64,000 bases of DNA from Oscillospiraceae bacterium. Lineage in GTDB: Bacteria > Bacillota > Clostridia > Oscillospirales > Oscillospiraceae. Location of the stretch: NCBI GenBank assembly GCA_017619535.1, contig JAFZSD010000004.1, positions 1 through 64,000 on the forward strand, in the 5' to 3' direction. Position numbers and translations under genes: made by a program. Under the pieces are notes generated by a model. The model saw nothing but the letters and a program-made list of their open reading frames with translations. It did no database searches and was not told where the DNA came from. Position 1 is the first letter of the stretch. The number at the start of each line of letters is the position of its first letter. Of this stretch, positions 1 to 64,000 are shown piece after piece.

Positions 1-2497
1 CCATATCCAGGAACAGAGTGATGACGGCCGCCTCGTTATAAACGTTGAAAACGGACCTGGAGATCATCGGAAACTCATTTTCCGCAGACGGCGAACGCAC
101 GGTCATCACCGCGCGCTGCATGTCGACCGCGCTCACGAAATAATCCCTGTGCGGCGTGGCAAAGCCGCAGCCGGGGCAGGTGAACTTCCCGATGTGGCGG
201 TAATTCCTGTATTCGTACTCGGGTCTCGAGCTGCAGTTCGGGCAGGCGGCGAAATCGCTGACGACGTTCGGGCCGGGATGCGTGTGCAGATCCGCCGCTC
301 CGTAATAAATGCGTCTGTTCTTGTCGCCGATCCGTCTGCATAACGGATCGTCGGCGTTCAAGATCACGACCGATCCTGGCGACTCTTCAGCCGCGAGGAC
401 CAGCCGGCCCTCGACGTATTCCGGCGTCGCGTTGCGGAGCATGGAGTCTCGGGCGAGGTTGCTCACGACGATGTAATCCGGCTTCAGCTTGGGCACGTTT
501 ATCGGGGAAATGATCTCGTCGAGCTCGATCACCGTGGCGTCCACCGTGGGCCTGTTGAATATGTCCACGGATTCCAGAAGAGTGCGCGCGTTGCCGGCGT
601 GGTGGTTCGCTCCCCAGTCGCTGTAGCTTACGGTCATGCCGCGCTGTCTGAGAACGTCCGCGACCATGCTGGATATCGTAGTCTTGCCGTTGGTGCCGAG
701 GACGACTATCGTGAGCCCGGGCTTTGAGACATATTTAAGGAAATCGCTGCAGAGGAGCATGGACGCCATTCCGGGCTTGTCGTCCTGCCTGCGGCCGGTC
801 TTCATATAAACGGCAAGGAGCAGTTTTCCGGCCCAGAGCGCCGGGAAGAACATGATCTTTCCGATTATCCCGCGTATATGGAAACGGTCAAGCACATGAT
901 CCAGCGCCGGCCGTCCGAACACTCTCTCCGCCGTCCCCGTGAAGTAGATCAAGGGACCGTATACGATCATGCCGACTGCGGCGTACACGATCAGCTGGAC
1001 GACGAGCAGAAGGCCGCGCGTCCGCGTCGCCGGCCAGAGCGCCCGCAGGGCAAATACGACCGCGAACATGACGGCCGTCGCCACTATTATCCTGACGAGA
1101 TTCCTGAGCAGCGGCGCCGCGCTGCAGCCGTGGCTGCGCTTCAGCGATACCGCCTGCATCGCCACGGTCACCGCCTGACCTATGATGCTGGCGGCAGCCG
1201 CGCCGAGATAGGCGGGGATCCCGATCCGCGAGAACAGATATATGAGCGGCAGATCGAGCGCCGCGTTGAGAACTATTCCGGTGAACGTGCAGACGCATAC
1301 CGCCTTTCCGCGACCCACGCTCTGCATCGTGGTGTTCATGACCGTGGATACTCCGCCGACGACATTGACGACGACCAGCAGCGCGAGGATGCCGGCGCCG
1401 TATTCGCTGGCGCCGTAAAACAGCCGGTACAGCGGCTCGGCAAACAGGATCATCCCGGCGGCCAACGGCACGGATATGAGCAGAAGGACGCCGAGCGCCT
1501 GATTCAGGCGGTCGTTCACGGCCCTGCGGTCCTCGCCCGCGTTGCTCTCGGCCATGAAAGGCGCGATGCTGCTGACGATGCCTATAGGCAGCGCGGAGAT
1601 TATCATGCATATCCTCGGAGCCCAGGTTGATTCGACGCTGGCGATGACCTGTGTCTCCGTATCCGCGAATCCCAGCCTGTGGAGCCCTACGAGTATGAGC
1701 TTCATGTCTACCACACTGTAGATGCTCACCGTAAGGGATACGATAATGATCGGGATGCTTATGGATATGAGCTTGCTTACTATACGCCGCATCGGCGTAT
1801 CGTCACCCTCGGGATCTTCAAAGGACCGGATCTCCGCTTTAAGGATCCTGTTCTTCTGACTGATATAAATGAGCGCGGCGAGCGCCCCCAGTACCGTTCC
1901 GGAGAAAGCTGTGTCGACGCCGGCCTCTACGCTCAGGCCCATAAGCTTTACGGCGACGAACGCGCCGGCCAGCGCGATGATTATGCGCACCAGCTGTTCG
2001 ATGACCTGGCTCTGCGAAGATACCGCGACGTATTTATATCCCTGGAGCAGGCCGCGGCGCACGCTCATGAACGGCACGATCAGCATGCATAGGGATATTA
2101 TGCGGATGCCTCTGGAGATGGTCTCCGGCGCAACGCCGTCGGTCATATCCTTGAGGATATATCCGGCCAGACCGTTCGCGAAGATCTGCATGACCGCAAA
2201 GGAAATAACGGAAAGGCCGATGATTATCCGCAGAGCCGCTGAATACGCCCGCTTCTCGCTGCGGTACATGCCCCGAGTATGATACTCGCTGATGACTATG
2301 CTAACCGCAACGGGTATCCCGCACGTGGATATGTCCAGGAACAGGGCGTAGATATTGTATACGCACGAGTATATTACTCCGCCCTCTTCGCCTATTATGT
2401 TGTAAAAGGGGATGCTGTACAGTACGCCCAGTATCTTCGTTATGACGATCGCGGCGTAGGCCGCGAACATCCCCCGGATAAAACTGTCTCTCTTCAT
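1..2497 (-). CDS. MurJ/YtgP-type lipid II flippase fused to MurT amidoligase (partial)
   Basis: One uninterrupted frame of at least 832 codons from ATG 2497 to the left edge; I read every codon and found no stop. Residues 1 to about 535 are a polytopic PST/MATE-type flippase whose text (for example RIISLCMLIVPFMSV and QVIEQLVRI) resembles YtgP/MurJ, which flips lipid II across the membrane. Without a stop or frame change it runs into a Mur-ligase: P-loop GTNGKTT at residues 601-607 and a four-cysteine zinc ribbon at C752, C755, C774, C777, as in MurT. MurT with GatD amidates the D-Glu of lipid II on the cytosolic side. The Mur part could restart at Met549 (ATG 853), but its Shine-Dalgarno is poor and the flippase frame would still read through. 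The MurT C-terminal domain and any gatD lie beyond the edge. RBS AGGA precedes ATG 2497. Confidence 0.85.
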   Translation of the reverse strand, partial: MKRDSFIRGMFAAYAAIVITKILGVLYSIPFYNIIGEEGGVIYSCVYNIYALFLDISTCGIPVAVSIVISEYHTRGMYRSEKRAYSAALRIIIGLSVISFAVMQIFANGLAGYILKDMTDGVAPETISRGIRIISLCMLIVPFMSVRRGLLQGYKYVAVSSQSQVIEQLVRIIIALAGAFVAVKLMGLSVEAGVDTAFSGTVLGALAALIYISQKNRILKAEIRSFEDPEGDDTPMRRIVSKLISISIPIIIVSLTVSIYSVVDMKLILVGLHRLGFADTETQVIASVESTWAPRICMIISALPIGIVSSIAPFMAESNAGEDRRAVNDRLNQALGVLLLISVPLAAGMILFAEPLYRLFYGASEYGAGILALLVVVNVVGGVSTVMNTTMQSVGRGKAVCVCTFTGIVLNAALDLPLIYLFSRIGIPAYLGAAAASIIGQAVTVAMQAVSLKRSHGCSAAPLLRNLVRIIVATAVMFAVVFALRALWPATRTRGLLLVVQLIVYAAVGMIVYGPLIYFTGTAERVFGRPALDHVLDRFHIRGIIGKIMFFPALWAGKLLLAVYMKTGRRQDDKPGMASMLLCSDFLKYVSKPGLTIVVLGTNGKTTISSMVADVLRQRGMTVSYSDWGANHHAGNARTLLESVDIFNRPTVDATVIELDEIISPINVPKLKPDYIVVSNLARDSMLRNATPEYVEGRLVLAAEESPGSVVILNADDPLCRRIGDKNRRIYYGAADLHTHPGPNVVSDFAACPNCSSRPEYEYRNYRHIGKFTCPGCGFATPHRDYFVSAVDMQRAVMTVRSPSAENEFPMISRSVFNVYNEAAVITLFLDM

Positions 2498-2568
2498 CTT
2501 GTCCTGCCGTTGTAACGGATTGTTGCGCGCCGCTCTCTCTTCGGCGCGGTCCTTGTTCGAACAGCTAT

Positions 2569-2597
2569 ATGATACCTTATTTGCACTCTTCAATCAA
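2569..2597 (-). promoter_or_regulatory. Promoter of the flippase-MurT gene
   Basis: On the minus strand, TTGATT (2592-2597) and TATCAT (2569-2574) are separated by 17 bases, a reasonable sigma-A type promoter. It lies about 70 bases upstream of the ATG at 2497, in the divergent gap shared with secA. Confidence 0.5.
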
Positions 2598-2684
2598 TAT
2601 CGGACGGATACATATTTTTTATGGAGTTCCCGCCGCTCCGTACTGTGAAATCGTCTGTTTTCTCTTTTTTTATTCACATTTACG

Positions 2685-2693
2685 TGGTATAAT
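2685..2693 (+). promoter_or_regulatory. Extended -10 promoter of secA
   Basis: TGGTATAAT is an extended -10 element about 75 bases before the secA ATG in an AT-rich stretch. No good -35 hexamer is visible, which is acceptable for extended -10 promoters. Confidence 0.45.
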
Positions 2694-2766
2694 TTTTTAA
2701 TAGGCTTCGGAGGCCTGCAGTGAAATCGGCCGATCCCCCGTTAAAGGATCTTGAAAGGCGTTTCCA

Positions 2767-5544
2767 ATGTTAAAACGAATGATAACTAAAGTCTTCGGTA
2801 CGCACAGCGAACGCGAGCTGAAGAGCATAAATCCGATCGTCGACAAGATCGAGGCCCTCGGTCCCGAGTACAGCGCCATGACCGACGAGGAGCTCCGGGC
2901 AAAGACGGGCGAATTCAAGTCCCGTCTCGCCGCCGGTGAGACCCTTGACGATATCCTGCCGGAGGCGTTCGCGGTCGTGCGCGAAGCCGCGGACCGCGTT
3001 CTCGGCCTCAGACCGTACCGCGTTCAGCTCATCGGCGGCATCGTGCTCCACCAGGGCCGTATCGCCGAGATGAAGACCGGCGAAGGCAAGACGCTCGTCG
3101 CCGTTCTCCCGACCTACCTCAACGCTCTCGCCGGAGAGGGCGTCCACATCGTCACGGTCAACGACTACCTTGCCAAGCGCGACAGCGAGTGGATGGGCAA
3201 GGTCCACCGTTTTCTCGGCCTGTCCGTCGGCCTTATCATCCACGGCCTGGACAATGACCAGAGGCGCGAGTCCTACGCGGCCGACATCACCTACGGCACC
3301 AACAACGAGCTCGGCTTCGATTATCTGCGTGACAACATGGCTCTCTACCGCGACCAGATGGTCCAGCGCGGCCACGCCTTCGCCATCGTGGACGAGGTCG
3401 ACTCGATCCTCATAGACGAGGCAAGGACCCCTCTCATCATCTCCGGCATGGGGGACAAGTCCACCGAGCTGTACGGACAGGTCAACGGCTTCGTCGAAGG
3501 ACTTAAGAAAAAAGTATACGCCAGCATAGACGAGAAGGCGGAGGACGACGAAACGCTCGACGCCGACTATGTGGTCGACGAGAAAGCGCGCTCCGCGACG
3601 CTGACCGCCCGCGGCATAGCAAAGGCCGAGCAGTTCTTCGGGATAGAGAACCTGTCCGATCTGGAGAACTCGACCCTTTCCCATCACATCAACCAGGCGC
3701 TGAAGGCGCACGGCACCATGCACCGCGACATCGACTACGTCGTAAAGGACGGTCAGGTGCTGATCGTCGACGAATTCACCGGCCGCATCATGTACGGCCG
3801 CCGCTATTCCGAAGGCCTTCACCAGGCCATCGAGGCCAAGGAGCACGTCGTCGTCGAGCGCGAATCCAAGACCCAGGCCACCATCACCTTCCAGAACTAC
3901 TTCCGCCTCTATAAGAAACTCTCCGGCATGACCGGTACTGCTCTTACCGAAGAGGCGGAGTTCGCCTCCATCTACAACCTCGATATAATCGAGATACCCA
4001 CGAACAAGCCCGTCATCAGGGTCGACGACCCCGACGTCGTATTCAAGAACGACAACGGCAAGAACCGCGCCATAATCGAACAGATCAAGGAATGCAACGG
4101 ACGCGGGCAGCCAGTCCTCGTCGGTACCGTCTCGATCGAGAAGAGCGAATATCTGTCCTCGCTCCTCAAACGGCAGGGGATAAAACACAACGTCCTCAAC
4201 GCGAAGCACCATGAAAAAGAGGCGGAGATCGTCGCGCAGGCCGGAAAATTCGGTGCCGTGACGATAGCGACGAACATGGCCGGCCGAGGAACGGATATCA
4301 TGCTGGGCGGCAACCCGGAGTTCATGGCCCGCGACGATCTCAAAAAGGCCGGCATCACTGACGAGATCATCAGCGAAGCGACCGGTTTCGCCGATACGGA
4401 CGACGAAGAGATCCTGGACGCACGCCGCATGTACCACGACGCTCTCGAGCGATACAAGGCCGTTACCTCCGAAGAGGCAGAGCGCGTTAGGGCAGCCGGC
4501 GGACTCTTCATCGTCGGCACCGAACGTCATGAGTCGCGCCGCATCGATAACCAGCTCCGCGGACGAAGCGGCCGTCAGGGAGACCCCGGCGAGACCCGTT
4601 TCTTCATCGCCATGACGGACGACATAATGCGCCTGTTCGGAACGGAGCGCGTGATGCATCTCATGGAGACTCTCAACGTCGACGAGGACACGCCTCTTGA
4701 CAACAAGATGCTCTCCAACGCGATCGAACAGTCTCAGATGCGGGTCGAGAGCCGCAACTTCCAGACGAGAAAACGCGTACTCGAGTACGACGACGTCATG
4801 AATACCCAGCGAAACATCATCTACGACGAGCGCCGCAAGGTCCTCGACGGTGAGAATATAAGCGGAAACATCCGCGGCATGATAACCGACGTCATCGAGC
4901 GGGCGGTGAACTCCGGTTTCACCGGCTCGGGCAACCTTACCGGCCGCGCCGAACTCGACGAGATCGTCGAACCCTTCACCAAGATGTTCCTGCGCCGCGG
5001 CGAGATCACGATGCCCCCGGAAGGCTTCTCGAAAGAAGAACTCACAGAGACCCTCAAGGAAAAGGCCTTCGCCTTCTATGACGCCAAGGAGGCCGCTCTC
5101 GGTTTCCTGCCCGACGGCACCACGCCTCTCATGCGCGAACTCGAGCGCCTCATCCTTCTCCGCGTCGTCGACGAATACTGGATGGATCACATCGACGCGA
5201 TGAGCGATCTCCGCCAGAGCGTTGGTCTCCGCGCCTATGCCCAGACCAACCCGGTCGACGAGTACAAACGCGACGGTTTCGATATGTTCGAGGCCATGGT
5301 CAACGGGATCCGCGAGGAGGTCGTACGCCGTCTGTTCGTCGTACGCGTAAAGAAAGAGGAGAACCTGGAGCGCAAGAGCGTCACCTCATACTCCGCCACA
5401 ACGGCCGGCGGCGACGGCACGATAAGACGCGAGCCCGTCAAGAAGGCCAAAAAGCCCGGCCGCAACGACCCGTGCCCGTGCGGAAAGCTCCGTCCCAACG
5501 GCCTGCCGATGAAGTACAAGGACTGCTGCGGCAGAAACGGCTGA
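2767..5544 (+). CDS. secA: Preprotein translocase ATPase SecA
   Basis: 925 residues, usual size for SecA, the motor that drives unfolded preproteins through SecYEG. Visible: Walker A MKTGEGKT near residue 102, the DEAD-like VDEVDSI near 209, the motif [13 protein letters not shown] of the second ATPase fold, and a C-terminal SEC-C zinc motif (CPCGK...KDCC) that binds SecB or ribosomes in other bacteria. The start ATG has a modest AAAGG box. pgeF follows after 7 bases, so the two are probably co-transcribed. This is a single-copy housekeeping gene and looks intact. Confidence 0.98.
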
Positions 5545-5551
5545 TCCCGCC

Positions 5552-6364
5552 ATGTATCGTACGGAAACTTTTACCGAGAACCGTTCGGGACCGCTCATAT
5601 ACATGACCGCTCCCGGACTTGCCGCCCGGCACGCGTTCACTACGCGTTTCGGCGGAGTGAGCGAAGGGATATACTCTTCCCTCAACCTGTCCATGACGGT
5701 AGGCGACGATCCCGCACGCGTTTCCGAAAACTGCCGCATCCTGTGCGCCGCTCTCGGCATAGAGGAGGGAAAGCTCGTCTTTTCCCGGCAGGTACACGGC
5801 CGGACGGTCCGTCCGTGCACATCTTCCGACGCGTGCCCCACTATGGCCGACGTCCCTTACGAGGCTGACGGCATAGTCACGGCCGAGCGCGGTCTCGCTC
5901 TGATGATATTCTCGGCCGACTGTACGCCCATCCTGCTCTCCGATCCCGTGACGGGGGCCGTAGGCGCGGTGCACGCCGGCTGGCGCGGCACCGTGGCGGA
6001 CATAGCCGGAGAGGCGGTCCGCACGATGGCCCGGGAGTTCGGTTCCCGCCCTGCCGATCTGCACGCCGCGATCGGGCCCTGCATCTCCGCATGCTGCTTC
6101 GAGACCGGATCCGAAGTGCCGGAAGCCGTCCGTGCAGTCCTGGGTCCCGGGGCCGAGGAGCATATACGCCCCGCCGGATCTGAAAACAAATCCTATGTGG
6201 ATCTGAAAGGCGTGAACCGCGCTCTCCTGCTGCGCGCGGGTCTTGCGCCCGACCTAATAAGCGTCTCCGATGAATGCACCGTATGCCGGTGCGATAAATA
6301 CTGGTCACACCGCGCGACTGGCGGCCGCCGCGGGAGCCAGGCATCTGTAATAATTTGCGGCTGA
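5552..6364 (+). CDS. pgeF: PgeF/YfiH-family (LACC1-like) multicopper-oxidase-like enzyme
   Basis: 270 residues of the YfiH/DUF152 family, linked in E. coli to removal of wrongly incorporated L-Ser from peptidoglycan precursors, and in LACC1 to purine nucleoside phosphorolysis. The metal-site sequences are present: RQVHG near residue 81, HAGWRGT near 140 and IGPCIS near 176. The C-terminal consensus has the form CRCDKYWSHR. The start is only 7 bases after the secA stop and has no clear ribosome site, which suggests translational coupling. Which activity this copy has cannot be told from sequence. Confidence 0.9.
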   Translation: MYRTETFTENRSGPLIYMTAPGLAARHAFTTRFGGVSEGIYSSLNLSMTVGDDPARVSENCRILCAALGIEEGKLVFSRQVHGRTVRPCTSSDACPTMADVPYEADGIVTAERGLALMIFSADCTPILLSDPVTGAVGAVHAGWRGTVADIAGEAVRTMAREFGSRPADLHAAIGPCISACCFETGSEVPEAVRAVLGPGAEEHIRPAGSENKSYVDLKGVNRALLLRAGLAPDLISVSDECTVCRCDKYWSHRATGGRRGSQASVIICG

Positions 6365-6380
6365 AAGGATTAGTCCGGAC

Positions 6381-7985
6381 GTGAAGACATTCCGTTTCGC
6401 AAAATTCATAACTGTGATGCTCGCCGCCGCGCTCCTGCTCGGCGCTTTGGCCGGCTGCGCGGGAGATACCCTGCCCGTCGATCCGGACGCCGTCTCGCCC
6501 GACGGACAGCAGGACGATAACAAACCCGTGTCTCCGGCTTCCGACGGAAAATTCACTCTCCGGTACGCTCCGGACAGGAGCTTCAATCCCTATTCCAGCG
6601 ACGCTCAGGAAAATCTTCTTCTCTCTTCCCTCATGTATGAAGGGCTGTTCCGGCTGGACAAAAGCTTCACCGCCGTTCCCGTGCTCTGCGACACCTGTAC
6701 TACCGAAGACGGTCTCACTTACAAGATAAAGATCCTTCGGGGAATAAAGCTTACTGACGGTTCTGCCCTAACCGCCGCAGACGTCGAGTACTCGCTGGGT
6801 TTCGCGGCCGAGAGCGAGCGATACAAAAACCGCCTGTCCGTCATATCCTCCTGCGCCGCTACCGGACCGCTGACGCTGGAGATAACGCTCGACTCGCCCA
6901 ACCGGTCTCTGCCGGAGCTGCTCGACGTTCCGATCGTCAAAGCCGATACGGGCGAAAACGATATCCCCGTCGGGACAGGTCCGTTCATCCTCTCGCGGCC
7001 GGACGCTCCCCTCATGGGCGCGTACAGAGGCTACCGGTCGTATGAAAATCTGCCGCTGACCGAGATATACCTTAAGGAACTGTCTGATTCCGAACTGCCG
7101 GAATCCTTTGCGGACTACAGCCTCGACCTTGTATGGGACGACACGTGCGACGGAAGCCATATGATGATGCGCGGCAACTGCGAGGTCCGCGGCTACTCGA
7201 CTACGATACTGCAGTATATCGGCTTCAACGCCTATTCCACGCTGATAAGCGACCCGGCGTTCCGCCGCGCGATGAATCTTGCTATCGACCGCGCGGCCGT
7301 CGTCCGCGACGCTTTCGACGGCGGCGGAAGCGAGGCCGTTCTGGTGCTGCCCAAAGCCCACTATCTGTACAACGCGTCCTGGGAGGCCGGGTTCGGCTTC
7401 TCTCCGGACGAATGTTCGGAAGCGCTGAAAGCTTTGGGGCTGGAGGAGAAAACGGGAGACCGTTTCCTTGATATCGTCACCACCAACGTCAACGGAAAAT
7501 TCAAACGCGTTTCCTTCCGTTTCATAGTCAATTCCGAAAACCCGGCAAAGGCGGAAGCGGCGCAGATAATCACCGATCAGCTCCGTGCCGCCGGACTCGA
7601 CGTCAGGCTGGAGACGCTCCCGTGGGAAACCTTCGTCAAGCGTCTCGAGAGCGGAGAATTCGATATGTACTACGCTGAAGTGGGCCTTCCGCCGGACTTC
7701 GATCTGTCCGGCCTGCTCTCATATGACGGGGCCCTCAATTTCGGCCAGATGGGCAGCGGACAGTATGACGACCTGATCGAGGCGTTCCTGAACGCAAACG
7801 GAGACGAGGAAAAAATAATGGCAGCGAAGCGGCTCTGCCGCGGTATAGCGTACGACTGTCCGATCATTCCGATCCTGTACCGGGAGCATGAGATCTGTAC
7901 GCACCGCGGTTCCGCCGTCGGCGCCGAACCGTCCGTATCCGGGCTCTTCGGCGGTTTCACTGAATGGAACATAGATCTGAGCTGA
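6381..7985 (+). CDS. Solute-binding lipoprotein of a peptide-type ABC transporter (SBP family 5)
   Basis: 534 residues with a GTG start preceded by GAAAGGA. The N-terminus is a lipoprotein signal with lipobox LAGC (Cys26). The mature part follows the DppA/OppA family: LMYEGLFRLDKS, a DGLTYKIKI segment, FRRAMNLAID and a C-terminal half with WETFVKRLESGEFDM. Such proteins deliver peptides, nickel or other solutes to a permease in the membrane. No permease or ATPase genes are adjacent, so it is an orphan binding protein here and its ligand is unknown. It lies between pgeF and purL on the same strand with short gaps. Confidence 0.9.
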   Translation: MKTFRFAKFITVMLAAALLLGALAGCAGDTLPVDPDAVSPDGQQDDNKPVSPASDGKFTLRYAPDRSFNPYSSDAQENLLLSSLMYEGLFRLDKSFTAVPVLCDTCTTEDGLTYKIKILRGIKLTDGSALTAADVEYSLGFAAESERYKNRLSVISSCAATGPLTLEITLDSPNRSLPELLDVPIVKADTGENDIPVGTGPFILSRPDAPLMGAYRGYRSYENLPLTEIYLKELSDSELPESFADYSLDLVWDDTCDGSHMMMRGNCEVRGYSTTILQYIGFNAYSTLISDPAFRRAMNLAIDRAAVVRDAFDGGGSEAVLVLPKAHYLYNASWEAGFGFSPDECSEALKALGLEEKTGDRFLDIVTTNVNGKFKRVSFRFIVNSENPAKAEAAQIITDQLRAAGLDVRLETLPWETFVKRLESGEFDMYYAEVGLPPDFDLSGLLSYDGALNFGQMGSGQYDDLIEAFLNANGDEEKIMAAKRLCRGIAYDCPIIPILYREHEICTHRGSAVGAEPSVSGLFGGFTEWNIDLS

Positions 7986-8014
7986 CAAAATACAGACAGA
8001 GGAGATAACAGGAA

Positions 8015-11000
8015 ATGAGCAGGGTTTACAGGTGTTTTACGGAAAAAAAGCCGGGTTTCGACGTTGAGGCCCAGGGCGTCCTCCGCGACCTGCGGGGAAA
8101 TCTCGGCGTGCGCAGCATAGACAGTCTCCGCCTTTTCTCGCGCTACGACGTCGAGGGCGTCGGCAGCGACGTCTACGCGCAGGCGCGCGGCATTGTGTTC
8201 TCCGAACCCCAGGTCGACGAGTGCTACGACGAGGTGCTGCCAGAGTTTTCCGGCGAGCACCGCATACTCGCCGTGGAAGCGCTTCCCGGCCAGTACGACC
8301 AGCGAGCCGACTCCTGCGCGCAGTGCATACAGATGCTGACCTGCATGGACAGGCCGGTCGTCCGTTCGGCAAAGGTATACGTCTTCTTCGGGGCTCTGAC
8401 AGACGCCGACATGACAAAGCTCCGTTCGTATCTCATAAACCCTGTCGAATCGTGCGAGGCCGGGCTTGAAAAACCCGAAACCCTTGAGATGGAGTATCCG
8501 GTCCCGCAGCCCGTTCCCGTTATCGACGGTTTCGTCGGCGCGGACAGGGAAAAGCTGACGGCCATGCTTTCAGAGTACGGCCTGGCGATGGACCTTGCCG
8601 ACCTCGAGTTCATGCAGACGTATTTCCGCGACGAGGAAAAGCGCGATCCTACCGTCACCGAGCTCAGGCTCATCGACACCTACTGGTCCGACCACTGCCG
8701 CCATACCACTTTCGGCACTCACATCGACTGTGTGGAGATATCCGACAGCCGCGTCGCCGCCGCATACGCAAAGTACCTGTCGGCACGCGGAGAGGTCTAC
8801 GGCAGCAGGGCGGATACCCGTCCTCAGACTCTTATGGACGTCGCCACCATCGGCACAAAAACCCTTCGCGGCCGCGGCCTGCTCAAAAACATCGACGTTT
8901 CCGAAGAGATCAACGCCTGCTCCATCCACATCGACGTCAATACGGAAAACGGCGTGGAGGACTGGCTCCTCATGTTCAAGAACGAAACTCATAACCACCC
9001 CACAGAAATAGAGCCCTTCGGCGGCGCGGCAACCTGCATCGGCGGCGCGATCCGCGACCCGCTTTCGGGGCGCGCCTACGTCTATCAGGCGATGCGCGTC
9101 ACAGGCGCCGGAGATCCGCGCGTTCCTATCGCCGAAACGCTGCCCGGAAAGCTGCCTCAGCGCAAACTTACCGTGACCGCGGCCCAGGGGTATTCCTCCT
9201 ACGGCAACCAGATAGGACTTGCCACCGGTCTCGTTCACGAGGTCTACCACCCCGGCTACGTCGCAAAACGCCTTGAGATCGGCGCCGTCGTAGGCGCAGT
9301 AAAAGCGGAGAACGTCGTCCGAATGACTCCCGCCCCCGGAGACGCGGTCATCCTGCTCGGAGGCCGGACCGGGCGCGACGGGATAGGCGGCGCTACCGGC
9401 TCATCCAAATCCCACGACACCGGCTCCATCGTCACGATGGCCTCTGAAGTCCAGAAGGGCAATGCTCCCGAAGAGCGCAAGATCCAGCGGCTCTTTCTCG
9501 ATCCTGAAGTGACCAGGATGATCAAGCGCTGCAACGATTTCGGCGCAGGCGGCGTATCCGTGGCCATAGGCGAACTCGCCGACGGTCTGGACATAAACCT
9601 TTCCCTTGTAAGGAAAAAGTACGAGGGCCTCGACGGGACGGAACTCGCCATTTCCGAGTCCCAGGAGCGCATGGCGGTCGTTGTCGCGCCCGGCGACGTC
9701 GACCGGTTCATAAAGAAAGCCGAAGCTGAGAACCTTGAAGCTTACGCCGTTGCCACCGTAACGGAATCTCCGCGCATGGTGATGAAGCTCGACGGACGCG
9801 TGATAGCCGATCTCAGCCGTGAATTCCTCTCGAGCAACGGAGCGGCCAAGCACACCCGGGTCAAAGTGCCCGCTGTCTCTGCATCTGCCGAAAGGAGCCA
9901 TGCGGTGCCCTTCACCGAACGCATGCGCGAACTTGTGACCAGGCTGTCCGTATGCTCTCAGCGCGGTCTCTCCGAACGTTTCGACAGTACTATAGGCGCC
10001 GCATCCGTTCTTGCGCCTTTCGGCGGTTCGGCAATGCTCACGCCCGCGCAGTCGATGGCCGCGCTCATCCCGGTCCGCGGCGGAGAAACCGATACATGCT
10101 CCGTCATGTCCTTCGGTTTTGATCCCGAGATCTCGTCCGCAGATCCTTTTGGAGGCTCCAGAGGGGCGGTCATAACCTCTGCCGCAAAGCTGGTCGCGGC
10201 GGGCTGCGATCCTGACGGGATATATCTCACTCTTCAGGAATATTTCGAAAAACTCAGGGACGATCCGGTCCGCTGGGGCAAACCCTTCTCGGCACTGCTC
10301 GGCGCGCTGGACGCACAGCTCGGGCTAGGAATGGCAGCCATCGGCGGCAAGGACAGCATGTCCGGCTCCTTCGGAGATATGGACGTACCGCCTACGCTGG
10401 TCTCCTTCGCGATAGCGCCGAACAGCGCCAAATATGTCGTTTCGCCCGAATTCAAGTGCTCCGGCGACCCGGTCTACATCTTCCCGGCAGACGTTCTTCA
10501 GCTGGAAGAGCTCAAGGAACGCTGGCGTGCATTCCGCGGACTGTGCGTATCCGGAGCGGTACGCTCTGCATGGGCGCTCACATCCGGTGGCGCCGCTGAG
10601 GCGGTCTTCAAGATGGGCGTAGGAAACGGGATCGGGTTCACTGCGCAGAGCGGCTTCGATATCTTTGCCGGTCACGAACCCGGCACGATAATCGCGGAGC
10701 TCGCTCCTGACGTGCCCGCGCCCGCCGGCGCGGAGCTTATCGGCTGCACGAACAGCTCCGGTGACATATCCTGCGGCGGCGGGCATATAACCATCGACGC
10801 CCTCCGGGCGCTCTGGGAATCCCCTCTCGAAAAGGTCTTCCCGACGCGCGCAGGCGAGACGTCACCCGTGGAAAAGATCACATGGACCGGAGAACGGGCC
10901 GTTCCTTCCGTCACGGTCGCGCATCATAGCTTCGCAAGACCGAGGGCTGTTATAACCGCCTTCCCCGGGACGAACTGCGAACTCGATACCGCACGGGCGG

Positions 11001-11734
11001 TCGAGCGCGCCGGCGGCGAGCCGCAGATCATAGTGATCCGGAACCTGACGCCCTCCGCGCTGGAACAGTCTGTCGCCGAGGTGGAAAAAGCCGTTAAGAA
11101 CAGCCAGATGGTCATACTTCCTGGCGGATTCTCCGGCGGCGACGAGCCTGACGGATCGGCAAAATTCATAGCGGCCTTCTTCCGCAACAGTCGCATAACG
11201 GACGCCGTACACGAGCTGCTCGGTTCCCGGGACGGCCTGATGCTCGGCATATGCAACGGTTTCCAGGCTCTCATAAAACTCGGTCTCGTACCGTTCGGCT
11301 CCATAGTCACTACTGACGCCTCATGCCCGACGCTGACCTATAACCTCATCGGACGCCACCAGTCCCGTTACGTATACACCCGCGTATCGTCCGCCGCGTC
11401 CCCGTGGCTGTCTCTCTGCAGACCGGGAGACGTGCACGCAGTACCGGTCTCTCACGGAGAGGGCCGCTTCGTAGCGGACGAGGCAACTATCAGGCGTCTA
11501 ATAGAAAACGGCCAGATCGCGACCCAGTACTGCGACGCGTCCGGTTCTCCGTCGATGGACATCTCGGTCAACCCGAACGGTTCGGTGATGGCTGTCGAAG
11601 GCATCATGAGCCCGGACGGCCGGGTACTCGGCAAAATGGGCCATACGGAGCGCCGCGGCCCGTTCGTAGGAAGAAACATAACCGGCGAGAAGCATCAGCC
11701 CATTTTCGAGGGCGGCGTCGCCTACTTCAGGTGA
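8015..11734 (+). CDS. purL: Phosphoribosylformylglycinamidine synthase, single-chain clostridial type
   Basis: 1,239 residues. Catalyses FGAR + glutamine + ATP to FGAM, step four of purine synthesis. The N-terminal and middle parts carry the FGAM-synthase/AIR-synthase folds (SDHCRHTTF, FKNETHNHPTEIEPFGGAATCIGG). The C-terminal approximately 260 residues are the glutaminase, with nucleophile Cys1079 in GICNGFQ, the GGFSGGDE loop and a catalytic histidine in VSHGEGR. Length and N-terminus match the clostridial one-chain form rather than the PurSQL complex. RBS AGAGGAGA precedes the ATG. No other purine gene lies nearby, and no purine riboswitch is visible in the 29-base gap upstream. Confidence 0.97.
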   Translation: MSRVYRCFTEKKPGFDVEAQGVLRDLRGNLGVRSIDSLRLFSRYDVEGVGSDVYAQARGIVFSEPQVDECYDEVLPEFSGEHRILAVEALPGQYDQRADSCAQCIQMLTCMDRPVVRSAKVYVFFGALTDADMTKLRSYLINPVESCEAGLEKPETLEMEYPVPQPVPVIDGFVGADREKLTAMLSEYGLAMDLADLEFMQTYFRDEEKRDPTVTELRLIDTYWSDHCRHTTFGTHIDCVEISDSRVAAAYAKYLSARGEVYGSRADTRPQTLMDVATIGTKTLRGRGLLKNIDVSEEINACSIHIDVNTENGVEDWLLMFKNETHNHPTEIEPFGGAATCIGGAIRDPLSGRAYVYQAMRVTGAGDPRVPIAETLPGKLPQRKLTVTAAQGYSSYGNQIGLATGLVHEVYHPGYVAKRLEIGAVVGAVKAENVVRMTPAPGDAVILLGGRTGRDGIGGATGSSKSHDTGSIVTMASEVQKGNAPEERKIQRLFLDPEVTRMIKRCNDFGAGGVSVAIGELADGLDINLSLVRKKYEGLDGTELAISESQERMAVVVAPGDVDRFIKKAEAENLEAYAVATVTESPRMVMKLDGRVIADLSREFLSSNGAAKHTRVKVPAVSASAERSHAVPFTERMRELVTRLSVCSQRGLSERFDSTIGAASVLAPFGGSAMLTPAQSMAALIPVRGGETDTCSVMSFGFDPEISSADPFGGSRGAVITSAAKLVAAGCDPDGIYLTLQEYFEKLRDDPVRWGKPFSALLGALDAQLGLGMAAIGGKDSMSGSFGDMDVPPTLVSFAIAPNSAKYVVSPEFKCSGDPVYIFPADVLQLEELKERWRAFRGLCVSGAVRSAWALTSGGAAEAVFKMGVGNGIGFTAQSGFDIFAGHEPGTIIAELAPDVPAPAGAELIGCTNSSGDISCGGGHITIDALRALWESPLEKVFPTRAGETSPVEKITWTGERAVPSVTVAHHSFARPRAVITAFPGTNCELDTARAVERAGGEPQIIVIRNLTPSALEQSVAEVEKAVKNSQMVILPGGFSGGDEPDGSAKFIAAFFRNSRITDAVHELLGSRDGLMLGICNGFQALIKLGLVPFGSIVTTDASCPTLTYNLIGRHQSRYVYTRVSSAASPWLSLCRPGDVHAVPVSHGEGRFVADEATIRRLIENGQIATQYCDASGSPSMDISVNPNGSVMAVEGIMSPDGRVLGKMGHTERRGPFVGRNITGEKHQPIFEGGVAYFR

Positions 11735-11776
11735 TCCCCGTCCGCAGGTGATTCCAAATCCGGGGAGGATAACGAA

Positions 11777-12169
11777 ATGACAGACAGAGAACTAATAAGC
11801 ATGGCAGTCTCCGCGATGGAGAATTCCTATTCGCCCTATTCCCGTTTTCCCGTCGGCGCGGCTATCGAATGCTCTGACGGCACGGTCTTTACCGGCTGCA
11901 ACATAGAGAACGCCGCTCTCGGAAGCACGGTATGCGCAGAGCGCGTCGCGCTGTTCACCGCCGTGGCCGCCGGCCGCCGTTCATTCAGACGCATAGCAAT
12001 AACCTCGAACGGCTCAAGTTACTGCTATCCCTGCGGAGCCTGCCGCCAGGTGCTCGTCGAGTTCGCGCCGGATATAGAGGTCCTTTGCGCCAGGGCCGAC
12101 GGCCGGTATGTCAGCTACCGTCTGAATTCCCTTCTCCCGCTCGCATTCACCAGCGCTTCCACTGACTGA
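11777..12169 (+). CDS. cdd: Cytidine deaminase
   Basis: 130 residues, the short homotetrameric form. Hydrolytically deaminates cytidine and deoxycytidine for pyrimidine salvage in the cytoplasm. Zinc ligands are Cys53 in CAER and Cys86/Cys89 in PCGAC; the catalytic acid is Glu55. The CNIENA substrate motif is present. It starts 42 bases after purL behind a GGGGAGGA ribosome site, probably in the same transcript. Confidence 0.97.
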   Translation: MTDRELISMAVSAMENSYSPYSRFPVGAAIECSDGTVFTGCNIENAALGSTVCAERVALFTAVAAGRRSFRRIAITSNGSSYCYPCGACRQVLVEFAPDIEVLCARADGRYVSYRLNSLLPLAFTSASTD

Positions 12170-12231
12170 CCGCCCTGCGTTCCGCCGGCCCCGGGTGCGG
12201 AAATTGTCATATACTTGTAATATTAGAACGC

Positions 12232-12259
12232 TTTACATGGTCGGTTAACATGTTATAAT
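12232..12259 (+). promoter_or_regulatory. Promoter of ireB
   Basis: TTTACA (12232-12237) and TATAAT (12254-12259) with a 16-base spacer, ending about 34 bases before the start codon of ireB. Confidence 0.65.
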
Positions 12260-12292
12260 TATATTTATCCAGTATCAGGGGAGGTGTCGGCG

Positions 12293-12538
12293 TTGGACGA
12301 CTTCACGAGACAGTTTGATGTGGTCAGCAAGCGTGCGGAAACGCGTGAGATACTGTCCACCGTGTACGAGGCGCTCCGCATCAAGGGCTATAACCCCGTC
12401 AACCAGATCGTTGGTTATATCCTTTCGGAAGACCCCACCTATATCACCAACTACAACAACGCCCGCAGCCTTATCTGCAGACTCGACAGGGACGAACTGC
12501 TCCAGGAGCTCGTCTCCTATTACCTCGAGCCGCGCTGA
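12293..12538 (+). CDS. ireB: IreB family regulatory phosphoprotein (DUF965/UPF0297)
   Basis: 81 residues. IreB is phosphorylated by the PASTA kinase IreK in Enterococcus and tunes cell-wall stress and cephalosporin resistance. The family core is clear: [19 protein letters not shown], then [16 protein letters not shown] and a conserved acidic end. I chose the TTG at 12293, because the SD sequence GGGGAGG (12278-12284) lies 8 bases before it; the in-frame GTG at 12284 overlaps that SD. Unlike the common alaS-ireB-ruvX order, it stands alone with its own promoter and terminator. Confidence 0.93.
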
Positions 12539-12615
12539 CTCTGCGGACCCCCTCACCCGGCGCGGGGAGTGGGCCTTGACGCCCATTTTCCGGCCGTACT
12601 ACGCATGCTTCAAAC

Positions 12616-12664
12616 AGCGGCGGACTCTGCCCTCCGGGGCTGACGGTCCGTCGCTTTTGTTTTC
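12616..12664 (+). terminator. Intrinsic terminator after ireB
   Basis: A stem of 10 pairs including one G-U (12616-12625 with 12646-12655) encloses a smaller GCCC/GGGC stem and is followed by CTTTTGTTTT. Confidence 0.75.
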
Positions 12665-12699
12665 CCGCTCTCCGCCTGCGTGTCATATCTGAATCCGGG

Positions 12700-12727
12700 C
12701 CGGCGTCTTCGGACGCCGGTTTTTTAT
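12700..12727 (+). terminator. Strong intrinsic terminator
   Basis: Perfect 8-pair stem CCGGCGTC / GACGCCGG with a TTCG tetraloop (12708-12711), followed directly by a run of seven T. Confidence 0.9.
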
Positions 12728-12799
12728 ATTTGACGGCACGTCCGGCAAGAACGCCCTCTGGGATCAGCTATTAATAGTTACAATGCCGGGGCTTTGGTG

Positions 12800-12828
12800 T
12801 TGACACGCGAGAGACAATGTGTTACAAT
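12800..12828 (+). promoter_or_regulatory. Near-consensus promoter
   Basis: TTGACA (12800-12805) and TACAAT (12823-12828) with a 17-base spacer, the strongest promoter seen in the window. It drives the small gene at 12860 and probably the NlpC/P60 gene behind it. Confidence 0.8.
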
Positions 12829-12859
12829 TTGGTTACATTTAGTTTGAAGGAGCATATCT

Positions 12860-13165
12860 ATGCCTGCATCCTCAGGGACTAACGTGTCCATACCTCTTGA
12901 GTACAAGGGCCATCCTCTCAGGAGAAAAGACAATCTCATATACTACGGAAGCATGTCCGATAAATATATAATCATGCTCCAGGTCACAGATACGAAAAAG
13001 GTCAAGGATCTCGACGTCGCGACACGTGTCGTCGTCCAGCTCCAGTACACCGATCCCGATCTCAAATCCAGGGACCGCGTCGTAAAAAAGACCGAAAAGG
13101 ACAGCCTTTACGCAGCTATCGACGTCGCCGCAGTGTGGCTCGACCGCGCGCTGACTACGATGTAA
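12860..13165 (+). CDS. Conserved small protein of unknown function
   Basis: 101 residues, cytoplasmic by appearance: no signal peptide or membrane segment. The sequence has a YKGHPLRRKDN start, an IYYGSMSDKYIIMLQV core and ends in AAVWLDRAL, which I recognise only as a small hypothetical protein seen in Oscillospirales. It has an excellent AAGGAG ribosome site and the strongest promoter here, so it is probably highly expressed. The stop codon overlaps the ribosome site of the secreted hydrolase gene downstream, so the two are co-transcribed. No function assigned. Confidence 0.85.
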   Translation: MPASSGTNVSIPLEYKGHPLRRKDNLIYYGSMSDKYIIMLQVTDTKKVKDLDVATRVVVQLQYTDPDLKSRDRVVKKTEKDSLYAAIDVAAVWLDRALTTM

Positions 13166-13179
13166 GGAGTTTAGTTTCC

Positions 13180-14127
13180 ATGAAAACCGCCAAGAAGCTT
13201 GCCGCCGTACTGATCGCAGTTGTGATCCTCTGCTCGATGTGTCTTCTTACCGCATCCGCCGAAGGTTCCGTCGTCTACGGCGCTGCGACCGTAAACGCCG
13301 ACGTACTGAATCTCCGCGAAGCCGGAGGTAAAGACTGCCGGGTGATTGCCACGATTCCGGATGACGCCGTCATCGTCATAGACGAGAAGACTTCAAAAGA
13401 ATGGTTCAAGGTGACCTATGACGGCACCACCGGCTACGTTTCCACAGACTATCTCATCGAGATCTGCACTGCCGAGGATTTCAAAGCCATCGGAAAAGTG
13501 ACCGGCGACTGGGTCAACGTAAGGGCGCTTCCCGGACCGACCGGCGCTATTCTCAAGACCCTGGAGGGCGGCACGAGGATCGACATCATCGGCGTCAACA
13601 ACGGCTGGTACATCCTCGACGTCGACGGCACCCGCGGCTATATACGTTCCGACTTCGTCAAGCTCGTCTCCGAAAAAGACGCCGACAAGCCTCTCCTCGG
13701 CGAAGGATTCAAACCGCTCGATCCCGATGCGGAACTCGCACAGCAGATCGTTGATTTCGCGCTCCAGTACGTCGGTTATCCCTACGTCTACGGCGCTTCC
13801 GGCCCCTACAGCTTCGACTGTTCCGGCTTCGTGATGTACGTATACGGCCAGTTCGGCTATGAACTCTACCATGGCGCTACCGGTCTTTACAACAGATACG
13901 GCACCTATGTTGACAGAGCCGATCTTCAGCCCGGGGACCTTGTGTTCTTCTACGGGTTCTATGACGGAGACGGCGACTTCTGCGTCAACCATGTCGGAAT
14001 ATACATCGCTGACGGCCAGTTCGTCCACGCATCCAACAGCAGCACCGGCGTCATCGTGAGCGACATGAACAGCGTTTATGGCTCATGGTACAACGATGAG
14101 TATGTCGGCGCAAAGCGCATCCTGTGA
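13180..14127 (+). CDS. Secreted SH3b-SH3b-NlpC/P60 peptidoglycan hydrolase
   Basis: 315 residues. I chose the ATG at 13180 because AAGGAG (13164-13169) precedes it and a Sec signal peptide (about residues 1-29, ending TASAEG) follows at once. Two bacterial SH3 domains (about 30-90 and 105-160) should bind the wall. The C-terminal NlpC/P60 domain has nucleophile Cys214 in FDCSGF, His271 in VNHVG and a third polar residue in HASNS. Such enzymes cut the D-Glu to diamino-acid bond in stem peptides, often during cell separation. Intact and probably extracellular. Confidence 0.95.
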   Translation: MKTAKKLAAVLIAVVILCSMCLLTASAEGSVVYGAATVNADVLNLREAGGKDCRVIATIPDDAVIVIDEKTSKEWFKVTYDGTTGYVSTDYLIEICTAEDFKAIGKVTGDWVNVRALPGPTGAILKTLEGGTRIDIIGVNNGWYILDVDGTRGYIRSDFVKLVSEKDADKPLLGEGFKPLDPDAELAQQIVDFALQYVGYPYVYGASGPYSFDCSGFVMYVYGQFGYELYHGATGLYNRYGTYVDRADLQPGDLVFFYGFYDGDGDFCVNHVGIYIADGQFVHASNSSTGVIVSDMNSVYGSWYNDEYVGAKRIL

Positions 14128-14152
14128 CCGTAAACTTCTGAATAATGTCAGC

Positions 14153-14183
14153 GGCGCATGCAAAAGCATGCGCCGTTCTTTCT
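14153..14183 (+). terminator. Intrinsic terminator after the NlpC/P60 gene
   Basis: Perfect 9-pair stem GGCGCATGC / GCATGCGCC with an AAAA loop (14162-14165), followed by GTTCTTTCT. Confidence 0.8.
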
Positions 14184-14186
14184 GCA

Positions 14187-14218
14187 AAAGACCGCTCCTG
14201 ACGGAGCGGTCTTTCAAT
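14187..14218. terminator. Bidirectional terminator between convergent genes
   Basis: Perfect 12-pair stem AAAGACCGCTCC / GGAGCGGTCTTT with loop TGAC. It is T-rich on both sides, so it can end the plus-strand hydrolase transcript and the minus-strand gene at 14232. Confidence 0.8.
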
Positions 14219-14231
14219 CTTTTTCAGTTAA

Positions 14232-14627
14232 TCAGGTCTTTTTGATGAATCTCTCGCCGCATTTGGGGCACGTTATCTGTATCCTGCCTTTGTTTTTGGG
14301 AACGCGGAGCGTCTTTCCGCAGCTGGGGCAGTTGAAGAAACGGTAGGACTTGCGGTCGCGGAAACGGTCGCGCCTGGCGATCAGTTTCTGCCTCACAGGC
14401 CACCACATGGTCAGAAAGCGGTCGTTCTCCCTGCGGCGCTTTTCGATGTTTCTCGACAGGAGCCTCATAAGCGCGTAGATGATGGCGGCGTAAGCCACGA
14501 TCGTCAACGGGATGAACCGCGTTATGTCGGCTATGACCCCGCAGATGACTCCGGCGATTATCAGCGCGATATTCAGTTGATCCGGTCCGTAGCGGCCGGC
14601 CATGAATCTGCCGAGCCAGTTCCTCAT
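14232..14627 (-). CDS. Small membrane protein with C-terminal zinc ribbon
   Basis: 131 residues. Two hydrophobic helices (about 18-34 and 38-56) are followed by a very basic linker and a zinc ribbon with Cys100, Cys103, Cys120 and Cys123 (CPSCG and CPKCG). The basic stretch and ribbon are probably cytoplasmic. The overall pattern resembles short conserved proteins of Clostridia with no known role. It lies downstream of the nucleoside kinase on the same strand with a 130-base gap and has a GGAGG ribosome site 11 bases before the ATG. Confidence 0.8.
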   Translation of the reverse strand: MRNWLGRFMAGRYGPDQLNIALIIAGVICGVIADITRFIPLTIVAYAAIIYALMRLLSRNIEKRRRENDRFLTMWWPVRQKLIARRDRFRDRKSYRFFNCPSCGKTLRVPKNKGRIQITCPKCGERFIKKT

Positions 14628-14757
14628 GCGGTGTCACGCCTCCGAATAATGTCTCTGACGCGGGAGCGGATACTTCTCCCGTATAGTGCAGTATATCACC
14701 GACTGCGGAAAAATGGAGGGTCGTAACACTTTATTTACATTATACGGATACTGTCCG

Positions 14758-15690
14758 TCAGTTGTAGATCCCGCCTCCGATGAACTCGCGCACCAGGGCC
14801 TGGGGCTTGATGTATTTCTCGTCGATCGGCTCGAATCTCTGAAGGATGTCGGGCAGCCAGAGATAATCTTCATATTCGGCCCTGTTCTGCGGTAGCTCCT
14901 CCAGAAGGGGGATCGCGTAACGTCCGAGGATCGATACGTCGTAAGCATGCGCCGTGTCGATGAAGATATTGGCGTTGCCCAGGAAGGGGCGTATGTATTT
15001 TAGTTCGCCGCGGCGTACGTTGTCCCACATATCGATAGTTTCGCCCGCCGTCGTATTCCTGAATTTAAAGTCACGTACGAGACGTCTTATGAACCGCGCC
15101 CATTCATCCGGGAACAGGAGCCTGTCGCCGTTCATCACGTCGGACTCTGCGCTGACGAAAAGCTTCATCGCCTCCGGATGATCTCCGGTTATCTCGCTGT
15201 TGAGCGCGTGGATGCCTTCGAATATGACGACCTCGTCCTTTTCCAGCTTCAGGGGCGTGCTGCGGGACAGGTCCTGCTGTCTGACCATAAAGTCGAAGAA
15301 CGGCACCATTATCTCCTCGCCCCGGGAAAGCTTGTCGAAGTGATCCTGAAGACGCGGCATGTCTATGCACAGGGGAGACTCGAAATCGTACTTGCCGTCC
15401 TCCGTCATGGGAGTGAGTTCCGGCGATACGGTAAGGAAGTAATTGTCCATCGAAACGACATGGGACCTGATGCCCAGCGAGAGCAGCGCGTCTTCGAGCC
15501 TGTGGGCGGACGTGGTCTTCCCCGATCCGGACGGACCGGCGAGGAGCACTATCGGACTGTTCTCGAGGTTATCGGCTATGTTGCCCGCCGTGCCCATTAT
15601 AACGGCATCGTATCTGGCGTCGCAGTCGGCGACGAATTTTTCGGGATCAGTGGTTATCCTCCTGTTGATCTCCGCGATCTGGTATGCCAT
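14758..15690 (-). CDS. Uridine kinase-like nucleoside kinase
   Basis: 310 residues, last gene of the recJ operon. Walker A GPSGSGKTT at residues 52-60 and the phosphoribulokinase/uridine-kinase features (MDNYF, VIFEGIHALN, RRLVRDFKFR) are visible. Family members phosphorylate pyrimidine or other nucleosides with ATP or GTP; the exact substrate is not readable. It starts in a TGATG overlap with the hemZ stop, so translation is coupled. Confidence 0.88.
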   Translation of the reverse strand: MAYQIAEINRRITTDPEKFVADCDARYDAVIMGTAGNIADNLENSPIVLLAGPSGSGKTTSAHRLEDALLSLGIRSHVVSMDNYFLTVSPELTPMTEDGKYDFESPLCIDMPRLQDHFDKLSRGEEIMVPFFDFMVRQQDLSRSTPLKLEKDEVVIFEGIHALNSEITGDHPEAMKLFVSAESDVMNGDRLLFPDEWARFIRRLVRDFKFRNTTAGETIDMWDNVRRGELKYIRPFLGNANIFIDTAHAYDVSILGRYAIPLLEELPQNRAEYEDYLWLPDILQRFEPIDEKYIKPQALVREFIGGGIYN

Positions 15691-17171
15691 CAGAAAAACT
15701 CCTTCTCGTAGAATTCACGTATTTTTTCTTTTCTTGCAGAGGCCTTCTCCTCTGAACCTATATACTCATACGGGTACTTGGCGTTGAATATCCGCTCGAT
15801 GCGGCCGCTCTCCGGGGCCACGAGCTTCGTGACGCCTCCGCCTCCCAGAGCCAGGATCGTACAGAGTTCCTCCATGATACAGATATTGTAAAGCCCCTCA
15901 TGTCCCGGGAGACACCAGCCGACGTTCTCGAATCCGCCCGACATGTATTTCTGCCGGTAGAGATAGTAAGGCGCGTATCCCGCGCTCCGGAGCCTTGATC
16001 CGGCAGTGTCGAGCATGTCGGCCACTTCGGCGCCTGTCGGTATCTCGGTGCCCTCCAGCGTGATGCGCGTACCGCGTTTGAGCGAGAGCGTATGGACCGT
16101 AATATTTTCCGGTGAGAGGGAGAGGACCTTGTCCAGCGTATCGGAAAAGCCTGAGGGGCTGTCCGCCGGAAGTCCGGCTATGAGGTCCATGTTCATCCCG
16201 TCGAAGCCCGCGGCTCTGACGAGCGCCGCGGCTTCCAGTACGTCCGACGACGTATGGCGGCGTCCTATAGCCTCCAGGACGCGGTCGGACATGGTCTGAG
16301 GGTTGACGCTTATCCTGCCGACTCCGTGAGAACGCAGAACGGACAGTTTTTCCGACGTGATCGTGTCGGGCCGTCCGGCCTCGACCGTGAACTCGCGAAC
16401 AGACGACAGGTCGAACCGTTCTTCAAGATGCCCGAGAAGTCCGTTCAGCTGTTCCGCCGAAAGCGTCGTCGGCGTGCCTCCTCCCATATATACGGAAACG
16501 GTGCGAAGGCCGAGACTATCTGCAAGCGCCGCCGTCTCGTCTATCTCCCGCGTGAGCGTCTGAAGGAAAGGCTCCACAAGTTTTGCGGCCTTCTCGACGC
16601 TGTGGCTCACAAAGCTGCAGTATGCGCAGCGCGTTGGGCAGAAAGGGATCCCTATGTAAAGGCAGACGTCCCTCGGCTGCAGTGACCGCTTGACTTCCAT
16701 CGAAGCGCGGGCGGTGTCAGCACACAGTGCGGCGCGCTCGGGAGATACCGAATACTCTCTGACGAGCACGCCCGTCGCGCGGCGCTCCGAGTAGCCCTTC
16801 TCGAACATCGCGGTGACCAGCTTGCCCGGGCGTATCCCGGTCAGCGCGCCCCATGCCGGTTCCTGACCTGTGGCGCGGACGGCTGCGCGGAAGAACGAGA
16901 GCTTGATGATCTTCTGGAGCAGCCTGTCTGTCTCAAGTTTCCCCCGGAGCTTCCCGGAGGACACCCGGGACGAACCCCGGAACACCGTTCCTTCCGCGGT
17001 CTGCAGACGGGTCGAGGCTGTTGCAAAACCGTCTCCTCGGGAGACCGTTATCACGGCGGACAACGCTCCCGGCTCCGGCTCCGCATATTCCGGCCGCTCG
17101 CCGGGGAACATCATGAGCATTATCTGCTCCGCGGCGTATTTGTAGTCGTGTCCGACCAGCTTGAGTATCAT
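15690..17171 (-). CDS. hemZ: HemZ-type radical SAM coproporphyrinogen dehydrogenase-like protein
   Basis: 493 residues. Radical SAM cluster Cys178, Cys182, Cys185 (CPTRCAYCSF), then MGGGTPTTL and the HemN/HemZ pattern through VNPQTMSDRVLEAIGR. HemZ is annotated as oxygen-independent coproporphyrinogen III oxidase-like; whether it makes haem or is a haem chaperone-like HemW relative is not settled. The long N-terminal extension (about 165 residues) is typical of HemZ rather than HemN. The ATG overlaps the end of the MBL gene by 4 bases. No other haem synthesis genes are in the window, although a putative cytochrome b protein is encoded at 28.97 kb. Confidence 0.9.
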   Translation of the reverse strand: MILKLVGHDYKYAAEQIMLMMFPGERPEYAEPEPGALSAVITVSRGDGFATASTRLQTAEGTVFRGSSRVSSGKLRGKLETDRLLQKIIKLSFFRAAVRATGQEPAWGALTGIRPGKLVTAMFEKGYSERRATGVLVREYSVSPERAALCADTARASMEVKRSLQPRDVCLYIGIPFCPTRCAYCSFVSHSVEKAAKLVEPFLQTLTREIDETAALADSLGLRTVSVYMGGGTPTTLSAEQLNGLLGHLEERFDLSSVREFTVEAGRPDTITSEKLSVLRSHGVGRISVNPQTMSDRVLEAIGRRHTSSDVLEAAALVRAAGFDGMNMDLIAGLPADSPSGFSDTLDKVLSLSPENITVHTLSLKRGTRITLEGTEIPTGAEVADMLDTAGSRLRSAGYAPYYLYRQKYMSGGFENVGWCLPGHEGLYNICIMEELCTILALGGGGVTKLVAPESGRIERIFNAKYPYEYIGSEEKASARKEKIREFYEKEFF

Positions 17172-17791
17172 TTTCTCTCTTTCTGCATCCTTGCGTAGTT
17201 GATGTAGTAATTGAAGCGGCGCTCCCTGTCAAGAGTGGAACTGTCTCCGTGGCCCGGGTAGACCTCGAAGTCTCCCTCCAGATCGGCGAGCCTCAGCAGC
17301 GATTCAAGTATCTGGCCCATGTCTCCGCCTTCGAGATCGGTCCTTCCGCAGCTGTCGCGGAAAAGCGTATCTCCGGTGAACAGCACGTCTTCGCAGCGTA
17401 TCGTCACCGAACCGCGCGAGTGGCCCGGCGTCTCCATTACGGTGAACGTCATGGAGCCGACAGTGACCGAGTCTCCCTCTTTCCAGTAATTGAAGGAATC
17501 GTCCTCGATGAGCCTGTGCATGGTCCGCAGTCCCGGAGGGCAGACGTCTTTTTTGCTCACATAGACCGGCGCGCCGGTGGCTTCGCGCACTCCGGACAGC
17601 GCGGTGACGTGGTCGAAGTGCCCGTGGGTAATGAATATGGCCTTAGGTTTAAGGCCGTTCTCCTCAATATAGTTAAGTATCGTATTGGATTCAGCGCCCG
17701 GATCGATGATAACGCTTTCGAGCGTGTTTTCGTCCGTTACGATATAGCAGTTCGTTTCAAGATGCCCGACGGGCAGTGTTTTGATAAGCAT
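17168..17791 (-). CDS. MBL-fold metallohydrolase (glyoxalase II-like)
   Basis: 207 residues. The dinuclear metal motif HGHFDH is at residues 56-61, with further ligands in TPGHS, the FTGDTLF aspartate and YPGHG. Proteins of this small cytoplasmic subgroup are called hydroxyacylglutathione hydrolase-like, but glutathione is not expected in most Clostridia and the substrate is unknown. Its place between dtd and hemZ is conserved in Clostridia. Start ATG has a GAGGCGG ribosome site, and its end overlaps hemZ by 4 bases. Confidence 0.9.
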   Translation of the reverse strand: MLIKTLPVGHLETNCYIVTDENTLESVIIDPGAESNTILNYIEENGLKPKAIFITHGHFDHVTALSGVREATGAPVYVSKKDVCPPGLRTMHRLIEDDSFNYWKEGDSVTVGSMTFTVMETPGHSRGSVTIRCEDVLFTGDTLFRDSCGRTDLEGGDMGQILESLLRLADLEGDFEVYPGHGDSSTLDRERRFNYYINYARMQKERK

Positions 17792-17803
17792 GGTTCCGCC
17801 TCC

Positions 17804-18247
17804 TCAAAGAGTCTCTGTGTCAAGAAGGATCGTGACGGGTCCGTCGTTTACCGACGCCACCTTCATATCCGCGCCGAATTTTCCTGTCGATACTCTGAAT
17901 CCCGCCTTCCGGCAGCATTCTATGAAAAGCTTGTAAAGCGGGATCGCGATATCCGGCTTCGCCGCTCCCGTAAACCCCGGACGGCGGCTGCGGCAGTCGG
18001 CGAAAAGGGTGAACTGGGATATCACGAGCAGCTCTCCGCCCACGGAAGCAAGATTCAGATTCATCTTTCCGTTTTCGTCTTCGAATACCCGCAGACCGCA
18101 GACCTTGTCCGCCAGCCGGACTGCCTGTGCCTCCGTATCCGACGGGGCTACCCCGAGCAGAACGAGAAAGCCTTTGTCGATCGATCCGTGCAGCTCTCCG
18201 TCGATCTCGACGGAAGCCGACGACACCCGCGTGACCACTGCGCGCAA
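17804..18247 (-). CDS. dtd: D-aminoacyl-tRNA deacylase
   Basis: 147 residues, normal length. Removes D-amino acids (and glycine from tRNA-Ala) from mischarged tRNA at the dimer interface. Both signature motifs are present: SQFTLF and the C-terminal NDGPVT cross-subunit motif. Part of the rel-dtd-MBL-hemZ operon with a 12-base gap to the next gene. Confidence 0.96.
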   Translation of the reverse strand: MRAVVTRVSSASVEIDGELHGSIDKGFLVLLGVAPSDTEAQAVRLADKVCGLRVFEDENGKMNLNLASVGGELLVISQFTLFADCRSRRPGFTGAAKPDIAIPLYKLFIECCRKAGFRVSTGKFGADMKVASVNDGPVTILLDTETL

Positions 18248-18289
18248 GGCATTCGCCCCCTCTTTAACTTAATGATACGACCGGTAATG

Positions 18290-20488
18290 TCAGTTCGCTC
18301 CGCGCTTTACCGTGATGACGCCCGGCACAGCGTTGAGCCGGGCCATGGTGGCGTCCAGTTCGCGTCTGTCTCTAAGGTCCAGCGTCATGGACAGGACTGC
18401 GTTGCCGTCCGTGACTTTCCTGGCGGAAAACGCCGACGTTTTCACGTTCAGCGTGCTCAGCACCATGGCGACGTCCATGATGAGGCCGTTTCTGTCTTTT
18501 GCGGTTATGAATACCGACGTCTGATACACGTCGGAGGAGCTGTTCGCCCACTGGACGTTCAGCCATCTCGGACGCTCGTCCGGTTTTTCGATCGAGCTGA
18601 GGTAGTTCTTGCAGTCGCGCCGGTGGATGGATATGCCGAACCCCCGGGTTATGAATCCCGCGATGTCGTCTCCGGGGATCGGTGTGCAACAGTGTGCAAA
18701 CTTAACGAGGCAGTTGTCCACGCCCTCGATCACGACGCCGTGCACAGGTCTGGCGGCGGGCTCCGTCTGCTGCGCGGTGGGCGTTATGCCGTCCGTCTCA
18801 GCCTTTTTCTTGGCGCGCTCTATCGTGAGCAGCTCGTCCTTTATGCGGTTCACCGTCTTCTGGGCGGAGATACCGCCGTAACCGATGGCCGCGTAAACTT
18901 CCTCAAGAGACGGGAACGACAGGCGCTTGAGCACTCTCGGCAGGACGTCGTCTGACGTGATGTCCGACATTGATATCATCGCCCGCCTTAGCTCGGACTC
19001 GAAGGCCGCCTTGCCGTGGACGATGTTCTCCTCGCGGCGTTCCTTCTTGAACCACTGGCGAATCTTTGTCCGGGCGGCGCCGCTCTTTACTATTCCCAAC
19101 CAGTCGCGGCTCGGGCCTTTCGACGCGTTGGACGTGATCACTTCTACTATATCGCCGTTTTTGAGTATCGTCGTGAAAGGGACAATGCGTCCGTTCACCT
19201 TCGCTGCGGTCATCCTGTTCCCGATGGCGGAGTGGATGTTATATGCAAAATCTATCGGAGTGGCTCCGGCGGGAAGGTTGATCACGTCGCCCTGCGGCGT
19301 GAACACGAAGACCTCGTCGGAGAACATGTCTATCTTCAGGGACTGGACGAAATCCTGCGCGTCGCTGTCCTGCTGGGACTCAAGCAGCCGTCGTATCCAG
19401 CTGAATTTCTCTTCGTCGGCGTCGCCCTGTATACCCTGTTTGTACTTCCAGTGCGCCGCTATGCCGTATTCCGCCGTCTCGTGCATTTCCCAGGTGCGTA
19501 TCTGGACCTCGAAGGGGATGCCCTCCGTGCCGATGACGGTGGTGTGCAGGCTCTGGTACATATTCGGCTTCGGAGTTCCGATGTAGTCCTTGAAATGGCC
19601 GGGAATCGGCCTGAACATATCGTGTATGTGTCCCAGAACGTTGTAGCAGTCCGCTATGGAGTCCACTATGACCCTGAACGCGTACAGGTCGAGGACCTCG
19701 TCGAAGGTCTTGTTCTGGCTGTACATCTTGCGGTATATGCTGTAGATATGCTTTATACGGCCGAAGACCGAGGCCTCTATGCCGTACTCTTCGAGACGTT
19801 CGGTGATGCGGTTCTTGACGGATTCGAAAAACTGTTCGTTTTCCGAATTCCGTTTGTTGACTTCCGCGTTGATATAGGCGTAGCCTTCCGGGTCGAGGCG
19901 CATGATCGACAGATCTTCAAGTTCCCACTTGATCTTCTGCATGCCCAGGCGGTGCGCTATCGGAGCGTATATCTCCATGGTCTCCAGCGCCTTCTCCCGC
20001 TGCTTTTCCTCGGACTGATATTCCAGAGTGCGCATGTTGTGAAGACGGTCTGCAAGCTTTATCAGGATGACGCGGATATCCTTCGCCATTGCGATGAGCA
20101 TCTTGCGAAGGTTCTCCATCTGCTCGTCTTCTTTGTTCGAGTAGGTGACGCGCGTCAGTTTGGTCACGCCCTCGACGAGTTCCGCGACCTCGGTGCCGAA
20201 CTTCTTCTCGATATCCTCGTGGGTGATGCCGGTATCTTCGACCGTGTCGTGGAGAAGGGCCGCTATTATAGACTCCTCGTCGAGCGACATCTCGGCGATT
20301 ATCTCGGCCGCGGCCAGCGGATGCGTTATGAACGGGCTTCCGTCCTTGCGCTTCTGGTCTCCGTGTGCAAGGCGCGCGAAATCAAACGCCTCTCTTATGT
20401 GCGAAAGATCGGCGGACGGTACGTTCTTCTTTACCGTTTCCTCGAACTGGCGGTATTGTTCCTCGAGCACGGGATCGTATTCTTCCAC
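18290..20488 (-). CDS. rel: Bifunctional (p)ppGpp synthetase/hydrolase Rel
   Basis: 732 residues. Controls the stringent response by making and degrading (p)ppGpp. The N-terminal HD hydrolase (about 30-190) keeps HDTVED. The synthetase domain (about 230-360) keeps the YRKMY and PNMYQSLHTTV segments. TGS (VFTPQGDVINLPAGATPIDFAY) and a C-terminal ACT domain follow; the CC/zinc-finger-type HCCTPIPGD is present. All key motifs suggest both activities are kept. It lies 36 bases after recJ, as in most Clostridia, although the usual apt gene between them is missing. Confidence 0.97.
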   Translation of the reverse strand: MEEYDPVLEEQYRQFEETVKKNVPSADLSHIREAFDFARLAHGDQKRKDGSPFITHPLAAAEIIAEMSLDEESIIAALLHDTVEDTGITHEDIEKKFGTEVAELVEGVTKLTRVTYSNKEDEQMENLRKMLIAMAKDIRVILIKLADRLHNMRTLEYQSEEKQREKALETMEIYAPIAHRLGMQKIKWELEDLSIMRLDPEGYAYINAEVNKRNSENEQFFESVKNRITERLEEYGIEASVFGRIKHIYSIYRKMYSQNKTFDEVLDLYAFRVIVDSIADCYNVLGHIHDMFRPIPGHFKDYIGTPKPNMYQSLHTTVIGTEGIPFEVQIRTWEMHETAEYGIAAHWKYKQGIQGDADEEKFSWIRRLLESQQDSDAQDFVQSLKIDMFSDEVFVFTPQGDVINLPAGATPIDFAYNIHSAIGNRMTAAKVNGRIVPFTTILKNGDIVEVITSNASKGPSRDWLGIVKSGAARTKIRQWFKKERREENIVHGKAAFESELRRAMISMSDITSDDVLPRVLKRLSFPSLEEVYAAIGYGGISAQKTVNRIKDELLTIERAKKKAETDGITPTAQQTEPAARPVHGVVIEGVDNCLVKFAHCCTPIPGDDIAGFITRGFGISIHRRDCKNYLSSIEKPDERPRWLNVQWANSSSDVYQTSVFITAKDRNGLIMDVAMVLSTLNVKTSAFSARKVTDGNAVLSMTLDLRDRRELDATMARLNAVPGVITVKRGAN

Positions 20489-20524
20489 TTTTACACCTCC
20501 GGCTAAGCTTGGGCTGGCGGGGCT

Positions 20525-22228
20525 TCAGTCCGCGCCGCCCGTGTGCGGCCGTATGTCTATAAGCATGAGCTGGATGCTCTGGCGTCCGCGGAAATCGTTG
20601 ATCTGGGGCGAAAATGCTATATCCACTCTGTCTCCCGCGTTTACTCCGAGGGATTCCGGCGAATGGGAGAAGAAGATGCATTCGAAGGTCTCTCCTTCGA
20701 AAACGACGCGCAGCTTGACGTGGCTTCCGCCGCCTATGGCGGTAACGGAGGCGAGAACGGCGTCCATTATACAGAGCGACGGCGAAGGATGTCCGTTGCC
20801 GTAAGGCTCAAGAAGGGCCAGCGCAGAAACGTTTCTGAATGAGAGCAGCGCGGGCTTTACCACCTCGAGATCGATGTTGAGCGTCGGAACGGGAGGCGTC
20901 GGGACGTTTGCTTTGTAATAGTCGCAGAGCGCTTTTCTCAAAGCCGGCACGTTCTCCTCAGCCACCGTCAGTCCGGCCGCCATCTCATGGCCTCCGTAAT
21001 TGTCCAGAAGCGCGGAGCAGTGCTCCAGCGCGGGATAAAGCGAGAATCCGCCGTAACTTCTGCAGGATCCGCGCCCGAAACCGTCTCCGTCCAGGGAGAT
21101 AAGTATCGCGGGGACGCAGAAACGTTCCGCCAGACGCGCCGCTACTATCCCGACGACGCCCTGGAACCAGCCCTCCTTCGCAAGGACTATCGGTCCGTCG
21201 GCGGGGTTCTTTTCCAGCATATCCAGCGCTTCGTCGTATATTTCGGTCACAAGGCTGCGCCGTTCCATATTGAGCTCGCAGAGCTCGGCGGCAAGGCGTT
21301 CAGCCTCCGCCACATCGTCTGTCATCAGGAGATCCGTCGAGAGAACGGACCTTCCCATGCGCCCTGCTGCGTTTATGCGCGGGGCAAGCGCGAATCCGAC
21401 GTTGCCGGTATTGAGCGGCCGTCCCTCCAGTCCGCATCCGCGGAGCAGATGGAGCAGTCCGGGCCTTTTTCTCTTTTCCACCGCTTCGAGACCGGCCCGG
21501 ATGAAAGCGCGGTTCTCTCCCGTCACGGGCACGACGTCGGCTATCGTGCCGATCGCCAGCAGATCGCCGTATTCGTCGAGAAGTTCCTGTAGCTTATCCT
21601 GTCCCTCTACCGCACAGACGAGTTTGAACGCCACACCGACTCCGGCAAGGGATTTGTTTACATACGTGCAGTCACGCCTCTTCGGATCTATGACGGCTAC
21701 GGCGTCCGGCAGTTCGTCCCGGCACTCATGATGATCCGTGATTATCATGTCGATGCCGAGAGCGGCGGCATGCGCCGCTTCTTCATTTGCGGTCACGCCG
21801 CAGTCGACCGTTATTACAAGAGACACGCCTTTTCTGGCGAAGTCGTCGATAGCATTGTTGTTGACTCCGTATCCTTCATCGAGCCTGCAGGGGATGTAGA
21901 TATCGCAGTCGAGTCCCTTTTTCCGCAGGTATCCGGCGAGCAGACAGCTCGCCGTCATGCCGTCGACGTCATAGTCGCCGAATACTACGACCCGCTCGTG
22001 TTCCTTTATCGCCCTGCTTACCCGTGCCGCAGCGGCGTCCATGTCCCGCAGTCCGAAAGGATCCAGCACGGCGGAAAGCCCGGTGTCGAGAAAACGGTTC
22101 GCACGGTCTATGTCATGCACGCCCCGGGACGCGAGTATTACGGCGATGAGCGGGTTGATGCCGCCCTGCGTGAGACATACCGCGTCGTCCCGGTCGTAGC
22201 CGTTGATTTTCCATTTATCGTAAACCAT
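20525..22228 (-). CDS. recJ: Single-stranded-DNA exonuclease RecJ
   Basis: 567 residues, first gene of the operon. DHH-family 5'-3' exonuclease acting in recombination and mismatch repair. Motifs: DYDVDGMTAS near residue 80, TVDCGVTA and TDHHECRDELPDA, then DHHA1 (GGHEMAAGLTV) and the RecJ OB-fold at the C-terminus. The length is the short form without the extra domain of B. subtilis RecJ. ATG with AGAGGTA box; promoter TTGAGA-17-TATAAT lies 28 bases upstream. Confidence 0.96.
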   Translation of the reverse strand: MVYDKWKINGYDRDDAVCLTQGGINPLIAVILASRGVHDIDRANRFLDTGLSAVLDPFGLRDMDAAAARVSRAIKEHERVVVFGDYDVDGMTASCLLAGYLRKKGLDCDIYIPCRLDEGYGVNNNAIDDFARKGVSLVITVDCGVTANEEAAHAAALGIDMIITDHHECRDELPDAVAVIDPKRRDCTYVNKSLAGVGVAFKLVCAVEGQDKLQELLDEYGDLLAIGTIADVVPVTGENRAFIRAGLEAVEKRKRPGLLHLLRGCGLEGRPLNTGNVGFALAPRINAAGRMGRSVLSTDLLMTDDVAEAERLAAELCELNMERRSLVTEIYDEALDMLEKNPADGPIVLAKEGWFQGVVGIVAARLAERFCVPAILISLDGDGFGRGSCRSYGGFSLYPALEHCSALLDNYGGHEMAAGLTVAEENVPALRKALCDYYKANVPTPPVPTLNIDLEVVKPALLSFRNVSALALLEPYGNGHPSPSLCIMDAVLASVTAIGGGSHVKLRVVFEGETFECIFFSHSPESLGVNAGDRVDIAFSPQINDFRGRQSIQLMLIDIRPHTGGAD

Positions 22229-22255
22229 CGGAATACCTCTGTCTGTAATTAATTA

Positions 22256-22284
22256 ATTATATCAACATACTCCGGATTTCTCAA
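22256..22284 (-). promoter_or_regulatory. Promoter of the recJ-rel-dtd-hemZ operon
   Basis: Minus strand TTGAGA (22279-22284) and TATAAT (22256-22261) with a 17-base spacer, in an AT-rich gap. Confidence 0.65.
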
Positions 22285-22349
22285 TAGCAAATCGGCCCTG
22301 TAAGACTGAAAACGTGCCGGTTCCGAAGCGCCGCCCCGAAAACGACGAA

Positions 22350-22377
22350 CATGCCCCGCGCCGAAGCGCGGGGCATG
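22350..22377. terminator. Terminator at the end of the surface-redox cluster
   Basis: Perfect 12-pair stem CATGCCCCGCGC / GCGCGGGGCATG with loop CGAA. T-rich on the plus side and moderately T-rich on the minus side; likely ends the minus-strand cluster transcript before the recJ promoter. Confidence 0.65.
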
Positions 22378-22442
22378 ACTGTTTTTCGAATCCTCTGCCC
22401 GCCTGTTCCGGCTGCCCGAAACGGCGCGGCATACCTATGCGG

Positions 22443-22964
22443 TCAGGTGATCTCCACCTCCGAGAGGTACTTGCACCAGCGGAGACTGTAATAATCGTTG
22501 CGTACTATGACCTGATACGGTCCTTCGCCGCCCTGTGCGCGGTTTTTCATGATCTCGCCGTCGCGCATGTAAACTATATAGATATTTCCGTATTCCGATA
22601 GTTCGCCTGCCTCGACCTTGGTGAGATACAGGTCGGCCCCTTTGAAGAGCAGGGCGCCGTCTTCAGAGACCGTAACGCCCGCAAGGCTGAGCAGATCGTG
22701 TACCTCGACGCCTGTGTATTCGGCCGGCACCGGACGTTCTCCGCTGCTGCGTATCGTCGCTTCGAACGTCTCGGAAGGAAGCGAACGGATGTCGTTTCCG
22801 TTCAGTGTTACGATATCGGCGCCTTCCCGTGTAAATGTCAGCGTTCCCTCTTCCTGCGCTCTTTTCCCGGCCAGGAGCTGGGAGCGGCTGAGAAGCAGAA
22901 GGACGCATACGGCCGCCGCCAGCGCGCACAGAGTTATAATGGTTATTCTTGCAGATCTGGACAC
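22443..22964 (-). CDS. Membrane-anchored single SUOX-like domain protein
   Basis: 173 residues from the GTG at 22964. I prefer this over the in-frame ATG at 23012 because a GAGGGG ribosome site lies 9 bases before it, a signal-anchor helix (ITIITLCALAAAVCVLLLL) follows at once, and the ATG lies inside a long DNA palindrome. The rest is one domain like the repeats of the giant neighbour: YTGVEVHDLLSLAGV, then IYIVYMRDGE and GPYQVIVRN, matching the GPxRLV core of the sulfite-oxidase molybdopterin fold. The molybdenum-ligand cysteine motif is absent. Probably anchored on the outer face of the membrane. Function unknown. Confidence 0.7.
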   Translation of the reverse strand: MSRSARITIITLCALAAAVCVLLLLSRSQLLAGKRAQEEGTLTFTREGADIVTLNGNDIRSLPSETFEATIRSSGERPVPAEYTGVEVHDLLSLAGVTVSEDGALLFKGADLYLTKVEAGELSEYGNIYIVYMRDGEIMKNRAQGGEGPYQVIVRNDYYSLRWCKYLSEVEIT

Positions 22965-22998
22965 GGCCTCACGCCCCTCTCTTTTTCGTTTTCCGGAC

Positions 22999-23024
22999 GC
23001 AGGGGAGCGCATGCGCTCCCCTGC
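22999..23024. repeat. Perfect 26-base palindrome
   Basis: A perfect inverted repeat (half-site GCAGGGGAGCGCA) sits in the 74-base gap after the giant SLH gene. It lacks a T run on either side, so it is not a standard intrinsic terminator; it may protect the upstream mRNA end or limit readthrough into the small gene. Confidence 0.6.
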
Positions 23025-23038
23025 GGATCAACGTTCTC

Positions 23039-26000
23039 TTATTCCGCTGCGAGCAGCCTGGAAATGATAGCCGCCGCCTGGGCTCTCACCGCGGTCTTCG
23101 TCGGGCCGAACTCTGTCTCGGTCATGCCGTTCACGATATTCAGTCTGTACAGGGCGTGCACCGCATCCTTCGCATAGGAAGCTATGGAGGTCTCGTCGGC
23201 GAAGTCCGGGTCGGACTTTACGTCGGTGAGCTCGAGCCCCATCGCGTTTATATAGCGGTAAAGCATCGTAGCCATATCCTGCCTCGTGATATCCGCGTTC
23301 GGCGCGTATTTGCCGTTGCCGACGCCGTTGACTATCCCGTTCGCGGCCGCCCAGTTGACGGCAGCCTCATACCAGGACCCCTTTACCACGTCCGTGAACG
23401 CAGTATCGGTCCATTCGGCCGGGTCGAAACTCTCGGTCGCACGGGCCAGCAGGGTAACGAACTGCGCTCTGGTCACGTTTCCGGCCGGAGTGTAGGTCTT
23501 TCCTCCCGTGCCGTAGATGATGCCTTTCTTTGCCAGCTCATAGATGTACTCGCTGGCCCAGAACCCTTCGGGCAGATCGATGAAATCTGCCGCGCCTTTC
23601 ATCACGGCAACGCCGCCCTCGCTTCCGGCGAAGATATCATGACCGTCGAAGGAGAGGGTATAGATGTTGTCCAGCAGGGTGCTGTCCTCGTTCCAGGTGC
23701 CCTTGGCGCAGCTGTACTCGGTAAAGCTGTCGTTCAGCGTCGGTGCATAGAACAGGCCTGAGCCGGAAGTGGCTATCCAGTAACCGTTGACAGGATCCGG
23801 CATGACCACGCGTACCTCCGTATTGCCTTTAAGGTTCGAGCCGAGAAGATCGGCGCCCGTGTATTTATCTACCTTGTAAGAGCCGTTCGATCCGGAGACG
23901 CGGTAAATGGTACCGCCGACGTTGGGGAGGTTGGCGTAGGAACCGGAGCATACTATCCATGCATCGCCCGCGTTGTCGACCTCAACGCTTCTGACCCACG
24001 CCTGGGCGAGAAGGGAAGAACCGAGGGCGCTGTCGAACTCGCCGGTCAGCTCCTGAGTGAAATCTATATTACCGTTTCTGTCCATATGGACGAAGCCGCC
24101 TGTGAACAGATCGTCTGCCGAACGGCCGCCGCCGTCCGGGTATGTGCCGACCCACAGGCCTTCGTCGTCGAATGCGAGCGCGCTCACCGACTCCGCGGGT
24201 AGGCCGTCCGCCTCTGTCCAGGTCGTCCAGTTTTCGCCGTCATACTTCGTAAGACCGCTGAAAGAGCCGAACCAGACGCTGCCGTCCTCATCGATCTCTA
24301 TGACCTGTACATAGTCGTCCGGGATCTGCCCGCCGGCCTTGTCATACCAGGTTATCTCGCCGTCTTTCATATAGCCTATACCGAAGTTCTGCGCTTCAGG
24401 CGAAGTGTAGTTGGCGTTCTGGCTGAACCATACGCCGCCGTCCTTGTCCACCGCGACTGCGGTCGCATAGTCGGTCTTGAGCGCGGGGCTCGACGTCGTC
24501 GTGAAGACGTCCGTTTCTCCGGAGGCCTTCACGTGGGCCAGTCCGGCGCCTCTGGAACCTGCCCAGAAGCCGCCTTCCCCGTCGGACACGACATAGCGTA
24601 TCCCGGCGAAGGGAAGATCCGTTCCTATCTCATACGTCTTGAATTCCCTCGCCGCTGCGGGCGCCGGTTCGTCGCCTCCGCCGCTGACGTTGCCGACTAC
24701 TATCTTGGAAACGTATTTGTTGCACCAGCCGGTATTGTCATTGACGACCAGACGCAGCGGACCGAAGGCGTTTCCGATGTTGGGATCGTATCCGGGATCA
24801 GTGTCATTTATTACAAGCGGCAGTCCGTTGGTAGCCGTCGTGCCCTGGCCGTAGGCCAGCAGCATGGGCTTTCCATTGATGCCCTTGGAAAGCTGGGTCG
24901 CGTCGAATCCTATCGCGTAATTGTCCGTCGCATAAACGGTTATCGCGGCTGAAGTCCCGCCTCCCGCGAAGCCTATGCCGGACAGGAACTTGTAGAGATC
25001 GATGCCCTCGATGTAGTACGTGCCGCCCATCTGATAGCTGTCGCGAACTATGATATTGCTCATAGCCTCGATCTGCTCGACGGTATACGTGCCGGGTGTT
25101 TTGATGCCGTCGCCGCTGACCTCAATCGTGTAGTCCTTGAACTGGGTGTAGTTGCCGAAGTTGTGGAACCAGCCGTCGATCTCCGCCGCAGTGACCTCGA
25201 TCTCGCTGACGTTCGTTATGCACTCGGCAGCGCTGCCGCCGTTCATGACGAGACGCATATAACCGCCGTTGGCCGTCGTCAGCGGAGCGCCTTCTCCGCC
25301 TGAAGTCATACCGTATGCAAGGATCACGTTCTTCTCAGGATCCATCAGATCCTCCGTCATGAGGGTCACGGACTGGCCCGCGGCGTTCTTTACCGTCACG
25401 GATTCCATGAGCGCGGACGCTCCTATCAGCGGGTCGTTCAGAAGGCTTCCGAGCGCGATGCCGCGATACTCGTTCTTCACGCCGCCGACGGTGTATTCCT
25501 CTGTCACGAGGTACTTCTGCTTCGTCTCTATCGTGCCGATCTTGACCTTTCCGGCCGACGCCACCGCGCCAGTGAAGTTTATCTCTTCGTCAGCGCCGTT
25601 GGATGCGTCGTGGGCGTATTTGTCCGGCTCGATGTTGATAACGATCTTTGCGAGGTTCTCGACGGCGCAGGCTTTGTCGCCGCCGGTGGCTATCGTGCCG
25701 GAAGCAAGCTCGCTGTCGCTCTGCGCGCGCAGGAACATGAGCGGGCCGCCGCTGTTCTTAACCGTTATGCCGGTAACGCTGTCGCTCTTGACATATCCGG
25801 CAGCGGAGGAATCGGCGACGAGGGGATAGCCGTTCTTCGCGAAGGCTACCATCATGCCGAGGCCGTCGGTGCCTCTGAGGGAGTTGCCGCCCTTCTGCTG
25901 TATCTCGTCGAGCGTGTATACCGCGGAAGGATCGTCGCTGCCCGCCTTGTACATGCTGACCGTGCCGATATAGCTGGAAAGGCCTATATCCTCAGAAATA

Positions 26001-28672
26001 AGGTACCAGAGGTCCACGCCCTCGAAGAGATCCTCCACAGGGGCGTCGTTATAATACTTGTAAGCGTAATAACCCTTGTCGCGGCGTCCCTGGGTGTCGA
26101 TGTTCGTCTTCGTTACGCCGGGACCGTAGAGGATGCTCTCGAGTTCGCCGAGGGTATAGGTCTTCGTCGTCGTGCCGCTCTCGGTCACGAGCTCCACCGT
26201 GAGTTTGTAATCGTCCGCCGACGCCATTGAGGCGTACGCCGGGTTCTCAAGGTGGGTCGAATAGCGTGCGTCGTCTCCGACGTAAACCTCCTGGGCGCGC
26301 TGCAGCTGGTTGGAACCGTTGTTGTAGAAGTATGCGTAGTTGTCGACGGCGGTGGCGTCGGTGCGGTTCATGCCGTCGGTCTTGCCGAAGATCACCTTCA
26401 GCGGGCCGCCGTCGTTGCCGAGGCCGCCGTAATAGCCGTCGAGTTTATTGTTAAGGACGTAAGGGTAACCGTTCACGCCGTACGCCAGCATGACCGGATA
26501 TCCCTTCAGGATGGGATAGCCGTTAGCATCCGTTGTCCAGGGACGCGTGTCGGTCGTGGCGCGGGTCGGCTGGTACTCTTCCGTTGCCAGCTGCGCCTTG
26601 GTGGGCCTGTCGGTGCCGATGTCCAGCGGGGATTTCTCATAGAAGTAGAAGACATCCGGATGCGCCAGCTGGTACATGGAGAAGACCGCCGTCGTCTTGT
26701 AGTTGTCCCAGGACGCGAAGGAAACGAATGTGTTCTTGTCGTTTTCATAGGTGCTCGCGGAAATGCCGAGCTTCTGGGTCAGCAGCTTCCAGAGCTCCAC
26801 GCCTTCGTATTCGTTGACGTACCAGTAGGTCGTGTTGGACAGCCCGTAGGACTGGCGGAGGCCGATCCCGTCGGCGGCCGGCTTCCCGTCGGAACCGTAT
26901 TTGACCATGGCCTCCAGCTCGGCTACCGTGAGGTTGACCTCCCTGCCGAGGGCGGAGCCGGTGAACGTTATGAAATAGTCAGTATTCGCGGGGTTGTCGT
27001 AGGCGGCGTCGGAAGCCTCGGAATGCTTGAAGCCGGGAGCGCCGGCGCCCTGTTCAACGTACAGATACGCACAGCTCTTGAAAATGGCCGGAAGGTCGGC
27101 CGAGGTGCCCGCCGCGGTCAGATACGACGGATCGTACACGAGGCGCACGGGACCGTCGTTGTTGCCGAGCGCCGCTATGTAGCCGGCTGCGTTGTCAAAA
27201 ACGTAGGGCGCCGTCTTCTGGCCGTCACTCACGCCGTAGGCAAGGATCACGGGTTTTCCCGCTGCGCTTGCCGCCTTGATGTCGGAATACGCGATCTTGG
27301 CGATGTCCTGACGCAGACGGTTCTTGAACACGACTACGACGTTGCCGTTTTCCTTCTCGACGCTCGTGTTTACGATACCGTCGATGATGGCCAGTACGTC
27401 CACGCCCTCGTAGGAGAACGTCTTTCCCTCGCCGTTTGCGTAGGAGCCGGTAAAGAGGTTAGTGTTGCTCGTCGTCTCGACGTCGCTGACCCTGATCGGC
27501 GTCGTCGCGCTGACGCCCGGTCCCTCGACCGTGAGCGTCGCGCCGGTCAGCGAGTCTATATTGTAAGGCACGCCCGAATCCATGTGCTTGTACTTGCTTG
27601 CAGCGGTCTCGATGCCGGTGAGCATGGCCGCCGGGGACTGCCCGTTCTCACCGTAGAGGTAGAGGACGCCGTAGCTGCCGCCGCCTTCGCGGTAGAGGCC
27701 CGTCCATTTGCCGTCCTTCAGTATCTCATAGGCCACTATGTAGTTGCCGGCAATAAGATCAGCAACCGTCATGCCGGAGGAAGACACCGCGTAATTGTCC
27801 GCAGTTGAGAAGTTTATCTTCGCCGCGCTGTCTACGCCGGCAAGAAGGGACGCGAGAGGAACACCGCGGACGGTATCGGTCATCTCGCCCTTCTTCGTCA
27901 TATAGGTGTAGGTGTTCTGGGCGCGGTCCATCAGAAGGATCTCAGCACGCGAATAGCTCTTGCCGAACGCGGTGAGCACGGTCTCCCTTATCACGTCGCC
28001 GCCGAGAAGCGTGTTCACGCCGCGGTTATAGAGCGGGTTGTTCTGATCGTACAGGGAGAGCTGGCCCGCGACGATCGTGAGATCGCAGTCCTTCGTGGTC
28101 GTGGGAAGCTTGTCCTTGCCGTTCTCGGACGCCCACGCAAGTATCGTCTCGACCTTCACCGCACCGGCATCGCTGCCGGAGAGCAGGTTCGGATAATACC
28201 ATCGCGTCTCTCCGAATCCTGTCGTCGACGTAGAACCGAGCGTGTACGTCGCATTGGGGTCAAAGGATACGACGAATCCGTCGGAGGCCTTTGCCGTCAG
28301 CTTGTCTGTGGCGGCGTTGAAAGCCGTTTCGGCCAGCAGGGTCGTAAGCGGCACGCCGGTCGCAAGATACAGCTTTCTGGTCTCGAAAGTGTTTATCGCC
28401 GAATAGGCGTGCGTCACGCCGCCCGCCGCCTTGAGCTCGTCGAGCGTGTAGGAACGCTCACAGCTCACGTTCTCGGCGGTGAACGTCTGCCCGCCGATAA
28501 CGGCAGTGCCCGTTACTACGATAGACGGCTTTTCGACAGTCAGACTGCCTGCAGCGGACGCCGTAGGGAGGAGCCCGCCGAGCAGCCCGAATGCCATGGC
28601 GAGCGCAAGGCACACACAGACTGCATTGCGCGCCGCCGCGGCAAGGGGCCGCCGTTTGATCGTTTTCTTCAT
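23039..28672 (-). CDS. Giant SLH surface protein with seven SUOX-like repeats and a propeller
   Basis: 1,877 residues. Start ATG 28672 is chosen because AAGGAG precedes it and a basic signal peptide (about 1-40, ending TASAAG) follows. About seven diverged repeats of roughly 150-270 residues fill 43-1360; each has a GVxLxxLL element, a PVxLAYG element and a GGPLRLV-like element followed by YVSKIxV, as in the sulfite-oxidase molybdopterin fold. One copy holds the YSAINTFETRK motif shared with two neighbouring lipoproteins. A beta-propeller of the two-component-regulator type (VWFGSFSGLTKYDG, LWVGTYPDG) follows at about 1370-1690, then three SLH domains that bind wall polymer. Cysteines are few and do not recur at one repeat position, so molybdenum binding is doubtful. 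Has its own promoter and a 250-base leader. Confidence 0.88.
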   Translation of the reverse strand: MKKTIKRRPLAAAARNAVCVCLALAMAFGLLGGLLPTASAAGSLTVEKPSIVVTGTAVIGGQTFTAENVSCERSYTLDELKAAGGVTHAYSAINTFETRKLYLATGVPLTTLLAETAFNAATDKLTAKASDGFVVSFDPNATYTLGSTSTTGFGETRWYYPNLLSGSDAGAVKVETILAWASENGKDKLPTTTKDCDLTIVAGQLSLYDQNNPLYNRGVNTLLGGDVIRETVLTAFGKSYSRAEILLMDRAQNTYTYMTKKGEMTDTVRGVPLASLLAGVDSAAKINFSTADNYAVSSSGMTVADLIAGNYIVAYEILKDGKWTGLYREGGGSYGVLYLYGENGQSPAAMLTGIETAASKYKHMDSGVPYNIDSLTGATLTVEGPGVSATTPIRVSDVETTSNTNLFTGSYANGEGKTFSYEGVDVLAIIDGIVNTSVEKENGNVVVVFKNRLRQDIAKIAYSDIKAASAAGKPVILAYGVSDGQKTAPYVFDNAAGYIAALGNNDGPVRLVYDPSYLTAAGTSADLPAIFKSCAYLYVEQGAGAPGFKHSEASDAAYDNPANTDYFITFTGSALGREVNLTVAELEAMVKYGSDGKPAADGIGLRQSYGLSNTTYWYVNEYEGVELWKLLTQKLGISASTYENDKNTFVSFASWDNYKTTAVFSMYQLAHPDVFYFYEKSPLDIGTDRPTKAQLATEEYQPTRATTDTRPWTTDANGYPILKGYPVMLAYGVNGYPYVLNNKLDGYYGGLGNDGGPLKVIFGKTDGMNRTDATAVDNYAYFYNNGSNQLQRAQEVYVGDDARYSTHLENPAYASMASADDYKLTVELVTESGTTTKTYTLGELESILYGPGVTKTNIDTQGRRDKGYYAYKYYNDAPVEDLFEGVDLWYLISEDIGLSSYIGTVSMYKAGSDDPSAVYTLDEIQQKGGNSLRGTDGLGMMVAFAKNGYPLVADSSAAGYVKSDSVTGITVKNSGGPLMFLRAQSDSELASGTIATGGDKACAVENLAKIVINIEPDKYAHDASNGADEEINFTGAVASAGKVKIGTIETKQKYLVTEEYTVGGVKNEYRGIALGSLLNDPLIGASALMESVTVKNAAGQSVTLMTEDLMDPEKNVILAYGMTSGGEGAPLTTANGGYMRLVMNGGSAAECITNVSEIEVTAAEIDGWFHNFGNYTQFKDYTIEVSGDGIKTPGTYTVEQIEAMSNIIVRDSYQMGGTYYIEGIDLYKFLSGIGFAGGGTSAAITVYATDNYAIGFDATQLSKGINGKPMLLAYGQGTTATNGLPLVINDTDPGYDPNIGNAFGPLRLVVNDNTGWCNKYVSKIVVGNVSGGGDEPAPAAAREFKTYEIGTDLPFAGIRYVVSDGEGGFWAGSRGAGLAHVKASGETDVFTTTSSPALKTDYATAVAVDKDGGVWFSQNANYTSPEAQNFGIGYMKDGEITWYDKAGGQIPDDYVQVIEIDEDGSVWFGSFSGLTKYDGENWTTWTEADGLPAESVSALAFDDEGLWVGTYPDGGGRSADDLFTGGFVHMDRNGNIDFTQELTGEFDSALGSSLLAQAWVRSVEVDNAGDAWIVCSGSYANLPNVGGTIYRVSGSNGSYKVDKYTGADLLGSNLKGNTEVRVVMPDPVNGYWIATSGSGLFYAPTLNDSFTEYSCAKGTWNEDSTLLDNIYTLSFDGHDIFAGSEGGVAVMKGAADFIDLPEGFWASEYIYELAKKGIIYGTGGKTYTPAGNVTRAQFVTLLARATESFDPAEWTDTAFTDVVKGSWYEAAVNWAAANGIVNGVGNGKYAPNADITRQDMATMLYRYINAMGLELTDVKSDPDFADETSIASYAKDAVHALYRLNIVNGMTETEFGPTKTAVRAQAAAIISRLLAAE

Positions 28673-28922
28673 TTTCAGTCTCCTTTTCTTCCTCTTCCGG
28701 TTTTGTTCCTTGCAGAACATGCGGCGGGTCTTAAAAAGCCCGGACCATGGCACAGCACAATCACGGCAGTCCCGCTTATCATACAGTGGTTCTGCCGGAT
28801 ATGGACCATGCCGTGATCCGGGCTCCCGGTCCGTCAGCCGCACGCCTGTCACGCATGTTGTCTTTTCGGCTTCTTCAGCGCAGTCTTCGCCGAGATACGC
28901 AGGAAAAAGCCCTTTTTCTGTA
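28673..28922 (-). promoter_or_regulatory. Long structured leader of the giant SLH gene (candidate attenuator)
   Basis: From the promoter to the ATG there are about 250 untranslated bases. On the minus strand GCCCGGA (28823-28817) can pair with TCCGGGC (28744-28738), which is followed by TTTTT; inside, ATCACGGCA can pair with TGCCGTGAT (28817-28809 with 28768-28760). The result looks like a terminator closing a multi-stem element. I compared it by eye with cobalamin and c-di-GMP riboswitch consensus parts and found no match. Confidence 0.4.
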
Positions 28923-28929
28923 TACCGTT

Positions 28930-28958
28930 ATTATAATTGCCGCTTCTATTTCAGTCAA
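28930..28958 (-). promoter_or_regulatory. Promoter of the giant SLH gene
   Basis: Minus strand TTGACT (28953-28958) and TATAAT (28930-28935) with a 17-base spacer, just after the end of the DUF4405-like gene. The giant gene can therefore be expressed separately from the lipoprotein genes upstream. Confidence 0.7.
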
Positions 28959-28968
28959 TCGTACAAAT

Positions 28969-29217
28969 TCACTGTTCGCGGTCTCTTTTGCCCGCAGCGC
29001 GCAGTTCCCCGCGCAGCATTCTGAGATTCATCAGGAAGTGAATCAGGACCAGTGCGGCCATAGCGACCGACGACCATGTGTGTACGCCTGTCACTATCCA
29101 CCTGGCTGTCCCCAGGATCATTCCGCCTTTCCAGATCCAGAGCGCTATGCCGGACAGCGCCGAGATAACAAACGCCGCGGCAAGGCATATGGAAAGGATA
29201 CCCTTAAATCTTGACAC
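28969..29217 (-). CDS. Two-helix cytochrome b-like membrane protein (DUF4405-like)
   Basis: 82 residues with two membrane helices (about 9-30 and 44-66) and a basic tail. His46 (VHTW) and His60 (LIHF) lie 14 residues apart on helix two, the spacing used by b-type cytochromes for stacked haem ligands; with so few helices a dimer would be needed. Sequence style (SGIALWIW, GxHTWSS, LIHFLMNL) fits DUF4405. Such proteins have been linked by genome surveys to flavinylated extracytosolic redox proteins. It starts 22 bases after the FMN-binding lipoprotein, so the pair is probably an electron-transfer unit. Confidence 0.75.
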   Translation of the reverse strand: MSRFKGILSICLAAAFVISALSGIALWIWKGGMILGTARWIVTGVHTWSSVAMAALVLIHFLMNLRMLRGELRAAGKRDREQ

Positions 29218-29239
29218 GTTTATCCTCCTCCCGCCCGTC

Positions 29240-30244
29240 TCACCCGATAAAAGTGAGGGCCGCTACATAATTCGTAAACCTCTGCCCGAAGTCGTCGCTC
29301 AGTATGATGAGCCTGAGCGCGCCCACGGAACCGCCGGCGGTCTTCATCATCTCTCCGTTGTCCTCATACATAAGATAAACGTTGTTCTCGAGCGCTATCT
29401 CCTCCGGCGTGAGTTCGGACTCATAGCCGTCTGTGCCCGTAACGACCACTCTGCGGCAGCCTGCAAGAAGCTCCGCCCCTCCCGCAGCTTCTATCGCCTC
29501 GGAAAGGCGCACTCCTCTGAAATCATGGGTCGTAACCCCTTCGGACGCGCTGCGTATGGTTATCCTGCGTCTGTACGTGTCGAGCGACCGTATACCGTCG
29601 AGAGTGATCTCGCCCAGCTTTTCGCCCTGTGCGTTTTTCAGCTCGACCGTGCCGGGGTTCTCTTCAAAAAAGGGATCGTCTATGGTCCGGAACACCTCGA
29701 AGCAGTCGTTCACTCCGGATACGACCGCGTCCGTGGAGACCGTAGATCCAGTCACCGCCACGATCTGGTTCTCGCGCTCAGCCTCAAGCTTAACCCGCTC
29801 GAGATATATGAACGCGGATTTTCCGGCAAATCTGCCGGTGAACCAGTCGTCCTCCCAGTTGCGCACGTAGTGTTCAGTCTCTTTGTGGAACAGTATGCGC
29901 AGCGCCCTGGTCCTGGCTGTCACGCCGTCTATCACCAGCATGATATCTACGGGGCCGTTATATCCTACGGGCGACGCGAAGAATATGTACTGTCCGTCCG
30001 CTGTGAGAAACACCTTTTTGACGGAACCGCACTTTTCGGCCGCGTCCCCTTTGAGGACGTCGCCGGTTATATCTTTCGGCTGCGCTTCCTCCCCCAGTAT
30101 TTCCCGCACGGCGGAAAGCTCGGTATCGCTGAGCTCTTCGGCTCTTTTTCCGCCGCACGCGGCGACAGACAGAGCCGATACCAGGCAGAGGAAAAGACAT
30201 ACGGCGCGTTTCAGGGCGGAGCATCCGCCTCGTCCCCCCGTCAC
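29240..30244 (-). CDS. FMN-binding/SUOX-like domain fusion lipoprotein
   Basis: 334 residues from a GTG that overlaps the upstream stop (GTGA). Lipobox VAAC gives lipidated Cys30. Residues about 70-185 resemble the FMN_bind domain of RnfG/NqrC, ending in TGSTVST (165-171); by analogy with SGAT, Thr168 would carry covalent FMN attached by ApbE. The C-terminal half (about 200-334) is an SUOX-like domain (FRGVRLSEAIEAAGG, VTGTDGYESELTPEEI, VGALRLIILSDDF) without the molybdenum cysteine motif. It should sit on the outer face of the membrane beside the haem protein encoded next. An ApbE homologue is encoded at 51.2 kb. Confidence 0.82.
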   Translation of the reverse strand: MTGGRGGCSALKRAVCLFLCLVSALSVAACGGKRAEELSDTELSAVREILGEEAQPKDITGDVLKGDAAEKCGSVKKVFLTADGQYIFFASPVGYNGPVDIMLVIDGVTARTRALRILFHKETEHYVRNWEDDWFTGRFAGKSAFIYLERVKLEAERENQIVAVTGSTVSTDAVVSGVNDCFEVFRTIDDPFFEENPGTVELKNAQGEKLGEITLDGIRSLDTYRRRITIRSASEGVTTHDFRGVRLSEAIEAAGGAELLAGCRRVVVTGTDGYESELTPEEIALENNVYLMYEDNGEMMKTAGGSVGALRLIILSDDFGQRFTNYVAALTFIG

Positions 30245-32427
30245 GCCGCTTCACCGCCCGGTTCCTCGGGCTGTTCCTCCGGCGGCTGTTCTTCCGGGGG
30301 CTGTTCTTCCGGAGGCTGTTCTTCCGGAGGCTGCTCCTCGGGCGGCTGCTCTTCCGGCGGCTGCTCTTCCGGCGGCTGCTGAGCCGCAACGGTATAAGTA
30401 TACGAGTATTCGGCGTCCGGACGTCCCCAGCCGGAGACCAGGACCCGCACCGTCATGTCTCTGTCAATGGTTATCGGAACGGTGAGCTGGGGCTGGTAAT
30501 AAGTGGTGCTGGGGTTGTATACGCGGCTGTAATACGTCGGAGAACTGCCGTCCGTCGTATAGTATATCTTCACTCTGTCGATGCTGTCGTGATACAGCGA
30601 CAGTTCACTGCCTGCCGGGACCTCTCCCGGCTGCAGCGACGGCGACGGTTCGCCCCAGGCGTAATAACCGGTCGTCGACACGTTTATCTCGATGACGTCG
30701 GATATCCATGCGGACGTGTTTACATCTCCGGTGCCGCGCTGGCCTATGACGAAGCGCAGAGAACCGTTCTCCCCGCCCGCTCTGCCTTCCTCATAGCAGG
30801 TCCAGGCCATTATGGCCGGTACGGAGAACGCCCCCGCGGAAGATTCCGAGGATATGTACGGGAACGACCACAGATATCCGAGAGCCTGATCGAAGGTGAG
30901 CCTTATATATACCCCGTCGGAAGCCGTCAGTGTTATAGTGCCCCAGGACGCCGTAAGTCCCGCGGCGTCCAGAAGTCTGCCGAGCGTCACTCCGTTCGCG
31001 TAATACGTCTTGCGCGTGGGCCAGTTGTTGACGGCTGAATATGAAGTCGTTCCGTAGGCTCCGAGCGCCTTGACCTCGGCCATGGACCAGTACGTCTCGC
31101 TGCGGACGCCGTCGCCGGTGATCGTCAGGATGTCGTCCGGGCCCTTGACGTCCTTTTTCTCTTCTTCTTTATCTTTGTCTTCTTCCTTATCCTTGTCCTT
31201 GTCTTTGTCTTTGTCTTTATCTTCTTCCTTGTCCTTGCCGTCCTCCTCAGTGCCTGTCTGGCCTGCGGTCACGCGCACCCGCATCAGGTCGGGGATGTCC
31301 GCATGACCCAGGGAAGGATCCCAGACGACCGAGGCCGAACCGTCCTCTCCGCAGACGAGGACCGCCTTATAGAGATCCGCGCCGTCGGCGGTGACTTTTT
31401 CCCCGCCTTTGCCGATGACGTCGAAGCTTATGCCGGTTATCTGCTTCATGCCGGTCTCGAACAGGACCTCGCTGAGCGGAATGCCCGTCTTTCCCGCGAC
31501 TGTCTTCTGGTCCATGTACACTGGCAGTTCCTCGGGGAATATCACGGCGTCCGCGCTGGTCGAGAGCCACGCTATGTTCTGGACGTTCATTCCCAGCTGT
31601 ATGTTGACCGAGACGTTCGTGGGGGCGTCCTCGCCCTCGTATTTTATGTAGTATCCGTGATTGACCATCCTCAGGGTCTCGTTCTTAAGGAACCCGTCCG
31701 AAGACTTCATCGTCAGGAACGCGTCGGAATCCACCTTGTCGAAACGGGACAGTATCTGCGAGAACTCTATCGCCGCGTCGCGGCTGCCGTAATACTCGTA
31801 CATATACGGCTCGATCCCGTTCACCAGGTTTCTGAAGACCCATACGGAAGTTATCTCTTTTTCCGGGATATGGTCATAGATCGTTATGCGGTCCACCATC
31901 TTGACCCAGTAGGGGCCGAACTGCCCCTGGACCGCAAGCATCGCCGGGGCCTTGTCTTCGCCGAGAACGGCCTGCCCGTCGATCTTTACCGCCAGCATCA
32001 GATCCGGCGTCTGGGCGATGATGTCCGCGGGTATAAGACAGTAATAACCGTCCGTTCCCTCGACGCCTATGGCCGCGCATGACGAAAGATCCAGCCCGAG
32101 AGAGCTGAAAACGTCGTTCAGATACGGGCCCTCCATCTTGAATTCCTCATACAGGCCCGTCGTCCTCCTGTAGCTCGCGTCGAGTTTATGCTGCTCCATA
32201 GCGCGAAGATCGGCGACGGTAACGGACAACTCGTCCTTTATCCCGGCTCCGGATATGATTATACGCTGCGATTCATACCGTTCGTCGCCGGCGGTCTGTT
32301 CCTGCTGCGGCCCCTGCTCCTGATCATCTGTCCCGGCAGGGTCGTCTCCGCCTTTTTTGCCGCAGGCGGTCAGTATAAGGCACAGGGCAAGAAGCGCCGC
32401 GATGATTGAAACCGTTTTTTTCTTCAT
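30241..32427 (-). CDS. Multidomain SUOX-like lipoprotein with chitobiase-C-like domain
   Basis: 728 residues with lipobox LTAC (Cys22). An N-terminal SUOX-like domain (about 55-185, ending GPYWVKMVDRITI) and a second related part (about 190-395) precede a strongly charged Lys/Asp/Glu linker. A further SUOX-like domain follows with YSAVNNWPTRK and GVTLGRLLDAAGL, then a CHB_HEX_C_1-type beta domain (YYTTDGSSPTYYSRVYNPST) and a C-terminal tail of seven PPEEQ repeats. The linker and tail look like wall-spanning spacers. The gene overlaps the FMN lipoprotein by 4 bases, so the two are translationally coupled. Binding partner unknown. Confidence 0.82.
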   Translation of the reverse strand: MKKKTVSIIAALLALCLILTACGKKGGDDPAGTDDQEQGPQQEQTAGDERYESQRIIISGAGIKDELSVTVADLRAMEQHKLDASYRRTTGLYEEFKMEGPYLNDVFSSLGLDLSSCAAIGVEGTDGYYCLIPADIIAQTPDLMLAVKIDGQAVLGEDKAPAMLAVQGQFGPYWVKMVDRITIYDHIPEKEITSVWVFRNLVNGIEPYMYEYYGSRDAAIEFSQILSRFDKVDSDAFLTMKSSDGFLKNETLRMVNHGYYIKYEGEDAPTNVSVNIQLGMNVQNIAWLSTSADAVIFPEELPVYMDQKTVAGKTGIPLSEVLFETGMKQITGISFDVIGKGGEKVTADGADLYKAVLVCGEDGSASVVWDPSLGHADIPDLMRVRVTAGQTGTEEDGKDKEEDKDKDKDKDKDKEEDKDKEEEKKDVKGPDDILTITGDGVRSETYWSMAEVKALGAYGTTSYSAVNNWPTRKTYYANGVTLGRLLDAAGLTASWGTITLTASDGVYIRLTFDQALGYLWSFPYISSESSAGAFSVPAIMAWTCYEEGRAGGENGSLRFVIGQRGTGDVNTSAWISDVIEINVSTTGYYAWGEPSPSLQPGEVPAGSELSLYHDSIDRVKIYYTTDGSSPTYYSRVYNPSTTYYQPQLTVPITIDRDMTVRVLVSGWGRPDAEYSYTYTVAAQQPPEEQPPEEQPPEEQPPEEQPPEEQPPEEQPPEEQPEEPGGEAA
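30269..30373 (-). repeat. Seven 15-base tandem repeats encoding PPEEQ
   Basis: In-frame units of the form GGCTGTTCTTCCGGN on the plus strand encode a Pro/Glu-rich tail of the 728-residue lipoprotein. Third-position variation shows some age, but copy number may still vary between strains. Confidence 0.9.
31153..31239 (-). repeat. Low-complexity Lys/Asp/Glu-coding tract
   Basis: A pyrimidine-rich stretch on the plus strand with near-perfect 6-base units (TTTGTC) encodes repeated Asp-Lys and Glu pairs, a flexible charged linker inside the 728-residue lipoprotein. Confidence 0.85.
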
Positions 32428-32504
32428 ATGTCTCCCCGCGCGGAGATCCGCGCCAGATCCTGCCCGCCGTCACGGGCCTTCAAGGTATGGTACTCGCCTG
32501 TCGC

Positions 32505-33452
32505 TCAGGCGACGCTGAATGTCAGCTCTGAGATGTCGCTGTCGTTCTTCCCGTATCCCCGGACCAGCACCCTGATCGTCACGTCTTCGGTGACGGTTAT
32601 CGGCACGTTCACCTCCGGCTGGTACGTGGACGGATTATACATCGTGCTGTACGGCGTCGGGTCTGTCCCGTCCGTTGTGTAATACATCTTCGCGAGCCCG
32701 CTGTATGTGTGCTGCAGCTTGACCGATTCGCCTGCCGCTATCGCTCCCGGCGAAGGGAACGACCCAGCGGGCTCCCATTTGCCCGGATCCTCATTGGATA
32801 CGGCAATTTCCGCTATATCTTCTACAAAAGCCGGAGTGTTGTGTTCGAACACGTCCTCCTGTCCGAGGACCAGCTGAGCGCTCACGGGCTCGGGCTCCGC
32901 TTCAGCGCCCCGGCTGGTGTATGCGAGCGCTATCATCATAGGTGCCTCAAGGGCTCCGCTTTCGCTGTCGTTCTCAAGTTCCGGGAAATAGTATCTTTCA
33001 CATAGCACCTGCTCCCGGGTGAAAGACATATAGTAGCCGTCCGTGGAATACACTGTTATCTGCCTGAATCCGTCCAGCACGCCGGCCTTGCCGAGAACAG
33101 CCTCCATGCGCACTCCTGACGCGGAACAGAACTTCTTTGACGGCCAGTTGTTGATGGCGGAATACCTGCCGGAAAAAGTGTTTCCGGGGTCCTCGGCCGC
33201 CAGCAGTTCCAGATCTATCTCCGTCTCCCCGCCGGGCACGTCGCCGGTGACTTTCACGATGTGCTCGCCGCTCGATACGGGCGTCTCATCATACGGCTTT
33301 GCGTCAGCGTCCGCCTGGGGCGCGGACGGCACCTCTTCAGCCGGCTGCGGCACGTCGCTGTGTCCGGGATCCTTTGCGGAGCACCCACTGAACGCCGTCA
33401 GTGAAAAGAGCAGAAGTAGGCACAGTACCGCAGCGGTGCATCTCTTCTCCAT
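32505..33452 (-). CDS. SUOX-like and chitobiase-C-like domain lipoprotein
   Basis: 315 residues with lipobox FSGC (Cys24). A Pro/Ala/Asp-rich linker leads to one SUOX-like domain (about 65-235) with YSAINNWPSKK and ITVYSTDGYYMSFTRE, then a CHB_HEX_C_1-type beta domain (YYTTDGTDPTPYSTMYNPST, VTIRVLVRGYGKND). It is a short relative of the C-terminal half of the 728-residue protein next to it, so the pair probably arose by duplication. Surface lipoprotein of unknown function. Confidence 0.82.
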   Translation of the reverse strand: MEKRCTAAVLCLLLLFSLTAFSGCSAKDPGHSDVPQPAEEVPSAPQADADAKPYDETPVSSGEHIVKVTGDVPGGETEIDLELLAAEDPGNTFSGRYSAINNWPSKKFCSASGVRMEAVLGKAGVLDGFRQITVYSTDGYYMSFTREQVLCERYYFPELENDSESGALEAPMMIALAYTSRGAEAEPEPVSAQLVLGQEDVFEHNTPAFVEDIAEIAVSNEDPGKWEPAGSFPSPGAIAAGESVKLQHTYSGLAKMYYTTDGTDPTPYSTMYNPSTYQPEVNVPITVTEDVTIRVLVRGYGKNDSDISELTFSVA

Positions 33453-33463
33453 CAGTATCTCCT

Positions 33464-34354
33464 TTATTCGACGGAAACGCTGTCGATCAGTGTTCCGTCC
33501 GTATCGTAAGTGTTGAACGAAAGTCCGTCTTCCCCGGCAGATATCACGGTAAAGACGGGGGATTCCCAGTAAGTCATCTCTGCCGGCGCTTCCTCCGGCA
33601 TCTCATACAGTTTCCCGCCGGATGCGCTCATTATCTGCAGCATGCCGTCCCGCGTCACGCGGCTGTAGGCGTGCTCGTGGCCGCACAGCAGGGCACAGAC
33701 ACCGCCGTCGGTCAGGACCGGCAGATAGTTTTTGCACATGGTTTCGGCCCGTATGCGGTCCTTCCGGCTGTCGGCCATCGGAAACATCGGGTGGTGAAGA
33801 ACGGCAATATTCCACTTTCCATCGCTCTTCTCCAGATCTTCACGCATCCACCCGGTGATGCGGGATACCGCCTGGGCGTCCCGCGTGCCCATGGCTATGC
33901 TGTCCAGCATGATGAAGTGTATCTCCCCGGCGTCAAAGCTGTAGAACAGCCCATCCCGGCAGCCGTTTTCCGGCAGATCGAAGTATTCGCGGGTCGTATC
34001 TTCGTCGGAAGTATGGTTCCCGGACACCGGGAAGACCTTTTCTCCGAATCGTTCCAGCCGATCTCTCCCTGATCCGAAAAACGCAGACCATTCCTTCGGA
34101 TCCGAGTACTCGTTCACCAGATCTCCGCTTATAACGAGATAGTTCGCGTCCGGCGCGGTCTCCGCAGCCTGTTCCAGTATGCCGGCCCAGGCGGAATAGT
34201 CGTACCGCGTTTCCGGCGCGCTCTGGGGGTCGCCCGCGAAAATGATGACGGCGGGCGCATCAGTGTTCTCCGAAGAACATCCTCCGAGTGCGGAAAACGC
34301 GGCGGCCAGCAGCAGGCAGACCGCCGCGCATCTTATGAAAACGTTCCTTTTCAT
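33464..34354 (-). CDS. Calcineurin-like metallophosphoesterase lipoprotein
   Basis: 296 residues from ATG 34354, preceded by AAAGGAAG; an in-frame ATG at 34381 lacks a ribosome site and would spoil the signal peptide. Lipobox LGGC (Cys26). Metal motifs run in order: FAGDPQ, SGDLVNE, SGNHT, LHHP and GHEHAYSR. This is an extracytoplasmic phosphoesterase, possibly releasing phosphate from nucleotides or phosphodiesters. It is 11 bases upstream of the SUOX-like lipoprotein, so it appears to be the first gene of that cluster; its link to the redox-like genes is unclear. Confidence 0.88.
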   Translation of the reverse strand: MKRNVFIRCAAVCLLLAAAFSALGGCSSENTDAPAVIIFAGDPQSAPETRYDYSAWAGILEQAAETAPDANYLVISGDLVNEYSDPKEWSAFFGSGRDRLERFGEKVFPVSGNHTSDEDTTREYFDLPENGCRDGLFYSFDAGEIHFIMLDSIAMGTRDAQAVSRITGWMREDLEKSDGKWNIAVLHHPMFPMADSRKDRIRAETMCKNYLPVLTDGGVCALLCGHEHAYSRVTRDGMLQIMSASGGKLYEMPEEAPAEMTYWESPVFTVISAGEDGLSFNTYDTDGTLIDSVSVE

Positions 34355-34405
34355 ACTCTTCCTTTGCGCGTTATCCTGCACGGATCCCGCGCGTTCCGTG
34401 CTCTT

Positions 34406-36166
34406 TTATTCGGGATCGGCGGTCACGGCTATGTGCAGCTCTCTTAGCTGAGCTTCGGTGACCTCTCCGGGCGCCCCCATCATGACGTCCTGTGCGTTCT
34501 TGTTCATGGGGAACGGGATTATCTCTCTTATGGACTCCTCGCCCGCCAGGAGCATTACCATACGGTCCACTCCGGGGGCAACGCCCGCATGAGGCGGTGC
34601 GCCGTAAGTGAACGCGTTGTACATGGCGGGGAACTTCGCCTTTACGTCTTCCTCGCCGAGCCGCACGAGCTCGAACGCCTTTATCATTATCTCCGGGTCG
34701 TGGTTGCGCACCGCACCGGAGGAAAGCTCGACTCCGTTGCATACGATGTCGTACTGGTCCGCCGTAATCTCGAGGGGATCTATCTCGCCGCGCTCGGCGC
34801 GCAGAAGGACGTCCAGTCCGCCTGAAGGCATGGAGAACGGGTTGTGGCAGAACTCGAGCTCGCCGCTCTCCTCGCCGATCTCATACATGGGGAAGTCTAC
34901 GATCCAGCAGAACTCGTAGCGCTCTTTGTCCATGTGCCCCTCGCAGGCCGCGCCGAAGACCTTGATCATAACGCCGGACATCTTCACGGCCAGCGGTCCG
35001 GCAGCCAGGACCACCAGGGTGTTGGGCCGGAGCGGCAGGTATTTCTCCGCTTTTTCCCTGTCTACGAACTTGGCTATGCCTCCGGCGACGGCGCCGGTCT
35101 CGTCGGTCTTGAACCAGTATCCCTTAGCGCCGCTCTGCACCTCGCAGTCGGCAAGGGTCATTTCTATCTGTTATCTCGTGAGCGTGCAGTCGGAGATCGC
35201 CACGGCCCTGATCTTCTGGCCGGCAAACGGGGGAAACTCCGTGCTCTCGAAGAGCTCCGTCACGTCGGTCGCCGTGAGGTCTATGCGCAGGTCCGGTTTG
35301 TCGGAGCCGTACACCTCCAGCGCCTCGCGGTAGGGGATGCGCCTGAACGGCGGTTCCGAAGCGACGCTGTACTTGCCGTACTTGGCGAATATCGGCGGAA
35401 GCACGTCTTCGCACACCGCAAAAACGTCTTCCTGTGTGGCGAACGCCATCTCCATGTCGAGCTGGTAGAATTCGCCCGGGGAACGGTCGCCGCGGGCGTC
35501 TTCGTCGCGGAAACAGGGCGCTATCTGGAAGTATTTGTCAAATCCGGAAGCCATGAGCAGCTGTTTGAACTGCTGCGGCGCCTGAGGAAGCGCATAGAAT
35601 CTGCCCGGGTGCTTTCTGGCGGGAACGAGATAGTCTCTCGCGCCTTCCGGGGACGACACGGTAAGTATCGGGGTGGTTATCTCCATGAACCCGTGCTCCG
35701 TCATCGCCTTTCTGAGCGCGGCCACGACATTGCAGCGGAGGATGATGTTCTTTTTGACCTCCGGGTTGCGGAGATCCAGATAGCGGTATTTGAGACGCGC
35801 GCTCTCGTCGGCGTCGCGGCTGCGGTTTATTTCGAAGGGCAGCTCGTTGTGGACGCAGCGGCCCAGGACCTCGACGGCGGACGGAACGATCTCGATCTCG
35901 CCCGTATCCTGCTTCGGGTTCTTGCTCGAACGTTCACGGACCGTGCCGGTCACGGCGATCGTGCTCTCCTTGCACAGTCCTTTGAAAGCGGAGATCATAT
36001 CCTCGCTCTCGGCGACGATCTGGGTCGTGCCGTAAAAATCCCTAAGGACCGCGAACGCGAGTCCCGCGCTGACCACGCGGACGTTTTCGAGCCAGCCGGC
36101 GAGCTTTACCTCCTTGCCGGCGTCGGCGAGTCTAAGCTCCCCGCAGTTGTGTGTACGATAAGCCAT
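34406..36166 (-). pseudogene. aspS: Aspartyl-tRNA synthetase interrupted by an in-frame TAA
   Basis: Charges tRNA-Asp. The frame from ATG 36166 is open for 331 codons, meets TAA at 35173-35171, and continues in the same frame to TAA at 34406, about 585 residues in all, normal for bacterial AspRS. The anticodon-binding OB fold, class II motif 2 region (FRDEDARGDRSPGEFYQLD) and motif 3 ([13 protein letters not shown]) are intact, motif 3 lying after the stop. The site reads Leu-Thr-Arg-stop-Gln-Ile; homologues usually have Lys at this place (TRKQI), so one AAA to TAA change explains it. Truncation would be lethal if this is the only copy. Sequence error, readthrough or suppression are possible. 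Confidence 0.9.
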
Positions 36167-36232
36167 TTTTCTATCATCCCTCTGTGTTTCTTATTAAGAT
36201 CCGGCACGGCGGTCTGCGCCCGCGTCCCGGTT

Positions 36233-37600
36233 TCAGTTCTTTTCCGGTTCCTTTATCGGGGCCGTTCTCTCCGTTTTTTCCACGGCGGCCTTTATCGCGG
36301 CTGCCGCCATGCCCGGAGATACCGATATCTGCTCTCCGGTGACCATATCCTTGACAGCCACCTTGCCGGCCGCCAGCTCGTCCTCGCCGATGAAAACGAC
36401 GTAGGGGATGTGCAGCCTGTCCGCATAGGTCATCTTCGCCTTGAACTTCTTCTTTTCGGAGTAGATCTGAGTGCGGACTCCGGCAGCCCGGAGCTCCGTC
36501 GCGAACGAGATGGCGTGAGACAGATCGTCCGTCATGGGCAGGACCAGAACGTCTGCCGGGGACGGCGTGAGCTCAGTGTTGAGATATCCCTGATCTTCAA
36601 GTACGAAGAAGAGACGGGTGAGTCCGATGGAAATCCCGACGCCGGGCAGTTTCTTGTCCGTATAGTACCCGGCCAGATCGTCGTACCGGCCTCCGGAGCA
36701 TATGGAACCGATCTCCGGGTGGTCGGTCATCGTCGTTTCATAGACCGTTCCGGTATAGTAGTCCAGTCCGCGGGCGATGGTGAGGTCGATCTTGAAGTGG
36801 GTGTCCGGAACGCCGAAAGCCGTGAGATACCTCACCACGGTGGAGAGCTCCTCCACGCCCGTGTCGAAGGTCTCGTTCCTGCCATCGTACGCGGCGAGCG
36901 CGTCGAGAGGCGCGATCCCGCGCTCCTCGCAGGTTATGAGAAGGAGCACGTCTCCGGCCTGTTCGGCTGTGAGGCCCACGTCGTCGGTGAGTATCGCCAG
37001 CACCTTGTCCGGCCCGATCTTCTCCAGCTTGTCTATTGTGCGCATGACTTCTCCGGCCCGGTCGCCGAGGCCGAGCATCTCGAAGAACCCGTTGAGAATC
37101 TTCCGGTTGTTGATGCGGATGACGAAGTTTCTGAGACCCAGCTCGTTGAACGTCCTGTATATTATGCCAGGGATCTCCGCCTCGTTGATGATGTCCAGGG
37201 TCCCGTCTCCTATCACGTCGATATCCGCCTGGTAGAACTCGCGGAAACGGCCGCGCTGGGCGCGTTCACCGCGGTATACCTTGCCGATCTGGAAGCGCCG
37301 GAAGGGGAACGTCAGCTGCCCGTAGTTGAGCGCGACGTATTTGGCGAGCGGTACGGTAAGGTCGAAGCGCAGAGACAGATCGGCGTCGCCCTTCGTAAAG
37401 CGGTATATCTGTTTCTCCGTTTCGCCGCCGCCTTTTGCCAGCAGTACCTCGGACGCTTCGATCAGAGGCGTGTCAAGCGGCGTGAAACCGTACAGCGCGT
37501 ATGTCTCGCGGAGCTTTTCCGCCATTTTTTCGAAGTATACCTGCTTTTCCGGCAGGAGCTCCATGTATCCCGAGAGAGTGCGCGGTTTGACTTTTTCCAT
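36233..37600 (-). CDS. hisS: Histidyl-tRNA synthetase
   Basis: 455 residues. Class II synthetase that charges tRNA-His. Motif 2 (RFQIGKVYRGERAQRGRFREFYQADIDVIG in parts), the histidine signature ARGLDYYTGTVYE, motif 3 (GVGISIGLTRL) and a C-terminal anticodon-binding domain are present. The gene precedes aspS with a 66-base gap. hisS-aspS often follows hemZ in Clostridia; here the pair is about 17 kb away, behind mgsA. A strong terminator ends immediately before its ribosome site. Confidence 0.96.
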   Translation of the reverse strand: MEKVKPRTLSGYMELLPEKQVYFEKMAEKLRETYALYGFTPLDTPLIEASEVLLAKGGGETEKQIYRFTKGDADLSLRFDLTVPLAKYVALNYGQLTFPFRRFQIGKVYRGERAQRGRFREFYQADIDVIGDGTLDIINEAEIPGIIYRTFNELGLRNFVIRINNRKILNGFFEMLGLGDRAGEVMRTIDKLEKIGPDKVLAILTDDVGLTAEQAGDVLLLITCEERGIAPLDALAAYDGRNETFDTGVEELSTVVRYLTAFGVPDTHFKIDLTIARGLDYYTGTVYETTMTDHPEIGSICSGGRYDDLAGYYTDKKLPGVGISIGLTRLFFVLEDQGYLNTELTPSPADVLVLPMTDDLSHAISFATELRAAGVRTQIYSEKKKFKAKMTYADRLHIPYVVFIGEDELAAGKVAVKDMVTGEQISVSPGMAAAAIKAAVEKTERTAPIKEPEKN

Positions 37601-37613
37601 AATATATCTCCTT

Positions 37614-37640
37614 AAAAACGGGCGGACGAAAAGTCCGCCC
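37614..37640 (-). terminator. Terminator hairpin directly before the hisS ribosome site
   Basis: On the minus strand a perfect 8-pair stem GGGCGGAC / GTCCGCCC with a 5-base loop is followed by GTTTTTAAGGAG, so the T run abuts the hisS Shine-Dalgarno. No separate hisS promoter fits in the remaining bases. Confidence 0.8.
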
Positions 37641-37672
37641 CGTGTGTCGTCGTTATGAAGGGGGCGCGTCCT

Positions 37673-38071
37673 TTATCTGCCCGACTTGACGATCTCCCGC
37701 CAGTCGAGGTCCCCGCGCTTGAGGCCGAGTATGAGCATCTCCGCCGTGGCGACGTTGGACGCAAAGGGTATGTTGTACTTGTCACAGAGCTGTGCGAGCT
37801 CCGATACGCTCTTCTGATCCGGTTCCTCCGGGTCGGAGAAGTAGAGCACCATGTCGAGCTCGTTATACGCTATGCGGGCGCCGATCTGCTGGTCGCCGCC
37901 CTGGCTGCAGGACAGGTAGAGATTTATAGGCAGGCCTGTCGCCTCGGCCACGAGCCGTCCCGTAGTATTCGTCGCACAGACCGAATGCTTTGCCAGGATC
38001 CCGCAGTATGCTATGCAGAACTGGACCATCAGTTCCTTTTTCCCGTCGTGCGCGAGTATCGCTATTTCCAT
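37673..38071 (-). CDS. mgsA: Methylglyoxal synthase
   Basis: 132 residues. Converts dihydroxyacetone phosphate to methylglyoxal and phosphate, a glycolytic bypass when phosphate is short. The family core is present: LAHDGKK at the N-terminus, TNTTGRL phosphate loop, SGP-equivalent SCSQGGDQQIGARI and NVATAE near the end. It follows minD, as in many Clostridia. Confidence 0.96.
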   Translation of the reverse strand: MEIAILAHDGKKELMVQFCIAYCGILAKHSVCATNTTGRLVAEATGLPINLYLSCSQGGDQQIGARIAYNELDMVLYFSDPEEPDQKSVSELAQLCDKYNIPFASNVATAEMLILGLKRGDLDWREIVKSGR

Positions 38072-38116
38072 GAGTCACACCTCTGTACGATCATATGCCG
38101 CCGCCGGCGGCTCCTG

Positions 38117-38857
38117 TCATCTGACGCTTAGCGGAACTTCCTCGCCGTTGAGCCGCCTCGCGATGTTCATAAAGCACCTGGCGGCTCCTCCCGCCGCGCC
38201 AAGAAGGAACGGTGTCTCGCCGTTTGCGGATATCTGCACCGCGGGATCGTCCCTGACCACTCCGAGCAGCCTGACACCGACGTTATCGATGATATCGTCG
38301 GCCGTCATGCCGCAGCGGCGCATTCGGCGGGGCTTCACGCGGTTTATTATGAGCCTGATCTCGCCCGCTCCGCTCTCCCGCAGCAGTTCCGCGGCCCGCT
38401 GCGCGTTCCTGACGCAGGCTGCGTCCGGGGTCGTGACGATCACGGCGGTGTCGGCGCCGCAGGACGCGAGCCTGAAACCGGCTCCGATGCCCGCAGGGGA
38501 ATCCAGCAGACAGAAGTCGAATCCTTTTCTCGCTTCCGCCAGAAGCTCTCTCATCGCTTCGCAGTCTTCGTCCGACAGCGTCAGATCCGTCGGCGCGGAG
38601 AGGAAAAAGAGCCCGGGTATCGAAGGATGCTCGGAACAGGCTTCGGCAAGCGGTCTGCCTCCGCGCAGGACGTCGGACAGGTCATATACGGCGTAGTCGG
38701 TCATGCCCAGGGTTATATCCAGATTCCGCATGCCTGCGTCGCAGTCGATGCAGAGCGTCTTTGCGCCCAGTACGGCCAGACAGGAGGAAACGGCTCCGAC
38801 GGTCGTGGTCTTGCCTGTGCCGCCCTTGCCGGAGGTGACCGTTATGATCTTTCCCAT
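38117..38857 (-). CDS. minD: MinD-like division-site ATPase
   Basis: 246 residues. Deviant Walker A SGKGGTGKTT at the N-terminus, then CIDCDAGMRNLD and LLDSPAGIG, all typical of MinD. MinD normally recruits the FtsZ inhibitor MinC to the membrane. Here neither minC nor minE flanks it, and the C-terminus (RRLNGEEVPLSVR) is not a clear amphipathic membrane-targeting helix like that of E. coli or B. subtilis MinD. It may be a diverged MinD or a related partitioning ATPase. It has its own promoter. Confidence 0.85.
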   Translation of the reverse strand: MGKIITVTSGKGGTGKTTTVGAVSSCLAVLGAKTLCIDCDAGMRNLDITLGMTDYAVYDLSDVLRGGRPLAEACSEHPSIPGLFFLSAPTDLTLSDEDCEAMRELLAEARKGFDFCLLDSPAGIGAGFRLASCGADTAVIVTTPDAACVRNAQRAAELLRESGAGEIRLIINRVKPRRMRRCGMTADDIIDNVGVRLLGVVRDDPAVQISANGETPFLLGAAGGAARCFMNIARRLNGEEVPLSVR

Positions 38858-38913
38858 TGACTACTCCCCCGTCTCCGCCGGAACGCCGCGGGACGTCCCG
38901 TATTTTGAAACTT

Positions 38914-38942
38914 GATTATATACCGCAGGACCGCCTTTTTCA
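38914..38942 (-). promoter_or_regulatory. Promoter upstream of minD
   Basis: Minus strand TTGAAA (38937-38942) and TATAAT (38914-38919) with a 17-base spacer, immediately after the mrdA stop codon. It would serve minD, mgsA and possibly hisS-aspS. Confidence 0.65.
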
Positions 38943-38950
38943 AGAAGCGG

Positions 38951-40987
38951 TCAGGGTATGAGCACGCCGTCGGATATGACGGCAACCTTGACTTCTTTTC
39001 CGAAATAGTAGTCGAGGATCTCCTTGGCTACGCCCATTATGTTGGAACCTGAACCGCCCTTCTCGACGACTACGGAGATCGCGATCTCGGGGTTTTCCGC
39101 CGGCGCGTAGCACACGAAGACGCCGTTGTTCGTGGCGGTCGCGTCGCTCTGGACCGTGCCTGTCTTGGCCGCTATGGGTATGTCGTAGTATCCGAACATC
39201 TCCCCCGCGGTGCCGTCCGGCTCCACGACGGCCTTCATGCCGTCCTGCAGGTATGAGATATACTCCCGGTCCTTGCCGGTAAACTGGTATTTTACTTCCG
39301 GCTCTTTTTCATACACTACGGACGTATAATCCGAACTCTTGACCGAATGGAGCAGGGTCACCCCGTAGCGCGTTCCGCCGGTCGCTATCGTGGCGGCGTA
39401 ATTGGCCAGCTGGACGGGCGTGAACAGATTGTAGCTCTGTCCTATGGCGGCCATCACCGTATCCGCAGCGTACCACTCCTCGCCCAGTTCCTCTTCCTTG
39501 AATTCCTCGCAGGCCACGATGCCCTCGATATCGCCGGTCTCTATGCCGGTGTGCTGACCGAAACCAAAGTCTCTCGCCGCCGTCGCGATATTGTTTATGC
39601 CGGTGTGATCGCCCAACCAGTAGAAGAACACGTTGCAGGAATGCTTCAGCGCCCCGACAACGTCGAGTTCGCCGTGCCCGCCGGGATAGATCCAGCAGAC
39701 GGGTTCAAAATCGTAGGCGGCATAGGCGTCGTAATAGCCGGGATCGTATACGGTGGAATACCGCTCGATCGTACCGGCCCGGAGGCCGGCCAGCGCCGTC
39801 GTCATCTTGAACGTCGAACCCGGGTTGTAGTAGTTGTCTGTCGCCCTGTTCAGAACGGGGTTCAGCGGGTCGTTGATGAGCTTCGCGTAATTGTCCAGCA
39901 GCTTTGACGGATCATATGACGGATAGGAGGCGACTGCCAGCGCCTCGCTGGTGCCGACCTCCAGGACGACGACCGCTCCGCCGGTGACATAGTCTCCCGC
40001 CCTGTTTGAGTTCAGAGTGTCTATGGTCTTCTTGAGCGCGTCCTCCGCCGCTGCCTGTATGCCGAGATCTACGGAAAGGAACACGTTGTCGCCGGGCTCC
40101 GGTTCGGTTATCATCTCGGTGCTTATGACCGCGCCTTCTTCGCTCCGCATGACGCGCCGCAGGCCTTCCTCCCCGTGCAGATACTCTTCGAAGGCCGCCT
40201 CGGCCCCCGCCTGTCCTACGTCCGCGTCCATCGGGTAGCCCAGCGCTTCATATTTTTCCGCCTGCTCGGGCGTTATCTTGCCCAGATATCCGAGCAGGTG
40301 TGCGGCGCGGTCGGTGCAGAATACGCGTTCCGACGACCTCAGCACGGTCACGCCAGGATATCCCTTTTCCCCGAGGATCGAAACGAATTCCGTCCCTACG
40401 TTTTCGGCAAATACATACGGGTCGACGTTGACGATGACCTGCATCTCCAGCTCATAACGTACACCTATGATCCGGCGCGCGTCGTTCAGCGGGGTCGTGT
40501 AGTCGAGACCGTAGTGATCCTTGAGCCATACGATGAGATCTGACGCCGGGATATCGCTGTCAAGATGGAAGAACTCGATGTATTTGTCGAGCAGATACCG
40601 CTGACGTTCGGACATGTCCTGAACATATGAAAAAGGAGCCGTCATCGTTACGGGGAAATTGTCCCTGTAGCTGACGCCGTGCTCATCGGCGAGCCGGACG
40701 ATCTCCAGGATAACGTCGTTCCTTCCCTCTATCTCCAGCAGCGCGTCGCGGGAGAGCGTCACGTTATAGGAAACGCTGGTCGTCACAAGAGGCGTACCGT
40801 TCCTGTCGAGTATGTCACCGCGGCCAGCCTCGACGATCTCTCTCGTGGTAGTGGCGTTTGCCAGCACCTCGTCGACCTCTCCGCCCCGCATCTGCAGGGA
40901 GTACAGCCTCGCGACGTATATTATGAGCAACACCGCCGTGATGCCGATTATCACAAATACTCTTGTTGAATTGGTTAACCTGTTCAT
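38951..40987 (-). CDS. mrdA: Penicillin-binding protein 2 (elongasome transpeptidase)
   Basis: 678 residues. One N-terminal membrane helix, a dimerisation/pedestal region and a transpeptidase domain with STFK near residue 392, SCN near 449 and KTGT near 607. This class B enzyme cross-links side-wall peptidoglycan together with RodA and the Mre proteins. It lies 36 bases after mreD. The glycosyltransferase partner gene rodA is not in the window. Confidence 0.96.
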   Translation of the reverse strand: MNRLTNSTRVFVIIGITAVLLIIYVARLYSLQMRGGEVDEVLANATTTREIVEAGRGDILDRNGTPLVTTSVSYNVTLSRDALLEIEGRNDVILEIVRLADEHGVSYRDNFPVTMTAPFSYVQDMSERQRYLLDKYIEFFHLDSDIPASDLIVWLKDHYGLDYTTPLNDARRIIGVRYELEMQVIVNVDPYVFAENVGTEFVSILGEKGYPGVTVLRSSERVFCTDRAAHLLGYLGKITPEQAEKYEALGYPMDADVGQAGAEAAFEEYLHGEEGLRRVMRSEEGAVISTEMITEPEPGDNVFLSVDLGIQAAAEDALKKTIDTLNSNRAGDYVTGGAVVVLEVGTSEALAVASYPSYDPSKLLDNYAKLINDPLNPVLNRATDNYYNPGSTFKMTTALAGLRAGTIERYSTVYDPGYYDAYAAYDFEPVCWIYPGGHGELDVVGALKHSCNVFFYWLGDHTGINNIATAARDFGFGQHTGIETGDIEGIVACEEFKEEELGEEWYAADTVMAAIGQSYNLFTPVQLANYAATIATGGTRYGVTLLHSVKSSDYTSVVYEKEPEVKYQFTGKDREYISYLQDGMKAVVEPDGTAGEMFGYYDIPIAAKTGTVQSDATATNNGVFVCYAPAENPEIAISVVVEKGGSGSNIMGVAKEILDYYFGKEVKVAVISDGVLIP

Positions 40988-41023
40988 AGAACGCTTTCCT
41001 TTGCCGGGGTATGCGCCTGACCG

Positions 41024-41539
41024 TCAGGCGGCGTTTGTCTTTTTTGCCATCGATTTGATCACAGGGTACATCGGGATCGTAAATACGAGCGTGATCAGCG
41101 TCTGTCCGAGCGCGGTCCGTATAAGCGCTCCGGCGGGAACGTGCTCGAAAAAGAGCTGTCCGAACATCTGCACGAAGGATACCAGCAGCAGAACGCCCAG
41201 GCTGACCACTATGTATGCCAGGAATCCCCGGCGGACCACCGTTTCGGCGAGTCTCCCCGCGAACCACCCAACGAGCGTGAGCGTGATGGTCATCAGTGCC
41301 GCCGGCTGGTTGAACGAGATATCGCACAGGATCCCCGCAAACAGTCCGAAGACGCTTCCCCGGCCGTTGCCCTCCAGCATGGCCACTCCGATCGTGGCCA
41401 GCGGGAGCAGCGCCGGCACTATGCCCAGGATCTTGATCCTGGAAAAGACCTCCGCCTGCAGGATATATACTACGATCAGAAAAACGGCGTGTATGACGAC
41501 AGCCTTTACCGTCTGTTTCTTCAGCTTCAGCTTCGTCAT
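41024..41539 (-). CDS. mreD: Rod shape-determining protein MreD
   Basis: 171 residues with about five membrane helices; the LFAGILCDI and GWFAGRL segments fit MreD. It helps hold MreC and the elongation machinery in the membrane. It starts 4 bases after the mreC stop. Confidence 0.93.
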   Translation of the reverse strand: MTKLKLKKQTVKAVVIHAVFLIVVYILQAEVFSRIKILGIVPALLPLATIGVAMLEGNGRGSVFGLFAGILCDISFNQPAALMTITLTLVGWFAGRLAETVVRRGFLAYIVVSLGVLLLVSFVQMFGQLFFEHVPAGALIRTALGQTLITLVFTIPMYPVIKSMAKKTNAA

Positions 41540-41543
41540 GGCG

Positions 41544-42386
41544 TTACTCCGTAACCTTGAAATCGGTGATCACATATACGTTCATAAGGTCTCCGATATC
41601 CGCTGCCGGCTCTACGGTCGCGGTCATTCCGAGGCCAGATATATCCTCGTCCATGTCGGAGACATAACCGATCAGAAGCCCGCGGGGGAACACCTCGCCC
41701 TTGCCGGAGGTCATCACCGAATCGCCGGTGTACATATGCGTGCTCTCGCTTATGTACTCAATAGCGAGCTTCCCGTCGCGCATCCTTGCGAAATTACCCT
41801 TGGCTACGACGGTGTCGCTGCTGCTCTCCGTGAAGGCGCTGGCCGAGAAACCGGTGTCTATGATGCTCCTGCATTTGGAAGTCGTTCCTTCGACCTCCGT
41901 CACCTGGCCGACCAGCATGCCCGCCTCGGTGATAACGGCGTCTCCTACTTCCACGTCGGAATTAGACGAGCCCTTGCTGATCGTGAACGAGGACGCCCAG
42001 TTGGAAGATGTCCAGGAGAGCACGCTGGCGGTCTCGAAGACATAGTCAGAATGGCGGGACTTGAGGTCGAACAGGGCGCGGAAGCGCTCGTTCTCCTCCA
42101 GGACCTCGTTGTATTCGCGTTCGTTCTGTTTGAGTTCGGCGATCTCGACGTTCAGACGCTGGTTCTCTGCTACCAGCGAATCATATTTGTACATATAGCC
42201 GTAGAGGCTCTCTATCTCGCTCGCAACCGACGCCGCGGCCACGCGGATCGGTTTCGTCACGCCGGAGGCTATACGCGTGACGAATCCCGCGCGCCCGCCG
42301 GTCCCCAGGGCGATCAGAGCAATTATCACTATCACCAGCGCGGCACAGATAGCCGCGATGCTTTTTCCGCTGAAGTGCTTTTTCAC
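41544..42386 (-). CDS. mreC: Rod shape-determining protein MreC
   Basis: 280 residues from the GTG at 42386, which overlaps the maf stop as GTGA. I chose it because an N-terminal anchor helix (AAICAALVIVIIALIAL) follows directly; the longer open frame upstream reads out of phase through maf and gives Arg-rich nonsense. A coiled coil (about 65-105, YDSLVAENQRLNVEIAELK in part) and the periplasmic-type beta domain (GQVTEVEGTTSKCR, GLLIGYVSDM) complete the MreC pattern. It links PBP2 to MreB, whose gene is 15 kb away. Confidence 0.93.
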   Translation of the reverse strand: MKKHFSGKSIAAICAALVIVIIALIALGTGGRAGFVTRIASGVTKPIRVAAASVASEIESLYGYMYKYDSLVAENQRLNVEIAELKQNEREYNEVLEENERFRALFDLKSRHSDYVFETASVLSWTSSNWASSFTISKGSSNSDVEVGDAVITEAGMLVGQVTEVEGTTSKCRSIIDTGFSASAFTESSSDTVVAKGNFARMRDGKLAIEYISESTHMYTGDSVMTSGKGEVFPRGLLIGYVSDMDEDISGLGMTATVEPAADIGDLMNVYVITDFKVTE

Positions 42387-42958
42387 GCCAGTTCTACTCC
42401 AAATCCATCCAGTATTTCCGAAAGGGCGCACAAAGGCAGCCCGACTACATTGAAGAAATCCCCGCTGATACTGCGGATGAACACAGCCGCGCGTCCCTGG
42501 GCGCCGTATGCGCCGGCCTTGTCCAGGGGCTCTCCCGTCGCTACGTAGCGTTCTATCTCGCCCTCTGTCAGCTCGCGGAAATAAACGTCGGTCGCCACTG
42601 CGCGCGTTCTGACTTCTCCGCCGGATATGACGGCGAGTCCCGTGTAAACGGTGTGGCCTCTGCCGGAGAGCATGCGGAGCATCCTCCGGGCATCCTCTTC
42701 GCCGGCGGGCTTGCCGAGAGGCTCGTCGCCGAGATACACCAGCGTATCCGCGGCGATGACCGTGTCGTCCGGGGAACGGAGAGCGGCGACGGCGCGCGCC
42801 TTTCCCAGCGCTATGTGTTTGACCGTCTCGGCCGGCGACAGGCCGGCGGGCGGGGTCTCCTCCCCGTCGGGAGCCGGTATCACGGCAAAGCCGCGGACGC
42901 CCAGCATCTCGAGCAGTTCCTTTCTGCGGGGAGAAGCTGATGCCAGTACGAGCGCCAT
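42383..42958 (-). CDS. maf: Maf-family nucleoside triphosphate pyrophosphatase
   Basis: 191 residues. Hydrolyses dTTP/UTP or modified nucleotides to monophosphates; over-expression of B. subtilis Maf blocks septation. Signatures: LASASPRRKELL at the start, AADTLVYLG and GAYGAQGRAAVF. Its position before mreC is conserved in Firmicutes, although radC is missing here. Confidence 0.95.
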   Translation of the reverse strand: MALVLASASPRRKELLEMLGVRGFAVIPAPDGEETPPAGLSPAETVKHIALGKARAVAALRSPDDTVIAADTLVYLGDEPLGKPAGEEDARRMLRMLSGRGHTVYTGLAVISGGEVRTRAVATDVYFRELTEGEIERYVATGEPLDKAGAYGAQGRAAVFIRSISGDFFNVVGLPLCALSEILDGFGVELA

Positions 42959-45055
42959 TTACTGTACCCCCCTGTAATAAACGCCGTGCATGAAGCCAGA
43001 CGGCCTGTAATCGCTCTCGCCGAGATACGCCGACATCACCGACACGCATTCGCGGGCGCTCTCCGTGGTAAAGGACAGGCGTATCGCCCAGAGTCCGAGC
43101 GCATCGAGGTCGCCGCGCCTGTCGGCCATGAACAGCTTCCTCGACCCCAGCAGGACGTTCCTGCATCCGAATTCCCTGACCACGGGGTATTTGGCTCCGG
43201 TCCCGTCCGCGAGCCCGGAGAAATTATCGCAGGTGCATACGCCCATGCAGTCGTGGACGATGCAGCTCTCGGTCACCATAAGCGGGAGCCTTCCGTAGGC
43301 TATGAGTTCCGTGTCTAGAGGTTTCGCCATATCCCTTATCCCTGACAGTTTAAGTTCGAACGGGATCGTCGCCGACTCGAGCCCCATATCGCGCAGGATG
43401 CACAGCGTCTCGGAATTGAAAGCATTCAGACCGTAATCGCCTCTTACTCTGAAACCGAGCGATCTGGCGAACAGTATCTGTCCGATGTTTCCGGCAAGCG
43501 CCTGGTCTATGCCGGCGGCCCGTGCCTTTTTCATGAGTTCCCGGACCTTGGTCCTTTCGCTGTCGTGGATCACACGCGGCAGCGTGACTGCTATCTGCGT
43601 CTTTTTCTTTTTCGATGCGATATACGGCGCCAGGGCGCCGGCTGCGTCGGCAGCCTCTTCCAGCGGCAGATACACGATCTCCGGTCCGAGTTTGAGGAGT
43701 TCTCTGGACAGCTGGGACGCTTTGAGCACTGAGACCGTTATGACCGGCGGTCCTTCGCGTTTCACGTCTTCGCTCCTGTGCGTGAACCCGCCCGTCTCTC
43801 CGGGGGTAAACGCTTCCCTCTGGCGAAGTATGTCCACCAGGACCCTGCGCTTTACCTCTCCGATGGCGGAGACGGGCAGCGTGAGCCCGTGGTCCACCGA
43901 GCTCCGTACTCCCGCGCAGAGGAACGGAGTGCCCCCCGTGTTATGTAGCTGCGTTCTGAGGGCCGCCGCAGTCAGTTCGCGGTTGAAAGCCTTTTCCGGC
44001 ACGAGCCCTTCTGCGGAGGCCGTGAATCCGCGGTCGTCCATCGCGGCCAGCTTCATCGTCTCTCCCTCTTTAACGGAGCAGAAGAATCTGACCGGGACGC
44101 GCTGGAGCTCACCGTTCAGGTAGTTTCTCCTGGCGGTGTTGAAAACCACGCGGCTCTCCGTCTCGCTCCCGCCGCCGACGCCGAACATCTGCGGCCCCTT
44201 CTTGCCGGTGAAATAGCCGTCGTTGAATCCCTGACCGGAAAAGGCGCGGCTCATTGCCCTTATATCGTCCTCTGCCTGACGGCGTCCGTTGCGCAGAGCT
44301 TTCGAGTATATGCCGGTAACGACGGCGGAGTATTCCGGCCGGCGTTCGCGGCCCTCTATCACTATGCCTTTCGCCCCGGCGTCGTTCAGTTCGCCGAGAT
44401 GGTTTATGAGACACGTATCCTTAAGCCCCAGCGGATATTCCGCCAGGTGCGAACCGGATCCGTACTTCCGGCGGCACGGCTGGGCGCAGGCACCCCTGCA
44501 GTCGCTCTTCCTGTCCGTAAACGCGCTCATGTGGCACTGGCCCGCATAGCTGACGCAGGCCGGCCCGTGGGCGGGAATCAGCACTCCGGCCGGAGAGGAT
44601 GTGCAGATCCGTTTTACTTCCTTGAACGGCAGCAGCGCAGAAAGCGTTACGAACGCGGCGCCCATGGCGGCGGCCACCTTAGCCCCTTCGAGGCTGTGGA
44701 TGCCCATGGCCTCCCCGGCTATTATCTCCAGGGCCGGCGCGGCCTGCCTGACCGCCCTGAGAACGCCGAGGTCTGACACGACCAGACCGTCTGCTCCGCA
44801 TCGGGCTGCGATCCGGGCAAATTCCGCTATATCATTAAGCTCGCCGTCAAAGGCGAACGAATTGAGTGTCACATATGTTCTGACGCCGCGGACACGGCAG
44901 TACTCCGCCGCCTTGTATATCTCGTTTTCGTTGAGGTTCCTCGCACCGAGCCGCGCGTTGTTTCTCTCAAATCCGAAATACACCGCATCGGCACCGTTCT
45001 GCACAGCGGCTATTACGCCCTCCGCACTGCCTGCGGGGGAAAAGATCTCCAGCAT
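42959..45055 (-). CDS. U32-family peptidase / RlhA-like protein
   Basis: 698 residues from ATG 45055, which has GGAGG 6 bases upstream; the in-frame ATG at 45109 has none. The N-terminal half is the U32 TIM-like domain (NGADAVYFG) with the cysteine-rich segment CHMSAF...CRGACAQPC; a second cysteine cluster (CIVHDCMGVCTC) lies near the C-terminus. U32 proteins include collagenase-like enzymes and the 23S rRNA hydroxylation factor RlhA, which uses such cysteines for an iron-sulfur cluster. The RNA-modification role is the more likely one for a two-module protein of this length, but I cannot decide from sequence. It ends next to the maf start. Confidence 0.88.
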   Translation of the reverse strand: MLEIFSPAGSAEGVIAAVQNGADAVYFGFERNNARLGARNLNENEIYKAAEYCRVRGVRTYVTLNSFAFDGELNDIAEFARIAARCGADGLVVSDLGVLRAVRQAAPALEIIAGEAMGIHSLEGAKVAAAMGAAFVTLSALLPFKEVKRICTSSPAGVLIPAHGPACVSYAGQCHMSAFTDRKSDCRGACAQPCRRKYGSGSHLAEYPLGLKDTCLINHLGELNDAGAKGIVIEGRERRPEYSAVVTGIYSKALRNGRRQAEDDIRAMSRAFSGQGFNDGYFTGKKGPQMFGVGGGSETESRVVFNTARRNYLNGELQRVPVRFFCSVKEGETMKLAAMDDRGFTASAEGLVPEKAFNRELTAAALRTQLHNTGGTPFLCAGVRSSVDHGLTLPVSAIGEVKRRVLVDILRQREAFTPGETGGFTHRSEDVKREGPPVITVSVLKASQLSRELLKLGPEIVYLPLEEAADAAGALAPYIASKKKKTQIAVTLPRVIHDSERTKVRELMKKARAAGIDQALAGNIGQILFARSLGFRVRGDYGLNAFNSETLCILRDMGLESATIPFELKLSGIRDMAKPLDTELIAYGRLPLMVTESCIVHDCMGVCTCDNFSGLADGTGAKYPVVREFGCRNVLLGSRKLFMADRRGDLDALGLWAIRLSFTTESARECVSVMSAYLGESDYRPSGFMHGVYYRGVQ

Positions 45056-45284
45056 TTTGTCCTCCGGTAGATGGGTCTTGCACGCTGCCGTGCGCCCGGA
45101 CGGGCGCATTCCGCGCAGTTTACATTACTAGGTAATATATTCTATCACAAGCACTTTCTTTAAGAAAGAGCCAAACGCTCATTTTTTCACTTTTTCGTTG
45201 CCGTGCCGATGCCGTTCTGCTATAATGGATAGTACTTAATTTGGGGTGTTATGCCCTCATGCTGAAGGAATGGAGGTGTGCGCT
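45056..45284. other. Divergent intergenic region between the U32 gene and dnaD
   Basis: 229 bases with the plus-strand dnaD promoter. For the minus-strand gene there is an AT-rich patch with TAGAAT near 45140 but no good -35. No RNA gene or small frame recognised. Confidence 0.6.
45198..45226 (+). promoter_or_regulatory. Promoter of the dnaD-loader operon
   Basis: TTGCCG (45198-45203) and TATAAT (45221-45226) with a 17-base spacer, about 58 bases before the start codon. Confidence 0.6.
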
Positions 45285-46277
45285 GTGAAAGACGAATCGT
45301 TTACCGCGAAACCCGCTGCTGCGGTGTCCATAGGCCTCGACGATCTGGACCGGCTGATCTCCGCCGGAAGCGGCGCCGCCGCCCTGCTTTATCTCTACTG
45401 CCTCCGTGCCGGCGGTCCGGTTACCGCAGCGGAGGCTTCGGCGGCTCTCGGCTTTACTAGGACCGAGACCGAAGCGGCTGCAGAGCGGCTGCGTGCGGCC
45501 GGTCTGCTTGGCGGCAAACCGAATGATGAACGCGGCGGTGCGGAGAAAAAGTCCTCTGGACCGGCGCCGGTGATCGACGATTCGACGCCCGAATACACGG
45601 CGTCCGACATAAAGCTGATACTCGAAAGGGGCGGCGACTTTTCCGCCCTTGTGCGCGAGGTTCAGAAGAGCCTGGGAAAAGCCCTTTCCTCTGACGACCT
45701 AATAAAGCTCTTCGGTATCTACGACGGGCTCGGCATGCCTCCCGAAGTCATACTTCAGCTCGTCACTTACTGCATCGGCGAACAGCGGCGGCGATACGGG
45801 CCCGACCGGCTGCCTACCATGCGATACATAGAAAAAGCGGCCTATACTTGGGAACGCGCCGGCGTCATGACGCTGGATCTGGCGGAGAAATATATCCGTG
45901 AGCAGGAATCGCGCCGCAGCGCCGTGTCCGAAATGAAGAGGGTCCTGGAGATCCGTGACCGCGAGCTTTCGCCGTCCGAAAGGAAATACGTCGAGAACTG
46001 GATCGCCATGGGCTTCAGTCCGGAGGCGGTGTATATCGCGTACGACAGGACTATGGTGAAGACGAACAAGCTCACCTGGCCGTATCTGGATTCGATACTC
46101 AAGAGCTGGGACTCCAAAGGTCTCCACGCTCCCGATGAGATAGAGCGCGGAGACCCGCGGCCGTCCGGCAAGGCCCCCGCTGCGGGACGCAGACAGAGCC
46201 GCGGCGCCGCCCGGCCGACCGAGGCCGAACTGAAGGATATCCTTGATTTGATTAACGATATGAAGGAGGACCGCTGA
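45285..46277 (+). CDS. DnaD-domain replication initiation protein
   Basis: 330 residues from GTG 45285; GGAGG (45272-45276) lies 8 bases before it, so the in-frame start at 45246 is less likely. An N-terminal winged-helix-like part (about 20-85) is followed by two DnaD/DnaB_2 domains (about 105-185 and 210-280; the second has WIAMGFSPEAVYIAYDRT and NKLTWPYLDSILKSW). Such proteins remodel DnaA-bound or restart DNA so the helicase can be loaded. The next gene, a DnaC/DnaI-type loader, overlaps its stop (TGATG), supporting this role. Confidence 0.9.
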   Translation: MKDESFTAKPAAAVSIGLDDLDRLISAGSGAAALLYLYCLRAGGPVTAAEASAALGFTRTETEAAAERLRAAGLLGGKPNDERGGAEKKSSGPAPVIDDSTPEYTASDIKLILERGGDFSALVREVQKSLGKALSSDDLIKLFGIYDGLGMPPEVILQLVTYCIGEQRRRYGPDRLPTMRYIEKAAYTWERAGVMTLDLAEKYIREQESRRSAVSEMKRVLEIRDRELSPSERKYVENWIAMGFSPEAVYIAYDRTMVKTNKLTWPYLDSILKSWDSKGLHAPDEIERGDPRPSGKAPAAGRRQSRGAARPTEAELKDILDLINDMKEDR

Positions 46278-47272
46278 TGTCTCTCGACGGAAGACTGCTC
46301 TCGCTGGCCAAAGAACGTCTTGACGCGCGCCGTCACGCGCGCGAACTCGAGCGGGATCGCCGTGAACGCGAGGTCTACGCGAAGAATCCGAGAGTGCGCG
46401 AGCTCGACTCCGCGATCCGCGCCGCGATGGCAGAGACGTTCGCGGCCGCTCTCGACCATGCCGACGGCATCGAAGCCCGCATCGAGGCCGTGCGTCAGGA
46501 GTGCGAGAACCTTGAGGCGGAACGCTCGGAGGAGATCATCTCCGCCGGCTTCCCTTACGACTACCTAGACATGGGCTATTACTGCGACGACTGTCAGGAC
46601 ACGGGCTTCGTCGGTTCAAGACCATGCGCCTGTCTCATGGAGCTTTACGCTGAGGAGCAGCGCCGTTCTCTGAGCGACCTGTTCAAGCTGGGCAGCGAGT
46701 CCTTCGACAGTTTCGATCTGACCTGGTACGATGAGAATCCGGACCCTGTGACCGGAGTCTCCCCCCGGGAGCATATGGAAGCTGTCAAGGAGATGTGCTA
46801 CCGCTATGCCGACGGCTTCGGGAAGCGCTCGATGAACCTCCTGCTGACCGGCGCGCCCGGTCTCGGCAAGACGTTTCTCTCCGCATGTATCGCCCGCACC
46901 GTCTCGGAACACGGTTTCTCCGTGGTCTATGAGACGGCCCAGACAGTTTTCCAGCGGTTCGAGGACCAGCGCTTTTCCCGCGGCGATCCCGAGACCGTCG
47001 GCGCCGATATAAAGCGTTACCTGTCCTGCGATCTCCTCATTCTGGACGATCTCGGAACGGAGCTTTTGTCTTCGTTCACTCAGAGCGCCCTTTACGAGCT
47101 GGTGAACACGCGGCTCACCACCGGCAAAAAGACCGTCATCAACACGAACCTCTCCGCCGCGGAGATCCGTTCGCGCTATACGCCCCAGATCGCGTCCCGT
47201 CTGGAAGGCGAGTATCAGGTCCTGCCCTTCTTCGGAAGCGACATACGGCAGCTCCGGCGTTCCCGCCGGTGA
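46277..47272 (+). CDS. DnaC/DnaI-type helicase loader ATPase
   Basis: 331 residues. Residues about 1-95 are a charged coiled coil, then a zinc-binding cluster (CDDCQDTGFVGSRPCAC, about 96-112), as in B. subtilis DnaI. The AAA+ domain has Walker A GAPGLGKTF near residue 193, Walker B LLILDDLG and sensor INTNLS. It probably loads the replicative helicase at origins or stalled forks together with the DnaD protein encoded before it. Confidence 0.92.
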   Translation: MSLDGRLLSLAKERLDARRHARELERDRREREVYAKNPRVRELDSAIRAAMAETFAAALDHADGIEARIEAVRQECENLEAERSEEIISAGFPYDYLDMGYYCDDCQDTGFVGSRPCACLMELYAEEQRRSLSDLFKLGSESFDSFDLTWYDENPDPVTGVSPREHMEAVKEMCYRYADGFGKRSMNLLLTGAPGLGKTFLSACIARTVSEHGFSVVYETAQTVFQRFEDQRFSRGDPETVGADIKRYLSCDLLILDDLGTELLSSFTQSALYELVNTRLTTGKKTVINTNLSAAEIRSRYTPQIASRLEGEYQVLPFFGSDIRQLRRSRR

Positions 47273-47528
47273 GCTCCCGCCGATTCTGCATATTCATTCC
47301 GTCCTGCATATCAAATAATTCCCATGAAAACGTATCATCCGTGCGACAAATACTGATTTTTCATGGGTTTTGCACATTCTCCACAGAGTTATCAACAAGC
47401 GTTATGTCAACGCGGATCTGTCAGTATTCATTTTCTGAGCGAATACCGGGCCGGCGACGCTGTCCAGTCCGGGACGGGCCATGCCCCTGTTCCCGAGACG
47501 GGTATGCCGAACTGAAAGGATGCGCCAA
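47273..47528 (+). other. Intergenic region with a 10-base inverted repeat
   Basis: 256 bases without a gene. CCCATGAAAA (47321-47330) and TTTTCATGGG (47358-47367) can pair across a 27-base loop; only a short T run follows, so this is a weak terminator or an operator. A TTATCAACA, one base from the DnaA-box consensus, lies near 47390. No clear promoter for the flippase gene. Confidence 0.5.
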
Positions 47529-49148
47529 ATGGAAAACAGGAGCCAGAACTACATAAGGGGCGCGGCGATACTTGCCGCGACCGTGGCGGTCACCAAGGTG
47601 ATCGGCGCGATCTACAAGATCCCTCTTTACAATCTCCTCGGCGACGAGGGGACGGCTCATTTCCAGGTCACCTACACCATCTACAATCTTCTTCTGACGA
47701 TCGCGACCGCGGGCGTGCCCGTAGCTCTCTCGCGGCTGATCTCCTCCGCGCATTCGGTGGGGTGCGACCGGCAGGGCACCAGGATACACAAGGCCGCGAT
47801 GCCTACGTTCATCCTGATCGGTCTCATTTGCGGCGGAGCCATGTTCATATGGGCGCAGGAGCTCGCCGATCTCATCGGCGACCACGAGATCGCGGACGGC
47901 ATACGCTGCCTCGCCCCGGCGGTGTTTTTCTACTGCATCATCGCGGTCTACCGCGGTTATTCGCAGGGACACGGCGATATGATCCCGACGGCCATATCGC
48001 AGATCCTCGAAGTACTGTGCAAACTGTTCTTCGGCCTTGCGATAGCGTGGATCCTGCTCAGGCGCGGATACGGCACGCCTACGGTCGCCGCCGGCGCTTT
48101 CGTAGGCATAACGATCGGCCTGATGCTGTCGGTGCCTGCGATGGCCGTCTACAAACAGAGGGCCGATAAGCGCAATGCGTACCGTCTCGACGGCGAAGAT
48201 CCGTCCGTCCTCAGCTACAGGGAGACTCTGGCGCAGATATTCCGCATCAGCATACCGATAACGCTCGGCGCATCGGTCCTGAACATAATTACCCTTGTCG
48301 ACACGAAACTCGTGCTCCTGCGGCTGCAGAACGGCGCGGGTTACGACTATATGACGGCAAAGGTCCTCTACGGCGCGTATTCCAAGGCTCTGACCCTCTT
48401 CAATCTTCCTGCGGCGTTCATCGTTCCGGTGACGGTGAGCGTAGTGCCCGCCATCGCCGCCGCTCTGGCCAGGAAGGAAAACGACGGGGCCCGCGATGTC
48501 ATGACCTCCGCGATGAAGGTGACCAATCTCATCGGGCTCCCCGCGGGGGCGGGTCTCCTGATCCTGTCATACCCGATCTACAGCGGCCTCTACTGGGGCA
48601 GCAACGAAAACGGGCCGGCGCTCCTGGCGCTTCTCGGTATCGCGGCATATTTCGTGTGCATGCAGCTCATCACCACCGCCATACTCCAGGCGAGCGGTTT
48701 CGAAAAGCTGTCGATGCTCACGCTTCCGCTGGGCGGTATCGTGAAGATAGTCGCCATATGGTTCCTGGTCGGCAATCCTTCCATCGGCATCTACGGTTCT
48801 CCTTTAAGCACGATCATCTGCTATGTCTGCATCTCGGCCTTCAACCTCTGGTTCATCGTCCGCCGTCAGCCCGTCCGGCCGGATCTTCGGAAGGCTTTTG
48901 TCAGACCGTTCATCTGTACGGTGATCATGGCCGTCGCCGCCTTTGCGGTATACTGGCTCGGCATGCAGCTGCTGGGTGACTGGTTCTCGGCCTCCAGGAT
49001 GCACATGCTCGTCATAATGTGCGTTTCCGTCATCGTCGCGGTCGCGGTATACGCCGTTATGATAATCGTCCTCGGCGGCGTCACAAGAGAAGACCTGCAG
49101 CTGCTCCCCAAGGGCGAAAAGATAGCCGATTTCCTGAAAATCAAGTAA
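47529..49148 (+). CDS. SpoVB/MurJ-like polysaccharide flippase
   Basis: 539 residues from ATG 47529, with GAAAGGA 8 bases before it; two upstream in-frame ATGs have worse spacing. About 14 membrane helices of the MATE/PST type. The KIPLYNLLGDEG and YRGYSQGHGDMIPTAISQILE segments place it near the SpoVB/YabM/YtgP group that moves lipid-linked wall precursors. It sits before mazG as yabM does in B. subtilis. It is a paralogue of the flippase half of the fusion protein at the left edge, so the cell has at least two. Confidence 0.9.
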   Translation: MENRSQNYIRGAAILAATVAVTKVIGAIYKIPLYNLLGDEGTAHFQVTYTIYNLLLTIATAGVPVALSRLISSAHSVGCDRQGTRIHKAAMPTFILIGLICGGAMFIWAQELADLIGDHEIADGIRCLAPAVFFYCIIAVYRGYSQGHGDMIPTAISQILEVLCKLFFGLAIAWILLRRGYGTPTVAAGAFVGITIGLMLSVPAMAVYKQRADKRNAYRLDGEDPSVLSYRETLAQIFRISIPITLGASVLNIITLVDTKLVLLRLQNGAGYDYMTAKVLYGAYSKALTLFNLPAAFIVPVTVSVVPAIAAALARKENDGARDVMTSAMKVTNLIGLPAGAGLLILSYPIYSGLYWGSNENGPALLALLGIAAYFVCMQLITTAILQASGFEKLSMLTLPLGGIVKIVAIWFLVGNPSIGIYGSPLSTIICYVCISAFNLWFIVRRQPVRPDLRKAFVRPFICTVIMAVAAFAVYWLGMQLLGDWFSASRMHMLVIMCVSVIVAVAVYAVMIIVLGGVTREDLQLLPKGEKIADFLKIK

Positions 49149-49204
49149 TTACGGCACTTTTTTTGAAAACAATACTAATAATCTCTTGCGAAACAGGTGA
49201 AACT

Positions 49205-50011
49205 ATGGTAGATTTTGAACGCAAGTCAGCATATGACGTTTCGGATATGCGGCGGCTCATCGCGGTGCTCCGCGGACCGGGCGGATGCCCCTGGGACGCG
49301 GAACAGACGCACGAGAGCATACGGCGCAATTTCCTCGAGGAGGCGTACGAGGCCGTCGAGGCGATCGACGAAAAAGACCCCGTCCATCTGTGCGAGGAAC
49401 TGGGCGACGTGCTCATGCAGGTCATGTTTCGTGCCGGGATCGAAGAGGATGCCGGCAGGTTCGATCTGAACGGAGTCGCGGACATGGCCGTTAAAAAGCT
49501 TATCCTCCGCCACCCCCACGTCTTCGGCGACGTTACCGTCTCCGGCAGCGACGAGGTCCTCAAAAACTGGGACGACATCAAACGCCAGGAAAAAAGCCAG
49601 CGCACCGTTTCGGACTCCATGGAATCCGTCGCGAAGAGCCTGCCTTCTCTGTGGCGTGCGGAGAAGATCCAGAAAAAGGCCTCGAAGGTCGGTTTCGACT
49701 GGTCCGACGCCGACGGCGCGATGGATAAGCTGGCAGAGGAGCTCACCGAACTCTCAGATGCGCTCAACCACGGCGGCAGCGTGGAGGAAGAGCTCGGAGA
49801 TCTGCTTTTCTCCGCGGTCAATGTGGCCAGGCTCTCGGGCATCGATCCGGAAGAAGCGCTGCATTCCTCGTGCGACAAGTTCACCGCCCGCTTCTCATGC
49901 ATGGAAAAGGCTGCGGAAGCGTCCGGCCGCCGTCTCGAGGATATGTCCCTTTCCGAAATGGACAGGCTTTATGACGACGCAAAGGCTGCGCTCGCGGCAG
50001 ATGCCGAATGA
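49205..50011 (+). CDS. mazG: MazG nucleoside triphosphate pyrophosphohydrolase
   Basis: 268 residues from ATG 49205 (AGGTG upstream). Two MazG modules; the first has LRGPGGCPWDAEQTHESI, FLEEAYEAVEAI and ELGDVLMQV, the second EELTELSDAL and ELGDLLFSAVN. Hydrolyses NTPs and dNTPs to monophosphates and pyrophosphate, a house-cleaning role. Order flippase-mazG-hup-rqcP is conserved in Clostridia. Confidence 0.95.
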   Translation: MVDFERKSAYDVSDMRRLIAVLRGPGGCPWDAEQTHESIRRNFLEEAYEAVEAIDEKDPVHLCEELGDVLMQVMFRAGIEEDAGRFDLNGVADMAVKKLILRHPHVFGDVTVSGSDEVLKNWDDIKRQEKSQRTVSDSMESVAKSLPSLWRAEKIQKKASKVGFDWSDADGAMDKLAEELTELSDALNHGGSVEEELGDLLFSAVNVARLSGIDPEEALHSSCDKFTARFSCMEKAAEASGRRLEDMSLSEMDRLYDDAKAALAADAE

Positions 50012-50078
50012 ACGCCGCCCCATTCTCTCAGCATCGTAAAACATCGCGCTCAATGCGCGGAAATAATTGGAGGTCATT

Positions 50079-50354
50079 ATGAACAAGGCAGAACTTATCA
50101 CGAAAATCGCAGCAGATTCCGGTCTTTCCAAGAAAGACAGTGAGAAGGCTCTCACCGCGGCCCTGAACGCTATAACCGACTCCCTCAAGAAGGGCGAGAA
50201 GGTCCAGCTCGTCGGCTTCGGTATTTTTGACGTAAAGGTCCGTGCCGCGCGCACCGGCCGCAACCCCAAGACCAAGGAGCCGGTGGAGATCCCCGCTTCC
50301 AAGGTGCCTCAGTTCAAGGCCGGCAAGCTCCTCAAGGAGTCGCTCGCCGACTGA
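50079..50354 (+). CDS. hup: HU-family nucleoid DNA-binding protein
   Basis: 91 residues from ATG 50079 behind TTGGAGGT. Small basic histone-like dimer that bends and compacts DNA; the core GFGIFDVKVRAARTGRNP with the arm proline region is intact. Followed by a terminator. Confidence 0.97.
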   Translation: MNKAELITKIAADSGLSKKDSEKALTAALNAITDSLKKGEKVQLVGFGIFDVKVRAARTGRNPKTKEPVEIPASKVPQFKAGKLLKESLAD

Positions 50355-50375
50355 GCGGACAAGCTTAAACGCAAG

Positions 50376-50409
50376 ACGGCGGCACGGGATTGACCGTACC
50401 GCCGTTTTC
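50376..50409 (+). terminator. Intrinsic terminator after hup
   Basis: A 12-base stem with one mismatch (50376-50387 with 50394-50405) around loop GATTGA, followed by TTTT. Confidence 0.75.
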
Positions 50410-50478
50410 CCTTGAATCAGGGCCGTACCTGAGCGCTCAGCGCAGGACCGGCCGCAGTTTTCCGAAGGAGGGCGCGCT

Positions 50479-50721
50479 GTGCGTCTGGACAAGTATCTCA
50501 AGGTCTCCCGTCTCATCAAGCGGCGCACGGTCGCAAACGAGGCCTGCGACAAGGAGCACGTTACCGTTAACGGCCGCACTGCCAAGGCGTCGTACGACGT
50601 AAAGCCGGGCGACGTTATCGAGATACGCTTCGGCCAGCGCCTGCTGCGGGTCGAAGTGCTCGAAGTGAACGAACACGCAGCCAAGGCCGACGCTCCGGCC
50701 ATGTACAGGGAGATACCGTGA
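50479..50721 (+). CDS. rqcP: S4-domain RNA-binding protein RqcP
   Basis: 80 residues from a GTG behind GAAGGAGG. A single S4 domain (MRLDKYLKVSRLIKRR, VNGRTAKASYDVKPGD). RqcP (YabO) works with RqcH on 50S subunits to add alanine tails to stalled chains. Its position after mazG is conserved. The next gene overlaps it by 4 bases. Confidence 0.93.
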   Translation: MRLDKYLKVSRLIKRRTVANEACDKEHVTVNGRTAKASYDVKPGDVIEIRFGQRLLRVEVLEVNEHAAKADAPAMYREIP

Positions 50722-51197
50722 ATCTGTGGAACAGGCTGAAAAGCATATATGACCGCTTTACCGACGTGCGCTACGTCGTTATCGGCGCATGCACGACGGC
50801 GGTCAGTGTCGGCCTCGTCGCCCTGCTCACGAAGGTTTTCCACTGGGAAGACAACCTTTCCAATATCGTCTCGATCATCGCGGCGGTCATCTTCGCTTAT
50901 GTCGCGAACAAGATATTCGTCTTCCGCTCGCATACGGACAGTTTCGGCGCCCTTGCGGCGGAGGCGCTCAAATTCTTTGCCGGCCGCGCCGTGACCATGC
51001 TCGTTGAGGTCTTCGGCGTAGTATTTTTCGACTCCGTCCTGGGGCAGGACGTCGTCGTTGCAAAGGTCGAGACACAGATCCTCGTGCTCGTGGGAAACTA
51101 TCTCATCAGCCGGTTCATAGTTTTCAGAAAAAAGCCCCCGCGGGACGCCGCAGAAGCCGGCGAAGAACCTCCCGCGCCCGGCGGCGGAGGTCAGTGA
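50718..51197 (+). CDS. GtrA-family membrane protein
   Basis: 159 residues with four membrane helices (YVVIGACTTAVSVGLVALL, NIVSIIAAVIFAYVANKIFVF, and two more) and a Pro/Gly-rich tail. GtrA-like proteins are thought to move polyprenyl-linked sugars across the membrane. The conserved NKIFVFRS and FIVFRKK ends fit the family. It starts in a GTGA overlap with rqcP and abuts apbE, so the three are one transcript. In other Clostridia this place holds yabP/yabQ. Confidence 0.9.
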   Translation: MNLWNRLKSIYDRFTDVRYVVIGACTTAVSVGLVALLTKVFHWEDNLSNIVSIIAAVIFAYVANKIFVFRSHTDSFGALAAEALKFFAGRAVTMLVEVFGVVFFDSVLGQDVVVAKVETQILVLVGNYLISRFIVFRKKPPRDAAEAGEEPPAPGGGGQ

Positions 51198-52219
51198 TGC
51201 GGAAAAGGACTGCCGTCATATCGCTCATATCGCTGCTGCTGGCATCAACGCTCTTGAGCGGGTGCTCCGCCGGAAACGGATCCGGCGAGGTCTACTCCGA
51301 TACGGCGTTCATGCTGGACACCGTCGTGTCCGTAAAGATATACGGCGTGCCCGAGGACGAAGCGCGGGCGGCCGTTGATGCCGCATTCTCCGAGATAGCG
51401 TTCTGCGAGGATCTTCTCAGCTCCGATATCTCCGGAAACGGGATAGACCGGCTTGAGCGGAACGCCGGGAGTGCCTATACGGAGCTTGACGGCGGGGCCG
51501 TTTACGTCCTTGAAAAGGCGATAGAATACGCGGAGCTCACCAGCGGCGCGTTCGACCCCACGGTCGGGCCGGTCGTCGCCCTTTGGAACATTCGAAACGG
51601 CAGCGGCTACGTTCCGACGGAGGAGGAGCGGGCCGCAGCAGCCGCGCTCGTGGACTACAGCAAGGTCCTGTTCGACGGAGACGGCCGCGTGAAGCTTGCC
51701 GACGCCGGCATGTCGGTGAACCTCGGCGCGATAGCGAAAGGCTATATCGCCGACCGCGTGAAGAATCTGCTCTCCGGCATGGGCATAGAGCACGCCGTGA
51801 TCTCCCTCGGGGGAAACGTCCTTGCCTTCGGCGGAAAGCCTGACGGCTCCGACTTCATCATCGGCATACAGGATCCCTTCGGCCCGACGGGCGAGATCGT
51901 CGCTACTGTCGCCGTGCGTGATATGAGCGTAGTCTCCTCCGGCGACTACGAGCGGTATTTCGAGCAGGACGGAGTCCGTTATCATCACATTATGGATCCC
52001 TTTACCGGGGCGCCGGCAGACAGCGGTCTCTCCGGAGTGACTATTCTGTCTGAAAAATCTATAGACGGCGACGCGCTCTCGACTGCGGTGTTCGTCCTCG
52101 GACGGAACGAGGGGCTCGAGCTCATCGAGTCGCTCGACGGCGTCGAGTGCGTGCTCATAGGCAGCGGCGGGGAGCGGACGGTGTCCTCCGGTCTCAAGGA
52201 TAACATTGTTTTCCGCTGA
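51197..52219 (+). CDS. apbE: ApbE FAD:protein FMN transferase lipoprotein
   Basis: 340 residues from ATG 51197 (GGAGG 6 bases upstream; an overlapping GTG at 51194 is too close). Lipobox LSGC gives lipidated Cys24. ApbE attaches FMN from FAD to a Thr or Ser in an SGAT-like motif of exported proteins. Family motifs: SGAFDPTVGPVV, VNLGAIAKGYIAD, ISLGGNVLAFGG, HHIMDPFTGAPA and the metal-site DGDALSTA. The only candidate target in the window is the FMN-binding lipoprotein at 29.2 kb, although Rnf or other flavoproteins elsewhere may be the real clients. Confidence 0.95.
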   Translation: MRKRTAVISLISLLLASTLLSGCSAGNGSGEVYSDTAFMLDTVVSVKIYGVPEDEARAAVDAAFSEIAFCEDLLSSDISGNGIDRLERNAGSAYTELDGGAVYVLEKAIEYAELTSGAFDPTVGPVVALWNIRNGSGYVPTEEERAAAAALVDYSKVLFDGDGRVKLADAGMSVNLGAIAKGYIADRVKNLLSGMGIEHAVISLGGNVLAFGGKPDGSDFIIGIQDPFGPTGEIVATVAVRDMSVVSSGDYERYFEQDGVRYHHIMDPFTGAPADSGLSGVTILSEKSIDGDALSTAVFVLGRNEGLELIESLDGVECVLIGSGGERTVSSGLKDNIVFR

Positions 52220-52245
52220 ACCCCGGTCTGCTGTTCCCTTTCACA

Positions 52246-52284
52246 AAACGGCCCGTTTTCCCCAAGGAAACGCGGCCGTTTCTA
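52246..52284 (+). terminator. Terminator after apbE
   Basis: AAACGGCC (52246-52253) pairs with GGCCGTTT (52274-52281), with further pairing inside (TTTCC/GGAAA) and T-rich sequence after it. Confidence 0.65.
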
Positions 52285-52313
52285 TATACATCCAGCCTGT
52301 ATTTTGATATAAT
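52285..52313 (+). promoter_or_regulatory. Promoter of uvrB
   Basis: TATAAT (52308-52313) with a weak TATACA at a 17-base spacing, 40 bases before the uvrB ATG. No LexA (SOS) box was recognised near it. Confidence 0.45.
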
Positions 52314-52352
52314 AATTATTACACTGTATCTCGCTGAAAGGGGGGCGGCGTC

Positions 52353-54326
52353 ATGCCGGAATTCAAGGTCCACAGCGATTTCAAACCGTCCGGCGATCAG
52401 CCGGAGGCCATAGACGCGCTCGCCTGGGGCGTGGAGCAGGGTTTCGAGGAGCAGACGCTCCTGGGCGTCACCGGCTCCGGCAAGACTTATACGATGGCAA
52501 AGGTCATCGAACGCATCCAGCGGCCGACGCTCGTCCTTGCCCACAACAAGACTCTGGCGGCCCAGCTCTGCAGCGAGTTCAAGGAATTTTTCCCCGAAAA
52601 CGCAGTCGAGTACTTCGTTTCCTATTACGATTACTACCAGCCCGAGGCCTACATCCCTCATACGGACACCTATATCGAGAAGGACAGCTCCATAAACGAC
52701 GAAATAGAGCGGCTTCGCCACTCGGCCACCTCGTCGCTCTTCGAACGCCGCGACGTTATCGTCGTCTCCTCAGTGAGCTGCATCTACGGCCTCGGCGACC
52801 CTATAGATTATGCGAACATGGTCATCTCGCTCCGCGTCGGACAGACGCGCAGCCGCGAAGACCTCCTCAAAAAACTGGTCGAGATCCGCTATGAACGCAA
52901 CGATCTCGCTTTCGACCGCAACATGTTCCGCGTGAGGGGCGACACGGTCGAGATCTGGCCGGTCTACGCGCAGGGCTACGCCGTCCGCGTCGAGTTCTTC
53001 GGAGACGAGATAGACAGGATTAGCGAGATAAACGTCGTCACCGGCACTCCTCTCCGCTCCCTGTCCCACGTGGCGATCTATCCCGCATCGCACTACGTGA
53101 CTACGCCGGAAAAGATGGAGCGCGCCATAGGCGAGATCATGCGCGAGATGAAGGAGCGCGTCGCGTATTTCGAGGAAAACCACAAGCTCATCGAGGCGCA
53201 GCGTATCCACGAGCGTACGATGTACGACATTGAGATGATGCGCGAGATCGGTTACTGCTCCGGTATAGAGAACTATTCCCGGGTGATCTCCGGCCGTGCG
53301 CCGGGCTCTCCGCCGATGACGCTCCTGGACTACTTCCCAAAGGATTTCCTCATGTTTATCGACGAGAGCCACGTCACCCTGCCGCAGGTGCACGCCATGT
53401 ACGCCGGCGACCGGTCCCGCAAGGAGAGCCTCGTCCAGTACGGGTTCCGCCTGCCGTCCGCTTTCGACAACAGGCCGCTCAAGTTCGACGAGTTCACTCA
53501 GCGGCTGAACCAGGTCATCTACGTCTCCGCAACGCCGGGCGAGTACGAGCGCTCCCGCTCCTCTCAGGTAACGGAGCAGATAATCCGCCCGACCGGCCTT
53601 CTCGACCCGCTGATCGAGGTCCGCCCCGTGGAGGGCCAGATAGACGACCTGATCGGAGAGATAAACGCCCGTGCGGAAAAGTCCGAACGGGTCCTCGTCA
53701 CGACGCTCACGAAGAAAATGGCGGAGGATCTGACGACGTACCTAACCGGCGCGGGCATCCGCGTGCGGTATATGCACCACGACATCGGGACCATCGAACG
53801 AATGGAGATAATCCGCGATCTGCGTCTCGGCGAGTTCGATGTGCTGGTCGGGATAAATCTGCTGCGGGAGGGGCTCGACCTTCCGGAAGTATCTCTCGTG
53901 GCGATCCTGGACGCCGACAAGGAGGGCTTTCTCAGGAGCGAGACCTCGCTCATCCAGACCGTCGGCCGCGCGGCAAGGAACGCGAACGGACGCGTGATAA
54001 TGTACGCTGACACGATCACCCCTTCGATGCGCGTCACGATAGATGAGACGGCGCGCAGACGCAAAAAGCAGGACGACTTCAACCGCGAGCACGGCATCGT
54101 TCCGAAAACCATCGTCAAGAGCGTCAGGGATATCCTGGAGATATCCGGAAGCGTGGACGAAGGTCCCCGGGGATCCGGCAAGGTCCGCATGACTCGGCGC
54201 GAGCGGGAGGAAGCCATCGAAAAACTGGAAAAGCAGATGCGCGAGGCCGCGCGGATGCTCGAATTCGAATACGCCGCCGTGCTGCGCGACAGGATAATAC
54301 GCCTGCGCGGCGAAAAACAGGAGTAG
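52353..54326 (+). CDS. uvrB: UvrB, nucleotide excision repair helicase-like subunit
   Basis: 657 residues, complete. Damage-verifying subunit that receives DNA from UvrA and recruits UvrC. Walker A GVTGSGKT (about 37-44), the beta-hairpin [10 protein letters not shown], helicase motif [15 protein letters not shown] and a C-terminal UVR motif (about 615-655) are intact. Strong AAAGGGGGG ribosome site. It ends with TAG, the only TAG used as a normal stop in the window. Unlike many genomes, uvrA does not follow. Confidence 0.98.
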
Positions 54327-54336
54327 GGACAAAGCC

Positions 54337-54825
54337 TTGGAAACCATAACACAATTCGTGTCGACCGAATTCGGCCGCTATCTGACGACATTCCTCACTG
54401 CCATGCTGCCCGTCGTCGAGTTACGCGGCGCGATCCCTCTCGGCGTCAGCCTCGGTCTCAGCCACATACAGAGCATGCTGACGAGCTGTATCGGCAATAT
54501 GGTGCCGGTGCCGTTCATCATCCTCTTCGTGCGTCAGCTCTTCGACTGGATGAAAAAGAGGAGCGAACGCCTGAGCGCCTTTGCCAAACGCCTGGAGGAG
54601 CGCGCCTATTCAAAGCGGGACATCATAAAGAAGTGGCAGCTTTTCGGCCTGGTCATACTCGTCGCCATCCCGCTCCCCGGGACCGGAGCCTGGACCGGCG
54701 CGCTCGTCGCCGCGGTGCTGAATCTGCGGAAACGGGTGGCTATCCCTGCTATCCTTCTGGGGGTCATCATCGCCGGCGTGCTCGTCACCGGCATAACCTT
54801 CGGCTTTACCTCTATCCTGCACTGA
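54337..54825 (+). CDS. Small multidrug-export family membrane protein (COG2426)
   Basis: 162 residues from a TTG preceded by AGGGA. Four to five hydrophobic helices; the VELRGAIPLGVSLGLS start, a KKWQLFGLVILVAIPLPGTGAWTG core and a Gly-rich end match the Sm_multidrug_ex family, whose substrate is not established. It lies 10 bases after uvrB and is probably co-transcribed. Confidence 0.85.
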   Translation: METITQFVSTEFGRYLTTFLTAMLPVVELRGAIPLGVSLGLSHIQSMLTSCIGNMVPVPFIILFVRQLFDWMKKRSERLSAFAKRLEERAYSKRDIIKKWQLFGLVILVAIPLPGTGAWTGALVAAVLNLRKRVAIPAILLGVIIAGVLVTGITFGFTSILH

Positions 54826-54885
54826 CATTCCGGCTGCGATCAGAGACGGTATGCCGGAAATGTTAAAGACCACGGAGGGCGTCTG

Positions 54886-57126
54886 ATGGACGGTGAACTG
54901 AACAACATACAGATATCCGGCACCGTTTCCGTGCTCATCTACCAGAACCCGGACAACGGCTACGCCGTCCTCCGTCTCGAGACGGGGGACGGTCTCGTTA
55001 CGGCCGTCGGCTGTATGCCGGACGCCTCCCCAGGCGAGGAGCTGCTCCTTACCGGCAGCTGGATCACGCATCAGGCCTACGGCCGCCAGTTCAGGGCCGA
55101 GTTCGTCCAGCGGCGGCTCCCTTCGGGCTCGGAGGGCATCTTCCGCTACCTGGCCTCAGGCGCCGTCAAGCATGTCGGCCCCGCCAAGGCACGCGATATC
55201 GTCGAACGTTTCGGCGACCGGGCCCTGGACATAATCGAAAACGATCCCGAAAGGCTTTCCGAGATCAAGGGCATAACCCTGAAACGCGCCCGTGAGATCG
55301 GTTCCGCGTTCAGGCGCCAGATAAGCCTGCGCCGGCTCATGGAGTTCCTGATGGAAAACGAGATACCGACCTCCGTAGCCATGGAGCTGTACCGCGTGTG
55401 GGGCGACGACGCGCTGGCCGCCGTCCGCTCCAATCCCTATGTGATCGCAGCGCCGGAATTCGGTGCCGATTTCTCGGATGCCGACGGCCTGGCTCTGCGC
55501 CTGGGCTTCGAAGCCGACTGCCCGGAGCGCGCCGAGGCTGCGCTTCTTTTCGAACTTTCCCACAATCTCGGGAACGGCCACACGTTCATCCCCCGCGAAA
55601 AACTGATTGCCGCCTCAGAGGCGCTGATCGGCATAGGCAGCGAGACCCTGTCGGAGTCGCTGGACTGCCTTTGCGAGTGCGGTTCCGTCATCAGGGACGA
55701 CGTCGCCGGCCAGGACGCCTGCTATCTGCCCGAGTTTTATGAGGCTGAGACATATACCGCCAGGCGCATCCTCGATATGGCGTCCGCTCCCGCCGCAGCC
55801 GTAGGAAGTTTTTCCGCGGCGGTCTCCGCCGTCGAGCGTGAACAGGGAGTCTCCTATTCCGAAGGCCAGCGCAGAGCGGTGGAGCTTGCCGGAAGGCGCC
55901 GGGTCCTTGCGATCACGGGCGGCCCGGGAACCGGAAAAACGACTTCCGTACGCGGCATACTCGCGCTCTTCGACCGGCTGGGACTGAAAACGGCATTATG
56001 CGCGCCTACCGGCCGCGCCGCAAAGCGCATGAGCGAACTTACAGGACGTGAAGCGGCTACCGTGCACCGGCTTCTCGGCACTACGGTCTCCGACCGCGGA
56101 ATGCTTGTCTTCGAACATGACGAGGCCGATCCCCTTGACGCCGACGCGGTCATTCTGGACGAATCCTCGATGGTGGACATCCGTCTTATGGCGGACCTGC
56201 TCCGGGCCCTTCGTCCCGACTGTCGTCTTATACTCGTGGGAGACTGCGACCAGCTGCCCTCCGTCGGACCGGGAAACGTCTTCTCGGACATACTGAGGAG
56301 CGGAGCGGTCGAGTCCGTGCGTCTGACGGAGATATTCCGTCAGGCAGGCGAGAGCCGCATCGTCCGCAGCGCCCACATGATAAACTCCGGCATCGTCCCG
56401 GATCTCCGCGGAGAAGGCGATTTCTTCTTCCTGCAGAGACCTACTCCGGAGCGGGCGGCCGACACTATCGTGGAGCTCTTCTCCGAACGTCTGCCCAAAA
56501 ACATGGGCATCGACCCCTCGCAGATCCAGGTGCTTTCGCCCACCAGGCGTCTCGGAGCGGGCACACACGCCCTCAATCTCCGTCTGCAGGCGGCGGTCAA
56601 TCCGCCGGGCGAAGGAAAACGAGAGAAGACCTATGGTGATTTCACCTATCGCGAGGGCGACAAGGTGATGCAAATAAAAAACAATTATGATATAATATGG
56701 CGAAAGCCCGCGGACCGCGGCAGCGCGGCTCCTGCAGGTGCGTTCGATGAGGCGGGCGCCGGCGTCTTCAACGGGGATATCGGTGTGATCCGGTCCATCG
56801 ACGACGCCCGGGAGACGGTCACCGTGGATTTCGACGGACGCCTTGTCACATACCAGTACGAACAGCTTTCAGAACTCGAACCGGCATATGCCATGACGGT
56901 GCACAAATCCCAGGGAAGCGAATACCGCGCCGTTATCCTGGCCGCCGTTCCCGGCGCGCCCCAGCTTCTGGTGCGCGGCGTGCTGTATACAGCCGTCACG
57001 CGGGCCAGGGAGCTCCTGATCATCGTCGGAGACAGGGCCGTAGTGGAACGCATGACACATGACGACCGCAGACAGAAACGCTACAGCGGCCTCCGGGCGC
57101 GCCTGGCGGACGCTTCCTGCGGTTGA
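54886..57126 (+). CDS. recD2: RecD2-type ATP-dependent DNA helicase
   Basis: 746 residues. SF1B 5'-3' helicase that acts without RecBC in DNA repair. N-terminal OB and helix-hairpin-helix parts (LASGAVKHVGPAKARDIV), Walker A GGPGTGKTTS near residue 346, Walker B ILDESSMVD, VGDCDQLPSVGPG and the C-terminal TVHKSQGSEY motif are present. Start ATG with GGAGGG upstream. Confidence 0.96.
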   Translation: MDGELNNIQISGTVSVLIYQNPDNGYAVLRLETGDGLVTAVGCMPDASPGEELLLTGSWITHQAYGRQFRAEFVQRRLPSGSEGIFRYLASGAVKHVGPAKARDIVERFGDRALDIIENDPERLSEIKGITLKRAREIGSAFRRQISLRRLMEFLMENEIPTSVAMELYRVWGDDALAAVRSNPYVIAAPEFGADFSDADGLALRLGFEADCPERAEAALLFELSHNLGNGHTFIPREKLIAASEALIGIGSETLSESLDCLCECGSVIRDDVAGQDACYLPEFYEAETYTARRILDMASAPAAAVGSFSAAVSAVEREQGVSYSEGQRRAVELAGRRRVLAITGGPGTGKTTSVRGILALFDRLGLKTALCAPTGRAAKRMSELTGREAATVHRLLGTTVSDRGMLVFEHDEADPLDADAVILDESSMVDIRLMADLLRALRPDCRLILVGDCDQLPSVGPGNVFSDILRSGAVESVRLTEIFRQAGESRIVRSAHMINSGIVPDLRGEGDFFFLQRPTPERAADTIVELFSERLPKNMGIDPSQIQVLSPTRRLGAGTHALNLRLQAAVNPPGEGKREKTYGDFTYREGDKVMQIKNNYDIIWRKPADRGSAAPAGAFDEAGAGVFNGDIGVIRSIDDARETVTVDFDGRLVTYQYEQLSELEPAYAMTVHKSQGSEYRAVILAAVPGAPQLLVRGVLYTAVTRARELLIIVGDRAVVERMTHDDRRQKRYSGLRARLADASCG

Positions 57127-57145
57127 CCGGGTAACTCCCGGTTTT
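57126..57145 (+). terminator. Short terminator-like hairpin after recD2
   Basis: ACCGGG (57126-57131) and CCCGGT (57137-57142) around TAACT, followed by TTT. Short stem, so modest strength. Confidence 0.45.
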
Positions 57146-57195
57146 GAGATGCAGACGGAAAACAAACACACACGCGTTTTCGGAGGGTGAGTATC

Positions 57196-57846
57196 ATGGG
57201 ATTTTTAGCTTCCGTAATGGACATCCTGTTTCCCCCGCGGTGCGTCTTCTGCAGGCGGTTCATAAGATCAGGCGAGCCGGATATCTGTTCCGACTGCCGC
57301 GGTTCTCTTCCGTTTCTTGAAGGCAGCGCCGCCGAGACGGCCGGAGAATACTTCGAAACCTGTCTGTCGCCTCTCCGCTGCGAGGGCAGCGTACGCGCCG
57401 CCGTCCAGCGCTTTACTTTCAAAAACGCCGTCGGCTATGCTGACTGTTTCGGGGCTCTGCTCGCCGACTGCATCCGCGAAAACCTTTCCGGCAGGTACGA
57501 TATCATCTCATGGGTCCCGCTCAGCGAAACGCGTCTGAAGACCCGTGGCTACGACCAGGCTTTCCTTTTAGCGCAGGCTGCGGCGCTTTCCCTTGACGAC
57601 ATCGCGGTCGAGCTTCTGGTAAGGCATACGGACGCGAAAGCACAGGCGTCCCTTACCGACCATTCGGAACGGCAGGAAAACGTAAAAGGCGTCTTTGCCG
57701 TCACCGATCCGGAACTTGCGGCGGGAAAGCGCATCCTCCTTATTGACGACGTCGTCACGTCCGGCGCCACTCTGTCCGAGTGCGCCCGGACCCTCCTGGA
57801 GGCAGGCGCCCTCTCCGTCGTCTGCGCCGCGCTGGCAAAAGGCTGA
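57196..57846 (+). CDS. comF: ComF-family phosphoribosyltransferase-like protein
   Basis: 216 residues from ATG 57196, 8 bases after GGAGGG; a GTG at 57187 overlaps that site. An N-terminal zinc finger (CVFC...CSDC) is followed by a PRTase fold with KTRGYDQAFLLA and the signature ILLIDDVVTSGATL. ComF helps single-stranded DNA handling in natural transformation; its function outside competent species is unclear. Confidence 0.92.
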   Translation: MGFLASVMDILFPPRCVFCRRFIRSGEPDICSDCRGSLPFLEGSAAETAGEYFETCLSPLRCEGSVRAAVQRFTFKNAVGYADCFGALLADCIRENLSGRYDIISWVPLSETRLKTRGYDQAFLLAQAAALSLDDIAVELLVRHTDAKAQASLTDHSERQENVKGVFAVTDPELAAGKRILLIDDVVTSGATLSECARTLLEAGALSVVCAALAKG

Positions 57847-57910
57847 CCGCCCGTTTCCCCGCGTTTCAGGACAATAGAACCAAAATTACTGTTTTTCAGG
57901 TGATAATCTT

Positions 57911-58939
57911 ATGCTTTTCGGACGTGATCTCGCCATCGACCTCGGCACCTCCTCGGTGCTGATATCCACAAAGAACAGGGGGATCATCCTTCAGGAGCCC
58001 TCTGTCGTGGCAATCGACAAGAACACAGGCCGCCTCCTTAGTATCGGTATGGCGGCGCAGCGCATGCTCGGACGGACCCCCGGCAACATAGTCGCCATAC
58101 GCCCGATGCAGGGCGGCGTCATTTCAGATTACGGTACGACCGAACGCATGCTCCGCGAGATGGTCAAAAAGGTGAGCTCCTTCAGTTTCCTTAAGCCCCG
58201 CATCATAATCTCCGTGCCTTCAGGCATCACGGAGGTCGAAGAGCGCGCCGTCGTCGACGCCGGCATTTCGGCCGGCGCCAGAAAGGTCTACCTGCTCGAA
58301 TCTCCTCTCGCCGCGGCTCTGGGCGCGGGTCTCGATATAACCAATCCGGACGGGCATATGGTCGTCGATATAGGCGGCGGCACGACCGACGCGGCCGTGC
58401 TCTCGCTTTCCGGTGTGGTCCAGTCTGATTCCGTCAAGATGGCGGGCGAAGCGTTCAGCGACGCGATCGTCAGATATATAAGGAAAAAGCACAACGTCCT
58501 GATCGGCGACACCACGGCGGAGGAGCTCAAGCTCAGTATCGGCTGCGTTTTCCCGCGGCCTGAGACCGTTTCCGTAGACGTTAAGGGCCGCTGCCTCATG
58601 ACCGGCCTTCCCCGGGTCGTTTCGATCAGCTCTACGGAGATGCTCGAGGCTTTCGAAGAGGTCTCGGAGCGCATCCTCGAGATGATACTCCGCGTTCTGG
58701 AAGAAACTCCGCCCGAGCTTGTCGCGGACATCTCCAAAAACGGCATAGTCCTCACCGGCGGCGGCAGCCAGCTCTGGGGTTTCGACCGCCTTATTGAGAA
58801 CCGCACCAACATTCCGACCACCGTCGCCGACGACCCGGAGATGTGCGTCGCCTACGGCCTTGGAAAGGCGACCGCCTGGCTGGACGACATGCAGGAAGGC
58901 ACCATAAACATAGCCCGCAGACGTCATCTCAAGGGCTGA
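57911..58939 (+). CDS. mreB: MreB/Mbl actin-like rod-shape protein
   Basis: 342 residues. Bacterial actin that guides side-wall synthesis. Phosphate-1 loop AIDLGTSSVL, adenosine loops DIGGGTTDAAVLS and TGGGSQLWGF, and the RIIISVPSGITEVEERAV stretch are in place. The mature length is the usual one. It is separated from mreC-mreD by 15 kb and lies before dnaA. It may be an Mbl-type copy, with the classical mreB elsewhere. AGGTG ribosome site. Confidence 0.95.
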   Translation: MLFGRDLAIDLGTSSVLISTKNRGIILQEPSVVAIDKNTGRLLSIGMAAQRMLGRTPGNIVAIRPMQGGVISDYGTTERMLREMVKKVSSFSFLKPRIIISVPSGITEVEERAVVDAGISAGARKVYLLESPLAAALGAGLDITNPDGHMVVDIGGGTTDAAVLSLSGVVQSDSVKMAGEAFSDAIVRYIRKKHNVLIGDTTAEELKLSIGCVFPRPETVSVDVKGRCLMTGLPRVVSISSTEMLEAFEEVSERILEMILRVLEETPPELVADISKNGIVLTGGGSQLWGFDRLIENRTNIPTTVADDPEMCVAYGLGKATAWLDDMQEGTINIARRRHLKG

Positions 58940-58974
58940 CGGAAGCGTTAACCGCAAATAATGATCGGCAGTCT

Positions 58975-59007
58975 GCCGCCCGGTTTCCCGCCGGGCGGCT
59001 TTTCTTT
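58975..59007 (+). terminator. Terminator after mreB
   Basis: Perfect 9-pair stem GCCGCCCGG / CCGGGCGGC with a 7-base loop, followed by TTTTCTTTT. Confidence 0.9.
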
Positions 59008-59147
59008 TACGCAAACGTCCGTCATACGTATCCCGCTAGCCCGGAGACAGGCCTGTAGAGTACATGTTCCCGCCCGGTTTCTGCGGCGCTTGTACGGCGT
59101 GTTCTGATATAATTCTTATTTTATATATGTATAATGCGTCAAAATCC

Positions 59148-59176
59148 TTGCACAGAGTGCAAAATTGTGGTAAAAT
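59148..59176 (+). promoter_or_regulatory. dnaA promoter with a palindromic operator over the -35
   Basis: TTGCAC (59148-59153), 17 bases, then TAAAAT (59171-59176) with an extended TGG in front. The -35 hexamer is half of a perfect palindrome TTGCAC-AGA-GTGCAA (59148-59162), a good site for a repressor. Two further TATAAT elements at 59108-59113 and 59130-59135 could be extra start points. Confidence 0.65.
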
Positions 59177-59230
59177 CATCATGTATTATTCTGCGCGGAA
59201 ATCCACATTTTTCCGAAAGGTTTTGACGAT

Positions 59231-60529
59231 ATGAATTCTGCTGCCGACGTATGGAAAAAAGTACTCGAACTGCTCAGCCGGGATCTTACCGAGACCGCAA
59301 TAAACACCTGGTTCTCAGAGTGCCGTGCAGTCGATATAGACGATAAAAAGATTGTTATCTGCGTCTCCTCCGATTTCAAGAAGAACGTGATAGAGGGCCG
59401 CTATCTTCCGCTCATCAAGAACGCGCTGAAGGAGATCTTTTCCGGAGATATGGACATACTCATACTGGGCGAGAACGGCGAAGCGGACTACAGCCACAGA
59501 GAAGGAGATTCCCCCGTGACCGAGGAATACACTTTCGAGAGGTTCGTCGTGGGAAATACCAACCGCTACGCCCACGCCGCGGCGAAAGCGGTCGCCGGCG
59601 GCAACGTCCAGAATTACAACCCGCTCTTCATCTACGGCGACTCCGGACTCGGAAAGACCCACCTTCTCCACGCGATCCGTATCGAGATGAAACGCCGCGA
59701 TCCCGACTGCAACGTCGTGCTGGTCAAGGGAGAAGAATTCACAAACGAGCTTATTTCCGCCCTGCAGATAGGCAAGAACATAGCCTTCCGCGAGAAATAC
59801 CGCAGTGCCGACGCGCTCCTTATAGATGATATCCAGTTCATCGCGGGAAAACCCTCCACACAGGAGGAGTTCTTCCATACGTTCAATACGCTGTACGACG
59901 CCGGCCGTGAGATCGTCCTTACTTCTGACCGTCCGCCCCAGGAGATGTCCCTTCTCGAAGACAGGCTGCGCACCCGCTTCGAGTCCGGCGTCATGACGGA
60001 GATAAACGCTCCGGACTATGAGACCCGTATGGCCATCATAAGAAACAAGGCGAATCAGCTGGGAATGGTGCTGAGCAACGAGGTCGCGAACTACATAGCG
60101 GAGAACCTGACTTTCAACGTCCATCAGCTGGAGGGTGCCGTAAAGATGATTAAGGCCCGGAGCGAGATAATCGGCAGCGATATAGACATACCGCTCGCCG
60201 CAGATGCCATAAAGGATCTTGTCCGCGAAGGCTATACTCCGAATCCCGACAGGATAATCGAAGAGACGGCAAAATACTTTAACCTCACTACGGATGATCT
60301 CAAAGGACAGAGCCGCACGAAAAACATGGCTCTTGCGCGCCAGGTGGCCATGTATGTCATACGGCGCCTAACGAATCTTACTCTCGACGACATCGGCGAG
60401 ATCTTCGACAGGCGCGACCATTCGACGGTTCTTTCATCCATACGCAAGATAGAAAACAGCATCCAGACGTCGAACGAATTCTCAAAAGCCGTAAAGGATA
60501 TAATCGCGAACGTCAATTCCGGAAAGTAA
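59231..60529 (+). CDS. dnaA: Chromosomal replication initiator DnaA
   Basis: 432 residues. Domain I (VWKKVLELLSRDLTETAINTWF), a short domain II, AAA+ domain III with Walker A GDSGLGKTH near residue 136 and LLIDDIQF, and DNA-binding domain IV ending in FDRRDHSTVLSSI. Opens the origin by binding DnaA boxes. RBS GAAAGG precedes the ATG. The gene is intact. Confidence 0.98.
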   Translation: MNSAADVWKKVLELLSRDLTETAINTWFSECRAVDIDDKKIVICVSSDFKKNVIEGRYLPLIKNALKEIFSGDMDILILGENGEADYSHREGDSPVTEEYTFERFVVGNTNRYAHAAAKAVAGGNVQNYNPLFIYGDSGLGKTHLLHAIRIEMKRRDPDCNVVLVKGEEFTNELISALQIGKNIAFREKYRSADALLIDDIQFIAGKPSTQEEFFHTFNTLYDAGREIVLTSDRPPQEMSLLEDRLRTRFESGVMTEINAPDYETRMAIIRNKANQLGMVLSNEVANYIAENLTFNVHQLEGAVKMIKARSEIIGSDIDIPLAADAIKDLVREGYTPNPDRIIEETAKYFNLTTDDLKGQSRTKNMALARQVAMYVIRRLTNLTLDDIGEIFDRRDHSTVLSSIRKIENSIQTSNEFSKAVKDIIANVNSGK

Positions 60530-60773
60530 GGATTTCAACATCGCGTGGTTGATCTTCTGTTGATTTCTGTTTAAAACCCCGCTTTTGTCCGCCGGCGTCA
60601 GCAGACGTCAGAAAACATCCACTTTTTCTGTCCGGTTCGTCAACAATCTGTCAAGACATAAAACCGTTCTCTTTTAAGGCTTTCAGCCCCTTTTCAACAA
60701 AAAAACGTACTACTTCTATTATTCCTAAATATAAAAAATATATCTTTCTATCTGAAAAGAAAGGGTGTTGTCA
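60530..60773 (+). other. dnaA-dnaN intergenic region, possible part of the origin
   Basis: 244 bases without a gene. The last 70 are very AT-rich (about 60695-60755), like an unwinding element. Diverged DnaA-box-like nonamers occur (TTTTCAACA at 60691, TCGTCAACA at 60637, TGTTGATTT at 60558 on the other strand), but no perfect TTATCCACA is present, so an origin here is only possible. Confidence 0.4.
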
Positions 60774-61892
60774 ATGAAGTTCTCGTGTGAAAAATATCTG
60801 CTTCAGTCAGCTGTAGCCACAGCATCCCGGGCAGCTGCGGCAAAGAGTTCAGTACCCGCGCTGGAAGGTCTTCTGGTAGAGGCCGGGACAGATACGGTAA
60901 GAGTCACTGGTTACGATCTCAAAACGGGTATAACTACAACGATACCCGCGGACGTGGCTTCCAGCGGATATCTGGTGCTGAATGCCCGTCTTCTGGGAGA
61001 TATCGTCAGAAAACTGCCAGACGAGATCCTTACCGTAGAAGTGGATGACAACTATATGACCCGGATACGCAGCGGCATGAGCGATTTCGAGATAGTCGGC
61101 ACGTCTGCCGAGGATTATCCGGAACTTCCTTCCGTGGAGTCCGTAAACAACGTGGATATACCGGGGAAAATACTCCGCAGCATGATATCCCAGACATGCT
61201 TTGCCGTCAGCGACAATGAAGCGCGGCCCATACACACGGGTGCTCTCTTTGAGATAGAGAACGGAAAGCTTACCATGGTCGCCGTCGACGGTTACAGGCT
61301 CGCTCTTCGCCGCGAAGAGATCGAGGGCGCTGAAGGGACGGAGTGCAGTTTCGTCGTTCCCGGTTCCGCTCTCTCCGAGGTCGAAAAGATAGCGCCCGAT
61401 TCGGATGACAAGGTAAGGATAACCCTCGGAGCGAAGCACGTCGTATTCACGACGGAGGACACTACGCTTATATCGCGCCGTCTCGAGGGCGAATTTCTTA
61501 ATTACAAGAAATCCATACCAACAGCCGGAAAGTAGACGGTCGCCGTATCCGCATCGGAACTGACCTCGTCCGTTGAAAGAGTCTCCCTGATAATAAGCGA
61601 CAGACTCAAGAGCCCCGTGCGCTGCACCTTCGGCGACGGCGTTATCCGGTTACTTACCGTGACGCCTCTCGGACGCGCCAGCGACGAATGCGCGGCAGAA
61701 GGAAACGCCGAGGATCTGGAGATAGGATTCAACAACCGCTATCTGCTCGACGCGCTCAAAGCGGTACCGGCGGACAAGGTCTTCATAAAGCTGATGAGCG
61801 GCATTTCGCCTTGCCTCATCGTTCCCGCGGACGAAGGAGACAGTTTCCTTTATATGATCCTTCCGGTAAGACTCAAGGCGAACGAAGGCTGA
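60774..61892 (+). pseudogene. dnaN: DNA polymerase III beta clamp interrupted by an in-frame TAG
   Basis: From ATG 60774 (AAAGGG 8 bases upstream) the frame runs 253 codons to TAG at 61533-61535 and goes on in the same frame to TGA at 61892, giving 371 residues plus the stop, normal for the sliding clamp. The first two clamp domains precede the stop and domain three (SASELTSSVERVSLIISDRLK in part, ending MILPVRL) follows it. The end keeps the MPMRL-type motif as LPVRL. The codon lies in the AGK-stop-TV turn, a variable position where AAG, GAG or CAG would be one base away. Loss of domain three would kill the clamp, so error or readthrough is more likely than decay. Confidence 0.9.
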
Positions 61893-61895
61893 CGA

Positions 61896-62156
61896 ATGAA
61901 AGTACGGCTCAAAAAACTGTCCGGCGACCGGCCGGAAGCTGAAAAAGTGGCCATATCCACCGATTTCATAAAACTCGACGCCTTTCTCAAGTACTGCTGC
62001 GCCGCGGAGACCGGCGGCATAGCAAAGATCATGATCCAGGACGGAGACGTCAGGGTCAACGGCGAGACATGCCTGACAAGAGGAAAAAAGCTCCGGCCCG
62101 GAGACCGGGTGGAGGCCGGCGGAAAACTGTACGAACTGACCGCGGAGGAAAAATGA
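61896..62156 (+). CDS. yaaA: S4-domain RNA-binding protein YaaA/RlbA type
   Basis: 86 residues. The S4 core FIKLDAFLKYCCAAETGG and IMIQDGDVRVNGE is followed by RGKKLRPGD. It always lies between dnaN and recF in Firmicutes and is thought to act in ribosome assembly. It overlaps recF by 4 bases (ATGA). Confidence 0.94.
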   Translation: MKVRLKKLSGDRPEAEKVAISTDFIKLDAFLKYCCAAETGGIAKIMIQDGDVRVNGETCLTRGKKLRPGDRVEAGGKLYELTAEEK

Positions 62157-63265
62157 CCGTAAACGACCTCTCGCTCGAGGGTTTTCGAAGCTATATTAAC
62201 GCCGGGGCGCTGTTCTGCCCTGAAACGAACATCATAACAGGCATCAACGCGCAGGGAAAAACGAATCTCGTAGAAGCCATTTACTACCTGACCTGCGGCC
62301 GGTCGTTCAGAGCGCGGACGGACGGCGAGATCATCAATTTCGGCTGCAATGAAGCGGCGATAAAAGCCGGCATAACCAGCGGCGGCCGAGAACAGACGGT
62401 CGAAGCGCACCTGTACCGGGGCCGGAGGAAGACGATACTCATAAACGGCGTAAAACAGAAAACCGCCGCCTCCCTTTCCGGCAGGCTCACCGCGGTCCTT
62501 TTCTGCCCGGACGACCTTTCGATGATAAGGGCCGGCTCAGCGGCGAGAAGACGGGTGATGGATCAGTGTCTGTGCCAGATCAGACCGCGCTACGCGGAAG
62601 CGCTCACGGAGTACGGGAGGATATACGACCAGAAATCCCGCATACTTAAGGACTGGCGGGAGAAACCGTCGCTCCTGGAAGCTCTGGATGAATACAACGA
62701 CCGCATGGCGGAATACGGAGCCGTCCTCATATACTACAGGGCCCGCCTCGCGGAAGCGCTTTCTGAGCGGGCGGCGGCGATACACAGGGATTTTTCAGGC
62801 GGCGCGGAAGAACTCTCGCTGAGTTACAGGACTGTTAAGACGGACGCCGATCCGCTCACGCTGAAGCCGGAGGAGATAATGCTGCCGCTCAGGGAGCATC
62901 AGGCTTCCCATAAACGCGCGGAGCTGGAGTCCGGAACCTGCCTGTCCGGCGCCCACAAGGACGATCTGGAGGTAGAGATAAACGGCAGACCGGCAAAGAG
63001 TTTCGCATCTCAGGGCCAGACAAGGACCGCCGCGCTGTCCGTAAAGATGGCGGAGAGGGAGATACTGGCCGCAGATACCGGAGAAAGCCCCGTTCTGCTG
63101 CTCGACGACGTTCTTTCGGAACTCGACGCAGGAAGACAGGATTTCGTCCTTAACCGCGTAGGCGGAGGACAGGTGTTCATTACCTGCTGTGAGGACGACC
63201 GTATCTCACAGAAGACCGGCGGACGTATCTTCAGGATCACCGACGGGGAGATAAGACCCGTCTGA
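62153..63265 (+). CDS. recF: DNA replication and repair protein RecF
   Basis: 370 residues from ATG 62153, which overlaps the yaaA stop; a longer reading from 62069 gives Arg-rich shadow sequence. SMC-like ATPase with Walker A GINAQGKTNLVEA, signature SGAHKDDLEVEI and Walker B LLLDDVLSELD. Loads RecA at gaps with RecO and RecR. Confidence 0.97.
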   Translation: MTVNDLSLEGFRSYINAGALFCPETNIITGINAQGKTNLVEAIYYLTCGRSFRARTDGEIINFGCNEAAIKAGITSGGREQTVEAHLYRGRRKTILINGVKQKTAASLSGRLTAVLFCPDDLSMIRAGSAARRRVMDQCLCQIRPRYAEALTEYGRIYDQKSRILKDWREKPSLLEALDEYNDRMAEYGAVLIYYRARLAEALSERAAAIHRDFSGGAEELSLSYRTVKTDADPLTLKPEEIMLPLREHQASHKRAELESGTCLSGAHKDDLEVEINGRPAKSFASQGQTRTAALSVKMAEREILAADTGESPVLLLDDVLSELDAGRQDFVLNRVGGGQVFITCCEDDRISQKTGGRIFRITDGEIRPV

Positions 63266-63294
63266 AAAAGAACGGAGAGGGAGCGCGGACAGAC

Positions 63295-63579
63295 ATGTAT
63301 CTCCATCTCGGCCAGGGCACGGTCGTGCCCTTTAAATCCGTTATCGGGGTGTTCGATCTCGACAACGCGTCGAGTTCACATATAACACGGGCGTTTCTGA
63401 GCGCAGCCGAAAAGGCGGGGAACGTCGTGAACGCATCCGACGATATACCGAAATCCTTCGTCCTCTGCGAGGAGGACGGCAGGACGACAGTTTATCTGTC
63501 GCAGCTCGCTTCGGCGACACTGCTTCGCAGGAGCGAGAGCGGCGCCATCGATCAGGCGCCTGACGAAGAAAAGGCATAA
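63295..63579 (+). CDS. remB: RemB/DUF370-like regulatory protein
   Basis: 94 residues. DUF370 core ([22 protein letters not shown], in part, and [11 protein letters not shown]) as in B. subtilis YaaB/RemB, an activator of matrix genes in that species. The conserved place between recF and gyrB supports the name. The C-terminal tail is acidic. Confidence 0.9.
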
Positions 63580-63601
63580 GCATCGTGAGGAGCATCAGAA
63601 T

Positions 63602-64000
63602 ATGACTGACTACAACGAAACAGAATACAGCGAACTCGAAAAAGTCACGCAGGAATACGACGCATCGCAGATACAGGTCCTGGAAGGCCTCGAGGCAGTC
63701 CGGAAAAGGCCGGGCATGTACATCGGCTCGACGTCTTCGTCCGGTCTGCATCATCTCGTATACGAGATCGTGGACAACTCGATCGACGAGGCGCTGGCTG
63801 GATACTGCAGCGAGATAGAAGTGCGTATCCGCGAGGGCAACATCATCACCGTCGTCGACAACGGGCGCGGCATACCGGTCGATATACAGGAACAGACCGG
63901 CAAGAGCGCGCTGGAGGTGGTCTTCACCGTCCTTCACGCAGGCGGCAAATTCGGCGGAGGCGGCTATAAGGTCTCAGGCGGTCTCCACGGCGTCGGCGCA
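63602..64000 (+). CDS. gyrB: DNA gyrase subunit B (partial, cut by the right edge)
   Basis: 133 codons of the N-terminal ATPase domain are in the window: [40 protein letters not shown] in parts, the NGRGIP nucleotide motif and the [16 protein letters not shown] region. RBS GAGGAG precedes the ATG. No stop codon in the visible part. Confidence 0.98.

Follow-up and report, generated by a model that had tools for sequence, protein, structure and literature searches.

The locus reported here has its closest described counterparts in the MurT/GatD enzymes and in the flippases MurJ and SpoVB/YtgP. One such flippase, M. tuberculosis MviN/MurJ, has a C-terminal pseudokinase domain. For MurT/GatD, mutational studies have identified residues required for the use of glutamine. 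The GatD substitutions C94A, H189A and R128A leave no glutaminase activity (PMC5871853), and the variant MurT-D349N is nearly inactive (PMC6113224). S. aureus GatD-C94G lost glutamine-dependent amidation and kept NH3-dependent amidation at pH 8.5, for which the GatD protein was still needed; free ammonia worked in S. aureus only at this pH (PMC3266927). The structural papers found the catalytic residues to be conserved among the homologues aligned there (PMC5871853, PMC6113224, PMC3266927). Our literature searches for fusions of MurJ or SpoVB to MurT, for GatD pseudoenzymes, and for MurT-GatD pairs lacking the catalytic cysteine returned no description. As far as the literature was searched, this agrees with an earlier note on the DNA studied here, which knew of no described MurJ-MurT fusion.

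The fusion gene and its two halves

We analyzed a window of 64,000 nucleotides from an Oscillospiraceae bacterium. The earlier note, made from the letters of this window, had described a lipid II flippase fused in frame to MurT, with no stop codon between the ATG at 2497 and base 2 of the minus strand. Translation confirmed that this frame is open over 832 codons (Table 1). The source genome (G000) is a draft of 89 contigs and is 79% complete. Base 1 of the window is also base 1 of contig C36, which stops at residue 832 of the fusion, and the gene is thus truncated by the assembly and not by a stop codon. A second contig of this genome, C16, opens at residue 846 with the remainder of MurT, which matches residues 846-1004 of the sister protein at 93% identity. 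About 13 codons (~39 bases) are therefore absent between the two contigs. A gatD-like gene follows directly on C16. The earlier note had suggested looking for gatD just left of the window, and the gene was indeed located beyond the fusion both here and in the sister genome (G001). The divergent arrangement of the fusion and a secA-like gene is likewise found in both genomes.

Table 1. Features of the fusion locus and the paralogous flippase in the window.
Feature	Position	Strand	Description
Flippase-MurT fusion ORF	2..2497	-	832 of about 1004 residues; C-terminus off contig edge
Flippase half, residues 1-540	878..2497	-	MOP superfamily, SpoVB/YtgP/MurJ-like (profiles and structural model)
Junction, residues 528-552	842..916	-	Complete flippase C-terminus VLDRFHIR straight into MurT N-terminal helix
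MurT half, residues 545-832, truncated	2..865	-	Profile and structure matches
MurT P-loop GTNGKTT, residues 601-607	677..697	-	Sequence
MurT zinc ribbon, cysteines 752, 755, 774 and 777	167..244	-	Sequence
secA-like gene	2767..5544	+	Divergent neighbor of fusion; named by sequence resemblance
Second SpoVB-like flippase, paralogue of flippase half	47481-49148	+	191.8 bits to SpoVB

Elsewhere in the window, cell-shape and replication-origin genes were seen at 57911-63265 and 38117-40987 (MreB, DnaA, DnaN, RecF-like, a PBP transpeptidase, and MinD-like, the last named by resemblance). The dnaN gene (beta clamp; 60765-61892, plus strand) has one in-frame TAG at 61533-61535, between the central and C-terminal domains. 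This is probably an assembly error; it would otherwise be a surprising break in an essential gene.

Profile searches matched residues 6-511 of the flippase half to SpoVB (136.6 bits) and to the Polysacc_synt/MATE/MurJ families. SpoVB was the best NCBIfam match, and the half missed the NCBIfam equivalog cut-offs for both SpoVB (372 bits) and MurJ (44.7 vs. 236 bits). Nor did any sequence from ten related genomes that we searched pass the SpoVB cut-off. Hydropathy placed 14 membrane segments in the flippase part, followed by a hydrophobic MurT N-terminal helix; given the even number of segments and the MOP topology, MurT would lie on the cytoplasmic side. In VIA-align comparisons, E. coli MurJ (9ukv) aligned to the model over residues 5-532 (Z 29.1, rmsd 3.9), and MATE transporters matched the N-terminal half over a shorter stretch. 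The model of the flippase half shows the MOP fold including the extra C-terminal helix pair of the MurJ type. On these profile and model matches, we class it as a divergent MOP flippase of the SpoVB/YtgP type. In the flippase tree, a long branch (1.47 changes per site) leads to its clade, and the SpoVB-like paralogue of the same genome lies elsewhere. Besides the fused half, the source genome keeps further SpoVB-like flippases, one of them inside the window (Table 1). The earlier note was therefore right to liken the first ~535 residues to YtgP/MurJ, but its naming of them as "the lipid II flippase" went too far, since the equivalog cut-offs are missed and a SpoVB-like paralogue lies in the same window.

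In the second half, the MurT profile matched residues 557-828 and Mur_ligase_M matched residues 601-733, while MurT_C scored 73.4 bits in protein P0002 against a Pfam cut-off of 25. The NCBIfam MurT equivalog score of 800 was reached neither by the truncated window protein (92.4 bits) nor by the standalone copy (194 bits), which belongs to a second MurT-GatD pair of the source genome. S. pyogenes MurT matched the C-terminal half of the model (VIA-align, Z 33). The P-loop and the four cysteines are where the earlier note had placed them, and the fused MurT retains Lys59, Thr60, the Mg-binding Glu108, and all four zinc cysteines. Asp349, which completes the GatD glutaminase triad, is replaced by Thr.

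Conservation and origin of the fusion

Full fusions were found in five genomes from two genera (G000, G001, G381, G407, and G1004), answering the earlier note's suggestion that databases be searched for a single chain with MurJ and MurT parts. The only other genome of the source genus (G001; CAMZHU010000014.1, uncultured Clostridia bacterium) encodes an intact ORF of 1004 residues that is 93% identical to the window protein, with a secA-like gene upstream on the opposite strand and a gatD-like gene overlapping the fusion stop. When 400 genomes of the family were scanned, two further full fusions appeared at 65% identity in a second genus, and a scan of this second genus added a third at 63%. 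Fusions are thus present in 3 of its 23 genomes (63-65% identity over residues 1-1003), and none was found in the other 20. Among the sampled groups and the matches listed, no fusion outside the two genera was found in the 400-genome family scan, the order and class scans with MurT_C, or the phylum scan, and a separate contig scan matched only the sister genome. In the three fused species of the second genus, the fused MurT was the only MurT found (genomes 82-86% complete). Four other loci with long frames were rejected as fusions. At L077 and L087, the frame of a canonical murT reads through into upstream sequence, and at L054 and L058, the membrane protein encoded upstream is a separate one, cut off by a stop codon.

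The two halves are joined without loss on either side. Alignment with unfused relatives showed that neither is shortened at the junction, the MurT helix beginning within ~5 residues of VLDRFHIR. In the AlphaFold2 model of the fusion (mean pLDDT 86.9), the join falls inside a high-confidence helix (residues 541-566). Three comparisons over 80 codons of the junction gave dN/dS values of 0.071, 0.187, and 0.185, equal to those of both halves, which indicates that the joint is translated and constrained. An assembly or sequencing artefact joining two genes might be suspected of a gene at a contig edge, and the earlier note had allowed that separate genes in relatives could expose such an error. 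The same flippase and murT are indeed unfused in two genomes (G331, G1024), yet the fusion is conserved in five separate genomes at 63-93% identity with purifying selection across the junction. The intact ORF in the sister genome and the fusions in a second genus exclude an assembly or frameshift error at 840-900 for practical purposes.

The unfused relatives bear instead on how the fusion arose. In G331, the flippase and murT genes are separated by a 20-base gap and gatD is next, and in G1024 the two genes are adjacent with 26 bases between the ends of the matches. These adjacent genes likely represent the precursor of the fusion. Two further genomes (G034, G208) have an orthologous flippase (52%) standing alone, and its C-terminal end coincides with the end of the fused flippase half. 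The flippase tree unites the five fused sequences in a single clade (100% SH-aLRT), with G034/G208 and G331/G1024 as sisters. The MurT tree likewise groups four fused sequences together (97%), next to which come G217 alone and then G331 with two others. These trees and gene orders fit a single fusion event in an accessory flippase-murT-gatD operon.

GatD partners lacking the glutaminase residues

Compared with S. aureus GatD, the partners of the fusion that were read (G000, G001, G381, G407) have Gly at Cys94 (ATGNS for TICGG) and Leu at His189. Taken together with the fused MurT, these natural proteins combine the C94G change with two more catalytic losses. The standalone pair of the source genome is altered likewise (Cys94 to Gly, His189 to Leu, and MurT Asp349 to Asn). 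The GatD fold is nevertheless kept in the partner model (pLDDT 95, TM 0.83 to 5n9m), and the glutamine-binding Arg128 corresponds to an Arg126 that is invariant in alignment A2. The gatD genes have dN/dS values of 0.04-0.16, so these degenerate genes are not decaying. A GATase_3 search of the source genome for a spare GatD gave only two strong matches in frames of CobB/CobQ size and HisH; the match on contig C18 was considered as a spare GatD and rejected, being HisH. With Cys94 and His189 missing from GatD and Asp349 missing from the fused MurT, the known glutaminase cannot operate. The earlier note had proposed a tethered MurT-GatD amidation. The in-frame fusion on which it built stands, and the implied glutamine-dependent chemistry is not supported; the loss could not be seen from the window because GatD is encoded outside it.

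The altered partner is not peculiar to the fusion. We read 120 clostridial MurT-GatD pairs from their loci; relatives of the query are overrepresented among them, and the counts are not prevalences. Cys94 was present in 51 pairs, of which 50 also had His189 and all 51 had Asp349. The nucleophile was absent from the remaining 69, where position 94 is Gly (66), Ala (2), or Ser (1). Thr precedes this position in 63 of the 69 degenerate GatDs, Asn follows it in 62, and Gln at +4 is changed to Glu in 64, so that a conserved TGN(A/S)xE motif replaces the lost nucleophile in most of them. His189 is changed to Leu, Thr, Ile, Val, or another residue in all but two of the degenerate pairs, and Asp349 is retained in 11. 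No Cys or His conserved at 50% or more was found anywhere in the 69 degenerate GatDs. Arg128, which S. aureus GatD requires for glutaminase activity, is retained in 63 of 69, and MurT Lys59, Glu108, and the four zinc cysteines are retained in all readable sequences. Examples of degenerate GatD genes are at L001:1788-2606 and L002:472-1197.

Nearly all degenerate sequences are split from the canonical MurTs in the MurT tree by a branch with 98% support. Two pairs, L160 (G683:C41) and L163 (G784:C2), fall inside the canonical clade with the GatD Cys changed to Gly only and with His189 and Asp349 kept. By their tree position, these are separate, independent losses of the GatD cysteine; G683 carries a canonical pair besides L160. 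As judged from the loci read, the glutaminase-less GatD branch takes in more than the partners of the fusion. Many genes that carry the annotation lipid II isoglutaminyl synthase are thus unable to draw on glutamine by the established mechanism, and because the glutaminase residues are lost over a deep clostridial branch, cell-wall chemistry assigned from annotation may be wrong there.

Candidate reactions and comparison with known systems

Our preferred reading, to which we give a probability of about one half, is that the fusion is a flippase-tethered ligase that would modify the D-Glu of lipid II with free ammonia or another amine. The product would be one membrane protein, in which a MOP flippase of 14 helices has both termini on the cytoplasmic side and bears the MurT ligase domain at its C-terminus. 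Its partner would be a GatD-like subunit, encoded separately by the next gene downstream. MurT, with ATP, would activate the alpha-carboxyl of the stem-peptide D-Glu on the lipid-linked peptidoglycan precursor, and an amine would then attack the activated carboxyl. With the Cys/His nucleophile absent from GatD and the third catalytic residue absent from MurT, this amine would not come from glutamine by the known route. Free ammonia would be the most likely donor, or possibly some other small amine; GatD would be needed for its structural role, and the tether would place the modified lipid II beside the flippase. The sequences show the fusion with its conservation and selection, the missing glutaminase residues, and the intact ATP and zinc sites, whereas we infer the lipid II substrate, the ammonia donor, the flippase activity, and the coupling of modification to export. 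Some points sit uneasily with this reading. Ammonia use in S. aureus was confined to pH 8.5, and an enzyme using it at neutral pH would have to possess a better ammonia site. The flippase half also falls below the MurJ and SpoVB equivalog cut-offs, which counts against the preferred reading and keeps the lipid substrate putative.

The alternatives differ in the donor or in the lipid. The strongly conserved TGN(A/S)xE motif and the retention of Arg128 also weigh against the preferred reading, since they suggest that the former glutamine pocket may have kept a ligand, and a GatD with a purely structural role would have no use for one. Together with the purifying selection, this looks like a changed pocket rather than decay, and an altered MurT/GatD that adds another amine (an amino acid, or a diamine like putrescine or cadaverine, bound in that pocket) to the D-Glu alpha-carboxyl is the least improbable of the alternatives, although still unlikely. 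In Negativicutes, polyamines are known to be attached to the D-Glu alpha-carboxylate (PMC10628300). The bolder form of this idea, in which a whole clostridial MurT-GatD branch swapped its glutaminase for an amine pocket and attaches a non-ammonia amine to lipid II D-Glu, and two genera built that ligase into the exporting flippase, is about as unlikely.

It is distinctly unlikely that the substrate of the fused flippase is some other lipid-linked precursor, such as that of another envelope polymer, with the MurT half modifying a carboxyl on it. The long-branch flippase clade (1.47 changes per site) that stands apart from a retained SpoVB-like paralogue, and the scores below both equivalog cut-offs, would suit such a role. 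To our knowledge, however, zinc-ribbon MurT-type ligases act on peptidoglycan-type stem peptides, and the fused MurT is the sole MurT found in three fused species, as if it were doing the housekeeping job. The model of the earlier note, in which an ordinary MurT-GatD tethered to the flippase amidates with glutamine, is less probable still. The fusion, the gene order, and the retained ATP and zinc sites of MurT would all be expected of it, but GatD has neither Cys94 nor His189, the fused MurT has no Asp349, no conserved Cys or His is left to replace them, and the GATase_3 matches of the genome itself are confined to HisH and two frames of CobB/CobQ size.

Under the preferred reading of a flippase-tethered ligase, as under its non-ammonia variant, the glutaminase-less pair suggests a kind of cell-wall modification that has no published description. 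Both the amidation of lipid II and its flipping are targets of antibiotic research. That the two occur fused in nature suggests that modification and flipping gain from proximity, and the single polypeptide offers a system for measuring the coupling of modification to export.

Among known systems, SpoVB/YtgP (the Gram-positive MOP flippases) and MurJ share the 14-helix MOP fold with the fusion, E. coli MurJ aligning through residue 532; the fused flippase differs in its distinct clade apart from the same-genome SpoVB-like paralogue, its scores below the equivalog cut-offs, and its C-terminal ligase. M. tuberculosis MviN/MurJ also joins a MurJ-type flippase to an extra domain tied to the control of wall synthesis, but that domain is a pseudokinase, whereas here it is a precursor-modifying ligase by resemblance. 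Archaeal MurT-like ligases (PMC11915815) are likewise MurT relatives independent of a GatD glutaminase; they have no GatD at all, whereas the present locus retains, under selection, a GatD that lacks the catalytic residues. The MurT/GatD enzymes of S. aureus, S. pneumoniae, and M. tuberculosis share with this locus the MurT middle and C-terminal domains, the P-loop, Glu108, the four-Cys zinc ribbon, the gatD gene immediately downstream, the GatD fold, and Arg128. In contrast to them, MurT is here fused to a flippase and lacks Asp349, and GatD lacks Cys94 and His189. We class the pair of the fusion as a MurT-GatD relative on account of its fold, its gene order, and its ATP and zinc sites. We do not class it as a glutamine amidotransferase, because the catalytic residues that define such an enzyme were looked for and are missing.
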